From assembly GCA_024398055.1 (NCBI GenBank), contig CP073749.1:1-64000 (forward strand): a stretch of DNA of 64,000 bases. The letters are read 5' to 3'. This document shows, one piece after another, positions 1 through 64,000 of the stretch; position 1 is the stretch's first letter; each line of letters starts with the position of its first letter. Position numbers and translations under genes: made by a program. The notes under the pieces are model-generated. The model was given only the letters and a program-made list of their open reading frames with translations. It had not been told where the DNA came from and ran no database searches. Source of the DNA: a bacterium SCSIO 12741. Lineage in GTDB: Bacteria > Bacteroidota > Bacteroidia > Flavobacteriales_G > Salibacteraceae.

Positions 1-1458
1 ATGAATTTTGATGAGCTAAAAATGAGTATTAAACATCAAGATGAGGTCTGGAATAATTGTCTTTCGGTGATCAAAGACAATGTGAATCTACAAAGTTACA
101 AGACCTGGTTCGAGCCCATCAAACCACTCCGACTAAAAGATAATGTATTAACGATTCAAGTGCCTAGTCAGTTCTTCTATGAGTGGCTTGAAGAGCATTA
201 CATTACCTTATTGAAAAAAACCATCAAAAAAGAATTAGGGGCCGAAGGAAAACTCGAATATTCGATCATCATGGATAATAGCTTCAATTCGTCGAAGCCA
301 TATTCCATTCGGATTCCAACTAGCAATCGGAAGGAGACGAAAAACCCTGCAGTGGCCATGCCATTGAATTTGGGTGGAAACAACACCATTAAAAACCCAT
401 TTGTTATTCCTGGGTTGAAAAAGGTGGTAGTCGACTCTCAATTGAATCCAAACTACTCCTTTGACACGTTTGTGGAAGGAGATTCTAACCGGCTTGCACG
501 CTCTGCAGGATTTGCAGTGTCTAACAAGCCCGGAGGAACTGCCTTTAACCCTCTACTGATTTACGGTGGAGTGGGATTAGGAAAAACTCACCTGGCTCAC
601 GCTATTGGGATTGAGATTAAGAAAAATCACCCCAATAAGACAGTCTTGTTTGTATCCTCTGAAAGGTTTACCCAACAGTTTATCGAATCGGTACGGAACA
701 ATACACAAAACGACTTTGTGCATTTTTACCAGATGATCGATGTGTTGATTATTGACGATGTGCAATTTTTCTCGGGTAAGGAGAGAACCCAGGATGTATT
801 CTTCCACATTTTCAATCATCTGCACCAAAATGGTAAACAGCTCGTATTGACGTCAGACAAACCACCTGTAGAAATGCAGGGCATGGAACAACGTCTGCTC
901 TCCCGATTTAAATGGGGTCTATCTGCAGACCTTCAGGTACCATCTATTGAAACGAGAATTGCAATTCTCGAAATGAAAATGTACCAAGAAGGCATTGATC
1001 TACCCAAGGATGTTGTGGAGTATTTAGCATACAGCATTACCACAAACATTAGAGAACTGGAAGGTGCTTTGATCTCCTTGATCGCTCAATCCTCGCTCAA
1101 CAAAAAATCCATTACCCTGGAGTTGGCGAAGAAAATGATCGACAAGTTTGTGAAAAACACAGCACGTGAAGTTTCGATTGACTACATTCAAAAAGTTGTG
1201 TGCGACTACTTTGATTTGAATATCGAACTGTTGAAATCGAAGACGCGCAAACGGGAAGTGGTTCAGGCCCGTCAAATCGCCATGTACTTCTCCAAGAAAA
1301 TGACCAAGTCTTCCTTGGCCAATATTGGAGCCCATTGCGGTGGAAAAGACCACGCTACTGTATTGCACGCTTGCAAGACGGTAAACAACCTGATGGAAAC
1401 GGATAAAACCTTTCGCGGGTACATTGATGAATTGGAAAAGAAAATTGCCTTGCAATAG
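1..1458 (+). CDS. dnaA: Chromosomal replication initiator DnaA
   Basis: DnaA binds DnaA boxes at the origin, melts DNA and loads the replicative helicase in the cytoplasm. At 485 residues it has normal family length. The N-terminal helicase-interaction domain (about 1-90) is followed by a linker and an AAA+ core with Walker A GGVGLGKTH at 189-197 and Walker B LIIDDVQF at 249-256. The C-terminal DNA-binding domain carries the DnaA signature GGKDHATVLHA at 447-457. The gene starts at base 1, so its upstream region is outside view; this suggests a sequence rotated to dnaA. A strong terminator follows 29 bases after the stop. Identification is secure. Confidence 0.98.
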   Translation: MNFDELKMSIKHQDEVWNNCLSVIKDNVNLQSYKTWFEPIKPLRLKDNVLTIQVPSQFFYEWLEEHYITLLKKTIKKELGAEGKLEYSIIMDNSFNSSKPYSIRIPTSNRKETKNPAVAMPLNLGGNNTIKNPFVIPGLKKVVVDSQLNPNYSFDTFVEGDSNRLARSAGFAVSNKPGGTAFNPLLIYGGVGLGKTHLAHAIGIEIKKNHPNKTVLFVSSERFTQQFIESVRNNTQNDFVHFYQMIDVLIIDDVQFFSGKERTQDVFFHIFNHLHQNGKQLVLTSDKPPVEMQGMEQRLLSRFKWGLSADLQVPSIETRIAILEMKMYQEGIDLPKDVVEYLAYSITTNIRELEGALISLIAQSSLNKKSITLELAKKMIDKFVKNTAREVSIDYIQKVVCDYFDLNIELLKSKTRKREVVQARQIAMYFSKKMTKSSLANIGAHCGGKDHATVLHACKTVNNLMETDKTFRGYIDELEKKIALQ

Positions 1459-1486
1459 CCAGGTAATACCAAGGAGATAAAGAAGT

Positions 1487-1521
1487 CCCGCTCTGCTTTA
1501 CCGCAGGCGGGCTTTTTTTTT
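1487..1521 (+). terminator. Intrinsic terminator of dnaA
   Basis: A GC-rich hairpin pairs CCCGC and CTGC (one bulged T) with GCAG and GCGGG around a short TTTACC loop. A run of nine T follows directly. It lies just after dnaA and reads in the same direction. Confidence 0.85.
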
Positions 1522-1563
1522 CGTCTCAACTTGTCGTAAATTGCGACAACTAATCCCCAAACC

Positions 1564-2559
1564 ATGAGCAAATCGAATAAACTTCGGGTTGGCACTTTCA
1601 ACCTTTATAACCTTGCCTTGCCCGAAGTAAACTATTACCCCGGAAGATCCTATTCGGAAAAGGAATACTACCGGAAGCTAAACTGGATCCGCCATCAAAT
1701 GACCAAAATGAGGCCGGATATCATGGGCATGCAGGAGATTTTTCACGACCAATGCATTGAAGATTTAATCGCCAAAAAGAATTACCACTTCGCTTCCGGA
1801 TACACACCTCCCGAGAAAAAAGGTGAACTCTCCCCTTTTGTGGGCCTGCTATCTAAGTACCCCATCCTTGAAAAGGAGGTTTATACGGAGTTTAAGAGCC
1901 AATTGGATGTGGATGATCAGCTTATTCCCTTTAAGCGATTCTCCCGCCCTATTTTGCGCTGTCGATTAGAAATAAAGAAAGATCTGGAAGTAGATGTCTT
2001 TGTGAGTCACCTTAAATCGAAGCGTCCTATTTTTCCAGAACACATGGAAGAACAGCAGGTAAAGGACCCTATTGAGTTGGCTCGAGGCCATGCCCGAGCC
2101 TTGCTAAAACGATCGGTGGAAGCAGTGGCACTTCGAGAAATTCTCGCTGGATTTATTCAGCATACAGATCATCCGGTAATAGTTTTGGGCGACCTCAACG
2201 ATTCGGATCGATCCACTACCACCACTATAATTCAGGGAGATCCACCCTGGGCCAATGAAAGGGATTTGGAAAAGAAGAAAAGGATTTGGGACGTACTCCT
2301 CTATAACGTTAAAAACGTACAGGCTCGCAGAAGCTACAAAGACCATTACTATACCCACATTCACAACGGTCACCACGAGGCCTTGGATCACATTTTGGTG
2401 AGCCAGGAATTCCATTACCACAATCAGGATGGCATTGGAAGCATTGAGTACGTTCGGGTGTTTAATGATCACCTCATTGACAAAACTCTAACTGACGAAA
2501 AAGTTCCACGCTGGAAATCGGATCATGCTCAAGTATTAGCGACGTTGGAACTAAAGTGA
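1564..2559 (+). CDS. Endonuclease/exonuclease/phosphatase (EEP) family protein
   Basis: A 331-residue metal-dependent phosphodiesterase or nuclease-like protein. The fold is shown by the N-terminal strand GTFNLYNL, the metal-binding glutamate in MQEIFHD (about residue 58), the mid-protein DVFVSHLKSK, the metal-binding LGDLNDSD (about residue 218) and the C-terminal SDHAQV containing the catalytic histidine. There is no obvious signal peptide, so it is probably cytoplasmic. It stands alone between the dnaA terminator and a convergent gene; a TTGTCG/CGACAA inverted repeat (1531-1549) lies 15 bases before the start. The substrate cannot be told from sequence: nucleic acid, phospholipid or small phosphoester are all possible. 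Confidence 0.85.
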   Translation: MSKSNKLRVGTFNLYNLALPEVNYYPGRSYSEKEYYRKLNWIRHQMTKMRPDIMGMQEIFHDQCIEDLIAKKNYHFASGYTPPEKKGELSPFVGLLSKYPILEKEVYTEFKSQLDVDDQLIPFKRFSRPILRCRLEIKKDLEVDVFVSHLKSKRPIFPEHMEEQQVKDPIELARGHARALLKRSVEAVALREILAGFIQHTDHPVIVLGDLNDSDRSTTTTIIQGDPPWANERDLEKKKRIWDVLLYNVKNVQARRSYKDHYYTHIHNGHHEALDHILVSQEFHYHNQDGIGSIEYVRVFNDHLIDKTLTDEKVPRWKSDHAQVLATLELK

Positions 2560-2571
2560 GAATGGGGTATC

Positions 2572-2695
2572 AGTGCGAGGACGGGTTTGAGTGCGAGGAA
2601 TTCTTAGAACTATAACCCTCTTCAAATTTTCTGAATTCGGTCTAATCTGAAAACGCACTTCTTAGTGTGAGGACGAGTTTGAGTGTGAGGAATTC
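2572..2695. repeat. Two imperfect 32-bp direct repeats in a convergent intergenic region
   Basis: Positions 2572-2603 and 2664-2695 match at 29 of 32 bases. Each copy itself contains two AGTGYGAGGA units, so there are four short units in total. A single AATTCGGTC motif sits between them (2634). The region separates two convergent genes and shows no coding potential or clear terminator. Confidence 0.7.
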
Positions 2696-2743
2696 CTGGA
2701 TTTAGATCCTCGTTTTCGCTCTCGGCCTTCGTCTTCGTCTTGA

Positions 2744-3796
2744 TTAATGAATTCTGTCGAATCGATCGTTCGAGTGATTCGTCTGGATACCTTTCTTGTA
2801 ACCCAATTTGTAGTGCAAGAGTACTTCCATCGCACCTTGGTAGCGTACGGCTTGAGAAAGGGAGCTTAGGGTAAGATCATAACTAAATCCAACACCAAGA
2901 CCGGCCCAGTTGAACTGAGTCTCCAGAATTACAGCATCGCCCCAGCGGTAAAACCCACCGAACTCAAGCGTAACTTCCTGCACATTACCGGTGATTTTAC
3001 CGGCTTCTTTCAGTACAAAGTCAACACTGGTACCGATGATGTAGTAACGCTCATTGCCCTGGAACATCATAGCTCCACGAGGAATGAATGCAAAATTATC
3101 GGAGTGAGAGTGCAATTCAATTTCACCATTGATAAAAATGCTGGAAGACAATTGATATTCGGTATTCAGGTATTGAACTTTAGGACGATTCAGGTTGTTG
3201 ATAGCAACACCAAACATGGTGCGGATATTGGAGTGATTGGAATAGAAATGATGAAATCCAGCTCCCATTCCAAAATAGGTTTTGGAGGCTTCACCAGCAT
3301 ATTCTCCAGGAATGGTTTGGTCGAAACCAATCTGATTCCACTGAGAACCCCAATTGAGACCATTGTAGTTCATGGATTTCTGATTGAAGGTTCCTTTCAA
3401 TCCTACTGACCAGAAATGATTTTCATCCGGATCAAAGGACTTACCAAAAGCCAGGTTCAATCCTCCGGAAAAATTCGAAGACTGCGAAACACCAGCATCA
3501 TCTTTAAAGGCATAAGCACCAAGGGCGAAAAAATCTTGGCCTGTTACATCAGACAAAATGGGCATATCCAAAGATGCTCCCATCGTTGTATACGGATTTC
3601 CACCGGTTTGTCCCCATTGGGTTCGGTAGTGACCATTGAAGCGAAGGCTTCCATAAAATACACCCGAAGTAGCCGGATTGAACATAACCGTAGCATCCGA
3701 AAACTGCGAAAAGTGAACTTCCTCCTGTGCAACTGCGATACTCCCGATACCTAAGCCAACAGTAAGTGTAATTAATCTGATTAGCGATTTTATCAT
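2744..3796 (-). CDS. PorP/SprF family T9SS-associated outer-membrane protein
   Basis: A 350-residue protein with a signal peptide (cleavage likely after GSIAVAQ, about residue 23). The mature start EEVHFSQFSDATVMFNPATSG is the usual PorP/SprF entry motif, and the rest is a beta-barrel-like series of strands with GFYRWGDA and GVGFSYD segments. Members help type IX cargo cross or attach at the outer membrane. It begins nine bases after the CHU_C/PKD-type cargo gene (3806-6052), so the two are almost surely one operon, the usual pairing of a type B sorted protein with its own SprF-like partner. The role for this cargo is inferred from gene order. Confidence 0.92.
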   Translation of the reverse strand: MIKSLIRLITLTVGLGIGSIAVAQEEVHFSQFSDATVMFNPATSGVFYGSLRFNGHYRTQWGQTGGNPYTTMGASLDMPILSDVTGQDFFALGAYAFKDDAGVSQSSNFSGGLNLAFGKSFDPDENHFWSVGLKGTFNQKSMNYNGLNWGSQWNQIGFDQTIPGEYAGEASKTYFGMGAGFHHFYSNHSNIRTMFGVAINNLNRPKVQYLNTEYQLSSSIFINGEIELHSHSDNFAFIPRGAMMFQGNERYYIIGTSVDFVLKEAGKITGNVQEVTLEFGGFYRWGDAVILETQFNWAGLGVGFSYDLTLSSLSQAVRYQGAMEVLLHYKLGYKKGIQTNHSNDRFDRIH

Positions 3797-3805
3797 CTAT
3801 CTCTT

Positions 3806-6052
3806 CTAGCGTACCAGGGTAACGTTTCCTTTCAACTCTTTATACTCCCCGTTCTCGTGCCAAACTTTGACAAAGTAAGTATAAACCCCGGGATCCAACT
3901 CTTTTTCTCTTTGATTTCGGTAAGTACCATCCCATCCGGCACCTACAGGATTAATGTCTGATTCCCAGACTATTTCATCAACCACCTTGGTTTCAAACAC
4001 CACTTGACCATACCGATTATAGACCCGAGCATCGATCTTGGTAATCTGATTGCCAAAAATGTAAAACTTATTGTTTTGAGAAGCCCCGGTTCCAGGTGTA
4101 AAGATATCTGGAGCACCCGCATAGTATCTCAAATTGATCGAAATAGGAATAGAATCCAAGGCTCTACAACCGTTGTAGTTCTCTTTTAAGACATAATACA
4201 AGGTGTTCACCTCTGGTCTTACTGGAGTAGTTCGAGAATTAGGACTCCTGATGTTGTCGTATCGGATATTACCCGTAACACTATCGAGGTAGTACCAATA
4301 GTAGTTGAAGCAACAACAGCTATCTCCATTGAAAATGTCGAATTCAGTTAAATCGCGGCAATACTTACCCGAATAACGCTCAAACGTGGAAACTGAAGTG
4401 CTGTATCCCCGAAGAAGGTTTTCATCTTCTACAATCGCTTCAACAGTTGGATTCGGATAAATGGAAACCTTGTAGGGATATACTGTAGAATCTTTACCAT
4501 GAAGGTTTTCAGCAACCAATACTACCTGAAAGGTACCTGAATCAGCATAACACACCCGGTTAGTATCACCGGTGAAGACCGTATCTTTTTTCGTCGGATG
4601 ATTCGTCGGTCCATTGGGCGAATACGTGTACCCCGAATCGAGGGCATTCGTATCTATTCCCCAAAAATACCAGGTCAACGTGGGTTTACTTCGAATGTAG
4701 AACTCATCTTCAACAGACTTATCGTAAATAAAGGTCAAGCATCTGCCTTCACACGATTTATCCTGCTCCGTGGCGCCAACGATCCTCGCCACTGCAGGAA
4801 TACAGGCCTGTACATGAACCGTTTTAGTGATAAAATCAGCTCCTCCAGTTCCGGAGGCACTTAGCGTTACCGTATAAGTAGTATCGCGACCAAAACTACC
4901 CGCACATGGGTAATGAATAACTACATTGGGATTGGTATCATTGGCAATTCGGCAAAATCCAGAATCATCTTCAGCTCCTGGGAAGGACCAATAATAAGAA
5001 CTAACCTGTCCACTACTGGTATCTTGAAATATGACCGAATCTCCTGCACATATCGTAATGGTGTTGCTGAGCAAACCATTCATTTTAAAGTTTGCCTTCG
5101 GAGGTTGATTACAATCGACTACTTCAATATAGTTTGTCTTGACTTCTGGAGTTCCTATCCCATTTCCATTCCACACATTTAAACTAATGGTGTATTGCCC
5201 AAGTGCTGTAAAACAAAAGGTGGGATTTTGTGCATTACTCGTATCCTGGGCTAATCCTGTCCCAAAATCCCATTTCCACCTATTCGGTCCTCCGGTGGAT
5301 AGATCCGTAAAGTTTACGCAGGGCTGCGATAAACAGACCGTTTGTTTATTGGATGAAAAATTTGCGACTGGTGTACCCGAGGTACTTCCCGTGAGCATCA
5401 CATCATCGACGGCAAATCCTGGGGCGCTCCCCGCATCAGGATTGATAAAAACAAAGGCAAAACGAAGCTGTGCTTGATTCTCAAAAGCCGGAAGCGAAAT
5501 CGTTGCTAATTTCCAATTGGTATCTGCCACATAAACATTGGGCGTTTTTATCCAAGTGTTCCCTCCATCAATACTGTAGAATACCTGACCAGAGGTATCC
5601 TGATTGGCCCAATTGAGCCACCAAAAGGAAAAGGTAACGTTGGTTAATCCAGTGGTAACATAATCAGAAGCCATGTGAGCCATATACTGCTCATTAGGCC
5701 CGGGAGCCAAATAAGAATAATTAGCATTGTTTACTCCAGCACCAGCAGCAGTACCAGAAACAATATGCAGGTAATTACTATTTGGGTTTTGTACAATTGC
5801 TGCGGGCTGAGCCGCAGTATTTCGAATCGGAACGGGTACGGTGACTCCGGCATAGTCGTTATTTACTACCCAATGATTTTCTCCACTTGGCACACATGGC
5901 CTTCCGTGAATGGTGTGAGTAGCATTAAGGCTCCATTTTCCTGAACCGGCCACCTCAAAACTATCCTGAAACAAAATCACCTGGGAGTGAGCCTGTAATA
6001 CGCCTAAAAACAAAGCCAGAACCACCCCTATTAATTTTGATCGTTTTCCCAT
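3806..6052 (-). CDS. PKD-domain secreted protein with gliding-motility-type C-terminal (T9SS type B) domain
   Basis: A 748-residue surface protein. It has a signal peptide (residues 1-23, ending in QAHSQ), then a jelly-roll/MAM-like N-terminal region (about 25-220, SFWWLNWANQD, YSIDGGNTW). Two or more PKD domains follow (WKWDFGTG, SYYWSFPGAEDDSG), then a linker. The last 95 residues are the CHU_C/TIGR04131-type module (PDIFTPG, VYNRYGQVVFE, WDGTYRNQ, GVYTYFVKVW, GNVTLVR). That module is a known T9SS type B signal. Its operon partner is the PorP/SprF gene directly downstream. It may act in adhesion or gliding; no catalytic motif is visible. Confidence 0.9.
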   Translation of the reverse strand: MGKRSKLIGVVLALFLGVLQAHSQVILFQDSFEVAGSGKWSLNATHTIHGRPCVPSGENHWVVNNDYAGVTVPVPIRNTAAQPAAIVQNPNSNYLHIVSGTAAGAGVNNANYSYLAPGPNEQYMAHMASDYVTTGLTNVTFSFWWLNWANQDTSGQVFYSIDGGNTWIKTPNVYVADTNWKLATISLPAFENQAQLRFAFVFINPDAGSAPGFAVDDVMLTGSTSGTPVANFSSNKQTVCLSQPCVNFTDLSTGGPNRWKWDFGTGLAQDTSNAQNPTFCFTALGQYTISLNVWNGNGIGTPEVKTNYIEVVDCNQPPKANFKMNGLLSNTITICAGDSVIFQDTSSGQVSSYYWSFPGAEDDSGFCRIANDTNPNVVIHYPCAGSFGRDTTYTVTLSASGTGGADFITKTVHVQACIPAVARIVGATEQDKSCEGRCLTFIYDKSVEDEFYIRSKPTLTWYFWGIDTNALDSGYTYSPNGPTNHPTKKDTVFTGDTNRVCYADSGTFQVVLVAENLHGKDSTVYPYKVSIYPNPTVEAIVEDENLLRGYSTSVSTFERYSGKYCRDLTEFDIFNGDSCCCFNYYWYYLDSVTGNIRYDNIRSPNSRTTPVRPEVNTLYYVLKENYNGCRALDSIPISINLRYYAGAPDIFTPGTGASQNNKFYIFGNQITKIDARVYNRYGQVVFETKVVDEIVWESDINPVGAGWDGTYRNQREKELDPGVYTYFVKVWHENGEYKELKGNVTLVR

Positions 6053-6118
6053 ATTATCGGTTCATTTGTGCCTCAAAATAAAGGCAATCTGGTAAATATT
6101 CAAATTTATTTTTATCCT

Positions 6119-7152
6119 CTACCCGATGTTAAGAAGAAAATCCAAGGTATCAACATGGTCGGCATACTCATTCAATGCTGGATGTTGCGCCTTTCCAAAT
6201 GGTATTTCCCCCTGTCCTATAGTACATTGAATCTCCCCTTGAAGTTGGGTCCAATTTACCTTAACCTCTTTCAAATCAGTATAATATTCGTAGAACAACA
6301 CGCCGAGAGGTGAATGTAAACCGGAATCCTCTTTTAACAGAACAAATTCATTGTCCAGCAACTGCTCCTTGTTCATCAAATACAGCGTTCTGTGGTAGAG
6401 GTAGTTATTCATGTATTTCTTGTGCTGCATGAGATCGGCATAGGGCAGGAAATTTTCAAATACCTGACTCAACTCATAGCCTTCGGGAATCCAAATTTTG
6501 GATACGTTTCTACAGCCCAATCCGAAATATCGAAACACATCTTCCCCAAGGCTTGGAGTTCGTCCGCTGATTCATTTCCCGTTAAAACAGCTACCGAAGT
6601 CCGGTTCTTTCTAATGATGTGCGGATATTTGGAAAAATAGGTTTCAAAATACCGGGCTGTATTGTTACTTCCTGTGGCAATAACCGCATCGATGTCTTTT
6701 AACTGAGTAACGGGGCGAAAAGAATCTTTCATTCTGGGCTCCACCTCCGCTAAGAGTTCTAATAAAGGAGGGAACAAAACCGAATCATCGCTCGACATTT
6801 TAACGGCCGCCTTGTGACCTGATACCAGAACGGTTAGAAAATCATGAAAACCAACCAAAGGAATATTGCCGGCCATAACAATACCTACCCATTTGGAAGG
6901 CTGCTCATCGGCAAATGAATAGTTGACCACCCATTCATTGAGCGCCTTTTCTTCGAGCATTTCCCGTACCCGTTCCAAAGCAAACAACACCTGATCTTCT
7001 GAAAACCAGCCATTTTTATGAAAAGCCAATCTAACTATCGGGTTCCAATCCTTCCAACTCCTTGTCTCCTCTCCTTGCTGATACTCCTTGAGTAAATGCT
7101 CTATGGCATCGCCCCAGGCAGCCAGTGCCTTTATTCGCTCCTGTAAATTCAA
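6119..7152 (-). pseudogene. LuxC-like acyl-CoA reductase, frameshifted
   Basis: Two overlapping minus-strand pieces make one acyl-CoA reductase of the usual 340-345 residue Bacteroidota length. The first (7152 to about 6545) holds GIVMAGNIPLVGFHDFL and VIATGSNNTARYFE; the second (about 6540 to 6119) continues with VFRYFGLGCRNVSKIW, which contains the expected cysteine. The break falls at the C4 run 6544-6547 (plus strand): five C would restore ELQALGEDVFRYFG. The family reduces fatty acyl-CoA to aldehyde with NADPH. It is divergent from the ferredoxin gene, a pairing often seen in this phylum. As read it is broken; a missing base in the assembly is the simplest cause. Confidence 0.85.
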
Positions 7153-7175
7153 TTCTTTTTCTGTTTTAGGAAACC

Positions 7176-7204
7176 TTTGCTTTTGACCTTTGTCCCTATC
7201 TTTG
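7176..7204 (+). promoter_or_regulatory. Bacteroidota-type promoter of the ferredoxin gene
   Basis: TTTG (7176-7179) lies 17 bases before a perfect -7 box TATCTTTG (7197-7204), matching the phylum consensus TTTG/TAnnTTTG. The predicted start of transcription is near 7210, about 34 bases before the ATG. Confidence 0.6.
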
Positions 7205-7243
7205 CGCCAAATTTAGTCGAATACACCAAAACAGATTTTTGCT

Positions 7244-7591
7244 ATGGCGATAATGATCACCGACGATTGCATCAATTGCGGAGCATGTGAACCCGAATGT
7301 CCAAACAACGCTATCTATGAAGGCGGCGTAGAATGGCGATTTGCGGATGGCACCTCTCTTTCTGGCGACATTAACACTCCAGGAGGAAATGGATATAATG
7401 CAGACGATGAACAAGAAGCGGTGTCGATGGATTTCTTTTACATCGTTACGGACAAGTGTACCGAATGTGTAGGTTTTCACGATGAACCTCAGTGCGCTGC
7501 TGTATGTCCTGTTGACTGTTGTGTAGATGATCCTGATCACCGGGAGTCAGAAGATCAGCTGACTGCCAAGAAGGATTTTATGCATCTTTAG
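7244..7591 (+). CDS. 4Fe-4S dicluster ferredoxin
   Basis: A 115-residue soluble electron carrier. Cluster 1 ligands are in CINCGACEPECP (C9, C12, C15 and C19) and cluster 2 ligands in CTECVGFHDEPQCAAVCP (C72, C75, C84, C88). This CxxC-x8-CxxxC spacing is that of the YfhL/Alvin-type bacterial 2[4Fe-4S] ferredoxins. A loop insert of about 40 residues (30-68) lies between the clusters. It has its own promoter and terminator, so it is probably monocistronic. It faces the LuxC-like reductase gene; a redox link between the two is possible but only suggested by position. The start MAIMITDDC fits the family. Confidence 0.93.
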   Translation: MAIMITDDCINCGACEPECPNNAIYEGGVEWRFADGTSLSGDINTPGGNGYNADDEQEAVSMDFFYIVTDKCTECVGFHDEPQCAAVCPVDCCVDDPDHRESEDQLTAKKDFMHL

Positions 7592-7635
7592 GCACTAAAT
7601 TAACAACCCAATAGTTAATACTTAAAGCATGGATG

Positions 7636-7668
7636 AGCCAGATGGGATTCCCTTCTGGCTTTACTTTT
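7636..7668 (+). terminator. Terminator after the ferredoxin gene
   Basis: AGCCAGA (7636-7642) pairs with TCTGGCT (7654-7660), with an inner GGGATTCCC palindrome, followed by TTACTTTTGTT. It ends 20 bases before the next start. Confidence 0.65.
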
Positions 7669-7688
7669 GTTAGTGTATTTCTACTGAG

Positions 7689-8549
7689 ATGAGGAGGTTG
7701 TACTTCATAGCGATTTGTTCGTGGTTCGCCGTTCAGGCGGCTCAAGCCCAGGAATTAAACCCGGGTAGCGTGCTTTATACCCTACGCAAATCTACCTTGG
7801 ATGCAACCACTGATCAGGAAAGAAAACAGCAAAACGAGGCTTTTAAAAAGGAGCTAACCAAAGCCCTGGAACAAAAAAAAGTAGCCGACCTGACTCAGGA
7901 CAGCATTCCAAACTTGGGTATCTTACTGGCTCCAGATCGACAGTTTACACTTTATACCTGGAATTGGATTACCGAAGATGGGGCCTTTGTGTACGATTGT
8001 CTTATCCGATTCAAAAACGGAAAGATTCTGTCCCTCCACGACCAATCTGATCACATGCCTACCCCTGAATTACAACAATGCCAGGCCAAGAATTGGTATG
8101 GTGCCTTGTACTACGACATCATCACTACGAAAAGTAAGGTTCAGGGCAAGTATTACATGCTTCTGGGATGGGATGGGAATACTCCTACCTCCACCCGAAA
8201 GATTATCGAAGTGATGTATTACGACGAGATTCGGGAAGATTGGTTTTTCGGTAAAAAAGTATTCGGCCCTCCCTTTCGTGATCGTATGCGGTTCTTTTTG
8301 GAATACTCCGCTGATGTGGTTGTATCGGTTAAATACCATTCCAAGTCCAATCGAATTGTGTTTGATCACCTGGTTCCCTCCAATCCCGGCTTAGAGGGCA
8401 TTTATGACTTTTATGTTCCGGATCTGAGTTTCGATGCCTTTGAATTTCGGAAAGATTACTGGTATTTTATCCAGAATGTAGACATTCGCGGGGAACAAAC
8501 GATGGATAACTATACGACTCCGGAAACGGAAATAGAGATTAAACCGTGA
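7689..8549 (+). CDS. Secreted protein of unknown function
   Basis: A 286-residue protein that I cannot assign. It begins with a signal peptide (MRRLYFIAICSWFAVQAAQAQ, cleavage after about residue 21). The mature part is rich in aromatic and charged residues, for example LYTWNWITEDGAFVYDCLIRFKNGK and MLLGWDGNTPTSTRKIIEVMYYDE, and looks like a beta-rich periplasmic fold. No sorting domain is present. Its TGA overlaps the GTG start of the next gene (GTGA), so the two are translationally coupled. With a DUF4476 partner it probably forms a small envelope-associated operon, but its role is unknown. Confidence 0.8.
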   Translation: MRRLYFIAICSWFAVQAAQAQELNPGSVLYTLRKSTLDATTDQERKQQNEAFKKELTKALEQKKVADLTQDSIPNLGILLAPDRQFTLYTWNWITEDGAFVYDCLIRFKNGKILSLHDQSDHMPTPELQQCQAKNWYGALYYDIITTKSKVQGKYYMLLGWDGNTPTSTRKIIEVMYYDEIREDWFFGKKVFGPPFRDRMRFFLEYSADVVVSVKYHSKSNRIVFDHLVPSNPGLEGIYDFYVPDLSFDAFEFRKDYWYFIQNVDIRGEQTMDNYTTPETEIEIKP

Positions 8550-9385
8550 ACAAAACCTTTCTGATCCTTTTCTTAAGCTGCCTTTACCTCGGCTCTATGG
8601 CCCAGGTCGAATTGGTGGTTCAGCATCCAGATAAGGACAAGTTTTACCTCTTCGTTGACGGATTGCGGGAAAACGAAGATCCACGTTCAAGGGTAAAGGT
8701 GAAAAAACTTCAGGATGGCCCTCACCACATCAAGGTTATTTTTGAAAAACCTCAAGGCAGTACACCACAACTAAAAGTAAACCTGGAAGCGGGTTATGCC
8801 TATGAATTTGAAATCAAGAGGTATGCGAATGGAACGCGAAAGTGGTTGGCCTTAAACGAAATATCCAAGAAAGAACTACCACCTAAAGTGGTTAAAAAGA
8901 CTCTTTCTGATACACTTCCGGTTCAAGAATTGAAAGTTGCCTCCGACAAATCTGATTCCTTATTTAATGCCCACCTTCCTATTCCCAAGATTTCGGAACC
9001 GTCAGATTCTGCTAATCGGGTAAACATTATGCAGGATTCAGTGGCTCTACCTCCTGGCAAAATGGAGTTTCAATGTCAAAATCCGGTGCGTCCACTCACC
9101 TTCGACACCATACTTGAAGAGCTTCAATCGGCCCCAAAGGATGAAATGAGATTGGAAAGAGCTCTCTCCTATTCAGAAAAGCATTGCCTGAGTGCCATCC
9201 AGATCATGGAAATACTACAGCTATTTGATCAGGAGAGCCTTAAGATTGATTACGCCACCCACGCCTACCGCTTTTGCTTCGACCCTATGAACTATCAGTT
9301 TGTTGAGGATTCTTTTAAATACGAAGCTTCAGCTCGGGAATTGCACAATCGGATCTATAGCGAGCAAGAAAAGAGTAAAAGGTAG
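8546..9385 (+). CDS. DUF4476 domain secreted protein
   Basis: A 279-residue exported protein starting at GTG 8546, overlapping the upstream stop by four bases. The signal peptide is MNKTFLILFLSCLYLGSMAQ. An N-terminal beta domain (about 20-105, VQHPDKDKFYLFVDG) is followed by a low-conservation linker. The C-terminal DUF4476 domain (about 185-275) shows the helical repeats ERALSYSEKHCLSAIQIMEIL, FDQESLKIDYATHAYRFCFD and the YQFVEDSF motif. DUF4476 is common in Bacteroidota and of unknown function. A second paralogue lies at 39296-40255 with the same architecture. The short gap to the convergent TPR regulator gene (13 bases) leaves little room for a terminator. Confidence 0.85.
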   Translation: MNKTFLILFLSCLYLGSMAQVELVVQHPDKDKFYLFVDGLRENEDPRSRVKVKKLQDGPHHIKVIFEKPQGSTPQLKVNLEAGYAYEFEIKRYANGTRKWLALNEISKKELPPKVVKKTLSDTLPVQELKVASDKSDSLFNAHLPIPKISEPSDSANRVNIMQDSVALPPGKMEFQCQNPVRPLTFDTILEELQSAPKDEMRLERALSYSEKHCLSAIQIMEILQLFDQESLKIDYATHAYRFCFDPMNYQFVEDSFKYEASARELHNRIYSEQEKSKR

Positions 9386-9398
9386 GCTCAACCCTATA

Positions 9399-11129
9399 TT
9401 ATAGGTTACTCAGAATTTCTTCCAGATCATCCTCAGGAGACAATCCCAATTTTTTCTTCAATCGAAATCTGGCCTTTCTGGCCGATTCGGAACTGATGTT
9501 ACGAATACGAGCAATTTCCTTATTCGATAGCCGCAGGCGTATTAAGGTGCACAATTCCAATTCCGTGCTACTTAGTCCTGGATAGTTGTCTTTGATTTGC
9601 TGGACGAATTCGTTACCTACTTCCTCCACCTTTTCCTGCAACAGATTTTGCTTTTCATCCAACACCAATTCGCTCTCCATTTCCTCAATGAGCTGCTTGA
9701 TGTTAACTACTATCTCTTCCACCGTAAGGGTCTTCAGTGATTTGTTAATCTCCACCAGCTTTCGAGCCCATTTTCGTTGCCTACCTATACTCATGGCCAT
9801 ATCCGAAAGATCGCGCTGTTTAAAGCGCAATTGATCGATGGCATATTGTTTTTCGAGTTCCTCCTCGCGTAACTTGGATTCCAAGAGTTGGTTTTGAACG
9901 GCAACCAATTCCGCCTGTTTACGCTGAAACTGTTCCCGTCGACGGTAAAACAGGTATCCAATGATTCCACCAGAACAACCTAAAACCACCAGCAGCACAA
10001 TGAGCAGGTTCTTCTTCTGCGATCTTTCTCGAGAAAGCGCCAACTGTTCATCCTTTAGCTGAGCCGCAATTTGTTGTTCCTTCAAAATACGGTTGTGTTC
10101 AAACTCAGCTAAGGTTTTTCGGGCATCATTTAATTTTTGCTCCTTCATGGAGGCTATGGTTTCGTCCCATACCCGTACTCGCTCCGCCCAAATAAAAGCT
10201 TGAGCCATTTTTCCTGTACCGTAGTAATAATCCTTCCAGGAGTCCATCAGGCTTCGGGTAAACTCCTCCGATCGTCCACCATTAAACTCTTCCAATGCCC
10301 CATCCAATTTCAAGAGAATCGGTTTTGCTTCGGCATACCGCTGGCTCTCATTCAAAATTTTTGCACGTAGTAACTCGGTTTGCAAGTAACGATCAAGGTT
10401 TCTCCATTCAGGCATTTCTGAATATTCCAGCCTCCTCAAAATATCCTCGCATATAGCTAAAGCTTCGTCGTAATTGTGAATTTGCAAAAAAGCCGTAGCT
10501 CGGTTATCCTGAATACTGAAGAGCAAATCGATGTCATTCAGGGAATCATGGTAGAGATCAAGGGCATGATCATAATAGGTAAGGGCAGAATCATAAAGTT
10601 CCATGCGTTCAAAACAGATCCCGACGTTGTTGAGCGCTCCTGAAACCAAGCGAGTATTATGAATTTGTTGGGCAGCTGGAATGGCCATTTTAAAATAGAC
10701 GAGGGCCGAATCGAACTGACCTTCCGTAGAATAGACGGCCCCCAAGAAAGCGAAGGGAGGAATTTTGTTTCTCCTCTTCAGCTCCTCACTTCCCATACTG
10801 GTTTTGATCGCCAATCGACCTTGCTTGATAGCTTCATCAACAATGCTCAGTGACTTCAATGTGTAAGCCAAACGCTCGTGAACAATGTATTCCTTATCCG
10901 CAAAGTCCTTTTTCAAGGCTGGATCGTTGAGCATTTCATAATAGATCTTGATAGCCTCGTGTTCCTGACGGTGATTCCTGAAATACTCGGCCTTCGATAT
11001 TTTGGAATTAAAAGCCTCCTCCAAAAAACCAATTTCTTTCGGTTCTTGTCCAAGCAATACCGTTCCTTTTAAGAACCAAAATCCAAGAAATACATATACC
11101 GCATAAATAAGCGGACTCCTTCGCACCAT
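9399..11129 (-). CDS. Membrane-anchored TPR sensor with C-terminal LuxR-type HTH
   Basis: A 576-residue regulator of a type frequent in Bacteroidota. A signal or anchor segment (about 8-27) leads into an extracytoplasmic TPR region (about 30-330; FLGAVYSTEGQFDSALVYFK, NNVGICFERMELYDSALTYYDHAL). A single transmembrane helix follows near residue 375 (LLIVLLVVLGCSGGIIGYLFY), then a coiled coil. The last 65 residues form a HTH (LSSTELELCTLIRLRLSNKE, IARIRNISSESARKARFRLKKKLG). TPR ligand sensing outside would be passed directly to DNA binding inside. A TATATTTG -7-like box on the minus strand (11142-11135) ends only a few bases before the ATG. The target genes and ligand are unknown. Confidence 0.88.
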   Translation of the reverse strand: MVRRSPLIYAVYVFLGFWFLKGTVLLGQEPKEIGFLEEAFNSKISKAEYFRNHRQEHEAIKIYYEMLNDPALKKDFADKEYIVHERLAYTLKSLSIVDEAIKQGRLAIKTSMGSEELKRRNKIPPFAFLGAVYSTEGQFDSALVYFKMAIPAAQQIHNTRLVSGALNNVGICFERMELYDSALTYYDHALDLYHDSLNDIDLLFSIQDNRATAFLQIHNYDEALAICEDILRRLEYSEMPEWRNLDRYLQTELLRAKILNESQRYAEAKPILLKLDGALEEFNGGRSEEFTRSLMDSWKDYYYGTGKMAQAFIWAERVRVWDETIASMKEQKLNDARKTLAEFEHNRILKEQQIAAQLKDEQLALSRERSQKKNLLIVLLVVLGCSGGIIGYLFYRRREQFQRKQAELVAVQNQLLESKLREEELEKQYAIDQLRFKQRDLSDMAMSIGRQRKWARKLVEINKSLKTLTVEEIVVNIKQLIEEMESELVLDEKQNLLQEKVEEVGNEFVQQIKDNYPGLSSTELELCTLIRLRLSNKEIARIRNISSESARKARFRLKKKLGLSPEDDLEEILSNL

Positions 11130-11678
11130 GGCTTCAAATATAAAAGCTTCAATCTACCCCACTCCAACTTGACTTTGATGAGTTCTTATGTACCTCCTCT
11201 GAATAAGGCACTCAAATTCGAGCCAATTAGAGTCCCATGTACAGCTAAACAGCCCCTCAAAGTCATCTTTTCAACCTTCATTTTTCATTCCGAAGTCAAG
11301 AATTCCAATTAAATCGAGAAAAAACATCTTTAAAAAGGCTCGAAATAACCACCCAGATTTGAAAGAAAGGATTTGAAAAAATTTGAAAATCGATGTATCT
11401 ACGCCTATTAAATACACCTGTATATAATTCAAGGTGTTCGGAATTTTTTATGCTATGCAAGCATAACGAAATCCCTATTCGCGCATACAAAACCACCCCG
11501 TTTATCAACGTTTTCATGTTGATTAGTCCACGCTTTAAGAGCTGCTTGTCCACGCATTGTCCACACTAAAAAAGCCAGTATTTGCGGGAACTACCGTTCA
11601 TTTGTCTCGGATTCAGCAATGAGAAAAACTGCTGACCATTTTTGAACTCAGTTAATAGAAACACGAAAAAAACAAGTT
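11130..11678. other. Long noncoding region, candidate replication origin (oriC-like)
   Basis: About 550 bases without a convincing gene, lying between genes transcribed away from it. An AT-rich stretch (about 11290-11460) holds three exact ATTTGAAA copies at 11357, 11371 and 11381. Three DnaA-box-like sites follow: TTAGTCCAC (11523), TTGTCCACG (11546) and TTGTCCACA (11557), the last two exactly 11 bp apart on the same face of the helix. A further TTTTCCACA lies at 11926. Each differs from the classical TTATCCACA by at least one base, so the call is tentative. A weak 85-codon minus-strand open frame (11296-11553) has no recognisable protein features. Confidence 0.4.
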
Positions 11679-11837
11679 ATGCTCGCTCCATTAATTCTCC
11701 TTGTTGCTTTTGGAACGCTTTTCATCTTCGTTATCGGTTGTAACTGCATCGGATCATTTAAAAAGAATGTCCGCAAACAACAATCACTTCAGGCTCGGAG
11801 ATTGAACAACAATTCCATTGAAGTAACCAAGGGATAG
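11679..11837 (+). CDS. Small single-pass membrane peptide (52 aa), hypothetical
   Basis: An open frame of 52 codons starting at ATG 11679. It begins with a strongly hydrophobic helix (MLAPLILLVAFGTLFIFVIG, then CNCIG) followed by a basic cytoplasmic-like tail (FKKNVRKQQSLQARR). The shape is that of a small membrane protein or a type I toxin-like peptide, but there is no homology I recognise. No clear ribosome-binding site is seen, as is common in this phylum. It sits between the candidate origin and the tandem structured elements. It could be a chance frame. Confidence 0.4.
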   Translation: MLAPLILLVAFGTLFIFVIGCNCIGSFKKNVRKQQSLQARRLNNNSIEVTKG

Positions 11838-11901
11838 GTCACGAACAAATTGTCATCATCCAACTCTAACGTTCTTTCATTCTAAACCACAACCTCATTT
11901 C

Positions 11902-12022
11902 GGAAAAAGATACCAGCCTAGATCTTTTTCCACACGAGCTCTCTGTTAGTAAGCCCGCAAGAGGATCCCGATCGGACTCTCTCCTACTTCGCACACCGGT
12001 CAGTCCTCTTGCACCAAGGCTT
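11902..12022 (+). ncRNA. Structured element, copy 1 of a tandem pair
   Basis: A perfect 10-bp hairpin with a 10-base loop (11902-11911 with 11922-11931) is followed at once by a core. In the core AAGCC (11951-11955) pairs with GGCTT (12018-12022), GCAAGAGGA (11957-11965) with TCCTCTTGC (12004-12012), and GATCGG (11970-11975) with CCGGTC (11996-12001, one U-G pair). The 20-base apical loop is identical to that of copy 2. Shared architecture and a pairing-preserving change argue for a functional RNA fold. The family is unknown to me. Confidence 0.6.
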
Positions 12023-12033
12023 ACTCAAAAGCT

Positions 12034-12063
12034 TGGTTGCTTTATTTACATTTGAAGCAACCA
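12034..12063 (+). ncRNA. Spacer hairpin between the two structured elements
   Basis: TGGTTGCTT (12034-12042) is the exact reverse complement of AAGCAACCA (12055-12063), with a 12-base AT-rich loop. No T run follows, so it is not a standard terminator. It occupies most of the 50-base spacer between the two copies. Confidence 0.5.
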
Positions 12064-12072
12064 GAGAAAACG

Positions 12073-12189
12073 GATAGGGTCTATGATGTCCCTGTCACAT
12101 GATCTCTCTGTTAGTAAGCCTGCAAGAGGACACCTCGATCGGACTCTCTCCTACTTCGCACACCGATCCGTCCTCTTGCCACAAGGCTT
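12073..12189 (+). ncRNA. Structured element, copy 2 of a tandem pair, upstream of serC
   Basis: GATAGGG (12073-12079) pairs with CCCTGTC (12090-12096, including one U-G pair) around a 10-base loop, followed by the same core as copy 1. AAGCCT (12116-12121) pairs with AGGCTT (12184-12189), GCAAGAGGA (12122-12130) with TCCTCTTGC (12171-12179), and GATCGG (12137-12142) with CCGATC (12163-12168). The first hairpin has different bases from copy 1 but the same place and loop size. A pyrimidine/T-rich tract (TTCTTTCCCTTTTT) follows, so the 3' stem might also act as a terminator. It ends 157 bases before serC. Confidence 0.6.
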
Positions 12190-12345
12190 CTTTCCCTTTT
12201 TATTTCATTTTATTCCCGATTTCAATTCAATTTCCATTTCCTTAGTAATTAGATGCACTTTTATTAACACCTATAAGTGACATCCCTCACCTGATTCCTC
12301 GATTTTTTTTATCAATTTCGCGGCATTAACATTCCAATTAATTCC

Positions 12346-13425
12346 ATGGATATGAGCAAAGTCCACAATTTTAGCGCAGGCCCGTGCATCCTTCCACAGG
12401 ATGTTTTTCAAGAAGCCTCAAAAGCCATTCTCAATTTTGATGAATTAAACCTTTCACTAATCGAAATTTCGCACCGTAGCAAAAACTTTGTAGCGGTTAT
12501 GGAAGAGGCTCAGTCTCTGGTAAAAGAAGTGTTAGGTGTACCAGAAGGTTACAGCGTTCTATTCTTACAAGGAGGAGCCAGTTTAGGTTTCCTGATCGCA
12601 GCCTACAACATGATGAAAGAAGGTGGCAAGGCTGCCTACCTGGACACTGGTGCCTGGGCCGCAAAAGCCGTTAAGGAAGCTGCATTTTTGGGTGAAGTAG
12701 ACGTTATCGGATCCAGCAAGGATCGTAACTACTGCTACATTCCAAAAGGATACACCATTCCAAGTGATGCGGACTATTTCCATTACACATCAAACAACAC
12801 CATTTTCGGTACCCAGGTAAAATCGGTACCTCAATCTGATGTGCCTTTGGTTTGCGATATGTCATCTGATATTTTCTCCCGCAAGATCAACGTAGCTGAC
12901 TACGACTTGATTTATGCCGGTGCGCAAAAGAACTTAGGTCCTGCCGGAGCTACATTATACATTGTAAAAAATGAAGTATTTGGCAGAAACGGACGTAGTA
13001 TTCCTACCTACCTGAATTTGGAAACTCATGCCAAAAAAGATTCCATGTTCAACACACCGCCTGTATTCCCAGTATACGTATCCATGCTTACGCTAAGATG
13101 GCTAAAGGCCAACGGCGGATTGGACTGGATCGAGGCTCGCAACAACCGCAAAGCTGATTTAATTTACGGCGAAATTGACCGTAACCCCTTATTTAAAGGA
13201 ACAGCTGAATTAGAAGATCGCTCTCCGATGAACGCTACCTTCGTATTGAACGACGAAAGCCTGACCGATTCCTTTAATACACTGTGGAATGGTGCCGGAA
13301 TCAGCGGAATCAAAGGACACCGATCTGTAGGTGGATACCGTGCATCCATGTACAATGCGATGGACGAAGCCAGTGTGCAGACCTTGGTTGACTGCATGAA
13401 AGAATTGGAAAGAACAGCTGGTTAA
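12346..13425 (+). CDS. serC: Phosphoserine aminotransferase SerC
   Basis: SerC converts 3-phosphohydroxypyruvate and glutamate to O-phosphoserine in serine synthesis (and acts in PLP synthesis in some bacteria). The 359-residue protein opens with the family motif NFSAGPCILP, shows SHRSKNF (about 42-48) and LFLQGGAS (72-79). The PLP-binding lysine is K195 in YAGAQKNLGPAG. Start codons at 12346 and 12352 are both possible (MDMSKVHNF). It lies 26 bases before serA, in one operon. Upstream are the tandem structured elements and a possible promoter (TCAATTTCGCGGC near 12312). The expected third step, a phosphoserine phosphatase, is not seen here. Confidence 0.96.
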   Translation: MDMSKVHNFSAGPCILPQDVFQEASKAILNFDELNLSLIEISHRSKNFVAVMEEAQSLVKEVLGVPEGYSVLFLQGGASLGFLIAAYNMMKEGGKAAYLDTGAWAAKAVKEAAFLGEVDVIGSSKDRNYCYIPKGYTIPSDADYFHYTSNNTIFGTQVKSVPQSDVPLVCDMSSDIFSRKINVADYDLIYAGAQKNLGPAGATLYIVKNEVFGRNGRSIPTYLNLETHAKKDSMFNTPPVFPVYVSMLTLRWLKANGGLDWIEARNNRKADLIYGEIDRNPLFKGTAELEDRSPMNATFVLNDESLTDSFNTLWNGAGISGIKGHRSVGGYRASMYNAMDEASVQTLVDCMKELERTAG

Positions 13426-13451
13426 TTCCCTAAACGAAAAACAACATTATC

Positions 13452-14402
13452 ATGAAAATACTCGCAAATGACGGTATAGCGCCATCTGGAATTGTTCTTC
13501 TGGAACAAGCAGGCCATACCGTGGTTACTGAAAAAGTAGAACAAGATGCTTTGGTTGACGCCATTAACAACGAATCGTATGACGTTGTACTTGTTCGTTC
13601 AGCAACTAAAATTCGCCAAAACATTATCGATTCTTGCCCTGGTCTCAAAATGATCGGTCGCGGTGGCGTTGGTATGGACAATATTGATGTGGATTATGCC
13701 CGTTCAAAGGGGCTTAAGGTATTCAATACCCCATCTGCCTCCTCTCAGTCTGTAGCGGAATTGGTAATTGCCCACTTGTTCAGTTTGGTGAGAATGACCT
13801 TTGACTCCAACCGTCAAATGCCTGAAAAAGGCGGAGCTGAATTCAAAACTCTGAAGAAGAAATACGGAAAGGGCGTTGAACTTCGCGGCAAAACTCTAGG
13901 TATTGTTGGATTTGGTCGTATTGGACAAAATGTAGCTCGCTACGCTTTAGGTCTTGGAATGAAAGTGGTTGCCCACGATCCATTTATGGATGTAACTCGT
14001 ATTGATGTTGACGTAGCTGATCAAACGGTTGCCGTTGAGATCGCCAATTCCTCTATGGAAGAAGTCATTCGTCAATCTGACTTCGTTACCCTTCATGTAC
14101 CTAAGCAGCAAGGCGGAAAAGCCGTTATAGGAAGCGATGAGTTAAACAGCATGAAAGATGGCGTTTACCTGATCAATGCGGCCCGCGGTGGTGTGATCGA
14201 TGAAGATGCTTTGATCACAGCCCTGGACAGCGGAAAAGTGGCTTCTGCAGCGCTTGACGTGTTTGAAAACGAACCTACTCCAAGTGAAGCCTTGATGGCT
14301 CACCCGAAAATTGCCCTTACGCCTCACGTTGGAGCAGCCACTTTGGAAGCTCAATCCAGAATTGGTGAGGAATTGGCAAATTTTATCATTAGCAACAGTT
14401 AA
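13452..14402 (+). CDS. serA: D-3-phosphoglycerate dehydrogenase SerA (short form)
   Basis: This enzyme oxidises 3-phosphoglycerate to 3-phosphohydroxypyruvate with NAD+, the first committed step of serine synthesis. The 316-residue sequence contains the Rossmann motif GIVGFGRIGQNVA (about 150-162). It also has the 2-hydroxyacid dehydrogenase signatures INAARGGVIDEDAL with the catalytic arginine and PHVGAAT with the catalytic histidine. No ACT regulatory domain is present, so it lacks the usual serine feedback module of long SerA forms. It is the second gene of serC-serA and is closed by a strong terminator 30 bases downstream. Confidence 0.95.
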   Translation: MKILANDGIAPSGIVLLEQAGHTVVTEKVEQDALVDAINNESYDVVLVRSATKIRQNIIDSCPGLKMIGRGGVGMDNIDVDYARSKGLKVFNTPSASSQSVAELVIAHLFSLVRMTFDSNRQMPEKGGAEFKTLKKKYGKGVELRGKTLGIVGFGRIGQNVARYALGLGMKVVAHDPFMDVTRIDVDVADQTVAVEIANSSMEEVIRQSDFVTLHVPKQQGGKAVIGSDELNSMKDGVYLINAARGGVIDEDALITALDSGKVASAALDVFENEPTPSEALMAHPKIALTPHVGAATLEAQSRIGEELANFIISNS

Positions 14403-14431
14403 AACAGGACTTCGGTCCACGTATATTTGCA

Positions 14432-14466
14432 GCGCGATACCCCACCGGTATCGCGCTTCTTTTTCT
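14432..14466 (+). terminator. Terminator after serA
   Basis: A perfect 10-bp stem, GCGCGATACC with GGTATCGCGC, around a CCACC loop, followed by TTCTTTTTC. It ends just before the ATG of the DUF1015 gene at 14471, so that gene is either read through or starts from a promoter overlapping the hairpin. Confidence 0.9.
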
Positions 14467-14470
14467 ATAC

Positions 14471-15718
14471 ATGGCAAAGATTACTCCCTTTAAGGCGTTT
14501 CGTCCACCTCGCAACATGGTTCACCTGGTGGCCTCTCGTTCGTACGTGTCCTATTCCCGATCAGGGTTAGCTCACAAACTCAATACGAACCCGTATTCGT
14601 TCATCCACATTATTAATCCAGAGTTTGGTATTAAAAGAAAAACCAAACCCAATTCGAATCAACGATTCGAAAATGTGGCCAAGAAGGTGCAGGAGTTTAT
14701 CGATAAAGGATTTTTCATTCGGGATAATAAAGACACCTTCTACCTCTACAGACAATCTTTTCATGAGCACCAGTTCTGTGGAATTATCGCAGGAACTTCG
14801 ATCGATGACTACCAAAATGGCGTCATCAAAAAGCATGAGCACACGCTGCTCAAAAGGGAAACCGTCTTTAAAACCTACTTAGAAACTACTGACATCAACG
14901 CGGAACCCGTTTTGATGACTCACCCGGATAGTGCCAACCTGGAAGCCATTTTTGAACGTTGCATGAAAGAGAGGCCGGAATACGAATTCCTCTCTTCCAA
15001 CGGAGCTAACCATGAGCTCTGGCTGATTCAGAACCCAGAAGACATTCAAACCATTCAAGCCGAGTACAACTCATTCGACTCCCTATACATTGCCGATGGG
15101 CACCACAGATGTGCCTCTTCCAATCTATTGGGGCAACAGAAGCGGCAAGAAAACCCAGACTACACAGGGCAAGAGAAATACAATTACCTCATGTCCTATA
15201 TCATTCCGGAAAGTCAACTCTGGATCATGGAGTTTAACCGAATGGTGGAAGATTTGAATGGCCTTTCCCGAGACGAATTCCTCGATCAAGTAAGAGACTA
15301 TTTTGAAGTAAGTGAATACAAGGGCAAGAAGTTTAAACCAAAAGGCTACAACCAAATTGGCATGTATCTGGAAGGACAATGGTATGCTCTTGATGCCAAG
15401 ATTGGAACCTTTGATGTAAACCATCCGGTGGAAAAACTGGATGTATCCATTCTATCCAACAACCTGTTGGATCCCATTTTAGGTATTTCTGACTTAAGAA
15501 CAGACAAACGGGTACACTTCGTTGCTGGAGATGAACCATTGGTCAACATGACCCGGCAGGTGGATAGTGGTAAAATGAAGGTGGCATTTTGCCTTCATCC
15601 CATTACCCTAAAGCAACTGAAAGAAGTAGCCGATAACCACCAATATATGCCTCCCAAAAGCACCTATATTGAGCCCAAAATCAGAAGTGGCCTTACTTTG
15701 TACCGAATTAGCGAATAG
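14471..15718 (+). CDS. DUF1015 family protein
   Basis: A 415-residue cytoplasmic protein of the DUF1015 family, commonly next to serA/serC in Bacteroidota. Visible landmarks are the N-terminal FKAFRPPRNMVHLVASRSYV, the KHEHTLLKRE segment (121-130) and YIADGHHRCAS with DGHHR at 209-213. The DGHHR motif resembles the active site of SerK/SbnI-type ParB/Srx-fold serine kinases, a similarity I note by eye only. Its stop abuts the next gene's ATG with no gap, so it is cotranscribed with the YggS-type gene. A role in serine metabolism is inferred from position; the true reaction is unknown to me. Confidence 0.88.
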   Translation: MAKITPFKAFRPPRNMVHLVASRSYVSYSRSGLAHKLNTNPYSFIHIINPEFGIKRKTKPNSNQRFENVAKKVQEFIDKGFFIRDNKDTFYLYRQSFHEHQFCGIIAGTSIDDYQNGVIKKHEHTLLKRETVFKTYLETTDINAEPVLMTHPDSANLEAIFERCMKERPEYEFLSSNGANHELWLIQNPEDIQTIQAEYNSFDSLYIADGHHRCASSNLLGQQKRQENPDYTGQEKYNYLMSYIIPESQLWIMEFNRMVEDLNGLSRDEFLDQVRDYFEVSEYKGKKFKPKGYNQIGMYLEGQWYALDAKIGTFDVNHPVEKLDVSILSNNLLDPILGISDLRTDKRVHFVAGDEPLVNMTRQVDSGKMKVAFCLHPITLKQLKEVADNHQYMPPKSTYIEPKIRSGLTLYRISE

Positions 15719-16384
15719 ATGACATCCCTTTCCGATAACCTGAATAAGGTCCATGAGACTTTGCCTGAAGATGTAACCTTGGTGGCCGTTTCTAAAACCA
15801 AACCCCATGAAATGGTTCAGGAAGCCTATGATGCCGGACAGCGGGTATTTGGTGAAAATAAGGTGCAAGAATTGGTCGGTAAATACGAAGCTTTACCCAA
15901 GGATATTGAATGGCACCTCATCGGGCATTTGCAAACAAATAAAGTAAAGTACATAGTACCCTTTGTCTCACTGATTCATGCTGTGGACAGCGAGAAGCTA
16001 TTGGTAGAAATACAAAAAAGAGCTCAAAAAATTGATCGGGTTCAACCGGTATTAATTCAGCTCTATATTGCCCAGGAAGAATCCAAATTTGGCCTTAGTC
16101 AGGAAGAAGCCTTGGCCTTGCTCGATCGATATGATCAAGAAGACTTTAGCCATGTTTCCATTGAAGGAATGATGGGAATGGCGAGCAACTCTTCTAACCA
16201 GCAATTGGTAGCATCTGAGTTTGGACAACTTAACCAGTTTTTTAAGGAACAACAGGCATTGCGCCCCTATTTAAAAACCTTGTCTATGGGAATGAGTGGA
16301 GATTATACCCTTGCTGTAGAACAAGGAAGTAACATGGTTCGAATCGGAAGTACGATCTTTGGAGCCCGAAATTATACGAAATGA
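15719..16384 (+). CDS. YggS/PROSC family pyridoxal-phosphate homeostasis protein
   Basis: A 221-residue single-domain PLP-binding TIM barrel. The PLP lysine is in LVAVSKTKPHEMV (about residue 26), followed by VFGENKVQEL and the family motif WHLIGHLQTNKVKYI. The C-terminal LSMGMSGDYTLAVEQGSNMVRIGSTIFG contains the phosphate-binding serine and arginine. The family buffers free PLP and influences amino-acid metabolism; no catalytic turnover is established. It starts directly at the stop of the DUF1015 gene and overlaps the next gene by four bases (ATGA). With PLP-dependent SerC upstream, the cluster centres on serine and PLP. Confidence 0.94.
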   Translation: MTSLSDNLNKVHETLPEDVTLVAVSKTKPHEMVQEAYDAGQRVFGENKVQELVGKYEALPKDIEWHLIGHLQTNKVKYIVPFVSLIHAVDSEKLLVEIQKRAQKIDRVQPVLIQLYIAQEESKFGLSQEEALALLDRYDQEDFSHVSIEGMMGMASNSSNQQLVASEFGQLNQFFKEQQALRPYLKTLSMGMSGDYTLAVEQGSNMVRIGSTIFGARNYTK

Positions 16385-16923
16385 AAGTGGTGAAGGACAA
16401 TAAAGAAACCGCCAAAAAAGCAGCAGAAGTAACAAAAGGATTGCAGTCTGGCGATAAGAAGTTAGCCCTCAAGGCGGTAAAAAAGGCCCGTAAAGACGGT
16501 ACTGCTGAGCACATTTCCATGATGATCGAATTGATGGTCAACAACAACGATGATGAACTGAACGGCGAAATCATCAAGTTGCTCAATGACCTGAAAATGC
16601 AGGAAGCTGCTGAACCTATTATCGAAGCCTTGAAAGAGGAAGCCAATAAGGACGTGCACATCTTCTTGTGGCAAGCCTTGTGGCAATCCAGATTAGATGC
16701 CTCACCATACTTGTCTGACTTGGTGAATTTGGCCTTAAAGTCTGATTACCTGATTCTGTTAGAGTGTTTAACGATTATCGAAAATCTACAAAATGCTCCT
16801 GAAGACGAAGTGGTGGTTCAACTAAACACCACGCTAAAAGACGCCGTACTGGAGAATCACGAACACCGGGAATTGATTTTAAGCATGATCGAGGTGCTTA
16901 ATGATTTGATGCTGGATAAATAA
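16381..16923 (+). CDS. Small helical-repeat protein, unknown function
   Basis: A 180-residue, all-helical, acidic protein without signal peptide or membrane segment. Repeated helix pairs such as EHISMMIELMVNNNDDELNGEIIKLLNDL and DVHIFLWQALWQSRLDASPYLSDLVNLAL look like HEAT-type repeats. A lysine-rich N-terminus (MKVVKDNKETAKKAAEVTKG) precedes them. It overlaps the YggS-type gene by four bases and is the last gene of that operon. Such proteins usually bind partners; which one cannot be said. Confidence 0.8.
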   Translation: MKVVKDNKETAKKAAEVTKGLQSGDKKLALKAVKKARKDGTAEHISMMIELMVNNNDDELNGEIIKLLNDLKMQEAAEPIIEALKEEANKDVHIFLWQALWQSRLDASPYLSDLVNLALKSDYLILLECLTIIENLQNAPEDEVVVQLNTTLKDAVLENHEHRELILSMIEVLNDLMLDK

Positions 16924-16926
16924 AAA

Positions 16927-16951
16927 GCCGGATCTCCTGAGAAACCCGGCT
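16927..16951. terminator. Weak bidirectional hairpin between convergent genes
   Basis: AGCCGG and CCGGCT form a six-base-pair stem over a 13-base loop between two convergent stop codons. There is no T run on the plus strand; on the minus strand it is followed by TTTTTATTTATCC, so it works better for the minus gene. Confidence 0.5.
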
Positions 16952-16976
16952 CTTCATCATCAAACTAAACTACTAA

Positions 16977-19900
16977 TTACTCAACTACCAATTTGGCGTT
17001 CTTGTTCAGCGACTCTGAGCGAACCGTGATCAAATAAACACCAGGTTTTAAGTCGTTTACGGCTATGGTTGTAGAACTACTTTCAGCAGCCAATTGCTCC
17101 TGATGCACCACTTGTCCATTGGAGGAATAGATCATCAAATCAATGGTTTCATCTAGGGTTTCATCAAAGGAAATCTCCACCTGGGAACGAGCCGGATTGG
17201 GATAAATCGACCAAACATGGTTCGAAGTCTTGGCTGTTTTTATCGTGCTCAATGGGCTTCGCTTTGGAGTGCCTGAGGCATTTCCGGTTGGAATATCATA
17301 CATATCTCCTCCGAGAAGAATCTGAACGGACTTGGCGTAAACTCCAGCCAGGTTTTCCTTGGGAGCTAAAGTGTTGATTGTGTTCAACTGTGCCGCGTCC
17401 ATTTCATACCAATTTTTGCCCTGCGATACCAAATCGTACTTCAGTTGAAGAAAATCCTTCAAGTCCACTTCATCCGGAACCGTTGGTAGATACTGAACCA
17501 GGTAATTCTGTGCATCGGTAAATTGCCCCAACTCTATCGCTGTCGCAATTTTGTATTCATCCGACACTACATCGCCATGCTGAATTACAAAGGCCTGAAT
17601 ACTATCGTAGCTCAAGGAATCCTGGAAGTTCATTAATACTTGCCCACAGGCCTCAAACAATCGGCTGCGGTGAGATGCGATTTGATTTTCCAACAAAGAA
17701 CGATCACTGATCTCTGCCTGCTCAGCGTCAATTTCTGCCATCATTGCCGGTGGCAGTGGATTGGACTGAAGCGCAGCATAAACCGTATCCGATAGGCCAG
17801 AATGCTCCACCAAAACCGATTTCAGGTAACTATCCGAAAAAGCGGGTACCCGATTGATCATAGCAATCAACATATCGTCTGAGAGATGAGGGCGCAAAGG
17901 ATTGATATCCATTTCCAAAGCTGTTGTTGGGTAATTGGGATCGTTGATATTCCCAATCACTACTGGATCATCTCCATTTTGCAACTGAAGAACCAAAGGT
18001 TGTAGGTCATTTTTACGCATTGGAATGTCGCCATAATACCCACCATTTCCATTCCGGTTTTTGGACGGACAAGTTGCAGAGGCCGATGCACATGATTTAA
18101 GTCGAACCCAAGTGCTTACTTCCGAAGATTGAGGAGCCCTCGTATTATTGAGGTCGTATTCATAATTCAGAAAAGGCGTAATGGTCCATGGCGAAGTAGG
18201 CTTTTCAATGTGCTCTTTATCGGATGACATTGGAACCAACTTAAATTCATTTCCAGGCAAATCCCCAGCCAGACAAGAGCCTTGATTAGCCGGATCACCT
18301 GACGGAGAAAATTGATTACTCATCCAATCCGTTACTTGGTTGTCGTTAAAATCATTGCAACGAATTCGTAGGTAGGCATTATCCTCTTCGGTAGCTATAC
18401 CAATGGCCATGTTTTCATATAGGTTTCGGTACACATCTCCAGTCCCTACAGAAAAGGAATGCCCCGTATTCACAACATAGGCACCTCTCTGTACGCCACT
18501 AAAAGCACCTCCCGGAAGAGTTTTAACCGTATTATCCCACACGTTGAAATAATGGCTGTTGTACAATTCTATTCCATGGCGATCGATATCAGCAGGATCC
18601 ACCCATCCAAATCCCGGATCATAATGAACCGTGTTGTTGCGTAGTTCATCTCCTCTTCCACCGCGAACAGACAAAGCTCTTTCCACATTGGTGAAGGTGT
18701 TGTTCTCAGCACGGGTTCCTTTGGTAAAGTTGGCCGTATTGTTATCCAAGATTCCGTACGACAGGTTTTCAAACGTGGAATAATGAACCAGGTAACTGGC
18801 TCCAAGAGAAGAAATTCCCGCACCTTTTCGGTTAGAGAGTAAGTTATAAGGAAATAGCTCTGGACTAGTGTTACGGAATGTGCAATTGTAAAACAATACC
18901 CGGTTTACATCCCACAAGGTTACCATGGCCGGTGCACAGTAATCACGATATTGACCATTGGGAAGTTGACCCGGAATTTGCTCCGTTGTTTCAAAAGTGC
19001 AATTCGAAATTCGACTTACATTTCTATTCGGATAAGTACCTTGAAAACAGGTGTTACTCACACTTGGGTAACGTAAAAATTCGATGGACCGGGCGTTATT
19101 CCTAAAAGTTGCATTGTCAATCGAAACAATCGCACCACCCGAATTGGCCCAATCAATGGATCCATCAGGATTTTGTTTGGAAGTGGAAATGGCGTTCTCA
19201 GCATTAGAAAGAATGGCACCATTGATTAAGCGAACTTTTCCTTGATTTGCGGTCGTTTGAGGCAAACATGGATTTCCCCAAACTCTAATTCCGGACCAGA
19301 GATCGCATAGGGAAGTAATCGTTCCACCATCCACAATTAACTGAGCTCCTTGCTCAACAATAATGCTACGACCCTTGGCCATTTTTACCGTACCGGATAT
19401 GGTTAAAGTATGACCACTTTTCACAACCACATCGGTGAGTTGCTCCCGGTTGCCCCAAGGTGCTGTGGGTTCGTCGATTTCGGTAACATGCAATTCCACC
19501 TGATGATCAATCGCCAAGTCTGCCACCCAAATTCCTCTTCCATAGGTAGAGGCATATAGTTTCCGTGAACAATAGTCGATTTGAACATCCGTCACCTTCA
19601 CCACAGGTAAATTCATATTGTAGCATTCCCAGTTTGAAGTAGGTGATTTGGGATCCAAATTGACGAAAACCCCAACATCAGTTGCGGCATACATGATTCC
19701 GTTAATCTTATCGATTTCCAGATGGTTAATTGGAAAATTAGGAAGACCATTATTTATTTCTTCCCAATTTATGCTTGCGTCAGTTACGTCGGCATGGTAC
19801 AAGATTTTACGAGAGTTTGGTTTTGTATTTTGGTTTAAGCCAATCCAAATTTCATTCTCATCATCCGGAGCAACGGCAATCGCTGTAAAGCCCTGAACCA

Positions 19901-21842
19901 AATCCTTAGGAGCAAGGTGGGTAGCATTAACCAAGGTGCTGGTCAAATCTTCACGCTGCCATCCGGATGGAGTATCTGTAAATTTCCACAATTTAGCCGT
20001 CGATTTCTCTCTCTTCAGGTCCCCTATGTAGAGTACATTAGAGTTACTTGGAGCCGCTCGAAGTGAAGATACATGATGAGTTCCGAGTTTCGGTTGAACC
20101 CGGGTTCCTGTCCCGTTGGATGGATCATAAATCATCAACCAATTACCCGGGAAAGGTGATTCATCACTTGGACGTTTATAAGCATAAAAAAGCCTGCCAT
20201 CAGCCCCTATATCCATCGGAAAATCTCTACCTCGATCAAAGTGTGCAGTGCTTACACCTAAAGATTTACTGGCATCATTTATCGGATATTCATAAACGGT
20301 GGAATTTTGTCCCACATAAAAGCTTTTACCTTCTTCGTCAATGGCGGCTCGATACCCATCACCAAAAACTATATTATCCCATTCTCGAAATCTATAGAAG
20401 AATCCCATGTCCTGAGCTCCCGCAGCTTCGAAACCGAGTTTTGAAGACACGCCTAAGCCGAAGAACTGCTGAATAGATAATCCAAAACCATTTTTGTTGT
20501 ACCAAGTATAACTGGTGCCATTGAAAACCCAGTGGCCGATTCCACCATCATGGGCATTATAAATTCGCTCGTTACCCTCTAAATCAATTAGGGCCAGAAT
20601 ATCTCTTTTGTCTGGGTGAGGCTTCCAATAATTGATTTGTACGGCGGTAGCGGCAACATTCTTGGTACCACTTCCGGTAGCCGTAGTTAGATCAACCTTC
20701 CACAACTTAACAGTTCCTAGGTAAAATAGATTGGGGTTGGTTCTTGAAAGCTCAATATCATTCATATACCAAGACCCTTTCTTGTCTTCCTCATCTTTAG
20801 TATCAGGGTTGGATATTTCATAGGCCTGCCAGGATATGGATGCGGCTGTCGGATTGGATGTTGTCCAAATGAATTTCGCCCCATTTTTATGTTGAGCATA
20901 AAGAACAACCAAATCGTCATCTGCAGGAGTAACAGACAAATCAATTCTTTCAAGCTTCGTATTGTTGTCGACGTCACATACTCCTGGAATTTGACAGGTT
21001 TTGTCTACCCAGGTATTACCACCATCATCGGAAACTACAAACCGTGATCCCGTCCCAGTTCCATCTGAAGCTCTGTTGTGATAGGTAGTTGCATAAATCT
21101 TATCTGGATCATTAGGATGCACCTCGACATCTAAAAAAAATCCGGCATAACTCGCAGTTCCACTGGTATTAGTATACTTAAGCGTATAATTATCACCGCC
21201 GTCCGTTGACAAATAGAGTTGATTTTGGGAAGCCACAATTACATGTCGCTTGCCATTCGCACCAATTTTTCCGGTATACCTTACTTGCTGAGCGACTAAG
21301 GGTTCATTAACCACATTGTAATCAATACTGGTTGAATTCCAGGTTAATCCACCATCAGTACTATGCATTACACCAGCGCCATAATAGGTCAATAACCCAA
21401 TTTCATTGATTAGACCTATACCGGTGGCAATAAGAATGTCATCGGCATCATCCGGATTTATGGCAATATCAAGCACCCCCATTCCTGGAAGTCGGGATGC
21501 ACAGGTAAGACATTCCCAATTTGGATTCGCCGATTCGTAATTTGTGGTTTTCCAAAGGCCCGAATTCTCGGTACCCACGTAAACCGTATTTAAGCTCGGA
21601 TCATGAACCTTATCCACATAAACCTTAGAGGTTCGTCCTACATTTTCATCCACATTATCACTTTGTATATCGTGATCTGGTGTGATTCGAACCCAAGGGG
21701 TATTATAACTGCCCGACCCTCCACAAATCGGGGTCAACGTTTGACTTTTGCCTAAAAATGGCATTGAGAGGAAGCTCAAGGCTACAAGCCACCCCATTCC
21801 AGGTATTCTCATTAAATCTGTTTTTGAGTTGAAAATTTGCAT
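16977..21842 (-). CDS. Giant T9SS cargo: BNR/sortilin-like propeller plus beta-helix
   Basis: At 1621 residues it is the largest protein in the window. A long N-terminal signal (cleavage near SFLSMPFLGKSQ) leads into a propeller-like region (about 35-790) with many BNR/Asp-box motifs: HSTDGGLTW, YLSTDGGDNY and VSDDGGNTW. A right-handed beta-helix region (about 800-1190) has repeats such as NNARSIEFLRYPSVSNTCFQ and YNCTFRNTSPELFPYN. A helical stretch follows, then a type A T9SS sorting domain (VWSIYPNPARSQVEISFDE ... GVYLITVRSESLNKNAKLVVE). It is a surface or secreted protein; substrate binding is likely but unproven. Upstream lie three 21-bp-spaced repeats. Confidence 0.88.
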   Translation of the reverse strand: MQIFNSKTDLMRIPGMGWLVALSFLSMPFLGKSQTLTPICGGSGSYNTPWVRITPDHDIQSDNVDENVGRTSKVYVDKVHDPSLNTVYVGTENSGLWKTTNYESANPNWECLTCASRLPGMGVLDIAINPDDADDILIATGIGLINEIGLLTYYGAGVMHSTDGGLTWNSTSIDYNVVNEPLVAQQVRYTGKIGANGKRHVIVASQNQLYLSTDGGDNYTLKYTNTSGTASYAGFFLDVEVHPNDPDKIYATTYHNRASDGTGTGSRFVVSDDGGNTWVDKTCQIPGVCDVDNNTKLERIDLSVTPADDDLVVLYAQHKNGAKFIWTTSNPTAASISWQAYEISNPDTKDEEDKKGSWYMNDIELSRTNPNLFYLGTVKLWKVDLTTATGSGTKNVAATAVQINYWKPHPDKRDILALIDLEGNERIYNAHDGGIGHWVFNGTSYTWYNKNGFGLSIQQFFGLGVSSKLGFEAAGAQDMGFFYRFREWDNIVFGDGYRAAIDEEGKSFYVGQNSTVYEYPINDASKSLGVSTAHFDRGRDFPMDIGADGRLFYAYKRPSDESPFPGNWLMIYDPSNGTGTRVQPKLGTHHVSSLRAAPSNSNVLYIGDLKREKSTAKLWKFTDTPSGWQREDLTSTLVNATHLAPKDLVQGFTAIAVAPDDENEIWIGLNQNTKPNSRKILYHADVTDASINWEEINNGLPNFPINHLEIDKINGIMYAATDVGVFVNLDPKSPTSNWECYNMNLPVVKVTDVQIDYCSRKLYASTYGRGIWVADLAIDHQVELHVTEIDEPTAPWGNREQLTDVVVKSGHTLTISGTVKMAKGRSIIVEQGAQLIVDGGTITSLCDLWSGIRVWGNPCLPQTTANQGKVRLINGAILSNAENAISTSKQNPDGSIDWANSGGAIVSIDNATFRNNARSIEFLRYPSVSNTCFQGTYPNRNVSRISNCTFETTEQIPGQLPNGQYRDYCAPAMVTLWDVNRVLFYNCTFRNTSPELFPYNLLSNRKGAGISSLGASYLVHYSTFENLSYGILDNNTANFTKGTRAENNTFTNVERALSVRGGRGDELRNNTVHYDPGFGWVDPADIDRHGIELYNSHYFNVWDNTVKTLPGGAFSGVQRGAYVVNTGHSFSVGTGDVYRNLYENMAIGIATEEDNAYLRIRCNDFNDNQVTDWMSNQFSPSGDPANQGSCLAGDLPGNEFKLVPMSSDKEHIEKPTSPWTITPFLNYEYDLNNTRAPQSSEVSTWVRLKSCASASATCPSKNRNGNGGYYGDIPMRKNDLQPLVLQLQNGDDPVVIGNINDPNYPTTALEMDINPLRPHLSDDMLIAMINRVPAFSDSYLKSVLVEHSGLSDTVYAALQSNPLPPAMMAEIDAEQAEISDRSLLENQIASHRSRLFEACGQVLMNFQDSLSYDSIQAFVIQHGDVVSDEYKIATAIELGQFTDAQNYLVQYLPTVPDEVDLKDFLQLKYDLVSQGKNWYEMDAAQLNTINTLAPKENLAGVYAKSVQILLGGDMYDIPTGNASGTPKRSPLSTIKTAKTSNHVWSIYPNPARSQVEISFDETLDETIDLMIYSSNGQVVHQEQLAAESSSTTIAVNDLKPGVYLITVRSESLNKNAKLVVE

Positions 21843-21893
21843 CTATCAACCCGAAAATAGACCCTACCTGAAAGGCTTAAAAGGGGCAAAATT

Positions 21894-21956
21894 AATTCGG
21901 TAGCTGTGCTCGGGAATTCGGTAGAATTGGGCTTGAATGTGGTCGCATTGGGCAAA
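21894..21956. promoter_or_regulatory. Three direct repeats with exact 21-bp period upstream of the giant T9SS gene
   Basis: AATTCGG at 21894 and 21915 and AATGTGG at 21936 are each 21 bp apart, about two helical turns. Units 2 and 3 share the longer pattern AATNNGGTNGNATTGGGC. The array lies 52-114 bases before the start of the minus-strand gene. A two-copy version occurs at 34231 before another T9SS gene, downstream of lytTR. Confidence 0.5.
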
Positions 21957-22019
21957 CCAATCCCCTTCACCTCAATTTTGAAGTGTCCGTCAACTTAAGT
22001 AAACTGGGGGTTTACGGAA

Positions 22020-22973
22020 TTAGGCGTTGGCCTCAAGCCAGGAATTGACGCTACCTTCTACGCGATTGGAAAGTTGTGATACATCCCCTTTTTGAAAGGA
22101 TTCTCCGGTAATCTTCTCGAAGAGTTCAATGTATCGATCACTCACGGTCTGTACAAAGTCATCGGGCATCTCGGGCATGGATTGTCCCTCTAACCCTTGG
22201 AAGCCATTTGCCATAAGCCATTCACGAACAAACTCCTTGGACAACTGCTTCTGCTTTTCATCTCTATCCTGACGTTCTTGGTAGCCATCAGCATAGAAAT
22301 AACGAGAACTATCAGGCGTGTGTATCTCATCGATCAGGGTAATCACTCCATCCATGTCCTTTCCAAATTCATACTTGGTGTCCACCAGGATGAGGCCTTT
22401 CTCTGCAGCAATTTCAGTTCCTCGTTGAAACAAAGCCCGAGTGTAGTTTTCCAATTCGATATAATCCGCTTCCGATACAATGCCCTGAGCAATGATCTCT
22501 TCCCGGCTAATATCTTCATCATGGCCCTCTTCGGCCTTAGTGGCTGGTGTAATGATGGGCTCTGGAAAACGGTCGTTTTCTTTCATCCCTTCAGGCATAG
22601 CCACACCGCAAATCATCCTTCTACCGGCTTTGTATTCACGCCAGGCATGACCAGAAAGGTAACCGCGAATCACCATTTCAACCTTAAACGGTTCGCATCT
22701 TTTTCCAATGGTTACCTGAGGATCTGGAGTATCCAGTTTCCAATTGGGAACAATGTCAGAAGTAGCGTCCAAAAAGCGGGAGGCAATCTGGTTGAGCACC
22801 TGTCCTTTAAAGGGAATTCCTTTGGGGAGAATAAAATCGAAGGCAGAGATTCGGTCAGAAGCCACCATGACCAAAAGATCTTCACCAATGCTGTAAACTT
22901 CTCTTACTTTTCCGTGGTAGTAGGTCGTTTGCCCTGGAAATTCGAACCTTCCATCCGTCAATGTATTACTCAT
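22020..22973 (-). CDS. purC: Phosphoribosylaminoimidazole-succinocarboxamide synthase PurC
   Basis: PurC (SAICAR synthetase) joins CAIR and aspartate with ATP in de novo purine synthesis. The 317-residue form is longer than the 237-residue E. coli enzyme but is typical for Bacteroidota. Motifs seen are [12 protein letters not shown] (18-29), [31 protein letters not shown] and LVDTKYEFG (about 195-203). A charged helical C-terminal extension ends in [19 protein letters not shown]. Its start overlaps the end of phoH by eight bases, so the two form an operon. Confidence 0.96.
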
Positions 22974-23931
22974 TCTCCTGTTCTTGTTTTTTATCGTAAT
23001 CGGCGTATTTGCGAATGATGGATCGAACCAGTTTGTGGCGGATCACATCTTTTTCATTCAAGTAAATAAAGGCTATACCGCTGGTTCCTGGCAAAATCTT
23101 GTTGGCTTGTACCAGACCACTTCGCTGCCTGCTCGGAAGGTCTATTTGTGTTAAGTCTCCTGTGATCACAAACTTGGCTGAACGCCCCATTCGAGTCAGA
23201 AACATCTTGAGCTGACTCTCGGTAGCATTTTGTGCCTCATCCAAAATCACGAAGGCCCGATCAAGGGTCCGTCCACGCATAAAGGCTAACGGAGCAATTT
23301 GAATTACCCCTTTTTCCATCAAAGCTCCGAGCTTATCGGATGGTATCATATCCCTTAAGGCATCGTACAACGGTTGTAAGTAGGGATCCAACTTTTCTTT
23401 CAGATCACCTGGTAAGAATCCCAGGTTTTCTCCTGCTTCCACAGCTGGACGGGTCAAAATGATACGCTTTACCTCCTTGTCTTTCAAGGCTCTAACGGCC
23501 AAAGCAACGGCTGTGTAGGTCTTACCCGTACCCGCCGGGCCAATGGCAAACAGCAGGTCACTTTGTTCAACCGCCTCCACCATTTGAGCTTGATTGGGAG
23601 TTCGGGCCTTAATCGGCTCGCCATTCACTCCATAAAGAATGGTTTCATTCTGTTTGCTCTCCGGGTCATTTTGAACCGCATCGCGCTCCATCACCCGCTC
23701 GATATCTGCTTGGGTGAGCTTATTAAATCGTTTGTAGTGGTTGTATATATCGTGAATGGTCAGCTCAAATTGCTCCAATTCCTGCAGGCTACCCATTACC
23801 TTAAGCGTGTTGCCCCGGGCAATAATTTTGAGTTTGGGAAAGTAATGGCGAAGCAGGTCGATGTTTGCGTTGTTGGCTCCGAAAATTTCTACTGGATTCT
23901 CACTATCAAATTCAATGATCTTTTCCTGCAA
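22966..23931 (-). CDS. PhoH family ATPase
   Basis: A 321-residue PhoH-like protein: an N-terminal KH-like part (about 1-90, [19 protein letters not shown]) and a C-terminal P-loop NTPase. Walker A is GPAGTGKT at 131-138, Walker B is VILDEAQNA, and other signatures are [16 protein letters not shown] and [13 protein letters not shown]. PhoH proteins are cytoplasmic ATPases linked to RNA metabolism and ribosome processing. The gene is first in an operon with purC, diverging from the SAM hydrolase gene. Confidence 0.93.
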
Positions 23932-23994
23932 TGTATTGATTATTAGTTAAATGCGTTTTTTATTTAAATCTAATTTTAATCCCTTTTTCTCCCG

Positions 23995-24037
23995 CTTTGG
24001 GTGGCCTAAATGTTTAAATTTGCCAGCAGCAAAGATA
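23995..24037. promoter_or_regulatory. Overlapping divergent promoter boxes between phoH and the SAM hydrolase gene
   Basis: On the plus strand TTTG (23995-23998) precedes TAAATTTG (24015-24022) by 16 bases. On the minus strand TATCTTTG reads from 24037 to 24030. The two -7 boxes are only seven bases apart in opposite directions within a 144-base divergent gap, so expression of the two operons may interfere. Confidence 0.4.
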
Positions 24038-24075
24038 TTTCAAAAGCACGAAGCCCCAGCGGATTCAACCGATAA

Positions 24076-24858
24076 ATGAAGATCGTTACACTCACCACTG
24101 ATTTAGGTACCGATTATTACAACGCTGCCCTCAAAGGAGCCCTGTTTACCCAATGTCCGGATGCAACGGTAGTGGATATCAGCCACCACATCAGTAAATA
24201 CAACATTGTGGAAGCGGCTTTTGTGCTCAAAAACACCTACCGGGAGTTTCCCGAAGGCACCATCCACATTATCGGAGTGAAGCCCGAAGTGACCAATGAA
24301 TCGGTTCATGTGGGAGTTTATTACAACGGCCACTACTTCATTGGAGCAGATAACGGAATATTTTCCTTGCTATTGGACGGACCTCCCGAGAAAATAGTTG
24401 CCCTCAACATTTTTCATGATGCGGAAACCATGACTTTTCCGACTAAAGACATTTTTGTAAAAGCAGCATCTCACCTGGTTAGAGGTGGAACGCTTGAGGT
24501 GATCGGAACTCCGAAACTCTCCCTGCTGGAAAGGCAAATGTACCGGGCCATTGCGGAGGAAGACAGCATTCGAGGATCGGTAATTTATGTGGACTCCTAT
24601 GGAAATGTGGTCTCCAACATTACCGAAACCTTGTTTAAACAAATCGGACGGGGTCGTGATTTTGTGATTTCGACCAAAGTGAGCCGATACAACATACATC
24701 GCATTAGCAGCAACTACAGCGATGTAACTGAAGGCGAACGATTGGCTTTGTTTGGCGCCTCGGGTTACCTGGAAATTGCCATGAACATTGGTCATGCGAG
24801 CAACTTACTTGGCCTTCATATTAACGACACCGTTCGAATAGACTTTAGCAACTCATGA
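24076..24858 (+). CDS. S-adenosyl-L-methionine hydrolase (DUF62/SAM hydroxide adenosyltransferase family)
   Basis: A 260-residue protein of the fluorinase/DUF62 fold, whose ordinary members use hydroxide to split SAM into adenosine and methionine. The N-terminus ITLTTDLGTDYYNAALKG-like (VTLTTDLGTDYYNAALKG) has the conserved aspartate. It is followed by VDISHHISKYNIVEAAFVL and the FIGADNGIFSLL segment. The C-terminal domain shows VIYVDSYGNVVSNIT and the hydrophobic HASNLLGL. No chloride/fluoride-specific loop is evident. It overlaps the ABM-domain gene by four bases. Confidence 0.9.
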   Translation: MKIVTLTTDLGTDYYNAALKGALFTQCPDATVVDISHHISKYNIVEAAFVLKNTYREFPEGTIHIIGVKPEVTNESVHVGVYYNGHYFIGADNGIFSLLLDGPPEKIVALNIFHDAETMTFPTKDIFVKAASHLVRGGTLEVIGTPKLSLLERQMYRAIAEEDSIRGSVIYVDSYGNVVSNITETLFKQIGRGRDFVISTKVSRYNIHRISSNYSDVTEGERLALFGASGYLEIAMNIGHASNLLGLHINDTVRIDFSNS

Positions 24859-25142
24859 TTCGTCGCATTGTAAAAATGACTTTTAACCCGGAAAAGGTGG
24901 AAGATTTTCTGGCCGTTTTTCGTGAATCCAGAGACAAAATTGCCTCCCAACCAGGTTGCACTCATTTGGAACTATTCCAGGTGACTGATCGACCTAACAT
25001 TTTTATGACCTATAGTTATTGGGAAGACGAATCTGATTTGGAGAATTACCGGCATTCTGATTTGTTTAAATCGGTTTGGGCTCGGACCAAAATTCATTTC
25101 GCCGATCGCCCTGAAGCCTGGTCGGTTAAGGTGCTCGATTAA
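24855..25142 (+). CDS. Antibiotic biosynthesis monooxygenase (ABM) domain protein
   Basis: A 95-residue ferredoxin-like alpha+beta barrel monomer. Motifs are MIRRIVKMTFNPEKVEDFLAVF, QPGCTHLELFQVTDRPNIFMTYSYWED and the C-terminal FADRPEAWSVK. Family members are usually dimers; some are quinol monooxygenases or heme-degrading enzymes, many have no known activity. It is translationally coupled (ATGA overlap) to the SAM hydrolase gene. The actual substrate is unknown. Confidence 0.88.
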   Translation: MIRRIVKMTFNPEKVEDFLAVFRESRDKIASQPGCTHLELFQVTDRPNIFMTYSYWEDESDLENYRHSDLFKSVWARTKIHFADRPEAWSVKVLD

Positions 25143-25232
25143 ACGTTCATTTCACCTGTTTTAACAGGGGCTCCCTTCTATATCACCCTCGGTTTTAGTA
25201 TCTTTTTAAGGAACCAAAATCTAATTTCCTTT

Positions 25233-25856
25233 ATGAACCAAAACCAAACCGATCAATCCACGATTGATGCTTTTGAAGAAACCCTATTTGTCGTATCTGA
25301 ACCCTTTTTAGCCTACTACCTAAAGCCCTTTTCGATTCTTCTTTTTCTCATTTTGTTAGCAGTTGGGGGCTATCTCGGGGATGTTCTATTCATTCCATAT
25401 ACCATCTTACTGGTTTTAGGCCTTGTTTTTTGCTGGGTGCTTCGAACTCGCTATCACTTCGACCTATTTGAAATGAGTTATAAAAATGACTACTCGATTT
25501 TAGGGATTTCATTTGGAGGGAAATGGACAAAGGTTCCTAAGCCAAGTTATTACACCTCTAAGATGGAAACCACCCGTTTCCGCACCAGTAGCCCACTTCA
25601 TGGCCAAGCCACTGGTATGAACTACAACGAATCCGTTTGGAAAATTTTTGTGCATTCCCCCAGGGGAAAGGCCTACCTGCTCTATGAAAACGCAGAAAAG
25701 ACAAAAGTCGTTCAAGCCTTATCAACTGCTCTTGATTTTTTAGACCTGCCCGTTTATTCAGGAATCAAAAGGGAAGACAGACTCATATTACGGGCTGGAA
25801 TTCACAATGGCAAGTTGGCCCTCGTCCACAAGAAGAGACAAGCACCTCGTCGATAA
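25233..25856 (+). CDS. Two-helix membrane protein, unknown function
   Basis: A 207-residue protein with two adjacent transmembrane helices (about 29-50 PFLAYYLKPFSILLFLILLAV and 53-72 VLFIPYTILLVLGLVFCWVL). A cytoplasmic PH-like region rich in beta strands and basic residues follows (WTKVPKPSYYTSKMETTRF, IFVHSPRGKAYLLYENAEKTK). This layout resembles bacterial PH-domain (bPH) membrane proteins but I cannot confirm it. The tail is very basic (LVHKKRQAPRR). The next gene is on the same strand after 66 bases. Confidence 0.7.
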   Translation: MNQNQTDQSTIDAFEETLFVVSEPFLAYYLKPFSILLFLILLAVGGYLGDVLFIPYTILLVLGLVFCWVLRTRYHFDLFEMSYKNDYSILGISFGGKWTKVPKPSYYTSKMETTRFRTSSPLHGQATGMNYNESVWKIFVHSPRGKAYLLYENAEKTKVVQALSTALDFLDLPVYSGIKREDRLILRAGIHNGKLALVHKKRQAPRR

Positions 25857-25922
25857 TCAGCCATTCCTTGTCAGGAAGGCTACGCTTTTGGCGTTTCACA
25901 TTTACCTAACTTTCCCCGCTTA

Positions 25923-27203
25923 TTGCGAAAAGTGGGAAACTGGAAGAAATACAGCTTAGCGACTCAGGTCGGAATAAGTGCACTGGCTTACTTGCTTATC
26001 AGCTATTTTCTGAGTCGGACGCAATTCCTTCCCTTTATCGCAGCTTACTCCGTTTTGTTTCTGGCCTTTTGGAAATTGTATTCTTCCATCTCCTGGAAAG
26101 TTGGATTTCTGGTTGCGGTTGGATTTCGATTACTGGTGTTGTTTTCCATTCCTGTGTTAAGTGACGACTACCTGCGTTTTTTGTGGGATGGTCGCTTGCA
26201 ATTCGAGGGTTTAAATCCTTACCTATTTACCCCCCAACACATCTATAATCAATTCAACTATTCGAGTATGGATGGCTGGTATATCGCCATGAACTCGCCT
26301 AATTACTACACCGTTTATCCTCCCTTCAACCAGTACCTGTTTGCTTTATCCGGCTGGATTGAAAATGAACGGCTGGCGATATTGGCCTTAAAGTTGCCTC
26401 TCTTTTTCGCAGAAATAGGCACCCTTATTCTCCTGCCCAAACTTCTCAAAACCTACGGTCTCTCCCGAAAAAACACCTTACTGTATGCCTTAAATCCACT
26501 GGTAGTTCTCGAAATCTGTGGAAGCCTGCATTACGAAGGGATCATGATCTTTTTTCTCGTGGCCTCACTATATGCTATCCGAATTAATCGATGGATTTTT
26601 GGGGCCTTATTGTTTGGCCTGGCAGTAAGTACCAAATTGATTCCCTTGATGTTTTTGCCCCTTCTTATCCGAGAAATAGGTTGGCGTAAAACGATTGCTT
26701 TTTCAGCCCTCGTGTTGGGGACATTAGGTGTGACTTTTATTCCCTATCTCACCGAAGAATTGATCGCCAATTTGGGTAGTAGTTTGGACCTCTACTTTCG
26801 ATCCTTCTCGTTTAATGGTGGCGTTTACTCTCTGCTGAATGCGGTATTGCCCAAAAGCTGGAATGGATATATCGGATTCACCCTACTCCTTTTCCCCATT
26901 TCCTTGATTGCCTACTTTGTCTTTGGTCCCCGTCGCTCGCCAGAGCTTCCACGCCGGATGGTCCTGCTGCAAAGTGTTTATTATTTCTTTTCCGCCGTGG
27001 TCCACCCCTGGTACCTCACCACAGTTCTGGCATTCAATATTTTTAAACCCTTACGTTTCGTTATTGCCTGGTCCTTTTTAGTTGGACTTTCTTACTTCAC
27101 CTACCGAGGCTTTCCGTATTTGGAAAGTCCATGGATCATTGGAATCGAATATGCTCTGCTCCTTCTGTTTTTAGCCTATGACTGGGGCCGTCAGAAAACC
27201 TAA
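25923..27203 (+). CDS. Polytopic glycosyltransferase-like membrane protein (GT87/mannosyltransferase type), TTG start
   Basis: A 426-residue protein with about ten to eleven transmembrane helices. The motif LSDDYLRFLWDGRLQFEGLNPY (about 80-100) has the acidic pair in the first outer loop typical of GT-C transferases that use lipid-linked sugars, and NYYTVYPPFNQYLF fits as well. The start is TTG at 25923 (protein MRKVGNWKKYS); the next in-frame ATG would remove several helices, so TTG is preferred. It probably transfers a sugar across the membrane to a glycolipid or polymer, an inference from fold only. Confidence 0.8.
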   Translation: MRKVGNWKKYSLATQVGISALAYLLISYFLSRTQFLPFIAAYSVLFLAFWKLYSSISWKVGFLVAVGFRLLVLFSIPVLSDDYLRFLWDGRLQFEGLNPYLFTPQHIYNQFNYSSMDGWYIAMNSPNYYTVYPPFNQYLFALSGWIENERLAILALKLPLFFAEIGTLILLPKLLKTYGLSRKNTLLYALNPLVVLEICGSLHYEGIMIFFLVASLYAIRINRWIFGALLFGLAVSTKLIPLMFLPLLIREIGWRKTIAFSALVLGTLGVTFIPYLTEELIANLGSSLDLYFRSFSFNGGVYSLLNAVLPKSWNGYIGFTLLLFPISLIAYFVFGPRRSPELPRRMVLLQSVYYFFSAVVHPWYLTTVLAFNIFKPLRFVIAWSFLVGLSYFTYRGFPYLESPWIIGIEYALLLLFLAYDWGRQKT

Positions 27204-27214
27204 CTCGAAATAAA

Positions 27215-27222
27215 TACCTTTG
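27215..27222 (+). promoter_or_regulatory. Candidate -7 box TACCTTTG before the nhaC-type gene
   Basis: A perfect TAnnTTTG match ending eight bases before the ATG at 27231. No good -33 element is seen, and it lies in a 27-base gap, so chance is possible. Confidence 0.3.
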
Positions 27223-27230
27223 ACCGACGC

Positions 27231-28601
27231 ATGAAACAACAACATTCCCTATCTCTTTTTGAGGCCTTTCTTCCGATTGTAATTCTCATTGCTCTTTTGA
27301 GCTTGAATGTTTTCTTTTTTGGTGACGACACCTTATCCGGGTCTAATCAAATGGCTTTGTTCCTGGCTGCTGCCATTGGAATTGGTATTGGATTTCGGCA
27401 CAAAATTTCATTTGACCTCATGCTTAAAGCGGTGGCGCACAATATTTCCACGACACTGGGCGCCATTCTCATTCTGCTAATTATTGGAGCCCTGGCGGGA
27501 ACCTGGATGATAAGCGGGACAATTCCTACACTCATTGTTTATGGTTTAAAGCTTTTGAGCCCCACCTATTTTCTAGTAACGGCTTCCATTTTGTGTGCAG
27601 TGATTAGTGTTGTATCAGGAAGTTCCTGGAGTACTATTGCCACCATTGGCGTTGCTCTATTAGGGATTGGAAAGGCGCTTGGATTTTCAGAAGCAGTGGT
27701 GGCTGGTGCCATTATTAGCGGAGCCTATTTTGGAGACAAAATGTCGCCACTCAGTGATACCACCAACCTCGCCTCAGCAGTAGCAGGTGCGGACCTCTTT
27801 GTACACATTCGTTACATGATGTACACCACCATCCCATCATTTGGAATCAACCTCATCATCTTTCTATTCATTGGATTCTTTTACCAACCGGAGTCCCTTA
27901 CCCTCGGGGTCGACGAATTGGCCGGTGCCATCTCCTCCACCTTCGTAGTTTCTCCATTGTTGATGCTGGTACCCATCATTACCATTGTGCTTATCATCTT
28001 AAAAATGAAACCCCTGGTAGTTCTCTTTTTGAGTACCCTGACCGGAGCGCTGTTTGCCTTGGTTTTTCAACCAGACGTTATTTCAGCCGTGGGTGGTAAC
28101 ACCTCCTATTGGGCTTCCGGATACAAGGCCGTCATGCAAGCTATGACCGTGGATACGGTTGTGAGCACAGGACATAAAGAAATTGACGATCTACTCTCTA
28201 CCGGCGGAATGAGTGGCATGCTCAATACCGTTTGGCTCATTTTGAGCGCACTTACCTTTGGCGGAGTTATGGAAAGTATTGGGGCTCTTCACCGAATCTC
28301 TTCTATGTTGCTCTCCGGAGCACGTCAAGTGGGCTCGTTGATTGCCACAGCTACCGGAACTTGTCTCTTTATCAACCTAACGGCCTCGGATCAGTACCTG
28401 GCCTTGGTTATTCCTGGCAAGATGTACGAGAAGCCCTTTCGCGATGCAGGTTTAGCTCCTCAAAACCTAAGTAGAACCTTGGAAGATTCTGGAACTGTAA
28501 CATCCGTCCTTATCCCTGGAATACCTGTGGTGCAACTCAATCGGCGGTATTGGGAGTCGCTACTTTTGCTTATTTACCCTATTGTTTCTTCAACTACATA
28601 A
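27231..28601 (+). CDS. nhaC: NhaC-type Na+/H+ antiporter
   Basis: A 456-residue protein with about eleven to twelve transmembrane segments. Typical NhaC-family motifs are GISGTIPTLIVYGLKLL-like (ISGTIPTLIVYGLKLLSP), VVSGSSWSTIATIGVALLGIG, AGAIISGAYFGDKMSPLSDTT and ASDQYLALVIPGKMY, with LSRTLEDSGTVTSVLIPG near the end. The family exchanges sodium (or organic cations) for protons across the inner membrane, useful for a marine cell. It is preceded by a -7-like box and is probably monocistronic. Confidence 0.9.
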   Translation: MKQQHSLSLFEAFLPIVILIALLSLNVFFFGDDTLSGSNQMALFLAAAIGIGIGFRHKISFDLMLKAVAHNISTTLGAILILLIIGALAGTWMISGTIPTLIVYGLKLLSPTYFLVTASILCAVISVVSGSSWSTIATIGVALLGIGKALGFSEAVVAGAIISGAYFGDKMSPLSDTTNLASAVAGADLFVHIRYMMYTTIPSFGINLIIFLFIGFFYQPESLTLGVDELAGAISSTFVVSPLLMLVPIITIVLIILKMKPLVVLFLSTLTGALFALVFQPDVISAVGGNTSYWASGYKAVMQAMTVDTVVSTGHKEIDDLLSTGGMSGMLNTVWLILSALTFGGVMESIGALHRISSMLLSGARQVGSLIATATGTCLFINLTASDQYLALVIPGKMYEKPFRDAGLAPQNLSRTLEDSGTVTSVLIPGIPVVQLNRRYWESLLLLIYPIVSSTT

Positions 28602-28794
28602 GTCCGATAATGACCATTGCTTTTGGGTTGTTGAGAATCAAGTTGGCCAGAACATCACCCTTCAAAAGGTATAAACCAAGAGAATACCCCTGAAGATCAA
28701 AAGAGCTGAATCAATCACAAACCCACTTTAAAGAATGAACATTCAAAATTCACATATGCCCTCATATTGGGTTATATTCGTAGGAAAAGCCCTC

Positions 28795-29907
28795 ATGAAG
28801 AACCTGACTACTTTGCTTTTATTGGGGTTAGCACTGCCCCTATTTTCTGTGGCGCAAACTGACTCCACCCAAAAATCAACCGGAAAATTTGACTACACCT
28901 TTTACATAGATGCTTATTACAGCTATGATTTCAACCGACCCTATGATCATGAGAGATCTGAATTTATTTACCAATACAACCAGCACAACCAGTTTAGCAT
29001 CAACATGGCGGTAGCTAACGTCAACTACAAAAACGGAAACCTTACCGCCAATCTGGGATTAAATGCGGGAGATTTTCCTCAACGAAATATGGGTAACGAA
29101 CGGGATCTCATCCGCTATTTGTACCAAGCCAACATCTCCTACAAATTCTTCAAGAAATGGGAATTTACGGTAGGAATGTTCCCCTCTCACCTCGGATTTG
29201 AGTCAGCCTTATCTTATGACAACTTTGTAGTGAGTCATAGCTTGGCCTCCGAGTGGACTCCTTACTACCTGGCCGGAGCCAAAATTGCCTTTACTCCTTC
29301 TAAAAAGTGGGCCTTTTCCTTCACCGGAGCGAATGCCGGACAGCGCGTAGGTTCGGTTCCCGGTATCAATAATAAATTACTCGGCCTACAAGCCACCTGG
29401 ACTCCTAACGACAAGGTGCTGATCAACTACAGCAATGCCTACTTTAGCGAACAACCTGATTCCTTAAAACGCTCTATTTTCTACAACAATCTTTACGCAA
29501 CCTTCAAGCTCACCAAAAAGCTGGACTTAATCACAGGAATTGACCTGGGGATTCAGGAAGAGCCAAATGATTCGACCTTCCACACGGTTGCCGTTGCAAC
29601 GGCCATTGCCCGTTACCAATTTGCCAAAAAATGGGCCGTTGCCGGGCGATTTGAATTTTACAATGATCCCGACAACTTGGTTGTTCCTGCAGCTACCACA
29701 GGAAATGCTTTTGTTACTTCCTGTTCTTCTTTGAATCTGGATTACCAGCCAATGGATAGACTCAAAATTCGTTTGGAAGGACGGTACTTTTCTTCTGAAA
29801 AACCGCTATTCAGAGACGATACAGACTTTGATCCCAATTCCTCTACAACGGTACGATACACCAATCAGGATTTGAATTTGCTACTCTCCATTCAGGCCAG
29901 TTTCTGA
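28795..29907 (+). CDS. Outer-membrane beta-barrel porin (BBP2/OmpL-like)
   Basis: A 370-residue outer-membrane protein. I start it at ATG 28795, where a proper signal peptide begins (MKNLTTLLLLGLALPLFSVAQ); an earlier ATG at 28735 adds 20 residues that hide the signal. The mature part alternates amphipathic strands with aromatic girdles, ending in the barrel-closing strand LNLLLSIQASF with terminal phenylalanine. Motifs such as YTFYIDAYYSYDFNRPYDHE, TVGMFPSHLGFESAL and KKWAVAGRFEFYNDP fit BBP2-type porins. The cargo passing through it is unknown. Confidence 0.82.
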   Translation: MKNLTTLLLLGLALPLFSVAQTDSTQKSTGKFDYTFYIDAYYSYDFNRPYDHERSEFIYQYNQHNQFSINMAVANVNYKNGNLTANLGLNAGDFPQRNMGNERDLIRYLYQANISYKFFKKWEFTVGMFPSHLGFESALSYDNFVVSHSLASEWTPYYLAGAKIAFTPSKKWAFSFTGANAGQRVGSVPGINNKLLGLQATWTPNDKVLINYSNAYFSEQPDSLKRSIFYNNLYATFKLTKKLDLITGIDLGIQEEPNDSTFHTVAVATAIARYQFAKKWAVAGRFEFYNDPDNLVVPAATTGNAFVTSCSSLNLDYQPMDRLKIRLEGRYFSSEKPLFRDDTDFDPNSSTTVRYTNQDLNLLLSIQASF

Positions 29908-30148
29908 GCATCAATGAGAAAGCCATACAATGGCATAATTTGGAGTTGATCGTGTACGAATTCAAAGCAATTCCTCACAAATCGTAAATGGAAGACAATC
30001 AATTCGCTATTGCAAATAGCACTGATAATCAAGTACTTTTATTTTGAAGTAAGTTCGAGTATCTCGTAGTGACACCTTAAACAAGGATTTCAATTCCTAC
30101 TCAATCACGACGGAGACTTGGATCCATTACCAAATCGTTATTTGAATC

Positions 30149-31612
30149 ATGAAAACCGCTACGAAATTCCTGGCCATCTTATCCTTTCTTATGAGTCCAG
30201 CTCTGCTATTGGCTCAAACCCAAACCTGGGCAATTAGTTTTGGGAACTCACCACTTTACAACATTCCCCATGATATCTCTATTAACCCCAATGGAGAGCT
30301 TCTAATCACCGGTGACCTGTCGGACACCACCACCATTCATGGCAACCATTTGGCCGTTGGCGGATTTGCCGTGGGTCTGGATGATTCTGGAAAAACTACC
30401 CGGGCTTTAAATGAATCCGTTCATGCCAATCAAGGCCTTCAGGATAAGCATGGAAACTACTACGTATATGGTAGCAGAGGGTCACAATTGCAGGCTCTAA
30501 CCAAATTTTCGCCAGCCGATACAGCTCTTTGGACCCAATCCATTTTATACACTTTTGGTCAGGCCCTCAACTTTGACAGCAAAGGCTATCTTATCGCTGG
30601 GCATGGTTATCGCGATTCTATTGTGGTCCAGAAAGTAGATCCGGCTTCAGGTTCAGTCATCTGGTCTGTAAAAAAGAATTACCCCGGAAGCATTGGAGGA
30701 TTAATGGTCGCATCGGCCACCGTTGATAACCAAGACAACATTTACGTATGTTATGGTCAACCCAATTACGCGCGAATTACGAGAATTCTTAAGCTTAGTC
30801 CTTCGGGCCAGGAATTGGATTCGTTGGAAATCGGAAAAAAAGTGAGCCATGGTCGCCTATCCTTTTCAGGTGACCACCTTTATTTTGCTGGTAACTTCTT
30901 TGATACTCTAAACTATTCCAACACCACCGTAATTAATCCACACAACGTATTGGATGCCTTCGTTTATAAGATCGATACCAAGCTCGATGTAAAAGGACAC
31001 GTTCACCTGCAAAGCAAGCACGCCGTTGAAGTTAAAGATATTGCCACCGATGGAGCCGGAGGAGTATTTGTGGTAGGTCATACCCGCGATAGTCTCTATT
31101 ACAACCAAAATCTTATCGTATCCGGCCGTCCTGCCTTCGAGCGTTCCTTTTTGATCAAAATGGATGAGGATTTGAAAATGGACTGGCTCTATGAACCTAC
31201 TTCAGATAGAGCTACCGGAGAGACTTTATGTGCAAGCACATCCCATGTATATATGGCGGGGACAGCAAGAGTGACGAGTAACATTCATGGTACCCCGGTG
31301 AATGAAGGCCAGATTTTCGTTGCCAAAATTGAAAACACCCCCTATACCCAGTCCATCGAAAACCTAACCGCTGTAGATCCTATAAAAGTTTACCCAAATC
31401 CAACCCAGGGAAACATGCAAATAGTTTCTTCAGACGAAGCTATTCAGTCCATTTCAATCTATGCTTTCAATGGCCAACTGATGGATAAGGTAGCTCCAAA
31501 TCATTCGAACAATAAGCTTCAAGTGGATATTTCTCATCTACCTGCAGGATGTTATATTCTTCAAATCCAAAACGATAAGCATTTGCAAACCAGCCGAATA
31601 ATTAAACAATAA
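30149..31612 (+). CDS. T9SS type A secreted protein with beta-propeller-like repeats
   Basis: A 487-residue extracellular protein. Signal peptide residues 1-22 end in SPALLLAQ. The body holds repeated strands of the SBBP/PQQ-like type (DKHGNYYVYGSRGSQLQAL, DNQDNIYVCYGQPN, DGAGGVFVVGHTRDSLYY). The last 80 residues form a sorting domain: IKVYPNPTQGNMQIV, ISIYAFNGQLMDKV, LPAGCYILQIQNDKHLQTSRIIKQ. It is alone between untranslated gaps of 241 and 62 bases. Function beyond surface display cannot be told. Confidence 0.85.
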   Translation: MKTATKFLAILSFLMSPALLLAQTQTWAISFGNSPLYNIPHDISINPNGELLITGDLSDTTTIHGNHLAVGGFAVGLDDSGKTTRALNESVHANQGLQDKHGNYYVYGSRGSQLQALTKFSPADTALWTQSILYTFGQALNFDSKGYLIAGHGYRDSIVVQKVDPASGSVIWSVKKNYPGSIGGLMVASATVDNQDNIYVCYGQPNYARITRILKLSPSGQELDSLEIGKKVSHGRLSFSGDHLYFAGNFFDTLNYSNTTVINPHNVLDAFVYKIDTKLDVKGHVHLQSKHAVEVKDIATDGAGGVFVVGHTRDSLYYNQNLIVSGRPAFERSFLIKMDEDLKMDWLYEPTSDRATGETLCASTSHVYMAGTARVTSNIHGTPVNEGQIFVAKIENTPYTQSIENLTAVDPIKVYPNPTQGNMQIVSSDEAIQSISIYAFNGQLMDKVAPNHSNNKLQVDISHLPAGCYILQIQNDKHLQTSRIIKQ

Positions 31613-31674
31613 GATTCGAAGGTTTTAGTTAACTTTAAAACTGAAAATCCTGGAGACAGGTAAATAAATTGACC

Positions 31675-32409
31675 ATGATTAAACACCTTCTTTTACTATC
31701 AGCTGTCGGGCTCCTTTTAGCCGGATGCAAAAAGGAAGAGGTGGATATACCCGCCAACCCCAATTACTCTTTTTTTTTCGGAACCACTGAGCCCAACATC
31801 AAAATCACTCCTTTTCAGGAAACCGACGAACTCAAAATCAATTACTCCATTCCGGCCTCGAAAACCATCCGTTTAACCGACGACAAACGTTACAGTCTAC
31901 AGTTTTCGATCAATCGAAACAAGTGGGGCAATCAAGCTTCGATTAACGTTAGGCCTAATGGCGGAACTGAAATATGGATGGAAGAGGTTTCTGACAGTAT
32001 TTGGCAGTACCAGAGACTTCGAGATTCGGTCAATTATGAATATGTTCAATTCAATAAAAATTCAAATCATCAAGTTCCAAGTACTGCAGAACACTTTAGA
32101 CTATTGGCCATATCCCCGGTTTCATACCCTTTATCTGGCTCGGCAGGCCAATCGCCCAAAGAGCCGGTACCTTCTACCAAATGGGGTAAAGAATTGACCT
32201 ATTTCTTTTCTCACACGGCAGGAAGACATTACGAGACTCCAGACGTACTCACCTACATCGACCTTCAATCTCAATGGGATTATGACGAATTTCAGTACCT
32301 CGGCTTTAGAATTCCCGCTGAAAACGGTTATCGCTATGGTTGGATAAAGTTGGCCATCGAGACCCAGCCTATGGTAGTAAAATTTGAACAGCTCGCCCTG
32401 GAGCGATAG
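31675..32409 (+). CDS. Lipoprotein of unknown function
   Basis: A 244-residue lipoprotein with a clear lipobox LLLAGC (signal MIKHLLLLSAVGLLLAGCKKEE), cysteine near residue 18. I use ATG 31675 rather than TTG 31669. The mature region is beta-rich, with FSINRNKWGNQASINVRPNGG, EIWMEEVSDSIWQYQRLRDSV and GFRIPAENGYRYGWIKLAIET. The last motif is seen in several Bacteroidota surface lipoproteins with lectin-like folds. It follows the T9SS gene on the same strand after 62 bases. Confidence 0.82.
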   Translation: MIKHLLLLSAVGLLLAGCKKEEVDIPANPNYSFFFGTTEPNIKITPFQETDELKINYSIPASKTIRLTDDKRYSLQFSINRNKWGNQASINVRPNGGTEIWMEEVSDSIWQYQRLRDSVNYEYVQFNKNSNHQVPSTAEHFRLLAISPVSYPLSGSAGQSPKEPVPSTKWGKELTYFFSHTAGRHYETPDVLTYIDLQSQWDYDEFQYLGFRIPAENGYRYGWIKLAIETQPMVVKFEQLALER

Positions 32410-32506
32410 AATTCGCAGACAAATCCTGGCGATTTGCAGATCGCTTTTTTAAAAACTGTAGAATCACGGCAGTTTTGATTCATGAAATTTTTAAAATTGA
32501 TCACTC

Positions 32507-33547
32507 ATGAATAAGACAGTTGTTATTCTACTCCATGCGGGGTACTGGTTTTGTTACCTTCTATTATTGGCCATTTTATTTGCGGCTGCCAACGCGATAC
32601 CTAATGCTCCAGATCCAATCTATCAGATGAAACTGGTAGGGGTTTCCATTTTAATGCCTTCCCTAATTTCATTCTACATTTTTTATTTCGTCCTTTTTAA
32701 TCGGTTTCTTCAACCCAGAAAATGGGGCCTTTTTATTCTTTCTGCCGGAGTGGTTTCGGCGGTTGCTGGACTGCTTGCTGCAGGACTCGCCGAAGTTATT
32801 GTTGCCGCTCAATTTTCTGTTCCTCCTCGTAAAATTACAGCCTGGGATATTTTCGGATTCCTCGCATTTGTGGCCTTGGTCAATGGAATTCTTGCCCTGG
32901 TTCTTAAAGGGTTCGTTACCTGGTTTAAAGAAATTCGGGTGAAGGATGAATTGAAGCAGAAAAACCTTCAGGTGGAAATGAATCTCGTAAAATCACAGTT
33001 ACAGCCTCACTTTCTGTTTAACACGATAAATAATATTGACGTGCTCATCAATCGCAATCCGGAAAAGGCTTCGAACTACCTGCAAAAGCTCTCAGAATTG
33101 ATGCGCTTTATGCTGTATGAAACCAAGGCCGATAAAATTCCATTGAGTCAAGAAATACAATACATAGAACGTTACCTCGACTTACAGCGTATTCGTTCTG
33201 CCAATGCTGATTTTATCAAGTACGAAATTGAGGGTTCCTCAGAAGGACTTCAAATTGCTCCCATGATTTTCATACCGATCATTGAGAATGCCTTTAAACA
33301 CAGCGGCAACAAAAAAGAAACTGATGCCATTTCGATCGCCTTTCGCATCACCAATCAGCAAATCACGTTAAATTGCAAAAACCTCATTCAGGAAAAAGAA
33401 GTGTCCATGGAAGAACAGGAAGGCTTAGGCAAACAACTCATTGAAAAACGCTTAAACCTGCTTTATCCAAATAAGCACCTCATTCAACAAGGAAAAAATG
33501 AGCGTTGTTATCATGTTACATTAACCCTGGATCTGAATGAAAATTAA
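32507..33547 (+). CDS. LytS/YehU-type sensor histidine kinase
   Basis: A 346-residue membrane kinase. Four transmembrane helices (about 7-30, 43-66, 75-100, 115-138) are followed by a short coiled linker and a His_kinase domain with SQLQPHFLFNTINNID (about 164-179), the phosphoacceptor histidine lying in QPHFLFN. An ATP-binding HATPase region follows (IFIPIIENAFKHSGNKK, GLGKQLIEKRLNLLYP). No extracytoplasmic sensor domain is present, so the membrane part itself may sense. Its 3' end overlaps the response-regulator gene by 11 bases: one operon and one two-component pair. Confidence 0.93.
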   Translation: MNKTVVILLHAGYWFCYLLLLAILFAAANAIPNAPDPIYQMKLVGVSILMPSLISFYIFYFVLFNRFLQPRKWGLFILSAGVVSAVAGLLAAGLAEVIVAAQFSVPPRKITAWDIFGFLAFVALVNGILALVLKGFVTWFKEIRVKDELKQKNLQVEMNLVKSQLQPHFLFNTINNIDVLINRNPEKASNYLQKLSELMRFMLYETKADKIPLSQEIQYIERYLDLQRIRSANADFIKYEIEGSSEGLQIAPMIFIPIIENAFKHSGNKKETDAISIAFRITNQQITLNCKNLIQEKEVSMEEQEGLGKQLIEKRLNLLYPNKHLIQQGKNERCYHVTLTLDLNEN

Positions 33548-34223
33548 CTGCGTCATCATAGAAGACGAGCCCCTGGCGATGGAGCGGCTTGTTACTTATG
33601 TGGAAAAACTTCCTCAGCTTCAGCTTAAAGCCACCTTTAGTCAGGCCCTTGAAGGCATGGACTACCTAAAGCAGCATCCTACGGATCTGCTTTTTCTGGA
33701 TATTAACCTGGATGAAATAAGTGGTATCCAACTGCTCGAAAACATTCGTTTTGAAGGAGAAGTGGTATTGACAACAGCCTATGATCAATATGCCTTAAAA
33801 GGCTATGAACTTCAGGTAACCGATTACTTACTCAAGCCTTTTGGATTGGACCGGTTTGTACAAGCCGTGGACAAAGTGCAACAGAACCTTCTCCTAAAAG
33901 CAGGCAAATCAGATCAGGAATTTGTTTTTATCAAAACCGAAAACCGACTGGAGAAAGTGATGCTTGACGAAATTCTATATGTTGAGGGTATGCGGGATTA
34001 CCGCCGCATCCATACCACACGCAAGCGCATCATGACTTTGCAAACCTTTAGCGAAATGGAAAGTCTGATACCGACTCAAAAGCTGATTCGAGTGCATAAA
34101 TCCTGGATGGTTGCGCCAAGCAAAATCGACTCTATTGAGCGAAATCGAATCCAAATTGGAGAAATTCGAATTCCTATTTCTGACAGCTATCGGAAGGACT
34201 TTTTTGAGCGAATCACACTTTAG
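33537..34223 (+). CDS. LytTR response regulator
   Basis: A 228-residue regulator: a receiver domain (1-120) with IIEDEPLAMERL, the phosphoacceptor aspartate in LLFLDINLDEISG (about residue 55), TTAYDQYALKGYEL and the LLKPF lysine. A C-terminal LytTR DNA-binding domain (about 130-225) shows ILYVEGMRDYRRIHT, LIRVHKSWMVAPSKIDSIERN and IPISDSYRKDFFERI. LytTR domains bind pairs of short direct repeats about 21 bp apart. Directly downstream lie two 21-bp-spaced AATTCGG repeats, a candidate target for its own gene product. Confidence 0.94.
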   Translation: MKINCVIIEDEPLAMERLVTYVEKLPQLQLKATFSQALEGMDYLKQHPTDLLFLDINLDEISGIQLLENIRFEGEVVLTTAYDQYALKGYELQVTDYLLKPFGLDRFVQAVDKVQQNLLLKAGKSDQEFVFIKTENRLEKVMLDEILYVEGMRDYRRIHTTRKRIMTLQTFSEMESLIPTQKLIRVHKSWMVAPSKIDSIERNRIQIGEIRIPISDSYRKDFFERITL

Positions 34224-34229
34224 TTTTTT

Positions 34230-34265
34230 GAATTCGGTCGAATCGGCTTTGAATTCGGTCAAATC
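34230..34265. promoter_or_regulatory. Two GAATTCGGTC direct repeats with 21-bp period between lytTR and a T9SS gene
   Basis: GAATTCGGTCGAATC (from 34230) and GAATTCGGTCAAATC (from 34251) are exactly 21 bp apart. They lie 58-93 bases before the start of the SBBP/T9SS gene and just after the LytTR regulator gene. The spacing fits two helical turns. The bases do not match the published LytTR consensus well, so the binding protein is inferred from place and period only. Confidence 0.5.
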
Positions 34266-34322
34266 AACTTAATATCATGATTATTAGTCACCTAATTTTG
34301 AATCATCCAATGTTATTTGACT

Positions 34323-37300
34323 ATGAACACTCGCAATCTACCTATCAACCTTCAACCCAACTTTGGAATTCTAATAGCCTTTGCTCTTATTTTAAGCCTT
34401 GGATTGAATGTTCTTGCTCAAGATAAATCAAGCTCCCTCCACTTTGTAGAAAACCAGGGTCAAATTACCAACCAACATGGCCAAAATCAAAGAAGTATTG
34501 CCTTTTCGGGTGAAACCGAGAACATGGCTTTCTTTCTGAGTAAAAAAGGTATTTCCTTCCAACTTTATCGCCTGGATCAGGCAGCAGACTTCGAAGGAAA
34601 GACCATGGACGAATTTGTAACCAGTCAAATCACCTCCTACCGAATTGAGCAAAAGTGGCTAAATGCCAATCCTGAGGTTAAGATCTTTGCCAGAAGTCAG
34701 CGATCCGATTACCTCAACTATTTCAAAAACGGGACTCATCACTTTCAGACCTCTTTGTATGACAGCGTGCGTTACCAAGACCTTTATCCTGGAATAGACC
34801 TTATCTATTATGGGGTTCGAAACCAGCTCAAATATGATTTGCTGGTTCAACCAGGACAGGACCCCAATCAAATTCAATGGAAATATGAAGGAGCCCATCA
34901 AATATCGATTGACCCTACTACCCAAGAATTGATCATTCAAACTCCCTTAGGGCCCATTAAAGAAGCTCCTCCTATTGCCTACCAGAATAACAAAGAGATC
35001 CCAATTAGCTGGGCACTTAACGATGGAATTATAAGCTTTGAATTGGGGTCATTCGATCCAAGCCTCCCTTTGGTTATTGATCCCTTACTTCGATCTTGGG
35101 GCACCTATATGGGTGGTCCATTAACTGAAAAATCTCGCTTCTTGAATATCGATGATTCAGGATCAGTGTACATCATGGGGCATACCTTTTCTGCAAGCTC
35201 CATCGCAACTACCGGTAGTTATCAGAACAGCCATTCAGGAGTTCAGGATGCTTTCCTGGCAAAATTTGATTCAAATGGAACCCGAATTTGGGCTACTTAT
35301 TACGGAACTACAGGCGACGACCGGGCAACAAGCTGTGCCTTTTCCCACAATCAAAATGTGGTGATGACCGGACAAATTGGAGGCGGTTCAGGACAAGAGG
35401 CCATTTTAGCCAAGTTCAGAAAAGACGGATCTCTTATTTGGGGCAAAACTTTTGGAGGCCCGGAAATGATTACGGTGCCACTTGCTTGGTGGATTCGAGT
35501 TACAACATCTACATTCTTGGCCAAACGAACTCCAGCATTGGTATTGCTACCTCAAATACCCATCAAACCAATATTGGTGGAAGCTACGACATGTTTATCT
35601 CCCAATTCGACAGCAGTGGTGTGCAAAAATGGGGAACTTATTGTGGTGGTGCGGGAACGGAAAGAGCCATATTCGGATTTCTGGACAACCACGAGAATTT
35701 ATTCATCACAGGCTTTACAACGTCTCCATCAGGAATATCTACGACCGGATCGCACCAAGCTAACCTCGGTGGTAACAGCGACGCCTTTTTATTAAAATTC
35801 GGCACCAATGGCCAGAGGATTTGGGGAACCTATCTCGGAGGCACCCAGGAGGATCGAGGCATTTGCTGCTCCTATGATCCTTCTGGAATCATTTATGTTT
35901 CCGGATACATGAATTCATCGGGTTTGGGTACAAGCGGAAGTTTTCAAGACCAAAAAAACACAGCTTTTCTTTCCGACGGATTCCTCGCCAAGTTTGACAC
36001 TGCAGGTACTTTGGATTGGTTCACCTATTATGGAGGTAATGGACAGGATATAGCAAGGTCTTGTATGCTGGATGATTCTATGAATGTTGATTTAGTAGGA
36101 TTCACCGCCATGGGTCTGGATAGCACCAGCACAACTGGTGTGCACCAACCTACCTATGGAGGTAGCCAGGATGCCTTTTGGGCGAAATTCAAAAAAGATG
36201 GCACCCGATTATCGGCCACCTATTATGGAGGTAATCAAACTGAATATGGCATGTTTGGCAAAGCCAGCGGAAACAGTTTCTACCTTCTTGGTTCGTCCCT
36301 TTCTCAAAGCGCCATTAGTACACCGGGAAGCCACCAAAGCGTAAATGGAGGTACAGAGGATGCCTTCTTAATTAAATTTAGAGAAAGCTGTCTGTTCTAC
36401 CATGCAGTGGACACGGTGAGTTATTGCGATTCTCTTGTATCCCATACCGGACGTCATGTTTGGCGACAAAGTGGTTTCTATCAAGATACTCTGGTAATGA
36501 GTAATGGTTGTGACACCATTTACAGTTATCAATTGACAATTAACAACAGCCGGGTTCTAAGTGATACGGTCACCATTTGTCACGGCCAGATCTATACCTT
36601 TCCCGATGGAGACACCTCTTCCGTGCCATCCATTGACTCAAGCCTTTTCCAGGTTAAGGGTTGTGATAGCCTGATCATTACCCACCTCATGGTCAACTAC
36701 CCCGTGGAAATATTTTTAGGGGCTTCCATATGCCAAGGCAAAACCTATACCTTCATCGACGGAGACACCTCAAGTCAATCTTCCATAGACACAAGTATTG
36801 TCCCAGGTCTAATTTGTGATACCATCTACTACACCAATCTCGAAGTAAATAGTCCAAAATTGATTAAGGATTCCAAGACCATTTGTCAAGGCTCGATTTT
36901 TACTTTCCCAGATGGAGACACATCAAGTATTCCCCAAATACACCTTAGCCTATTAAAAACAGCATCAGGTTGCGATAGTATAGTAGAAACTCAATTGAGT
37001 ATTAGTCCAACCTACAACCGCAACGATACCATTGACCTGTGCGGTAAATCCACACACACCCTGCCCGATGGCAGGACAGTCAATTCTTCAGGAAACTACA
37101 CCAGCCGGTTAACAAGTATTCTGGGATGTGACAGCGTCGTCATTACAAAATTGAGTTTTAACGAACCAAGTTCACAGCATCAAAAGGCCGTGATTTGCCC
37201 TGGCGAAGTTTTCGTTTTCCCTGATGGAGATACAAGCACGGTCTCCCATATCGATACTTCCTATTTTCTATCTCATAAACAATGCGATAGCCTAATTATT

Positions 37301-37789
37301 ACGGAACTTAAGGTTGAAGCAATTGATACGAGCGTAATCACGAGTGGAAACAACTTGAGAGCCGGTGACACCTCAGCTACTCAATATCAATGGATTAATT
37401 GCGAGACAGGGGCAATAATCCCCCAATTTACGGGCCCAACATTTACCCCTCCAAACAACGGCAGCTACGCCATGATCATTTTCCAAAATGAGTGTCAGGA
37501 TTCCTCCTCGTGCTATGCTTTCGAAACTGTAGGATTGAAATCACTACAAAGGAATAATGACGTTATCATTTACCCCAATCCGACCCATCAAAATCTGACC
37601 CTGGAATTAGATCAAGTTGTTTCAGAGCTGGTTGTTACCGTCTATAATCCTATTGGACAAGAAGTATTTCGCAAAACCTATCGCCACAAGAAGGAACTCA
37701 ACCTGGAGTTGAAAGGATCCAATGGAGTTTACTGGCTGAATCTTGAAGCTGAAGGGATACACCAGCGTTTCAAGGTGATCAAACAATAA
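34323..37789 (+). pseudogene. SBBP-repeat T9SS protein, frameshifted
   Basis: Two frames make one protein of about 1155 residues. I start at ATG 34323 (signal NLPINLQPNFGILIAFALIL, ending LAQ). An N-terminal DUF7948-like domain (LHFVENQGQITNQ) leads to about ten SBBP propeller repeats (WGTYYGG-type). Five copies of a 50-residue Cys-containing repeat follow (FPDGDTSS ... GCDSLIITHL). A type A sorting domain closes it (VIIYPNPTHQNLTLELDQV ... FKVIKQ). The frame breaks at 35462-35463, where GG should be GGG to give FGGPGNDYG. The reading is otherwise intact, so a missing base is more likely than decay. Confidence 0.85.
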
Positions 37790-37867
37790 GATTTCTCAGA
37801 TTCGAGAAACGAGACAAAGAGACCCGAAGATCAAGATTCGAGATTGAAGATTGAAACTTCGCCTTCG

Positions 37868-39232
37868 TTATTTCTCTTTCCAATAGAACTTAGGCGTCAT
37901 CTCCTTTTCTTCGAATCGAACGCCATAGGTTTCTAATTCTTCGAGGATGGGATTGTAAATTTCCGGCGTAACCGGGCGACAAACACCTGTACTCTTGATC
38001 GTTCCGTTAGCAATCATTCTTACGGCAATACCTACTGGCAATCCTACGGTTTGGGCCATGGAAGTATAGGTTTGATCTTCTCCTTTTACGACCATGTGCG
38101 AAGTCATCATTTTCTTTTCACCTTCCGGAGTCTCCCAGCCGAATTTGTGCCACATCACAATCATGTCGCGGTCGTTTTCTTCGAGTTTCCATTTCTTTTC
38201 CAAAATGTGCTGTAGAATTTGAGCCGGAGTAGCATCCTGAATTCCAACCGGAGTATCGTCGAAAATACCCAACCAACTCAATTTATCCATAATGGTAGAA
38301 TCCTGGGGAATGTTGAGGTAGTGCATCAACTTAAGTTCCACTGAATCATGGGTATTGTAGGCCAGAAAGGAATTGATGAATTCACGATGGGTCATGTTTT
38401 CCGAACCTTCCATCACATAGGTATCATCTGTAGCACCCAGCTTGACGAAAACATCCCAGGCTTTAGAAAATCCCGGGCGACGAAGCGTACCTCGGTAAAT
38501 GGTAGGAATATCATCCAAGCCATAAACGGATCGGTAGCTTAAGGAATCGCGATTGGCATAACCTTCAAATGAACCATGCCCTTCGATTTCTATAAACTCG
38601 GTTCTTCTAAACAACTGGTGGTAAGGAATGTATTTGTACTTCCCTTCCTGAATGAATTTTGCAGCTCCCCCCTGTCCGGCGAGAACCACGTTTCTCGGGT
38701 TCCAAGTGAATTTATAATTCCAGGGATTGTTGTCACTTTCAGGAGCAATAAGACCTCCTGTAAATGATTCAAACAACAACATCTTGCCTTGATCTCCGCG
38801 AATTTGATCCAGAAGTTTCATAGCCGACATGTGATCAATTCCAGGATCTACTCCCATTTCCATCATCACAGTTACACCAGAATCTTTGGCCTTTTGGTGA
38901 AGTTCCAAAATATCGGGAGTGGCGTAGGAAGCCGTAACGACATGCTTTTTCATGGCGATGCAATCCCGAATGATTGTATGGTGCATACGAGCCGGAACCA
39001 TAGAGATTACAATATCCGCTGCATGGATGAGTCCAAGCCGCTCCATATCGTCATTAATATCAAGGGAAGTAATACTCACCCGAGGATGATCACCAGCCTT
39101 CTCTTTTGCGAACTCTGGAAAGCGTTCTGCAATTGTAATTTTCCAATCCATTTCATCAGAAAAACGAATCAGGTAACGGATTAAGGAGGCGGAAGAACGG
39201 CCTGCGCCGATGAGCAAAATATTTTGTGGCAT
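37868..39232 (-). CDS. Saccharopine dehydrogenase family protein
   Basis: A 454-residue NAD(P)-dependent dehydrogenase-like protein. The N-terminal Rossmann motif is ILLIGAGRSSASLIRYLI (4-21). DINDDMERLGLIHAADIVISMVP and GVTVMMEMGVDPGIDHMSAMKLL follow, and a long C-terminal catalytic-type domain ends in EEKEMTPKFYWKEK. Relatives act in lysine metabolism (saccharopine reductase) or polyamine metabolism (carboxynorspermidine synthase); the GVDPGIDHMSA motif fits the saccharopine type. It is monocistronic and divergent from the DUF4476 gene. Confidence 0.85.
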   Translation of the reverse strand: MPQNILLIGAGRSSASLIRYLIRFSDEMDWKITIAERFPEFAKEKAGDHPRVSITSLDINDDMERLGLIHAADIVISMVPARMHHTIIRDCIAMKKHVVTASYATPDILELHQKAKDSGVTVMMEMGVDPGIDHMSAMKLLDQIRGDQGKMLLFESFTGGLIAPESDNNPWNYKFTWNPRNVVLAGQGGAAKFIQEGKYKYIPYHQLFRRTEFIEIEGHGSFEGYANRDSLSYRSVYGLDDIPTIYRGTLRRPGFSKAWDVFVKLGATDDTYVMEGSENMTHREFINSFLAYNTHDSVELKLMHYLNIPQDSTIMDKLSWLGIFDDTPVGIQDATPAQILQHILEKKWKLEENDRDMIVMWHKFGWETPEGEKKMMTSHMVVKGEDQTYTSMAQTVGLPVGIAVRMIANGTIKSTGVCRPVTPEIYNPILEELETYGVRFEEKEMTPKFYWKEK

Positions 39233-39295
39233 AATCTTTTGTAGAATTAGCTCTGTTGAACACTTATATTTGATGAAATCTAATTTGGTATAACC

Positions 39296-40255
39296 ATGAA
39301 ATCGCTACTTCTATTTTCCATGATTTCCTTCTTGGGAGTCTTTTATTCCTCGGCACAAAACTATTCGGATCTGGTCATTTTTTCAGCAGATGGACAAAAG
39401 ATATTTGTTGAGGTAAACGGGAAACGATACAATGAAACCGCTGCAACCCAGGTGAGAGCCAGCGGGATAACCCAAGAGTTTGTAACGGTGAAAATAATAT
39501 TTGCTGATGCCAGTAAACCTTCATTTACTAAAAATTTGCCCCTCAATCCAGGTATGGAAATCACGGCTCAAGTGGTATTAAACCGAAAAGGTGACTATAA
39601 ATTGCGTTGGATGAGTGAAACAGCTCTACAAAATGCTCCAATGGTTCAAGAAGAGATATCTACGCCAGTATCAGAACCGGTAATGGAAACGACTGTTACC
39701 AGTCCAAGCTCAACCCAAACCACTACTACCACCACTATTAGCCATTCTACCCATAGCACTACTTCAAATCCTCAGAGTGCCCAGGTAAATATGAATGTGA
39801 ATGTGGGTGGTGAATCAGTTAATGTAGGTGTAAGTGCCAATGAAATGGGCGCCAATACCAGCATGAACCAGAGCATGACCTATTCTGAAACGGTAACTAC
39901 CACTACAACTACCTCTTCTTCAAGCCCTACTCTTACAGCAGTGGAAGAGCCCAAAACAGCAGGCGGATGTTACGCGATGGGTTTTGGTGATTTTAATAGC
40001 GCCAAGGAATCAATCCGCTCCAAATCTTTTGAGGACAGTAAATTCACCATGGCCAAGCAAATTATCAATGCCAATTGCATGAGTTCGGAGCAGGTAAAAG
40101 AGGTTATGGGATTGTTTACTTACGAAGACACCCGCTTGGATTTTGCCAAATTGGCCTACAAAAAGACTTCAGATCCAAACAACTATTACAAGGTTAATGA
40201 TGCGTTTACCTTCGAATCTTCCATCGAAGAGCTAAACGAATTTATCAACCCTTAG
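39296..40255 (+). CDS. DUF4476 domain secreted protein
   Basis: A 319-residue exported protein (signal MKSLLLFSMISFLGVFYSSAQ), paralogue of the gene at 8546. The N-terminal domain (22-105) contains DLVIFSADGQKIFVEVNGK, matching the paralogue's VQHPDKDKFYLFVDG layout. A Thr/Ser-rich linker of about 85 residues (115-210) includes TTTTTISHSTHSTTS and a nearly repeated MNVNVGGESVNVG. The DUF4476 domain (about 225-317) shows FNSAKESIRSKSFEDSKFTMA and FTYEDTRLDFAKLAYK. Function unknown. Confidence 0.85.
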   Translation: MKSLLLFSMISFLGVFYSSAQNYSDLVIFSADGQKIFVEVNGKRYNETAATQVRASGITQEFVTVKIIFADASKPSFTKNLPLNPGMEITAQVVLNRKGDYKLRWMSETALQNAPMVQEEISTPVSEPVMETTVTSPSSTQTTTTTTISHSTHSTTSNPQSAQVNMNVNVGGESVNVGVSANEMGANTSMNQSMTYSETVTTTTTTSSSSPTLTAVEEPKTAGGCYAMGFGDFNSAKESIRSKSFEDSKFTMAKQIINANCMSSEQVKEVMGLFTYEDTRLDFAKLAYKKTSDPNNYYKVNDAFTFESSIEELNEFINP

Positions 40256-40366
40256 AACCGCTCATCGAAAAAAAGGAGTTAATGGAAGTCCTCCGTGTTT
40301 TTTAACATGGACGGATGCATCTGTTTGCTATGTTTGCCGCTCGAAAAAAAGGGAACTGAGTCCAGA

Positions 40367-40759
40367 ATGAATTTTTCGATAAAACGCACCCTCGCCTTTG
40401 CTTCGGCATCCGCCATGATAGCCGTGATCTTAGGAGCCCTGGCTGCTCATGCTCTCCCTCCTCATCTGTCAGAAACTCAAATGCACAGTTTTGAAACCGC
40501 GGTTCGTTTTCAGATGTACCACAGTTTAGCATTGCTGGCATTGCCGCTACTCAATTTAACCGGCATTTCAGTTTCCAAATGGGTTATTGGGTTGATGATG
40601 GCGGGGATTCTACTTTTCTCCGGATCCATCTACCTATTAGCTACCCGACCGATTACCGGTTTGCCCATTGGCTTTTTAGGGCCCGTAACGCCACTTGGTG
40701 GAGTTTGCCTGATTGCTTCCTGGGGATTGCTTTTCTGGAACATCCTTAAAAAGAAATAA
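40367..40759 (+). CDS. DUF423 family membrane protein
   Basis: A 130-residue inner-membrane protein with four helices. I start at ATG 40367 (MNFSIKRTLAFASASAMIA), since 24 residues upstream do not fit the family. The DUF423 signature is LGALAAHALPPHL followed by FETAVRFQMYHSLALL and, near the C-terminus, PVTPLGGVCLIASWGLLF. Function is unknown. No operon partner is close; the next gene starts 128 bases later with its own promoter. Confidence 0.9.
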   Translation: MNFSIKRTLAFASASAMIAVILGALAAHALPPHLSETQMHSFETAVRFQMYHSLALLALPLLNLTGISVSKWVIGLMMAGILLFSGSIYLLATRPITGLPIGFLGPVTPLGGVCLIASWGLLFWNILKKK

Positions 40760-40854
40760 TTAACTATCCAAACCAATCAGCTAATGAAATTTACAAATAC
40801 ACATTGTTTAAAATCTATATGAAGAAATTGTAAAGGATAAAGCTTATTTAAAGT

Positions 40855-40862
40855 TACCTTTG
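40855..40862 (+). promoter_or_regulatory. Candidate -7 box of pckA
   Basis: TACCTTTG matches TAnnTTTG exactly and gives a transcript leader of about 20 bases before the ATG at 40888. The -33 region is weak (ATTG at 40827-40830, 24 bases away). Confidence 0.45.
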
Positions 40863-40887
40863 CCGTCAATTTTTTTGAAAAAATTCA

Positions 40888-42507
40888 ATGAAGATGAAAG
40901 AAACAGGAATGAAAGCCGAGAAGGCAACTGTTGCTGATTATGGAATTCAAGATGCCACTGCTCATTGGAACCTAACTCCAACCGAGTTGGCTAAGATTGC
41001 TGTTGAGGCCGGTCAGGCCCAAGAAACCAGCACTGGTGCCATCACCGTGGATACCGGAGAATTTACCGGACGTTCACCTAAGGACCGGTTTATCGTGAAA
41101 GACGAGCTCACCTCAGAAGCTATTTGGTGGGGTGATATTAACATTCCCTTCGATGCAGATAAGTTTGACGCACTTTACAACAAAGTGACTGAGTACCTGT
41201 CTGGAAAAGAAATTTACGTTCGTGACGCATACGTTTGTGCAGATCCTAACTACCGCATGAACTTGCGTGTGGTAAACGAATACCCTTGGTCAAACATGTT
41301 TGCTTACAACATGTTCCTTCGTCCAACTGAAGACGAGATTGCCAGCTTCGATCCAGAATGGACTGTGATCAACGCTCCAGGATTTATGGCTAACCCAGAG
41401 GTAGACGGAACCCGTCAGCACAACTTTGCTATTTTGAACTTTACTCGCAAAGTAGCCTTGATTGGTGGTACTGGATATACTGGTGAAATCAAAAAAGGAA
41501 TTTTCTCTGCATTGAATTTCGTTCTTCCTCACTTGAAGAACACCTTGTCTATGCACTGCTCTGCCAACATTGGTAAAGGTGGTGATACGGCTATTTTCTT
41601 CGGACTTTCTGGTACTGGAAAAACCACTTTGTCTGCTGACCCAGAGCGTGAATTGATCGGTGACGATGAGCACGGATGGTCAGGTGAGAACACCATCTTC
41701 AACTTCGAAGGCGGATGCTACGCTAAGACTATTGATTTGTCTGCTGAAAAAGAGCCAGACATTTATAAAGCTATTAAGCCAGGTGCTTTGTTGGAAAACA
41801 TCCGTTTCCACGAAGGAACCAATGAGGTAGACTACCACAACTCAGATGTAACTGAGAATACTCGTGTAAGCTACCCTATTTATCACATTGACAACATTGC
41901 TAAGCCATCTATCGGTCACAACCCGAAGAACATTTTCTTCTTGACCTGTGATGCTTACGGTGTATTACCTCCAATTTCAAAATTGACTCCAGGTCAAGCG
42001 GCTTACCAGTTCATTTCTGGATATACAGCTAAAGTAGCTGGTACAGAAGCTGGAATTACTGAGCCAGTAACGGCTTTCTCTGCTTGTTTTGGTGCTCCAT
42101 TTATGCCATTGCACCCGACTGTATACGGTGAGATGCTTTCTCAAAAAATGCAAGATGCTGGTGTAAACGTTTGGTTGGTTAACACCGGATGGACTGGTGG
42201 ACCTTACGGAATTGGAAATCGTATGAGCTTGAAATATACTCGTGCTATGATTACTGCTGCATTGAACGGTGAACTGGACAATGTATCTTTCGACAAGCAC
42301 GAAATTTTCGGTTTGGAATTCCCAACTACTTGTCCAAATGTTGATGACAACGTGTTGAATCCTAAGAACACTTGGGAAGACAAAGCTGAGTACGATCGCA
42401 AAGCCAATGAATTGGCTGCTGCCTTCCGCAAAAACTTCGAGAAATTCGCTGAAAATGCAAGCGAAGAGATCTTAGCTGCTTCACCTAAAGTTGCTGAGAA
42501 CGCTTAA
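40888..42507 (+). CDS. pckA: Phosphoenolpyruvate carboxykinase (ATP)
   Basis: PckA converts oxaloacetate and ATP to phosphoenolpyruvate, CO2 and ADP, a gluconeogenic entry step. The 539-residue protein shows the oxaloacetate-binding GEFTGRSPKDRF (57-68), MHCSANIGKGGDTAIFFGL, the P-loop GLSGTGKTTL (239-248) and the metal-binding IGDDEHGWSG (257-266). Codon choice is notably biased (GCT for Ala, GGT/GGA for Gly, CGT for Arg) compared with the neighbours, a mark of high expression. It is monocistronic with a strong terminator. Confidence 0.97.
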   Translation: MKMKETGMKAEKATVADYGIQDATAHWNLTPTELAKIAVEAGQAQETSTGAITVDTGEFTGRSPKDRFIVKDELTSEAIWWGDINIPFDADKFDALYNKVTEYLSGKEIYVRDAYVCADPNYRMNLRVVNEYPWSNMFAYNMFLRPTEDEIASFDPEWTVINAPGFMANPEVDGTRQHNFAILNFTRKVALIGGTGYTGEIKKGIFSALNFVLPHLKNTLSMHCSANIGKGGDTAIFFGLSGTGKTTLSADPERELIGDDEHGWSGENTIFNFEGGCYAKTIDLSAEKEPDIYKAIKPGALLENIRFHEGTNEVDYHNSDVTENTRVSYPIYHIDNIAKPSIGHNPKNIFFLTCDAYGVLPPISKLTPGQAAYQFISGYTAKVAGTEAGITEPVTAFSACFGAPFMPLHPTVYGEMLSQKMQDAGVNVWLVNTGWTGGPYGIGNRMSLKYTRAMITAALNGELDNVSFDKHEIFGLEFPTTCPNVDDNVLNPKNTWEDKAEYDRKANELAAAFRKNFEKFAENASEEILAASPKVAENA

Positions 42508-42531
42508 GTCTCGAATACCCATATTTTTGAG

Positions 42532-42563
42532 AGCCCTGATTCGAAAGAGTCGGGGCTTTTTTT
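42532..42563 (+). terminator. Terminator of pckA
   Basis: AGCCC and TGATTC pair with GAGTCG and GGGCT (one G-T pair) around a GAAA tetraloop, followed by a run of seven T. Confidence 0.9.
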
Positions 42564-42587
42564 GCTTTATTCTTTCGGATCCTCCCT

Positions 42588-42782
42588 CTTTCGGATTTGA
42601 AATCCGAAAGGAGGAGCTACGGATTTGCAACTGCCTCATGACCGCAGGGGATAACCCGCCATTTTTATCTCAAGTAGATTATTCTCTATTAATTACCATC
42701 CATTGAGTTTTCGAAGGAATCGTTATTGGAGTATCAGGATTACAAATCCTGAGCTCATACTTCCGGATTTCAAATCCGGAAG
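42588..42782. repeat. Cluster of three GGATT-centred palindromes (REP-like)
   Basis: Between pckA and the next gene (402 bases without a gene) lie three inverted repeats. 42588-42610 has 11-bp arms CTTTCGGATTT/AAATCCGAAAG around one base. 42734-42752 has 8-bp arms TCAGGATT/AATCCTGA. 42760-42782 has 11-bp arms CTTCCGGATTT/AAATCCGGAAG around one base. All share the GGATT...AATCC core. A half site CGGATTTGCAA lies at 42620. They resemble intergenic REP-type palindromes; no RAYT gene is in view. Confidence 0.6.
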
Positions 42783-42909
42783 AGGAAGAGAAAGGAAGAG
42801 GATGGCTAAGGGAGTGAAAGGGATACCTTGCTCCCAAGACTTAACAATATGGGCATCGAAACTTATTCCTTTTGAATAGACTAACTTGTGATCCCAACTG
42901 AATCCTTCC

Positions 42910-43446
42910 ATGAAAGAAAATCATTACAACCTAACTCTTTGGAAAGCAATTAGAAGGTCCTTATCCATATTTGCAATTCTCTTGTTTCAGCTCGGATTCA
43001 ATTCGATTTTCATCTTTGTTTTCCCATTACCTTCAGAGCTTGTCCTTATTGGTAATTTGATTTTCGGCCTCCTCATCATTCCCTACATTTTGCTGTTCCT
43101 CAACTATTGGTTTGATGCCAGAAAGGCTACCTTAATAGTAAGATATAACTCGTTAACCTATATCGATCAGCACGGGATAACCGAATTAACCAATTCTGAG
43201 ATTGATTCATTCAAAATATACCACTCTTACCGTTTCAATTACAATCCGCCTTGGAATGAATTCCACTGTATGGAATTTCGAGAAGGGCAAAAGACTATCG
43301 TGGTTAATCATTTCCTATTTAGCCTCATTGATCTTAATACAGACACCTTGGCTAGGAGGGTAAAAAAAGACCTTATGGAACATAAATTCTCCTTCTACCC
43401 ATGGATAAAGAGAAGGCTCCCGGAAAATAATGAACTTAAAACCTAA
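42910..43446 (+). CDS. Two-helix membrane protein, unknown function
   Basis: A 178-residue protein with two transmembrane helices (about 16-40 SIFAILLFQLGFNSIFIFVFP and 44-66 LVLIGNLIFGLLIIPYILLFL). A basic, beta-rich cytoplasmic region follows (DARKATLIVRYNSLTYIDQHG, DSFKIYHSYRFNYNPPWNEFHC). The layout resembles the protein at 25233 (two helices then a possible PH-like fold). I recognise no named family. Its stop faces the Cys-rich secreted protein gene, with a hairpin between. Confidence 0.7.
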   Translation: MKENHYNLTLWKAIRRSLSIFAILLFQLGFNSIFIFVFPLPSELVLIGNLIFGLLIIPYILLFLNYWFDARKATLIVRYNSLTYIDQHGITELTNSEIDSFKIYHSYRFNYNPPWNEFHCMEFREGQKTIVVNHFLFSLIDLNTDTLARRVKKDLMEHKFSFYPWIKRRLPENNELKT

Positions 43447-43464
43447 CAATGGATTCAATCAAAA

Positions 43465-43491
43465 ATCCCCCATCCAAAAAGGATGAGGGAT
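43465..43491 (-). terminator. Terminator of the minus-strand Cys-rich gene
   Basis: ATCCC and CATCC pair with GGATG and GGGAT (one mismatch) around an AAAAA loop. Read on the minus strand the stem is followed by TTTTTGATTG, as expected for a terminator of the gene at 43529. Confidence 0.65.
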
Positions 43492-43528
43492 CCCATATCT
43501 ACCTCCAAAAATTGATGTTCAGCTTCTG

Positions 43529-43948
43529 CTAAAAGATGTGCAGAAACTGATTACAGGTGTGCCATTCGGCTGTGACAAAAGGTTGACACCCATTACATCC
43601 AAACGTGGGTCCGGATACACTGCTGGGCGCTCCCCAGGTACATCCAATACAACCACTCATAATATCAGCACCGGGAGCAATTCCTAAAGCTCCACCAGTA
43701 CAATAGGGGAATGAAGTAATTTCAGCATAAATCCACTCGTATCCAGCTGGAGCAATGGCTCCTACTGAAGCTCCGCCGGATACGTTGTAGTTTACAACGA
43801 AGGGTGAGGCGGTGCAATTACCAGCAGGTACGGCATACATCTGAACAATGTAAGTACAGCTGGTTTGGTTCCAGATTTTCATGGCATTTTGAGCGTGCAC
43901 TCCTACTGAAAAGAGCACAATGGCGCATAAAGTAATAATCGCTTTCAT
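43529..43948 (-). CDS. Small secreted cysteine-rich protein
   Basis: A 139-residue protein from ATG 43948, chosen because a clean signal peptide starts there (MKAIITLCAIVLFSVGVHAQ). An upstream in-frame ATG at 44104 adds 52 residues that look noncoding. The mature 119 residues contain eight cysteines (WNQTSC, PAGNC, FPYC, GCIGC, FGCNGC, WHTC), an even number suited to disulfides, and the rest is Gly/Ala/Ser/aromatic-rich. There is no T9SS domain. No family recognised. It may be a small extracellular beta-protein exported by Sec only. Confidence 0.75.
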   Translation of the reverse strand: MKAIITLCAIVLFSVGVHAQNAMKIWNQTSCTYIVQMYAVPAGNCTASPFVVNYNVSGGASVGAIAPAGYEWIYAEITSFPYCTGGALGIAPGADIMSGCIGCTWGAPSSVSGPTFGCNGCQPFVTAEWHTCNQFLHIF

Positions 43949-44137
43949 AGTATAGTTTTCATTATAGTTTAAAATAGGTGAAACTCTTCCCATCGGGAAA
44001 ACCGGGAGGTAGTTAGTACAGTTTAGTTCGAAGGGTTGAATTTCGGACAACAATGTAGAAATTAAAACGGACTTTAAAAACCAGATTACCAGTCTATTCG
44101 ACAACTCACCTTCAATTCCACCTGTTTCAGGGCAATT

Positions 44138-44857
44138 GTGTTATTTTGCTCCCCAGTTATGGCAGGACATCGCAGCTACATACCCACTGAGCTCCAAGGT
44201 GTGATTGAGGTTCCGGAAATGGAGTCCAAACACTTGTTTAAAGTACTCCGCATGAAAGAAGGCGATACGCTGGAAGTGGTGAACGGGAAAGGAGACTTGG
44301 CCCAGGCTCACTTGTCTTTGGGGCATGCTAAGCATTGTCAACTTACGATTGACTCAGTAAGTCATCAGGACCGCCGATCGGATAAGAAGATCACCATGGC
44401 CATTGCACCGACCAAGAATCTGGCTCGATTGGAATGGTTTGCCGAAAAGGCGGTGGAAATTGGCATTGACCGGATCGTCCCTATATTGTGTGAACACAGC
44501 GAAAGAAGGGTTCTAAAAACGGATCGCATCCAAAAAGTTTTGGTTTCGGCCATGAAACAATCCAAGCAGGTTTTCCTGCCTCAGCTGGATGATCTAACCC
44601 CGGTAAAAGCATTTATCGAACAACAGGAATCTGGAATAATGGCTCACTGCTCGGAGAGTGAATCCAAGGAGCCACTGGAAAAATTAGTTAAAAATCAGTC
44701 AGAAATCACCATCCTGATCGGACCTGAAGGAGATTTTAGCCCTTCAGAGATTACCTTTGCGAGAAGCCACGGTTTGTTGGAAGCCCGTATTGGAAAGTCG
44801 ATTCTGAGAACGGAAACTGCCGGCATAGTGGCCTGCACCTTAGCCAATTGGACATGA
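44138..44857 (+). CDS. rsmE: 16S rRNA m3U1498 methyltransferase RsmE
   Basis: A 239-residue SPOUT methyltransferase that methylates N3 of U1498 in 16S rRNA. I keep the GTG start at 44138 because MLFCSPVMAGHRSYIPTEL matches the usual MxLFYxP family opening better than the later ATG (44159). The PUA-like N-domain (HLFKVLRMKEGDTLEVVNG) is followed by the SPOUT knot: TKNLARLEWFAEKAVEIGID, SERRVLKTDR, LIGPEGDFSPSEI and the tail ILRTETAGIVACTLANW. It overlaps the next gene by four bases. Confidence 0.94.
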   Translation: MLFCSPVMAGHRSYIPTELQGVIEVPEMESKHLFKVLRMKEGDTLEVVNGKGDLAQAHLSLGHAKHCQLTIDSVSHQDRRSDKKITMAIAPTKNLARLEWFAEKAVEIGIDRIVPILCEHSERRVLKTDRIQKVLVSAMKQSKQVFLPQLDDLTPVKAFIEQQESGIMAHCSESESKEPLEKLVKNQSEITILIGPEGDFSPSEITFARSHGLLEARIGKSILRTETAGIVACTLANWT

Positions 44858-45516
44858 TGAGAATACTTCTTGCTTTCTTAATCAGCCTGGGAACACTGAA
44901 TGCTTCTTCTCAGGATTTTCAAATTGCCTTGCTCAAATACAACGGTGGTGGCGACTGGTATGCCAATCTGGAAACTTCGCTTCCCAACTTGATTCAGTTT
45001 TGCAACATGACGCTCAAAACCAACATCAACCCGGAGCAAGCCATTGTGGAAGTAGGAAGTAAAGACCTGTTCAACTACCCGTGGATTCACATGACCGGAC
45101 ATGGAAATGTGGTGTTCAGCTCAGCAGAAGCCAGTAACCTGAGAAATTATCTGTTGGCCGGCGGTTTTCTGCACATCGATGACAACTATGGAATGGATCC
45201 CTACATCCGCAACCAAATGAAACAGGTATTTCCTGAACTCGAATTTGTGGAACTGCCCTACGACCACCCTATCTACCACCAAAAGTTTGACTTTGCCCGC
45301 GGACTCCCAAAAATTCACGAACACGATCAAAAAGCGCCTAAAGGTTATGGCCTGTTCTATGAAGGACGCCTGGTATGCTTCTACTCCTACGAATGCGACT
45401 TGGGTGATGGATGGGAAGATTCTTCGGTACACAACGATCCGGAAGAGAAGAGAATTGAGGCCCTAAAAATGGGCGCCAACATTATTCAATACTCCTTTAA
45501 CGGTGAGGTTAATTAG
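44854..45516 (+). CDS. DUF4159 family secreted protein
   Basis: A 220-residue protein starting at ATG 44854 (ATGA overlap with rsmE). The signal peptide MMRILLAFLISLGTLNASSQ is followed by a Class I glutamine-amidotransferase-like fold without its catalytic cysteine. Motifs are ALLKYNGGGDWYANL, FNYPWIHMTGHGNVVFSS, GGFLHIDDNYGMDPYIRNQM, LPYDHPIYHQ and FYSYECDLGDGWED. DUF4159 domains are often in envelope operons; function unknown. Confidence 0.88.
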   Translation: MMRILLAFLISLGTLNASSQDFQIALLKYNGGGDWYANLETSLPNLIQFCNMTLKTNINPEQAIVEVGSKDLFNYPWIHMTGHGNVVFSSAEASNLRNYLLAGGFLHIDDNYGMDPYIRNQMKQVFPELEFVELPYDHPIYHQKFDFARGLPKIHEHDQKAPKGYGLFYEGRLVCFYSYECDLGDGWEDSSVHNDPEEKRIEALKMGANIIQYSFNGEVN

Positions 45517-45576
45517 TCCCATTTCGGGAATTCGATCCCCTTTCGTTTTTTTAAGCTCAAACATGACTTTCGTCTC

Positions 45577-45606
45577 TTTTCAACTGGCTGTTTCGTTGTA
45601 ACTTTG
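45577..45606 (+). promoter_or_regulatory. Candidate promoter of trkA
   Basis: TTTT (45577-45580) lies 18 bases before TAACTTTG (45599-45606), a perfect TAnnTTTG -7 box. Transcription would begin near 45612, about 12 bases before the ATG at 45624. Confidence 0.5.
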
Positions 45607-45623
45607 CAGCGATTTTTTGAACG

Positions 45624-46964
45624 ATGAAGATAGTTATCGCAGGAGCAGGAGAAGTTGGAGTTCATCTCGCCCGATTGTTGGCTGACCAATCCCAAGACAT
45701 CATCCTAATCGACATGGATAAGCGCAGACTGCGCTATGCCGAATCACACACCGATGTATTAATTCACCGTGGTGACGCCACTTCTGTGACCGTCATGGAA
45801 GAAGCCCATGTTAATACCTGTGACCTGTTGATTGCTGCAACGGATTCGGAAACCACCAACATTACCGTTGCCATTTTAGGCAAGAAATTGGGCGCTAAGA
45901 AAACCATTGCCCGTATTACCAACACCGAATGGATTAAAAACTACGACCGATTGGGATTGGCCTCCCTTGGAGTAGATTCATTGATTTCTCCTGAACAACT
46001 GGCCAGTGAAGAAATTGAATACCTGGTTCGCCAATCCGCCTTTACCGATGCCTTTCAATTTGAGCAAGGAAAACTCAATCTGATCGGTATTCACATGGGT
46101 GATGGTGCTCCCATTATCAATAAAACTATTCGCCAGGCAGCGGATATGAATCCGCACCTCAACTTTATGGCCATCGCCATTCACCGGAATAATGAAACCA
46201 TTATCCCAAGAGGTGACACCCTGATTCAAAAAGGGGATGACTGCTACTTCATTTCTCAGCGTGAAGGAATTTCCCGTGTGCTCAACCTTACCGGAAACGA
46301 ATGCCGGAATCTGAAGCACGTAATGATTCTTGGAGGAAGTAAAATTGCCGAAAAAACCGCCCGTGCTCTTTGTCGGGATTACAAGGTAAAACTGGTAGAA
46401 AGCAATAAGGACCGCGCCATGGAACTTGCAGAATCTCTGCAAGGTGTCCTCGTGATTAATGGGGATGGTCGCGATGTGGAACTTCTGGAGGAAGAAAACA
46501 TCGAGCAAATGGGTGTTTTTATTGCGGTAACCGGAAACTCGGAAACCAATATCATGTCCTGCCTTGTAGCCAAAGCTCACGGGGTGTCTAAAACCATTGC
46601 CTTGGTGGAAAACATGGAATACCTGCACTTGTCCAAAAATGTTGGTATTGATGTGTTTATCAATAAAAAATTGACAGCTGCCAGTAACATCTTTAAGTAT
46701 GTGCGAAAAGGAAACGTAGTCTCCTCTACCATGCTTCGAGGTATCGATTCCGAGATTCTCGAATTTGATGTAAAGGCCGGTTCAAAAATCACCAAGAAGC
46801 CAATTCGTGATCTTAGGTTCCCAAAATCTGCTGTGATTGGCGGAGCTGTGCGCAACGGAAAAACCCTGATTACCATGGGAGACTTCCAGGCACAGGCAAG
46901 CGACAAGTTGGTTGTATTCTGTCTTCCTGGTTCTGTATCCAAAGTAGAGACCTTCTTCAAATAA
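45624..46964 (+). CDS. trkA: Trk potassium uptake regulatory protein TrkA
   Basis: A 446-residue cytoplasmic NAD(H)-binding subunit that gates TrkH. It contains two RCK units: N-domain 1 begins MKIVIAGAGEVGVHLARLL (1-19), with C-domain 1 near 140-225. N-domain 2 begins HVMILGGSKIAEKTARALC (about 231), with C-domain 2 at the end. Its stop is one base before the trkH start, so both are one operon. Together they import K+. Confidence 0.95.
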   Translation: MKIVIAGAGEVGVHLARLLADQSQDIILIDMDKRRLRYAESHTDVLIHRGDATSVTVMEEAHVNTCDLLIAATDSETTNITVAILGKKLGAKKTIARITNTEWIKNYDRLGLASLGVDSLISPEQLASEEIEYLVRQSAFTDAFQFEQGKLNLIGIHMGDGAPIINKTIRQAADMNPHLNFMAIAIHRNNETIIPRGDTLIQKGDDCYFISQREGISRVLNLTGNECRNLKHVMILGGSKIAEKTARALCRDYKVKLVESNKDRAMELAESLQGVLVINGDGRDVELLEEENIEQMGVFIAVTGNSETNIMSCLVAKAHGVSKTIALVENMEYLHLSKNVGIDVFINKKLTAASNIFKYVRKGNVVSSTMLRGIDSEILEFDVKAGSKITKKPIRDLRFPKSAVIGGAVRNGKTLITMGDFQAQASDKLVVFCLPGSVSKVETFFK

Positions 46965-46965
46965 G

Positions 46966-48419
46966 ATGAGTAATATTCGGATAGTCGTTTATGTATTGGG
47001 CTTGCTTAGCGTTATCAATGGGCTTTTTATGCTCTTGGTTTTGCCAGTGACCATGATGGACGATTACCGGGCATTTTCCGCTTTCCTCATTTCTGGTTTG
47101 GTTTGGATGGGCTTGGGCGGATTAACTGTGTTAGCCACCCGCAATCATGAAAAAGTAATCCGAAAACGGGAAGGTTATCTCATCGTTACAACGGGTTGGC
47201 TGATTCTGGCTTTTACCGGTACCCTCCCTTTCATTTTGTCTGGTGCTATCCCATCTTTTACGGATGCCTTTTTTGAAACCATATCTGGCTACACAACTAC
47301 CGGAGCCTCGATCCTCAACGATATCGAGTCCATGCCCGATGGGATTCTCTTTTGGCGCAGTATCACGCACTGGATTGGAGGTATGGGAATTATCGTGCTT
47401 ACGATCGCCATTCTCCCCCTTTTGGGAATTGGAGGTATGGAGCTTTTCATTGCTGAATCTCCAGGTCCTTCAGCGGATAAACTACACCCCGAATTAAAGA
47501 AACAGCCAAACGACTGTGGGCCATATACGTGCTTTTTACCGGGTTGGAGACCTTGATGCTTATTGTAGGTGGAATGAGCGCCTTTGATGCAATTAACCAC
47601 GCCATGTCTACCCTATCAACTGGAGGTTTTTCCACCAAGAATGCCAGTGTGGCCTACTACGAATCCCCTTTTATCCAATGGGTGATCATCCTGTTTATGT
47701 TTATCGCAGGAATCAACTTTTCGATGACCTATTTTGCGCTAAAAGGAAACTTAGGCCGCCTCTGGAAGAATGAAGAGTTTAGGTACTATACCTTCTTAAG
47801 TATTGGTATTGGCCTGTTTGTGGGAACGGTGATTTACATCATCCATCCCGGACTGAGTTTCGAACCGGCCATGCGTGAAGCCTTCTTTCAGGTAGTAGCC
47901 ATCGGAACCACTACCGGTTTTGTGACCGGCGATTACACCAGTTGGACTCCCTTTATAACCGTTATCTTTTTCTGGCTCATGTTTACCGGTGCGTCTGCAG
48001 GATCTACCAGTGGTGGGGTGAAAGTGGTACGGCATATCATCATTTTCAAAAACAGCATTCTTGAATTAAAGAAGCTGATTCACCCTTCAGCCGTAATTCC
48101 GGTAAAGCTTAATCGCAAAGCCGTTTCAGAAGAAAGTGTATTCAACGTTCTTTCCTTCTTCCTCATTTACCTCATGATCTTCATCATTGGAGCCGTGGTT
48201 ATGGCTTCAACAGGATTGGATTTTAAAACCGCCATTGGAGCATCTATTGCCTGTGTAGGTAATATCGGACCTGGATTGGGGAATGTGGGACCGCTGGATA
48301 ACTATGCAGCCATTTCTCCTTTTGGCAAATGGTTTCTTTCCTTTTTGATGTTGCTTGGACGTTTGGAGTTGTTCACCGTTTTGATTTTGCTCACGCCATT
48401 CTTCTGGCGGAAGAACTGA
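46966..48419 (+). pseudogene. trkH: Trk potassium transporter TrkH, frameshifted
   Basis: Two frames make one channel-like transporter of about 485 residues. The first holds the P-loop FFETISGYTTTGASIL and FWRSITHWIGGMGIIVL; the second has MSTLSTGGFSTKN, FFQVVAIGTTTGFVTGDY and VGNIGPGLGNVG, giving all four selectivity-filter loops. The break is at AAA 47496-47498, where four A would give HPELKETAKRLWAIYVLFTG, the normal TrkH sequence. Because trkA, the rest of trkH and the channel downstream are intact, a sequencing deletion is likely. It moves K+ inward across the inner membrane. Confidence 0.9.
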
Positions 48420-48470
48420 TCGGGGTAAGAACCCATCTCATTTTCTCATTTTAACTATACTTGTTCTATC

Positions 48471-49292
48471 ATGGAGCAAAACCGCCCACCTTGGAAGGAT
48501 AAAGTACACGAGGTCATTTTTGGTCATCACACCCTGGCTGGAAGAACCTTCGATGTCGCCTTGTTGATCACCATTCTGATGAGTCTTGCCGTAATTATGC
48601 TGGATAGTGTTTCCAGTATTGAACAGAAGTATGGCTTTTGGCTCGATATTCTGGAATGGCTGTTTACCGGTTTATTTACCATTGAATACATCCTTCGCAT
48701 TCTAACCGCACATAATCCAAAACGCTACGTTACCAGCTTCTTTGGAATTATTGATCTCCTCTCCACCATTCCAACCTACTTCGGATTGTTTTTTGGGAGC
48801 TCTCACCTTCCCCAGGTTATCCGAACCTTTCGATTGATTCGTGTTTTCCGAATACTCGGGCTATCCTCCTACGTAGGTCAGGCCAATATGCTTGCCGAAG
48901 CCCTCAAAGCCAGTGTGCAGAAGATTATCGTCTTTTTGGTTGCTGTGGTGAGTATTAATGTGTTGTTCGGTACCATTATGTTTATGGTGGAAGGTCCGGA
49001 AAATGGATTTACGAGTATTCCGCGATCCGTTTATTGGGCCATTGTGACCATGACAACCGTAGGATATGGAGATATCGCTCCCCAAACTCCACTGGGTCAA
49101 GCTATTGCAGCTTTTGCCATGATCATAGCCTACTCCATAATCGCTGTACCCACCGGTATTGTTACGTTTAACCTCGCTAAGGCCGACGAAAAGCGAGAAA
49201 AAAAGAACGGTCCCATCACCTGTTCCAACTGCGGAAATGTGGAAGAAAAGACCGATTCAAACTTCTGTCGAAAATGCGGTGAACCGATATAA
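48471..49292 (+). CDS. Voltage-gated-type potassium channel with C-terminal zinc ribbon
   Basis: A 273-residue six-helix ion channel. S1-S3 lie in 30-108, the S4-like arginine helix is VIRTFRLIRVFRILG (116-130), and the pore carries the K+ filter TTVGYGD (195-201). S6 ends in IAVPTGIVTFNLAKADE. The last 24 residues are an added zinc ribbon: CSNCG (C251, C254) and CRKCG (C266, C269). That tail is not usual in bacterial Kv-type channels and could bind metal or a partner, gating being a guess. The gene follows trkA-trkH and completes a K+ transport cluster. Confidence 0.92.
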   Translation: MEQNRPPWKDKVHEVIFGHHTLAGRTFDVALLITILMSLAVIMLDSVSSIEQKYGFWLDILEWLFTGLFTIEYILRILTAHNPKRYVTSFFGIIDLLSTIPTYFGLFFGSSHLPQVIRTFRLIRVFRILGLSSYVGQANMLAEALKASVQKIIVFLVAVVSINVLFGTIMFMVEGPENGFTSIPRSVYWAIVTMTTVGYGDIAPQTPLGQAIAAFAMIIAYSIIAVPTGIVTFNLAKADEKREKKNGPITCSNCGNVEEKTDSNFCRKCGEPI

Positions 49293-49386
49293 GGATTTCG
49301 CAAACCCCTCTTATCGTCCTGAAAATTATGCCGTTGAAATATTATCTAAGCATTATATTTGGATTCAGTCAGAATTAAATACCGCT

Positions 49387-50103
49387 ATGAAAAAGTTATT
49401 TACCCTCGCACTTTCGGCCCTTTTAATGGGGTCAGTTGCCCAAGCCCAAGATGTGGGCATTACCGAAATTTTTGTCCTGTCGGATATTAATCCATGGACC
49501 CCTATCGACGGTGATTCCGCCGGTGTTGGAGACACCGTCGCCATCGGAATGACATTGCACAATTTTGGTTCCGGAATTTTGAACAATACCGATTCCGTTG
49601 CCATGGGTTGGAGTTTTAATGGTGTAAGCCAAGGAACTCTATCCGCACCACAGTTGGGTACCAATATTGTACCTACTCAAAGTGCAAACCTTATTGTAAA
49701 CAACTCTTATATCTTCAATCAAACTGGAGATCTTAAGATTTGTGCCTGGACTTCCTATACTCCACTTGGAGGTGATCCAAACAAAGCCAACGATACGGCT
49801 TGTAAGACTTTTAAAATCTATCAGCCATTAATGTTGTCTGACGGACAATTGGAAGTTTCTCCAATGGCTGTAAATATTAGAAGTTTTAACAGCAGCCTGG
49901 CTTTGGAATTCATTTCCCAGGATTTTCACGAGTTGAAAGTGAACCTTTACAACTTGGTTGGAAACCGCGTATTTAGCCGCGACATTGAAGTGAACGGCTC
50001 ATATACTGGCAGTTACGCTCTTGACATTCCTTCGGGAATATACATCGCTGAAATCCGTTCTGGAAACGATGTGGTAGCCACAGAAAAGATCTACTGGCGC
50101 TAA
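49387..50103 (+). CDS. T9SS-sorted secreted protein
   Basis: A 238-residue protein starting at ATG 49387 (signal MKKLFTLALSALLMGSVAQAQ). A longer frame upstream overlaps the channel gene and is not needed. The middle resembles a CARDB-like beta domain (NPWTPIDGDSAGVGDTVAIG ... LNNTDSVAMGWSFNGVSQG). The C-terminal 80 residues form a type A-like sorting domain (LKVNLYNLVGNRVFSRDIEV, IPSGIYIAEIRSGN, EKIYWR). It is similar in layout to the next gene (50283), likely a duplicated pair. Confidence 0.82.
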   Translation: MKKLFTLALSALLMGSVAQAQDVGITEIFVLSDINPWTPIDGDSAGVGDTVAIGMTLHNFGSGILNNTDSVAMGWSFNGVSQGTLSAPQLGTNIVPTQSANLIVNNSYIFNQTGDLKICAWTSYTPLGGDPNKANDTACKTFKIYQPLMLSDGQLEVSPMAVNIRSFNSSLALEFISQDFHELKVNLYNLVGNRVFSRDIEVNGSYTGSYALDIPSGIYIAEIRSGNDVVATEKIYWR

Positions 50104-50128
50104 GATTATAGCACCACTTATACTGAAA

Positions 50129-50161
50129 AAGGCCCTCTTGTAAAAGGAGGGCCTTTTTTTA
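50129..50161 (+). terminator. Strong terminator after the 49387 gene
   Basis: AAGGCCCTC pairs with GAGGGCC and a downstream T, giving a GC-rich stem with a short loop, followed by a run of seven T. Confidence 0.88.
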
Positions 50162-50221
50162 TGTGAAAATGTTGCGATTTGAACCAACCCTAGGTAAAAG
50201 TCCGCTGTTAGTTTCGACAAT

Positions 50222-50248
50222 CGCGATCCATAAATCGCGGTATTTTTT
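50222..50248 (+). other. Hairpin plus T run in the leader of the 50283 gene
   Basis: CGCGAT (50222-50227) pairs with ATCGCG (50234-50239) around CCATAA, followed by GTATTTTTTT. This looks like a second weak terminator only 35 bases before the start codon, so it may act as an attenuator or as part of a promoter leader. Confidence 0.4.
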
Positions 50249-50282
50249 TGAATAACACGGCTTCGGCCCTAAAAAACATGTC

Positions 50283-51380
50283 ATGCAAAAATTTGCACTA
50301 CTTATTTTTACACTTTTACTTACCTCTACAGGAATTCTCCAGGCACAGACTTACGATGTTGCCATGGGAACTCTTTTCTCACCAGCCAACAACGACACAA
50401 TCAGCAACAACATCGAAGTAATCCGTTTTTCTTACACCAACAATGGTGATACCCTAAAGGGTGCCAATGGTGATACTGTACGTTTTGTTATGTACGTAGA
50501 TGGAACTCGCTACTTGACTTTAACCCGTGACATGAGTACTGACTTTAACGCTGGTGCTACTGATACGGTATCTGCCCTTTCCGTATTCTCTAACATCGCT
50601 CCAGGAGTACACAACTTCTGTATCGTTTCTACTTTGGTAGGTCAGTCAGACAACAACGCTAACAACGATACCATTTGCTCCTCTACTACTGTAGAAGCTT
50701 TTGATCTTTCTGTACAATCTTTCGCAATTGACACTCCAGCGTTGAATCCTGGTGATTCAGTTGAAATCGGAACGGCTATCAACGCTATTTCTTTAACTGT
50801 TCGCAACAACGGAAACGTGACTTTCTTGGGTCAGTTTGACTTCAACTCTCAGAGCTTGATTCTTCCATTTTCTATTACCGTTGATGGCGCTACAAGCAAC
50901 TTGCGTATTACAAGTACTCAGCAGAACCCAATTAACATTGGCCCTGGACAAACAACTACCATCCGTGGAAGTATTCGTTCCTTAGGTCTAACTGCTCCTA
51001 CCACGGTTAAGAACTTCGACATCTGTATGGCTACCGAATTGGCTATCGATGGTGACAGTACTAATGATTCTTCTTGCGAAACTTACAAGACTTTCGAGCA
51101 AGCTACACAGCCTAACTCTGTAAGCGAGCTGAACAACGATGGAAACTGGAACATTTTGTCTGCTAATCAAACTTTGACTTTGACTGGTATGGCTCAAGGT
51201 CACCAAGATTTGGAAATGCGTGTATTGTCTATGACTGGTGCTCAAATCATGAGTCAAAACATGAACGTTGAAGGCGAGGTTAACGAAGTGGTTTCTTTCC
51301 ACGCTCCTGCTGGAATTTACCTGGTACAGGTAAGCAACTCCAACGAAGTAGTTCACGCTCAGCGTGTCTATGTAAAGTAA
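50283..51380 (+). CDS. T9SS-sorted secreted protein, highly expressed codon use
   Basis: A 365-residue exported protein (signal MQKFALLIFTLLLTSTGILQAQ). Two CARDB-like beta domains follow: about 25-140 with IRFSYTNNGDTLKGANGDTV, and about 145-275 with SLTVRNNGNVTFLGQFDF. A sorting domain of about 80 residues closes it (LTLTGMAQGHQDLEMRVLSM, APAGIYLVQVSNSN, VYVK). Codon use is strongly skewed to GCT, GGT, CGT and AAC, unlike its neighbours, so it is probably made in large amounts. It is followed by a strong terminator. Confidence 0.85.
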   Translation: MQKFALLIFTLLLTSTGILQAQTYDVAMGTLFSPANNDTISNNIEVIRFSYTNNGDTLKGANGDTVRFVMYVDGTRYLTLTRDMSTDFNAGATDTVSALSVFSNIAPGVHNFCIVSTLVGQSDNNANNDTICSSTTVEAFDLSVQSFAIDTPALNPGDSVEIGTAINAISLTVRNNGNVTFLGQFDFNSQSLILPFSITVDGATSNLRITSTQQNPINIGPGQTTTIRGSIRSLGLTAPTTVKNFDICMATELAIDGDSTNDSSCETYKTFEQATQPNSVSELNNDGNWNILSANQTLTLTGMAQGHQDLEMRVLSMTGAQIMSQNMNVEGEVNEVVSFHAPAGIYLVQVSNSNEVVHAQRVYVK

Positions 51381-51407
51381 CATAAGCTTTACCTTATAAA
51401 ATGAGAG

Positions 51408-51440
51408 ATCCCTCTATCCATCGGATAGGGGGATTTTTTT
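51408..51440 (+). terminator. Terminator of the 50283 gene
   Basis: ATCCC, T and CTATCC pair with GGATAG, G and GGGAT around an ATC loop, followed by seven T. Confidence 0.88.
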
Positions 51441-51495
51441 GTGCCTGAACCAAACCAATCCTTTTCTATCTTAGCAGAACTAAAAAGAAAACACT

Positions 51496-52062
51496 ATGAT
51501 TACAGCATCAGAAGCATTGGACCGACTGAAGGAAGGTAACCAGCGATATACCCAAGACCAATTGACTCATCCTAATAGCGACCAAGACCGCAGAGCCAGT
51601 CAGGTAGGTGGTCAAGAGCCTTATGCCATTATTCTAAGTTGCGCCGATTCAAGAGTTGCTCCTGAATTGATCTTCGATAAGGGAATTGGAGAAATCTTTG
51701 TCATTCGTGTTGCTGGTAACACGGCAAACCCAAGTTCGATGGCCTCTATTGAGTACGCAGTGGCACATCTAAAAACTCCACTTATTGTGGTGTTGGGTCA
51801 CCAAAATTGTGGTGCCTGCGCAGCCGCCATCGCTGGAGGTGACAATGGACCAAACCTGAATCACCTACTTGGATTTATCAATCCAGCAGTAGAATCAGCA
51901 GGAAGCGATCAGGTGAATGACGTAGTTCGCGAAAATGCCCGTTTACAAGCCACTCAATTGTTGGCCGATTCAGCCATCATTAAGGATGCTGCTGAACAAG
52001 GAAATGTACAAATCGTTTCGGCCTACTACAGCCTCGAAAACGGTGAAGTCCACTTCGACTAA
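51496..52062 (+). CDS. Beta-class carbonic anhydrase
   Basis: A 188-residue zinc enzyme interconverting CO2 and bicarbonate. The zinc ligands are C49 in ILSCADSRV, H102 in VLGHQNCGAC and C105, with D51 and R53 as the catalytic pair. The IRVAGNTANPSSMASIEYAV motif is conserved. The protein is short and probably cytoplasmic. It may supply bicarbonate to carboxylases. It is convergent with the ettA-hisS-hutH operon, only three bases apart, with no hairpin between. Confidence 0.95.
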   Translation: MITASEALDRLKEGNQRYTQDQLTHPNSDQDRRASQVGGQEPYAIILSCADSRVAPELIFDKGIGEIFVIRVAGNTANPSSMASIEYAVAHLKTPLIVVLGHQNCGACAAAIAGGDNGPNLNHLLGFINPAVESAGSDQVNDVVRENARLQATQLLADSAIIKDAAEQGNVQIVSAYYSLENGEVHFD

Positions 52063-52065
52063 GAA

Positions 52066-53544
52066 TTAGTCGAGAAAGGCAATCGATTTTTTGATCAATA
52101 CATGCAGCTCGGTGTCCTTTTCAACGAAGGGCACCGTCTGTCTGTATACACTCACCCATTCCTCCAATTCCGGAGAACTTTTCAACGGCCTTCTAAACTC
52201 CAAGGCCTGAGCTGCATTCAGTAATTCAATTCCCAACACCCGCTGAAGGTTTTTTACCACCCGCTGACACTTGGTAGCTGCATTGGCGCCCATAGATACG
52301 TGATCTTCCTGTCCATTGGATGAATCGATGGTATCGACGGATGAAGGCGTACAAAGCTGCTTATTTTGGCTTACAATGGATGCAGCGGTGTACTGAGGAA
52401 TCATAAAACCAGAATTCAAACCTGGCTCAGCCACCAAGAAGGCCGGCAAACCACGTTGACCTGAAATCATTTTATATACCCTTCTCTCCGAAATAGAGGC
52501 CAATTCCGCACAGGCAATACTCATTTGATCAAGTACCAAGGCTAAGGGCTGTCCATGAAAGTTTCCACCGGAGATGATCTTATCCTCTTCTGGAAAAATG
52601 GTAGGGTTGTCGGTAACCGCGTTAATTTCATTTTCAACCACAGACAGGATATACTTCAAAGCGTCTTTGCTCGCCCCGTGAACCTGGGGGACACAGCGGA
52701 AGGAATAAGGATCCTGAACATGGGTTTTGCTCTGCTCAATAATTTCACTTCCAATCAGGTAATCTCGGATACGGGTGGCTGTTTCAATTTGTCCCTGGTG
52801 ATTGCGAATGTGGTGCAAACTCGGATCAAAAGGCTCGGGTCTACCGTCAAACGCATCTAAAGACAGGGCTGCAATCTTATCTGCCTTTTCAGATAGTTCG
52901 GTTGCCTTCAATAAGTTCCAAACGGCCAAGGCACTCATAAACTGAGTTCCATTTAGCAAGGCCAACCCTTCTTTAGATTGTAGCTCAATGGGTTCCCAGC
53001 CAATACTTTCCAAAACATCAGCTGCTGGTTGAATCTTTCCTTCGAAGGTTACCTCTCCTAAACCGAGAAGTGGCAAAGCCAAATGAGCCAGAGGGGCTAA
53101 ATCTCCAGAAGCACCTAAGGACCCTTGCTCGAAAACTACGGGTAGCACATTGTGGTTGTAGAAATCAATTAATCGCTCTACGGTGATCAATTGAACCCCG
53201 CTGTGGCCGTAAGAAAGACCTTGAATTTTCAAGAGCAACATCAATTTGACTACCTCAGGATCTACCTGATCACCGGTTCCACAGGCATGAGACATGACCA
53301 GGTTTTTCTGCAACTGGCTGAGGTCTTCCCGAGAAATCGAATGGTTGTACAGAGATCCGAATCCGGTATTGATTCCGTAAATCGGCTCTTCCTGGGTATC
53401 CATTTTACGATCCAGGTATTCGCGACAGGCTACAATTTTGTCACGGGCGGAATCACTTAAATGCAATAGTCGCTCCGATTGAATGATGTCACGAATCGTG
53501 GTTAGGGTTAGTCGTTCTGAGGAGATCAAATGATGAACCTTCAT
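52066..53544 (-). CDS. hutH: Histidine ammonia-lyase HutH
   Basis: HutH removes ammonia from histidine to give urocanate, the first step of histidine breakdown. The 492-residue protein has the self-cyclising MIO triad A145-S146-G147 in GSLGASGDLAPLAH. S85-H86 in LVMSHACGTG marks a histidine-type rather than tyrosine-type active site. Other motifs are GINTGFGSLYN and NFHGQPLALVLDQ. It is the last gene of ettA-hisS-hutH, ten bases from hisS. No hutU, hutI or hutG is in the window. Confidence 0.93.
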   Translation of the reverse strand: MKVHHLISSERLTLTTIRDIIQSERLLHLSDSARDKIVACREYLDRKMDTQEEPIYGINTGFGSLYNHSISREDLSQLQKNLVMSHACGTGDQVDPEVVKLMLLLKIQGLSYGHSGVQLITVERLIDFYNHNVLPVVFEQGSLGASGDLAPLAHLALPLLGLGEVTFEGKIQPAADVLESIGWEPIELQSKEGLALLNGTQFMSALAVWNLLKATELSEKADKIAALSLDAFDGRPEPFDPSLHHIRNHQGQIETATRIRDYLIGSEIIEQSKTHVQDPYSFRCVPQVHGASKDALKYILSVVENEINAVTDNPTIFPEEDKIISGGNFHGQPLALVLDQMSIACAELASISERRVYKMISGQRGLPAFLVAEPGLNSGFMIPQYTAASIVSQNKQLCTPSSVDTIDSSNGQEDHVSMGANAATKCQRVVKNLQRVLGIELLNAAQALEFRRPLKSSPELEEWVSVYRQTVPFVEKDTELHVLIKKSIAFLD

Positions 53545-53554
53545 GTATAAGCTC

Positions 53555-54889
53555 TTATTTGGATTGTAATCTTGCTATTAAATCTTGAACGGATACCGAA
53601 TCCTGGGTCCCCGCCTTCATATCTTTTACGGTTAGCAGTCCATTTTCCATTTCCTGCTCCCCTACCAAAACGACGTAAGGTACTTGCTTGTCGTTGGCAT
53701 ATTTCATCTGTTTGCGCATCTTAGCGCTATCCGGATAAATTTCGGTACGAATTCCCGCCTGCCTTAACTCTGTGGCCCACTTCATACATTGAGCCGCCTC
53801 TGCCTCCCCAAAGTTGACGAAGAGCACATCTGTGGTAGAATCCAGATCAGCTGGAAAGAGTTCCTTTTTCAAAAGCAAATCGTAAATGCGATCAGCGCCA
53901 AAGGAAACACCTACTCCGGATAGAACCAATTTGGGATCAAAAATCCCGGTTAGGTTGTCGTATCGTCCACCACCACAAATACTGGAGTTAAAATCGGGGT
54001 GAGTTACTTCGAAAATGGCTCCGGTATAGTAGTTCAATCCTCTGGCCAAAGTAGCGTCAAATTGTACTCCTTTAAGATCCAGATTTTGTACGTAGTCGAT
54101 CAAAAAGCGTAACTCTTCTACTCCCTTTTGCCCCATTTCTGAATCGGCAAATAGGTCATTCAATGCATCTAAGGCTTCAGCTCCATCCTGTGGAAGGTTG
54201 AAAACCGTTTCCAACTTTTGAATGGCCTCATCAGGAATTCCTTTTTCACGTAACTCCTTCTCTACTCCTTCGCGACCTACTTTATCCAATTTGTCCAAAG
54301 CAATGGTGATGGTCATCATGTTGTCACTCTGACCGAGAATATCGGCGATTCCCTGAAGAATTTTCCGGTTGTTCAACTTGATGGTCACTTCCGGTAATTT
54401 CAAACGGGAAAACACTTCATTGATCACCTGAATCAACTCCACCTCATTGAGCAAACTCTCCGAACCGATCATATCAATATCACATTGATAGAATTCTCGG
54501 TACCTTCCAGCTTGAGGTCGATCCGCACGCCATACCGGTTGAATCTGGTAACGCTTAAAAGGAAAACTCAATTCATTGCGGTGCTGTGCAACCATACGTG
54601 CAAAGGGTACGGTTAAGTCGTAACGCAACGCTTCCTCGGAGCGGATATCCGATCCGGCATTTTTCAATTTCTCACCACGCGGCATGATTTTGAAAATCAA
54701 GCGATCCCCTTCTTCACCGTACTTTCCCATCAGCGTTTCGGTCAACTCCATGGCAGGAGTTTCGATGGGAGCAAATCCGTAAGTATGAAATACCGATCGA
54801 ATGGTATCGAATAGGTAATTTCTCCGGCTTGCCTGGAGGGGTAAAAAATCGCGGGTCCCTTTCGGGGTATTTAGTCGTTGTTTGGCCAT
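53555..54889 (-). CDS. hisS: Histidyl-tRNA synthetase
   Basis: A class II aminoacyl-tRNA synthetase of 444 residues that charges tRNA-His. Landmarks are the opening KGTRDFLPLQASRR, motif 2 in PVWRADRPQAGRYREFYQCD, LARGLNYYTGAIFEVTHPD and SICGGGRYDNLTGIFD. The motif 3 arginine lies in GVGVSFGADRIYDLLLKK. A C-terminal anticodon-binding domain follows (about 350-440). It lies three bases after ettA and ten before hutH in one operon. Confidence 0.96.
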   Translation of the reverse strand: MAKQRLNTPKGTRDFLPLQASRRNYLFDTIRSVFHTYGFAPIETPAMELTETLMGKYGEEGDRLIFKIMPRGEKLKNAGSDIRSEEALRYDLTVPFARMVAQHRNELSFPFKRYQIQPVWRADRPQAGRYREFYQCDIDMIGSESLLNEVELIQVINEVFSRLKLPEVTIKLNNRKILQGIADILGQSDNMMTITIALDKLDKVGREGVEKELREKGIPDEAIQKLETVFNLPQDGAEALDALNDLFADSEMGQKGVEELRFLIDYVQNLDLKGVQFDATLARGLNYYTGAIFEVTHPDFNSSICGGGRYDNLTGIFDPKLVLSGVGVSFGADRIYDLLLKKELFPADLDSTTDVLFVNFGEAEAAQCMKWATELRQAGIRTEIYPDSAKMRKQMKYANDKQVPYVVLVGEQEMENGLLTVKDMKAGTQDSVSVQDLIARLQSK

Positions 54890-54892
54890 GGT

Positions 54893-56581
54893 TTAGTCTC
54901 TAACCAATTTTTTGTACTTCAATCTTTTCGGGGTAATGTCACCCAATCGTTTGCGTTTGTTCTCTTCGTATTCGGAGAAGGATCCTTCAAAGTACTTCAC
55001 CTGAGAATCGCCTTCAAAGGCCAGGATGTGCGTACAAATCCGGTCGAGGAACCAGCGGTCGTGCGAAATAACCACGGCACATCCGGCAAAGTTCTCCAAC
55101 GCTTCTTCCAAAGCACGGAGGGTGTTTACATCAATATCATTGGTAGGCTCATCGAGCAACAGCACGTTGGCCTCCATTTTCAAGGTCATAGCCAGGTGTA
55201 GACGGTTACGCTCTCCACCCGAAAGGATGTTCACCTTCTTCTGCTGATCGCCACCACCAAAGTTGAATTTGTTGACGTAAGCCCGAGAGTTGATTTTATG
55301 CGATCCGATTTCCAACCATTCGTTGCCACCGGAAATCACTTCGTATACTGTTTTGTTCTGATCGATGTCCGCGTGGGTTTGATCTACGTAGGCCACCTTA
55401 ACGGTGTCTCCCACATTAAAGCTTCCACTGTTCGGCTCTTCCAATCCCATAATCATGCGGAAAAGTGTGGTTTTACCTACACCGTTTGGACCAATGATTC
55501 CTACAATACCGTTTGGTGGTAGTTTAAAATTCAGGTCTTCGTACAACAGACGATCGTCAAATCCTTTGGAAACCTCAACAGCTTCAATAACCTCAGATCC
55601 CAAACGTGGTCCAGGTGGAATGTAGATCTCCAGGTTTTCCAATTTATCCTTGCCTTCGTCGGCCAACATTTTCTCGTAGTTAGAGATACGAGCCTTCGAT
55701 TTCGTTTGACGTGCTTTCGGAGCCATCTTCACCCATTCCAACTCTCGTTCCAGGGTTTTACGGCGTTTACTTTCCTGCTTTTCTTCCTGAGCCAATCGCT
55801 TGGCTTTTTGATCCAACCAACTGGAGTAGTTTCCTTTCCAGGGAATCCCCTCACCTCGGTCGAGTTCGAGAATCCATCCAGCTACATTATCCAGGAAGTA
55901 ACGGTCGTGAGTAATCGCGATTACCGTACCCTTATACTGTTGCAAGTGCTGCTCTAACCACCAAATGGACTCAGCATCCAAGTGGTTGGTAGGCTCATCC
56001 AGTAATAGGATATCCGGTTCTTGCAGCAACAGGCGACATAGAGCCACCCGACGTCTTTCCCCACCAGATAGGTGAGCAACCTTGGCATCAGAATCCGGAC
56101 AGCGAAGAGCATCCATGGCCACTTCCAGCTTGTTGTCCAATTCCCAGGCGTTGTGCTGTTCAATCAGGTCATTCAATTCTCCCTGGCGATCGATCAGCTT
56201 TTGCATTTTATCCGGATCTTCCATTACGGCAGGATCCATAAAAGCGTTGTTTACTTCTTCGTATTCTTTGAGTACATCTACTACTTCCTGAACACCCTCT
56301 TTTACCACTTCGATCACGGTTTTATCCGCATCCATTTCAGGTTCCTGAGCCAGGTAACCCACCGAGTAGCCTGGAGAGAAATGAATATCTCCCTGAAAGG
56401 ATTTCTCTACTCCCGCGATGATTTTCATCAAGGTTGACTTACCGGATCCGTTCAATCCAATAATTCCAATTTTCGCTCCGTAGAAAAAGGAGAGGTGAAT
56501 GTTTTTCAAAATCTGACGCTGAGGCGGAATTACCTTAGAAATTCCGATCATGCTGAATATTATCTTCTTATCGTCTGACAT
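54893..56581 (-). CDS. ettA: Energy-dependent translational throttle EttA (ABC-F ATPase)
   Basis: A 562-residue soluble ABC-F protein that binds the ribosomal E site and throttles elongation when energy is low. Two ABC modules are present. Walker A motifs are GLNGSGKST (42-50) and GPNGVGKTT. Signature motifs are LSGGERRRVALC and LSGGERNRLHLA. Walker B segments are LLLDEPTNHLDAESIWWLE and LLLDEPTNDIDVNTL. The PtIM linker between them is charged (WLDQKAKRLAQEEKQESKRR). First gene of the operon with hisS and hutH. Confidence 0.94.
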   Translation of the reverse strand: MSDDKKIIFSMIGISKVIPPQRQILKNIHLSFFYGAKIGIIGLNGSGKSTLMKIIAGVEKSFQGDIHFSPGYSVGYLAQEPEMDADKTVIEVVKEGVQEVVDVLKEYEEVNNAFMDPAVMEDPDKMQKLIDRQGELNDLIEQHNAWELDNKLEVAMDALRCPDSDAKVAHLSGGERRRVALCRLLLQEPDILLLDEPTNHLDAESIWWLEQHLQQYKGTVIAITHDRYFLDNVAGWILELDRGEGIPWKGNYSSWLDQKAKRLAQEEKQESKRRKTLERELEWVKMAPKARQTKSKARISNYEKMLADEGKDKLENLEIYIPPGPRLGSEVIEAVEVSKGFDDRLLYEDLNFKLPPNGIVGIIGPNGVGKTTLFRMIMGLEEPNSGSFNVGDTVKVAYVDQTHADIDQNKTVYEVISGGNEWLEIGSHKINSRAYVNKFNFGGGDQQKKVNILSGGERNRLHLAMTLKMEANVLLLDEPTNDIDVNTLRALEEALENFAGCAVVISHDRWFLDRICTHILAFEGDSQVKYFEGSFSEYEENKRKRLGDITPKRLKYKKLVRD

Positions 56582-56765
56582 GTGTAGTAAAATTTGTTCT
56601 GGAACCCCTTCAAGCCGGCTGTATGAGGGCTTGAAGCAAGGCGGTCAAAAGTAAGGTTTAATGATGACACCACAGTAAGGGTGATTCGGGGAAAAATGGA
56701 GCTAAAGCTGATAAAAATCATATTTGGCCCTGCACCATCTCATAGCTGTCCAATATACCCCTTTG

Positions 56766-56910
56766 CATCTTTGATATTCTTAAACGTGATGCGAACCAAG
56801 TGGTTGAAATTTCTGATCTTAATCGCTTGGGTCAACCCTGCAAGTTTTCCGCCAGGAAAACGCAAGTCAAGAGAGCGCCTGTATGTTCCCGACAGGCGCT
56901 TTTTGTTTTT
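56766..56910 (+). ncRNA. Candidate small RNA with three hairpins
   Basis: A -7-like CATCTTTG (56766-56773) would start a transcript near 56780. GAACCAAG can pair with CTTGGGTC (one mismatch) across a 24-25 base loop. GTTTTCC pairs perfectly with GGAAAAC around GCCA. A final terminator pairs AGCGCCTGT (56874-56882) with ACAGGCGCT (56892-56900), followed by TTTTTGTTTTT. An orphan terminator with no gene before it, plus these hairpins, suggests a noncoding RNA of about 130 bases. No known family matched by eye. Confidence 0.45.
56874..56910 (+). terminator. Orphan intrinsic terminator
   Basis: A perfect nine-base-pair GC-rich stem with a nine-base loop, then TTTTTGTTTTT. No plus-strand coding gene ends upstream within range, so it probably closes the candidate small RNA. 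Confidence 0.85.
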
Positions 56911-57029
56911 ACACACCTCGTAAACCTCTGAATATCAGGTGACATTTATCACAATTTAGGCTATCAAGACTCATAGAATATCGCTGGGATATGTCGCACC
57001 TTTGAAATTCACCCATTAAAAAAACAGAA

Positions 57030-57608
57030 ATGATGTACAGATGGAAATTAGCAGAAATCGGGCTTTTCGTTATCAGCATCGTTCTGCTCAGTAGCTGCAC
57101 GAATGATAGCGCTCCGGTTAGCCAAGCCAGTGTATCAACCCAAACCGAAGAACCTAAGGAAGTCAAAGGTCAGGCTTTTGTATCTGACGAAGTATCCCAG
57201 CAAAACATTGTACAGATCGCGGTAGGATCTCAGGACCATACTACTCTGGTAGCCGCTGTTCAAGCAGCAGGATTGGTAGATGTTTTAGCCAACAATGGAC
57301 CGCTCACAGTGTTTGCTCCAGTTAACGCAGCATTTGATGCACTGCCAGATGGAACGGTTGACAACCTGCTTTTGCCGGAAAACAAATCCAGCCTCATTTC
57401 CGTCATCCACTACCATGCAGCGCCTGGAACCTATAAAGGTGACCTGCTCAAGGATGGAATGGACCTCTACATGGCGCAAGGAGGCAACGTAAAGATTACC
57501 CGAGAAGGCGAAGATGTATTCGCTAATGGAAATAAAATTTTGGCAACGATCGATGCCACGAATGGAGTGATCCACGTGATCGACGGAGTACTACTCCCTC
57601 CACAGTAA
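57030..57608 (+). CDS. Fasciclin-domain lipoprotein
   Basis: A 192-residue lipoprotein: signal WKLAEIGLFVISIVLLSSC with lipobox cysteine near residue 24. After a short Ser/Thr/Glu linker a single FAS1 domain follows (about 60-190). Motifs are NIVQIAVGSQDHTTLVAAV, GPLTVFAPVNAAFDALPDG (H1), VIHYHAAPGTYKGDLL and the H2-like NGVIHVIDGVLLPP. FAS1 domains mediate adhesion or matrix binding; it is likely on the periplasmic or outer-membrane face. A terminator follows. Confidence 0.92.
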   Translation: MMYRWKLAEIGLFVISIVLLSSCTNDSAPVSQASVSTQTEEPKEVKGQAFVSDEVSQQNIVQIAVGSQDHTTLVAAVQAAGLVDVLANNGPLTVFAPVNAAFDALPDGTVDNLLLPENKSSLISVIHYHAAPGTYKGDLLKDGMDLYMAQGGNVKITREGEDVFANGNKILATIDATNGVIHVIDGVLLPPQ

Positions 57609-57634
57609 GATGTGTTATTTTGAATGGAAAGAAG

Positions 57635-57672
57635 GCGCTCGGTTTTAAATCGGGCGTTTTCTTTTCTCTTTT
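57635..57672 (+). terminator. Terminator after the fasciclin gene
   Basis: CGCTCG pairs with CGGGCG (one G-T pair), extended by TTT/AA pairs, around a short A/T loop, followed by TTTTCTTTTCTCTTTTTT. It also borders the end of the convergent minus-strand operon. Confidence 0.7.
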
Positions 57673-59667
57673 TTACTTCAAGCCGGATAACACGTAAGAA
57701 AGATTCGGATGAATGTCTACCGGATCATTGAAAGGCTTGGTTACATAATGAGGTTTTGACAAAATCTTCCGCTCAATCATCTCATTAATCGTATCGTGAA
57801 ATTCCAAAGAAGTCTTCCCGATCAGCAGGTTATCCAACTTTACCCCCGCTTTGTACCGCTTAAGCACCCGACGGAAACCTTCCAGATACAAATGCTCTTT
57901 AGTAAATCCGCCTCCACGGTGAACACGAGTACTCAGGTTAAACGCCCGGTCCCGATCCAATTGAAAATCTTCGTGCAGCATCTTGAACGTTTCCACAAAG
58001 GATGCTCCATCGACCACCGACTTTACTGCAAAAACCCGATGAGCCAATTCCCATAACCGAGTCATTCCCATACTTCCCGAAAGCAATTCGCTAAGCACAG
58101 CCAATCCTTCCTGCGTCATGGTATTTCTCGGCAAGCCTACATTAAATATTTTAAGGGGTTGAATATTGGAATTCATAGTGGTTACCATGTGCACCCCTAT
58201 TTCATGATTTCCTAAAGCCTGTAGAGAACGCTGGCTAAACTGCGCGCCTTTCTTCAAAACAACCGTTTTTCGAGCATTCAATACCGTTGCTGGTGAAACT
58301 ACCCGATCGCTTACCTTAATCTTAAATTCGAACCCATACTCGTTACCCAAAGACCGAAATAGGTCTGAAGCGTCTTCCACATCCAAGTCGGCATTTTCTT
58401 CTACCGTTTGAAAATCCGGGCAGTACAGCAAATAGCGGGCATTGTCAATATCCTTGGCCGAAGGCTCTCCAAAATAGCGAAGGGAGTTAAACTTAAACTT
58501 GGAAGTACCCAAAGTGGACAGCATATCAATTTTGTCCATGTAAGCCTGAGCTACTTCCTTGTACAGGTTTTGGATAGAAATATCACGAATATCCTCAATG
58601 GGCAATTGAGACAAGGTACGCTTCAGTCGCCAGGTATCGAGGTGAATCTGTTTGTAATGAAACTGAGGAATCCGCTGGTAGTTGGAAGCATAAAAACGCC
58701 TTCTTTCCTGTTCCAGATTTACCGGGTTGACGAATTCCAACAATTCAAAATCGCGTACCGTTCGATACAGAAGGCGGTCAATTTTAGAGATGGTCTCTGA
58801 AAGGGTTCCACTCAACAGCTCCGATTTCTTCTTGATTCGGTACGTGGTCTTCTTCTTGGAAAACTGAGAGGTGTGGTTAAGAATAGCTCGCTTAAATCCC
58901 TGGTGCAGGGCTTCGATCACTTTTGGGAAACTCTCCCCGGTAAGTTCATCGCAATACACTTTCTTGACCTCAGTGGCGAGCACCAAAATATCCTCAAATC
59001 TCTTGGAGACATGCTCCAGTAGATATCCTCTGCCGTAGAAGATTCCGTTGATCTGGGTCAGGTTGTGGGTATTCGGCAATTTGATTTTGCTCAGCTCGTC
59101 TCTCCATTTTTCAACCTGAGCACCAAACTTGTGCTGGTCTACCCGTTCGCTTCCGATATTGAAAACAGGTGTTTCCCGATCGTGGCGTTTGTAGTTGTAG
59201 GAGTGAATGTCGTAAACCAAACCACCGGAAAAACGATCCATCATGGCTGCGCACAACGCGTCAATTACCTGGTAAAAAGCGGCATGTTTATCTAAACTCT
59301 GTTGTTTTTCCTGATCTGAAAGTGAGCGGGTCCAAACTTGTTTGCCCCAGGCTTCTTCAAAAACGGCGCCTTCTGGCCCCCGATTCAAATCGTATTCGTA
59401 GCGCGAATCCATGCCTTCGATGGTCATCGGGAAGGAACGGACAAAATCAATGGTATAGGGATCTTCCTCATACCATCTTTCGTATTCGCTAAGGGCACTT
59501 ATTTCTTCTAATTCCGGTCTCAATCCATGGCCATTGTGAATAGCGGCACATAGAAAGGGAACGTACTTTTCAATTTTTATTCGGAAGGAGCGGTCTTGAG
59601 AAATGGCCTCAAAGGTTTGGCCACTTTCTATTTTTTGGATGATCTCATCAACTGATAACCTAAGCAT
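57673..59667 (-). CDS. Fusion of N-formylglutamate amidohydrolase-like and DUF1704/MATCAP-like (QEGLA) metallopeptidase domains
   Basis: A 664-residue soluble protein with two enzymatic halves. The N-terminal half (about 35-280) has amidohydrolase landmarks: HNGHG (44-48), DSRYEYDLNRGP (87-98) and DIHSYNYKR (153-161). The C-terminal half (about 300-664) is DUF1704 (flavohemoglobin expression-modulating QEGLA family). It has the zinc motif HEIGVH (HExxxH, 488-493) and QEGLA at 519-523, whose glutamate may be a third ligand. DUF1704 also includes the vertebrate tubulin tyrosine carboxypeptidase MATCAP. It overlaps the ATP-grasp gene by eight bases, so it is coupled to a ligase. The substrate is unknown. 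Confidence 0.85.
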   Translation of the reverse strand: MLRLSVDEIIQKIESGQTFEAISQDRSFRIKIEKYVPFLCAAIHNGHGLRPELEEISALSEYERWYEEDPYTIDFVRSFPMTIEGMDSRYEYDLNRGPEGAVFEEAWGKQVWTRSLSDQEKQQSLDKHAAFYQVIDALCAAMMDRFSGGLVYDIHSYNYKRHDRETPVFNIGSERVDQHKFGAQVEKWRDELSKIKLPNTHNLTQINGIFYGRGYLLEHVSKRFEDILVLATEVKKVYCDELTGESFPKVIEALHQGFKRAILNHTSQFSKKKTTYRIKKKSELLSGTLSETISKIDRLLYRTVRDFELLEFVNPVNLEQERRRFYASNYQRIPQFHYKQIHLDTWRLKRTLSQLPIEDIRDISIQNLYKEVAQAYMDKIDMLSTLGTSKFKFNSLRYFGEPSAKDIDNARYLLYCPDFQTVEENADLDVEDASDLFRSLGNEYGFEFKIKVSDRVVSPATVLNARKTVVLKKGAQFSQRSLQALGNHEIGVHMVTTMNSNIQPLKIFNVGLPRNTMTQEGLAVLSELLSGSMGMTRLWELAHRVFAVKSVVDGASFVETFKMLHEDFQLDRDRAFNLSTRVHRGGGFTKEHLYLEGFRRVLKRYKAGVKLDNLLIGKTSLEFHDTINEMIERKILSKPHYVTKPFNDPVDIHPNLSYVLSGLK

Positions 59668-60688
59668 TGTCTACCGTTTGCCTGAACATGGCTTTGCGTT
59701 TTAGGGCTTCTTCCTTGTTCACAACAACCCCTTCAGCAAAGTCCAAAATTTTGGCTGCAATATTAGTGCGATTCAAGTTACTGATGGCTACTACACCGCC
59801 AGGACTGCACACATTTACTTCGATCAGTTTTCCATTGATAATATCAAGACCTACAAAATACAATCCATCGGCTACCAGCTTAGGACCGATAATCTCACAA
59901 ACCTTTTTCTCTTGCCTGGTCAAATGGTGTTTTTCCATACGGCCACCCGCCGACAAATTGGAGCGGATATCATCTTTTGCGGGAACACGGCGAAAAGCTC
60001 CCATGGGCTTTCCATTGAGCATAAGAACACGCACGTCACCTTGCTCGGCCCCTTCTACAAATTCCTGGATAATTACATAACTCTTCTCGCCATCCTTACC
60101 AGCGATGTAGAAGTCCAGTAGGGAATTGATATTCTGTGTCGCATTCTTTTCAATAACAATTACTCCACTTCCTCCCATACCATTGAGCGGCTTCATGATC
60201 ATCCGTTCTGATTTGGACTCCTGAATCACCTTCTTGAGGTACGTTTTGTTTTTGGATACATGAGTAACCGGAATGATCTCGTTGTTTGGATCATCAAAGG
60301 CAGCCGTATACAATTTGTTATTGGCCTCTCTCAGCCCTTGAATATCGTTCACAATGAACACATCATTTCTAACCGAATCCAGGAAATTAAGTGCTATGTT
60401 GTCAATCGGAGGATTGGCACGCATAAAGATGATATCGAATCCAGCAAGGGGTAACAATTGATCCCTAAACCTCACCTTCTTAAAAAAGGCTGAAGTTTTA
60501 CTGGCCACCTTATCCGCCTTGATAACGACCTGGCAAAAAGCCGACGTTACCGAATTACGAATAGTTAGAGCTCCGGGAGTGGTAATGGCCACCGTGTGCT
60601 TACGCAAGGCAGCTTCATGAACCATTTTTACAGTCGAGTCTCTGTCATCAGCCTGTTCCCAGGGATACATGATAAAGCAGATGTTCAT
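59660..60688 (-). CDS. Glutathione synthase-like ATP-grasp ligase
   Basis: A 342-residue ATP-grasp enzyme. The N-terminal preATP-grasp domain (MNICFIMYPWEQADDRDSTVKM) is followed by IIFMRANPPIDNIALNFL and INDIQGLREANNKLY-like (IVNDIQGLREANNKLY). The ATP-binding MIMKPLNGMGGSGVIVI, the QEFVEGAEQGDVRVLMLNG strand and the metal-binding GLDIINGKLIEVNVCSPGG follow. It resembles GshB (gamma-glutamylcysteine plus glycine), but no gshA is present here. The next gene codes for a peptidase/amidohydrolase fusion, so an ATP-driven addition to a peptide or amino-acid derivative is an alternative. First gene of this two-gene operon. Confidence 0.88.
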   Translation of the reverse strand: MNICFIMYPWEQADDRDSTVKMVHEAALRKHTVAITTPGALTIRNSVTSAFCQVVIKADKVASKTSAFFKKVRFRDQLLPLAGFDIIFMRANPPIDNIALNFLDSVRNDVFIVNDIQGLREANNKLYTAAFDDPNNEIIPVTHVSKNKTYLKKVIQESKSERMIMKPLNGMGGSGVIVIEKNATQNINSLLDFYIAGKDGEKSYVIIQEFVEGAEQGDVRVLMLNGKPMGAFRRVPAKDDIRSNLSAGGRMEKHHLTRQEKKVCEIIGPKLVADGLYFVGLDIINGKLIEVNVCSPGGVVAISNLNRTNIAAKILDFAEGVVVNKEEALKRKAMFRQTVDNA

Positions 60689-60805
60689 TTCCTACGGTTA
60701 TTATGGGTGTTGTTCCTTCCAAATTAAGAGAAATTTTCCCGATGATAAAAGACCTCCGAATCAATTTAAAAAAGATTTTGCCTTCAATTCTTGTAAGTTT
60801 GTGAC

Positions 60806-62763
60806 ATGAACAGTTCTTCAAACTTGCCGAAAGGCATTCATCTACTGCTACTAACCCTTATTATGGGTTCAGGATTAATGGCGCAAACTTCTTTTAGAAA
60901 ACAGACCTATGAAGCCAAATTCATCCGGTCTTTTGAGCCCACATCGGTGAAAACTTCTTTTGCTCCAAGACTTCAAAGTCTGGAGGCACCCAAACCGGGA
61001 GGAGAAGGTTACCACGATTTTCTGGCCCGCGTAAAAGAGCAGGTAACCGCAGACTTTCCGATCCAGGAAAGAAACACGGCTGTGAGAGGAACACAATCGG
61101 CGGATTCGCCTCAAATTTTGGATGGCTTCGGATTGACTTGGGAACACCCGACCAATGGCACGACTTACCATGCTGGTGGAAGACCAAATGACAATACCCT
61201 GGCTTTATCTGAAGATGGATATCTGCTGACCTCCTGGAATACCTTGATTTACGCCCACGACATGAATGCGGATACGGCCATGTACAAGCCCAATCCCTTT
61301 TTCAATGCTATTTCATTTGCGCAGTTTGCTGATACACTTTCCACCAGTGCTCCTTTCGATCCTAAGATCCTGTACGATCCGATTGAAAAGCGCTTTATCC
61401 TGATGTATCTGAGTGGTCGTACTCCACAAGACAGCAAAACGATTCTTGGCTTTTCCACTTCCACCAACCCTACTGATCCCTGGAACCTTTATGAAATTGA
61501 CGGAAATCCCTTGGATACCAATTTCTGGTCAGACTACCCCCAAATTGCCATTACCAAAGACGAACTGTTTTACACCGTAAACCTATTGGAAGACGGCCAA
61601 AGCTGGATTCACGGTTTTAGAAGTACCCTGATTTGGCAGATCGATAAGAAATCAGGCTACCGCGGCGATGCAACTTTGACGCTGGATTTGTGGGATGAGA
61701 TTAACTACAATGGTAAACCTCTTCGTTACTTCCGCCCGATTAAAAACGGATCTGGGCCCGCTGGACCGAATATGTACTTTATTTCAAACCGAAGTATTCC
61801 GGTTGACTTTGGAGATACCCTGAGCTATTCCAACGATTCCATCTTTCTGATCGAAGTGACGGATACCAAAGCCAGTGGAAATGCAACTTTGGTGGTTCGC
61901 CCAGGTAAGGCCAATGCCCGTTACCACACTCCACCGGCAGCTCGTCAGGCCACTGGAGCTCAACCCTTGTTTACCAATGACGCACGGGTATTGGGAGGAT
62001 TTTTGCACAATGGAGAAATTCAGTTTGTTGGAAACACACTCGATTCCACTTCGGGTCGATGTGGCATCTACCATGGTATTATCAAAAACCTGAATGGTCC
62101 AATCGACGTTTCCCTGGAAATTATTGGAGACGATAGCCTTGATCTTGGATTCCCCAATATCACCTACTCCGGAATCAATGCCAGTAACCAAAGTGCTTTG
62201 ATTGGTTTTGACCATTCCAGTCCGAACCATTTTGCAGGAAATGCAGTGGTTTATTACGATGGTAAAGGAAACTACTCGGAAGTGAAACGCGTCATTGACG
62301 GCGAAGGTTATGTGGATGTGATTAACGGAACTTCTGAACGATGGGGGACTACTTCGGAATGCAACGTGATTTTAATCGTCCCAAGTCAGCTTGGTTGGCA
62401 GGCTATTTTGCTAAAACCAATAACGAAAGTTCAATCTGGGTATCGCATGTAAGCACGCCGGCTGACCCGGATGATCCCTTCCTTTCGGTACAAGAAACAG
62501 CTAAGAAACAAACAGCATTGGTTTTCCCTAATCCGGTTGATCACCAGTTTAAAGCCCGCATCGAATTAGATCGTCCTGAGGTTCTACAGTTCTCGATTTA
62601 CGATGCGCAGGGCAAATTGGTTCGTCATCTATTAAAGCAACAGGCCAAAACAGGCGTTAGTGAGTTTTCCTTCTTCACCTTTGATTTGGATCCAGGAGTA
62701 TACATCCTACGCATAGAAGGCGATTTGGGCACTCAAATGAGTCATCAGGTAATGAAGCGATAG
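60806..62763 (+). pseudogene. T9SS type A secreted protein, frameshifted
   Basis: Two frames make one protein of about 652 residues. After a signal peptide (MNSSSNLPKGIHLLLLTLIM, cleavage after GLMAQ) comes a region of about 540 residues with propeller-like strands (SEDGYLLTSWNTLIYAHDMN, SDYPQIAITKDELFYTVNLL). It ends in a sorting domain in the second frame (ALVFPNPVDHQFKARIELD ... GVYILRIEGDLG ... VMKR). The break is at G5 62343-62347; six G would give ERWGDYFGMQRDF. A TAAGTTTG box (60794-60801) lies four bases before the ATG. No catalytic motif is visible. Confidence 0.85.
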
Positions 62764-62778
62764 ATTCGGTTTTATCCC

Positions 62779-63681
62779 ATGGTGTTTCGCTACAGCCTCA
62801 TTCTTTCCCTATTCATTTTCGGGGCGTGTACCTCAGTACCTCCAGCTCAGGAGGAATTGGCCTTACCCCACGTTCTGGGCCATCGCGGCAGTGGAAGCGG
62901 TTGTCGGGTAATGGGACAAGATAGTATCTGCGAAAACAGCTATCCAGCCGTCATTATGGGATTGGACCACTATCAAGGAGTGGAAGTCGATATTCAGATG
63001 AGTGCCGATGGAACCCTCTGGATGTACCACGATGCTTTAATGATAGATCAAGACTCAAACCAACTTTGCATTCCTCAATCCGGAGATTTTGAAATTCGCC
63101 AAATGGCCAGCCGCGTTCGTGCCTACAAATACCTGGCTCCCTTAGATACGATTTTTGACTACCACCGTAAATATGGTCTTCTCCAATCTATTTCTCTGGA
63201 CGTTAAAGGGTATTTCTCCGAGGCGTGTTTTCCCGGTCAAAATGCCGATCAGAAATACTTATTAGGCTTAGCTGATTCATTGGTCCAACTCATTCATCGG
63301 TATGAGATGACTCCCTTTGTGATGGTAGAAACAGACTACCAGGATGTATTGGATCGGATTCGCTCCCGATCGGATTCCATTCCCTGTTACCTGCTGGCTT
63401 ATGGCCACTGGGAAAAGGCCAAACAGATTATTCAGGAGAAAGGTTATCAGGGTTTGTCCTACTCCTTCTCCGATCCCGAATTGACGCCTGAAAAAGTTGA
63501 AGCCGTCCGAAAAGCGGGGTGGAAAGTACAGATTTGGACGCCTAATGGCCGGGAGGCACTCTATCAAGCGTGGAGTTTGCAACCCGATTATATCCAAACA
63601 GATGATTCCAAAGCCGTTAGATGGATTCAGCAGTGGAATGATTCTTTGTACTCGCTAAGGACACCTAAAACGCCTTCATGA
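62779..63681 (+). CDS. Glycerophosphodiester phosphodiesterase family lipoprotein
   Basis: A 300-residue GDPD-type TIM barrel with a lipoprotein signal (LILSLFIFGAC, cysteine near residue 17). The catalytic pair is in HRGSGSG (H35, R36), and the metal glutamate region is GVEVDIQMSADGTLWMYHD. Later motifs are SLDVKGYF, MVETDYQDVLDRIRSRSDSI and GWKVQIWTPNGREALY. GDPDs split glycerophosphodiesters to glycerol-3-phosphate and an alcohol. It starts 15 bases after the T9SS gene and overlaps the next gene by four bases (ATGA). Confidence 0.9.
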   Translation: MVFRYSLILSLFIFGACTSVPPAQEELALPHVLGHRGSGSGCRVMGQDSICENSYPAVIMGLDHYQGVEVDIQMSADGTLWMYHDALMIDQDSNQLCIPQSGDFEIRQMASRVRAYKYLAPLDTIFDYHRKYGLLQSISLDVKGYFSEACFPGQNADQKYLLGLADSLVQLIHRYEMTPFVMVETDYQDVLDRIRSRSDSIPCYLLAYGHWEKAKQIIQEKGYQGLSYSFSDPELTPEKVEAVRKAGWKVQIWTPNGREALYQAWSLQPDYIQTDDSKAVRWIQQWNDSLYSLRTPKTPS

Positions 63682-64000
63682 TTCGCCGCCTGGAAGCCTA
63701 CGCCACCGAATATTTGAGGGTAATCTTAATCACCCTACTGCTGCTCGTATTGCTTCGCGTGGTCGAATACCTGGCTTGGACTGTTCACTTCCAGATGGAT
63801 ATTGGCTTAGATGTGTTGTTTTCCCGAAGTATCAATTTTGATGTGCTGCACACCATTTGGATCTCTTTGTGGTGCCTTCCCGGTTTCCTTCTGCTCTCTT
63901 TCCTCCAAGCAAGCTGGGCAAAGGCCTTACTAAGAACCGGTGCTCTACTCTATTTTTTCGCGATTTTGGTAGACACGATCTATTTTCTGATTTCTCAAAC
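63678..64000 (+). CDS. Membrane protein, N-terminal part only (possibly LTA synthase/sulfatase-like)
   Basis: An open frame from ATG 63678 runs off the window after about 107 codons. It starts with MIRRLEAYATEYLRVILITL and has at least three transmembrane helices (about 14-32, 53-73 and 82-104), separated by HFQMDIGLDVLFSRSINFDVLH. This loop (a conserved-looking FSRSINFD) recalls the membrane part of Bacteroidota LTA-synthase-family sulfatases, but the catalytic domain lies beyond the edge. It is coupled to the GDPD gene by a four-base overlap. Confidence 0.6.
   Translation, partial: MIRRLEAYATEYLRVILITLLLLVLLRVVEYLAWTVHFQMDIGLDVLFSRSINFDVLHTIWISLWCLPGFLLLSFLQASWAKALLRTGALLYFFAILVDTIYFLISQ

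What the first reader, a model, noticed from the sequence alone, without database searches (positions are those of the whole stretch)
57673..60688. ATP-grasp ligase coupled to an amidohydrolase-MATCAP-like fusion: a possible peptide-tagging and untagging system
The 664-residue protein joins an N-formylglutamate amidohydrolase-like domain to a DUF1704 domain with HExxxH (488-493) and QEGLA (519-523). DUF1704 includes vertebrate MATCAP, which removes the C-terminal tyrosine of tubulin. The ATP-grasp gene overlaps it by eight bases. In eukaryotes a tyrosine ligase with an ATP-grasp fold opposes MATCAP. A bacterial pair with the same two chemistries, plus an amidohydrolase, may add and remove an amino acid on a peptide or metabolite. 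The domain fusion and overlap are seen; the cycle is inference. Related amidoligase neighbourhoods may already have been catalogued.
Basis: partly seen in the sequence, partly recalled or inferred. Interest (0 to 1): 0.72.

Follow-up and report, generated by a model that had tools for sequence, protein, structure and literature searches.

The report
Peptide ligase with two-headed hydrolase
Many marine bacteria carry a conserved set of genes for one enzyme that probably joins an amino acid to a small acid and two enzymes that probably cut such bonds; one of the cutters is a relative of the human enzyme that trims tubulin tails, and the set's substrate is unknown.

Summary
The 664-residue protein joins an intact N-formylglutamate-amidohydrolase-fold domain (FG) to an intact MATCAP/DUF1704 domain (MC). 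The GshB-like ATP-grasp gene (AG) overlaps it by 8 bases. The genomic link is strong. Among 296 phylum genomes MC occurs in 16 and this AG class in 15, all 15 beside MC. In Pseudomonadota 13 of 14 AG genomes also have MC. FG-MC is fused in the window and fifteen related loci and split in flavobacteria. A second layout fuses MC to an inactivated FG copy and keeps a separate active FG. Two genomes without any FGase have an AstE/aspartoacylase homologue beside AG-MC. AG is not plain GshB: it forms its own clade, the window genome has no gshA family tested, and several proteobacteria carry a true GshB as well. The chemistry (make one amide bond, cut at two ends of a probably acidic substrate) is well inferred; substrate and cycle are not shown. 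Against an obligate add/remove cycle, AG and FG were lost together several times while catalytically intact MC stayed. The closest working precedent is RimK-RimB. Verdict: a real, apparently undescribed three-enzyme cassette, a new variant of the known ligase-plus-protease kind.

The parts
59660..60688 (-). AG: GshB-like ATP-grasp amide ligase, 342 aa (PRK12458 subfamily)
57673..59667 (-). FG-MC fusion, 664 aa
58963..59559 (-). FG domain, N-formylglutamate amidohydrolase fold (residues 37-235)
57685..58698 (-). MC domain, MATCAP/DUF1704 (residues 324-661)
59380..59391 (-). FG motif DLNR (residues 93-96), expected substrate-carboxylate site of this fold; D93 and N95 in 95/95, R96 in 94/95 relatives
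59203..59211 (-). FG motif D-I-H (residues 153-155), H155 probable metal ligand
59536..59538 (-). FG H44, probable metal ligand, 95/95
58969..58971 (-). FG E233, probable catalytic acid/base, 94/95
58189..58206 (-). MC HEIGVH (residues 488-493): H488, E489, H493 in 115/115 relatives
58105..58113 (-). MC QEG (residues 519-521): E520 third metal ligand, 115/115
   Evidence: third-ligand role after PMC10499314
59660..59667 (-). 8-base overlap of the AG stop and the FG-MC start

Best explanation
A three-activity cassette that makes and takes apart an amide bond on an acidic (probably glutamate-containing) small peptide or N-acyl amino acid. AG uses ATP to activate a carboxylate as an acyl phosphate and joins an amino acid to it (inferred from the GshB/RimK fold and conserved residues). 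MC, a metallo-carboxypeptidase of the MATCAP family, removes a C-terminal residue. FG, a metallo-amidohydrolase of the FGase/AstE/aspartoacylase fold, removes an acyl group from, or cuts an amide next to, an acidic residue. FG and MC act as one particle: fused in the window, or MC fused to an inactivated FG copy in the second layout. The set then sets the amount or length of the product, as RimB does for RimK. Shown here: the unit, its conservation, intact sites, and that AG is not GshB. Inferred: the chemistry of each step. Unknown: the substrate, and whether the hydrolases undo AG's bond or act before or after it in a linear pathway.
For: AG class and MC co-occur in 15/16 MC genomes and 0/280 others in Bacteroidota (Fisher 2.6e-24), and in 13 genomes of 398 Pseudomonadota (2.2e-12); the listed neighbours lie 36-2156 bp apart. 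68 of 80 named loci hold the full AG-FG-MC set. FG-MC fused in the window and 15 other loci; second layout FG / dead-FG-MC / AG, where the N-terminal domain matches FG at 97.8% over 209 columns (controls 0.1 and 0.5%) but lacks H44, DLNR and H155. Two genomes without FGase have an AstE_AspA homologue beside AG-MC. Metal ligands 94-100% conserved. AG keeps the GshB core (R86, K125, K160, D208, R210, R225, R233, D273, E281, N283 equivalents). TMCP2, a MATCAP homologue, removes polyglutamate (PMC10499314); FG's fold relatives include succinylglutamate desuccinylase and a poly-gamma-glutamate hydrolase. Precedent: RimK-RimB, also found fused (PMC11957791).
Against: MC persists alone after joint loss of AG and FG, with its site intact, in Arenibacter, Maribacter flavus, Croceivirga and Flagellimonas hadalis, so it has substrates not made by AG. 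Most proteobacterial MATCAP homologues lack AG. Opposed enzymes co-transcribed would idle without control, and no regulator gene is conserved. No carrier peptide or target gene is conserved nearby. Glutamate as substrate rests on family analogy only.
Confidence: 0.5

Rival explanations
1. Linear biosynthesis with a protecting group or carrier, like LysX/LysK: AG attaches an amino acid to a carrier or acyl-amino acid, it is processed, and FG and MC release the product in sequence.
For: All three genes are co-oriented and overlapping, which suits sequential steps; ATP-grasp plus metallo-carboxypeptidase is the LysX/LysK pattern (own knowledge); a rhodanese gene sits between AG and FG in many flavobacteria.
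Against: No LysW-like or other small ORF is shared at the loci; an AG homologue scores 40 bits against LysX, cut-off 276; no conserved modifying enzyme between the steps.
Confidence: 0.25
2. Reversible C-terminal tagging of a bacterial protein, with AG as writer and MC as eraser.
For: MATCAP proteins act on protein C-termini (PMC10499314); RimK-RimB does this on ribosomal protein RpsF (PMC11957791).
Against: No target gene is linked; FG relatives act on small molecules; AG resembles GshB (131 bits to 1gsa) more than RimK (about 43 bits); MC occurs without AG.
Confidence: 0.15
3. Scavenging or repair: FG and MC only degrade modified or acyl-peptides and AG is a loosely linked ligase.
For: MC-only lineages; many MATCAP homologues without AG; a sodium:dicarboxylate symporter gene lies close upstream in many flavobacteria.
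Against: The AG-MC association is very strong in two phyla and two layouts, and AG is lost with FG.
Confidence: 0.07
4. AG is an ordinary glutathione synthetase and the neighbourhood is incidental.
For: NCBIfam PRK05246 glutathione synthase 280 bits over cut-off 272.
Against: TIGR01380 237 under 299; no PF04107 or PF04262 in the window genome, and neither in 10 of 16 MC genomes; separate clade from 21 GshB, support 0.998, with T288 of GshB (21/21) replaced by G (97/98); several proteobacteria have both proteins; all 16 MC genomes have BshC of bacillithiol synthesis.
Confidence: 0.03

Closest known systems
RimK-RimB (Pseudomonas rimABK operon; PMC11957791, PMC10092738)
   Same: ATP-grasp amino-acid ligase encoded with a protease that removes the added residues; fused forms exist
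   Different: RimB is a retropepsin-like aspartic protease; here two metallo-hydrolases of other folds; the ligase is GshB-like; target unknown
MATCAP/TMCP1 and TMCP2 (KIAA0895L, KIAA0895; PF08014)
   Same: Same fold (Z 25.9), same HExxxH plus E metal site
   Different: No microtubule target; fused or paired with an FGase-fold domain and a ligase gene; about 25% identity over 293 residues
Glutathione synthetase GshB (E. coli 1gsa)
   Same: Same two Pfam domains and ATP, magnesium and acyl-phosphate core residues
   Different: Separate clade; T288 replaced by G; no gshA found; linked to peptidases
N-formylglutamate amidohydrolase / HutG, AstE, aspartoacylase
   Same: Fold of 2q7s (Z 24.7); H...DLNR...DxH...E pattern
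   Different: Only 22 bits in the stand-alone FG tested against HutG TIGR02017 (cut-off 279), none in the window; no hut operon linkage
TTL-MATCAP tubulin tyrosination cycle
   Same: ATP-grasp ligase opposed to a MATCAP carboxypeptidase
   Different: AG matches no TTL model; different partners; cycle unproven
Predicted amidoligase-peptidase neighbourhoods (Iyer et al. 2009, own knowledge; paper not held)
   Same: ATP-grasp ligases next to peptidases in bacterial operons
   Different: Whether this exact trio is listed there could not be checked

Membership tests
PF08014 MATCAP / TIGR02421 QEGLA | profile over curated cut-off | tested here: met
   321.6 vs 27 and 348.9 vs 338.65; related MC proteins fall just below the TIGR02421 cut-off
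PF08014 MATCAP / TIGR02421 QEGLA | HExxxH plus third ligand E in the EG motif | tested here: met
   115/115 relatives
PF08014 MATCAP / TIGR02421 QEGLA | fold of human MATCAP | tested here: met
   Z 25.9, 2.8 A, 293 residues
PF08014 MATCAP / TIGR02421 QEGLA | carboxypeptidase activity | not testable with these tools
   needs assay
N-formylglutamate amidohydrolase (PF05013) | profile over cut-off and fold | tested here: met
   48.9 vs 28.9; Z 24.7 to 2q7s
HutG N-formylglutamate deformylase (TIGR02017) | equivalog cut-off 278.75 | tested here: not met
   no match for the window FG; 22 bits for L029 FG
Glutathione synthetase GshB | equivalog TIGR01380 cut-off 299 | tested here: not met
   237 bits; PRK05246 is just passed, 280 vs 272
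Glutathione synthetase GshB | groups with GshB in a tree | tested here: not met
   98 AG form a clade without any of 21 GshB, support 0.998
Glutathione synthetase GshB | gamma-glutamylcysteine source (gshA) in genome | tested here: not met
   PF04107 and PF04262 absent from the window genome; completeness 95.9%, other gshA families not tested
RimK | rimK_fam TIGR00768 cut-off 143.4 | tested here: not met
   90.6 bits
TTL/TTLL | TTL domain match | tested here: not met
   no TTL model among the Pfam matches of AG
RimK-RimB type ligase-protease operon | protease removes residues added by the ligase | not testable with these tools
   needs assay

The most novel reading that the evidence does not exclude
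A bacterial forerunner of the tubulin-tail code: AG adds, and the MATCAP half of FG-MC removes, a residue at the C-terminus of a bacterial protein, with the FG domain trimming acyl or side-chain groups, so that MATCAP was paired with an ATP-grasp ligase before eukaryotes used it on tubulin.
Probability: 0.12. Interest if true: 0.88.

Novelty: new variant of a known kind. Interest (0 to 1): 0.58.

Why it matters
MATCAP entered biology as a tubulin enzyme; its bacterial relatives are annotated only as 'flavohemoglobin expression-modulating QEGLA motif protein'. A fixed partnership with a non-GshB ATP-grasp ligase and an acidic-amide hydrolase gives these proteins a testable biochemical setting, corrects the 'glutathione synthetase' label in bacillithiol-type genomes, and offers a second route, besides RimK-RimB, by which bacteria may make and unmake amide-linked amino acids.

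Tried and rejected
HutG/histidine degradation: a histidine ammonia-lyase gene lies 4 kb away in the window (52066-53544), but FG fails the HutG model and no other triad locus has the lyase. Ordinary GshB: see rivals. MATCAP-ATP-grasp fusion in G231 (956-residue open frame): the two matches are in different frames, so an artefact of a GC-rich open frame. Carrier peptide: no short ORF beside the window triad is shared with other fused-type loci. Anti-phage system: no PADLOC match. Viral carriage: no viral contig encodes a relative of P0001, close-relative search only. Sequence search of the FG profile against solved structures found nothing; fold search did. Literature: no held paper links DUF1704 or FGase with ATP-grasp; the most relevant review was not held.

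Full report
OBSERVATION. Both genes are as described. The 664-aa protein has PF05013 at 37-235 and PF08014 at 324-661, both over their curated cut-offs; the 342-aa protein is a GshB-like ATP-grasp. The AlphaFold model of the fusion is confident (pLDDT 93.8, pTM 0.90), and its halves match human MATCAP (Z 25.9) and N-formylglutamate amidohydrolase 2q7s (Z 24.7), well above the more distant folds below them in the list. Below, AG is the ATP-grasp, FG the amidohydrolase-fold domain and MC the MATCAP domain.

IS THE LINK REAL? In 296 evenly drawn genomes of the window's phylum, 16 have MC. The AG class is separable by score: 15 genomes at 396-472 bits, then a gap to 215 and below. All 15 are MC genomes and in all 15 AG is on the same contig next to MC (Fisher p 2.6e-24, not corrected for relatedness). 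The exception, G186, has a divergent MC with HEAYVH and no AG. In 398 Pseudomonadota genomes the gap is also clear (367 and above against 241 and below): 14 genomes have AG, 13 of them with MC; in the fourteenth AG lies at a contig end. Most MC genomes there (34 of 47) have no AG, so MATCAP homologues also work in other settings.

ANATOMY ACROSS GENOMES. Two layouts occur in both phyla. Layout A: AG, FG, MC in that order, as separate overlapping or adjacent genes in Flavobacteriaceae and as AG plus an FG-MC fusion in the window and fifteen related loci (fourteen of the 80 named ones, L037-L050, plus L026), and in several proteobacteria. Layout B: FG, then a 610-640-aa MC protein with an extra N-terminal domain, then AG. 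That domain has no Pfam match, but its profile matches FG at 97.8% over 209 columns while controls give 0.1 and 0.5%. It lacks H44, the DLNR motif and H155 in all 15 sequences: a dead FG kept as a partner of MC. Layout B MC proteins form a clade in the MC tree (support 1.0). Two loci have both layouts' AGs. Of 80 named loci, 68 hold the whole set, 7 MC alone, 1 AG-MC, and 4 FG-MC with no AG in the stretch held, three of them near a contig end.

TWO NATURAL EXPERIMENTS. (a) G053 and G273 have no FGase anywhere and instead carry an AstE_AspA-family gene beside AG-MC. AstE, aspartoacylase and FGase all hydrolyse N-acyl groups from Glu or Asp (established), so the swap points to an acidic N-acyl or amide substrate; with two loci this is suggestive only. 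(b) Seven loci, in Arenibacter, Maribacter flavus, Croceivirga and Flagellimonas hadalis, keep MC at the same syntenic place without AG or FG. AG is absent from all seven genomes and FGase from the four searched. Their MCs are scattered among triad-bearing relatives in the MC tree, so loss happened more than once (some branches are weakly supported), and their metal ligands are intact. Thus AG and FG depend on each other, while MC has a use of its own. This argues against an obligate MC-undoes-AG cycle.

ACTIVE SITES. MC: H488, E489, H493 and E520 in 115/115 sequences. FG: H44 and D93/N95 in 95/95, R96, H155 and E233 in 94/95; one proteobacterial fused FG seems degenerate. The order H...DLNR...DxH...E is that of AstE and aspartoacylase (own knowledge; metal ligands were not read from a structure). 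AG keeps the GshB core residues. It differs from 21 true GshB at T288 (G in 97/98), E124 (N in 94/98) and others, and forms its own clade, support 0.998.

AG IS NOT GshB. The window genome has neither PF04107 nor PF04262; ten of sixteen MC genomes lack both. All sixteen have BshC of bacillithiol synthesis. Several proteobacteria encode both a GshB and an AG. The database label 'glutathione synthetase' is therefore probably wrong. Not excluded: a gshA of an untested family.

MECHANISM. An ATP-grasp enzyme of this type makes an amide from a carboxylate through an acyl phosphate; MATCAP enzymes remove C-terminal residues, and the human homologue TMCP2 removes polyglutamate (PMC10499314); FG-fold enzymes hydrolyse N-acyl-Glu/Asp, and a phage poly-gamma-glutamate hydrolase shares the fold. 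Glutamate is the common thread, hence my best explanation: a make-and-trim cassette for an acidic peptide or acyl amino acid. The nearest working precedent is RimK-RimB, an ATP-grasp glutamate ligase encoded with a protease that removes the glutamates and sometimes fused to it (PMC11957791, PMC10092738). The enzymes here are unrelated to RimB, and AG fails the RimK family cut-off. Substrate, direction and regulation are unknown.

NOVELTY. Each family is known. I found no description of the trio in the held literature, but the one review likely to list it is not held. I file it as a new variant of a known kind.

Noticed in passing
G171:C42:9793-11599, G211:C5:281408-283239, G186:C3:209438-211257: A second FGase-family gene lies within about 0.4 kb of a GCS2 (PF04107) carboxylate-amine ligase, away from the triad: another amide ligase with FGase pairing.
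   Followed up: no
L032:13316-14791 (-): A D-Ala-D-Ala-ligase-like ATP-grasp domain fused to a SET domain, just upstream of the FG gene.
   Followed up: no
L171:8885-10991 (-): Two AG genes in tandem beside a layout-B MC; the second has an altered substrate loop (MHSDIHEPGT), perhaps a pseudo-ligase.
   Followed up: no
L051, L059, L065 and other flavobacterial loci, between AG and FG: A two-domain rhodanese gene (27 loci) and a small 110-aa protein without Pfam match (16 loci) are inserted inside the set; a sodium:dicarboxylate symporter gene lies close upstream in most Flavobacteriaceae.
   Followed up: partly
L022:8933-10204 (-) (G186): Divergent MATCAP homologue with HEAYVH in place of HEIGVH and no ligase partner in the genome.
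   Followed up: no
L173:7979-10973 (+): A fused FG-MC whose FG half scores low (117 bits) and appears to have lost active-site residues: an apparently independent inactivation.
   Followed up: no
window 52066-53544 (-): Histidine ammonia-lyase (hutH, over TIGR01225 cut-off), not linked to the triad elsewhere.
   Followed up: yes
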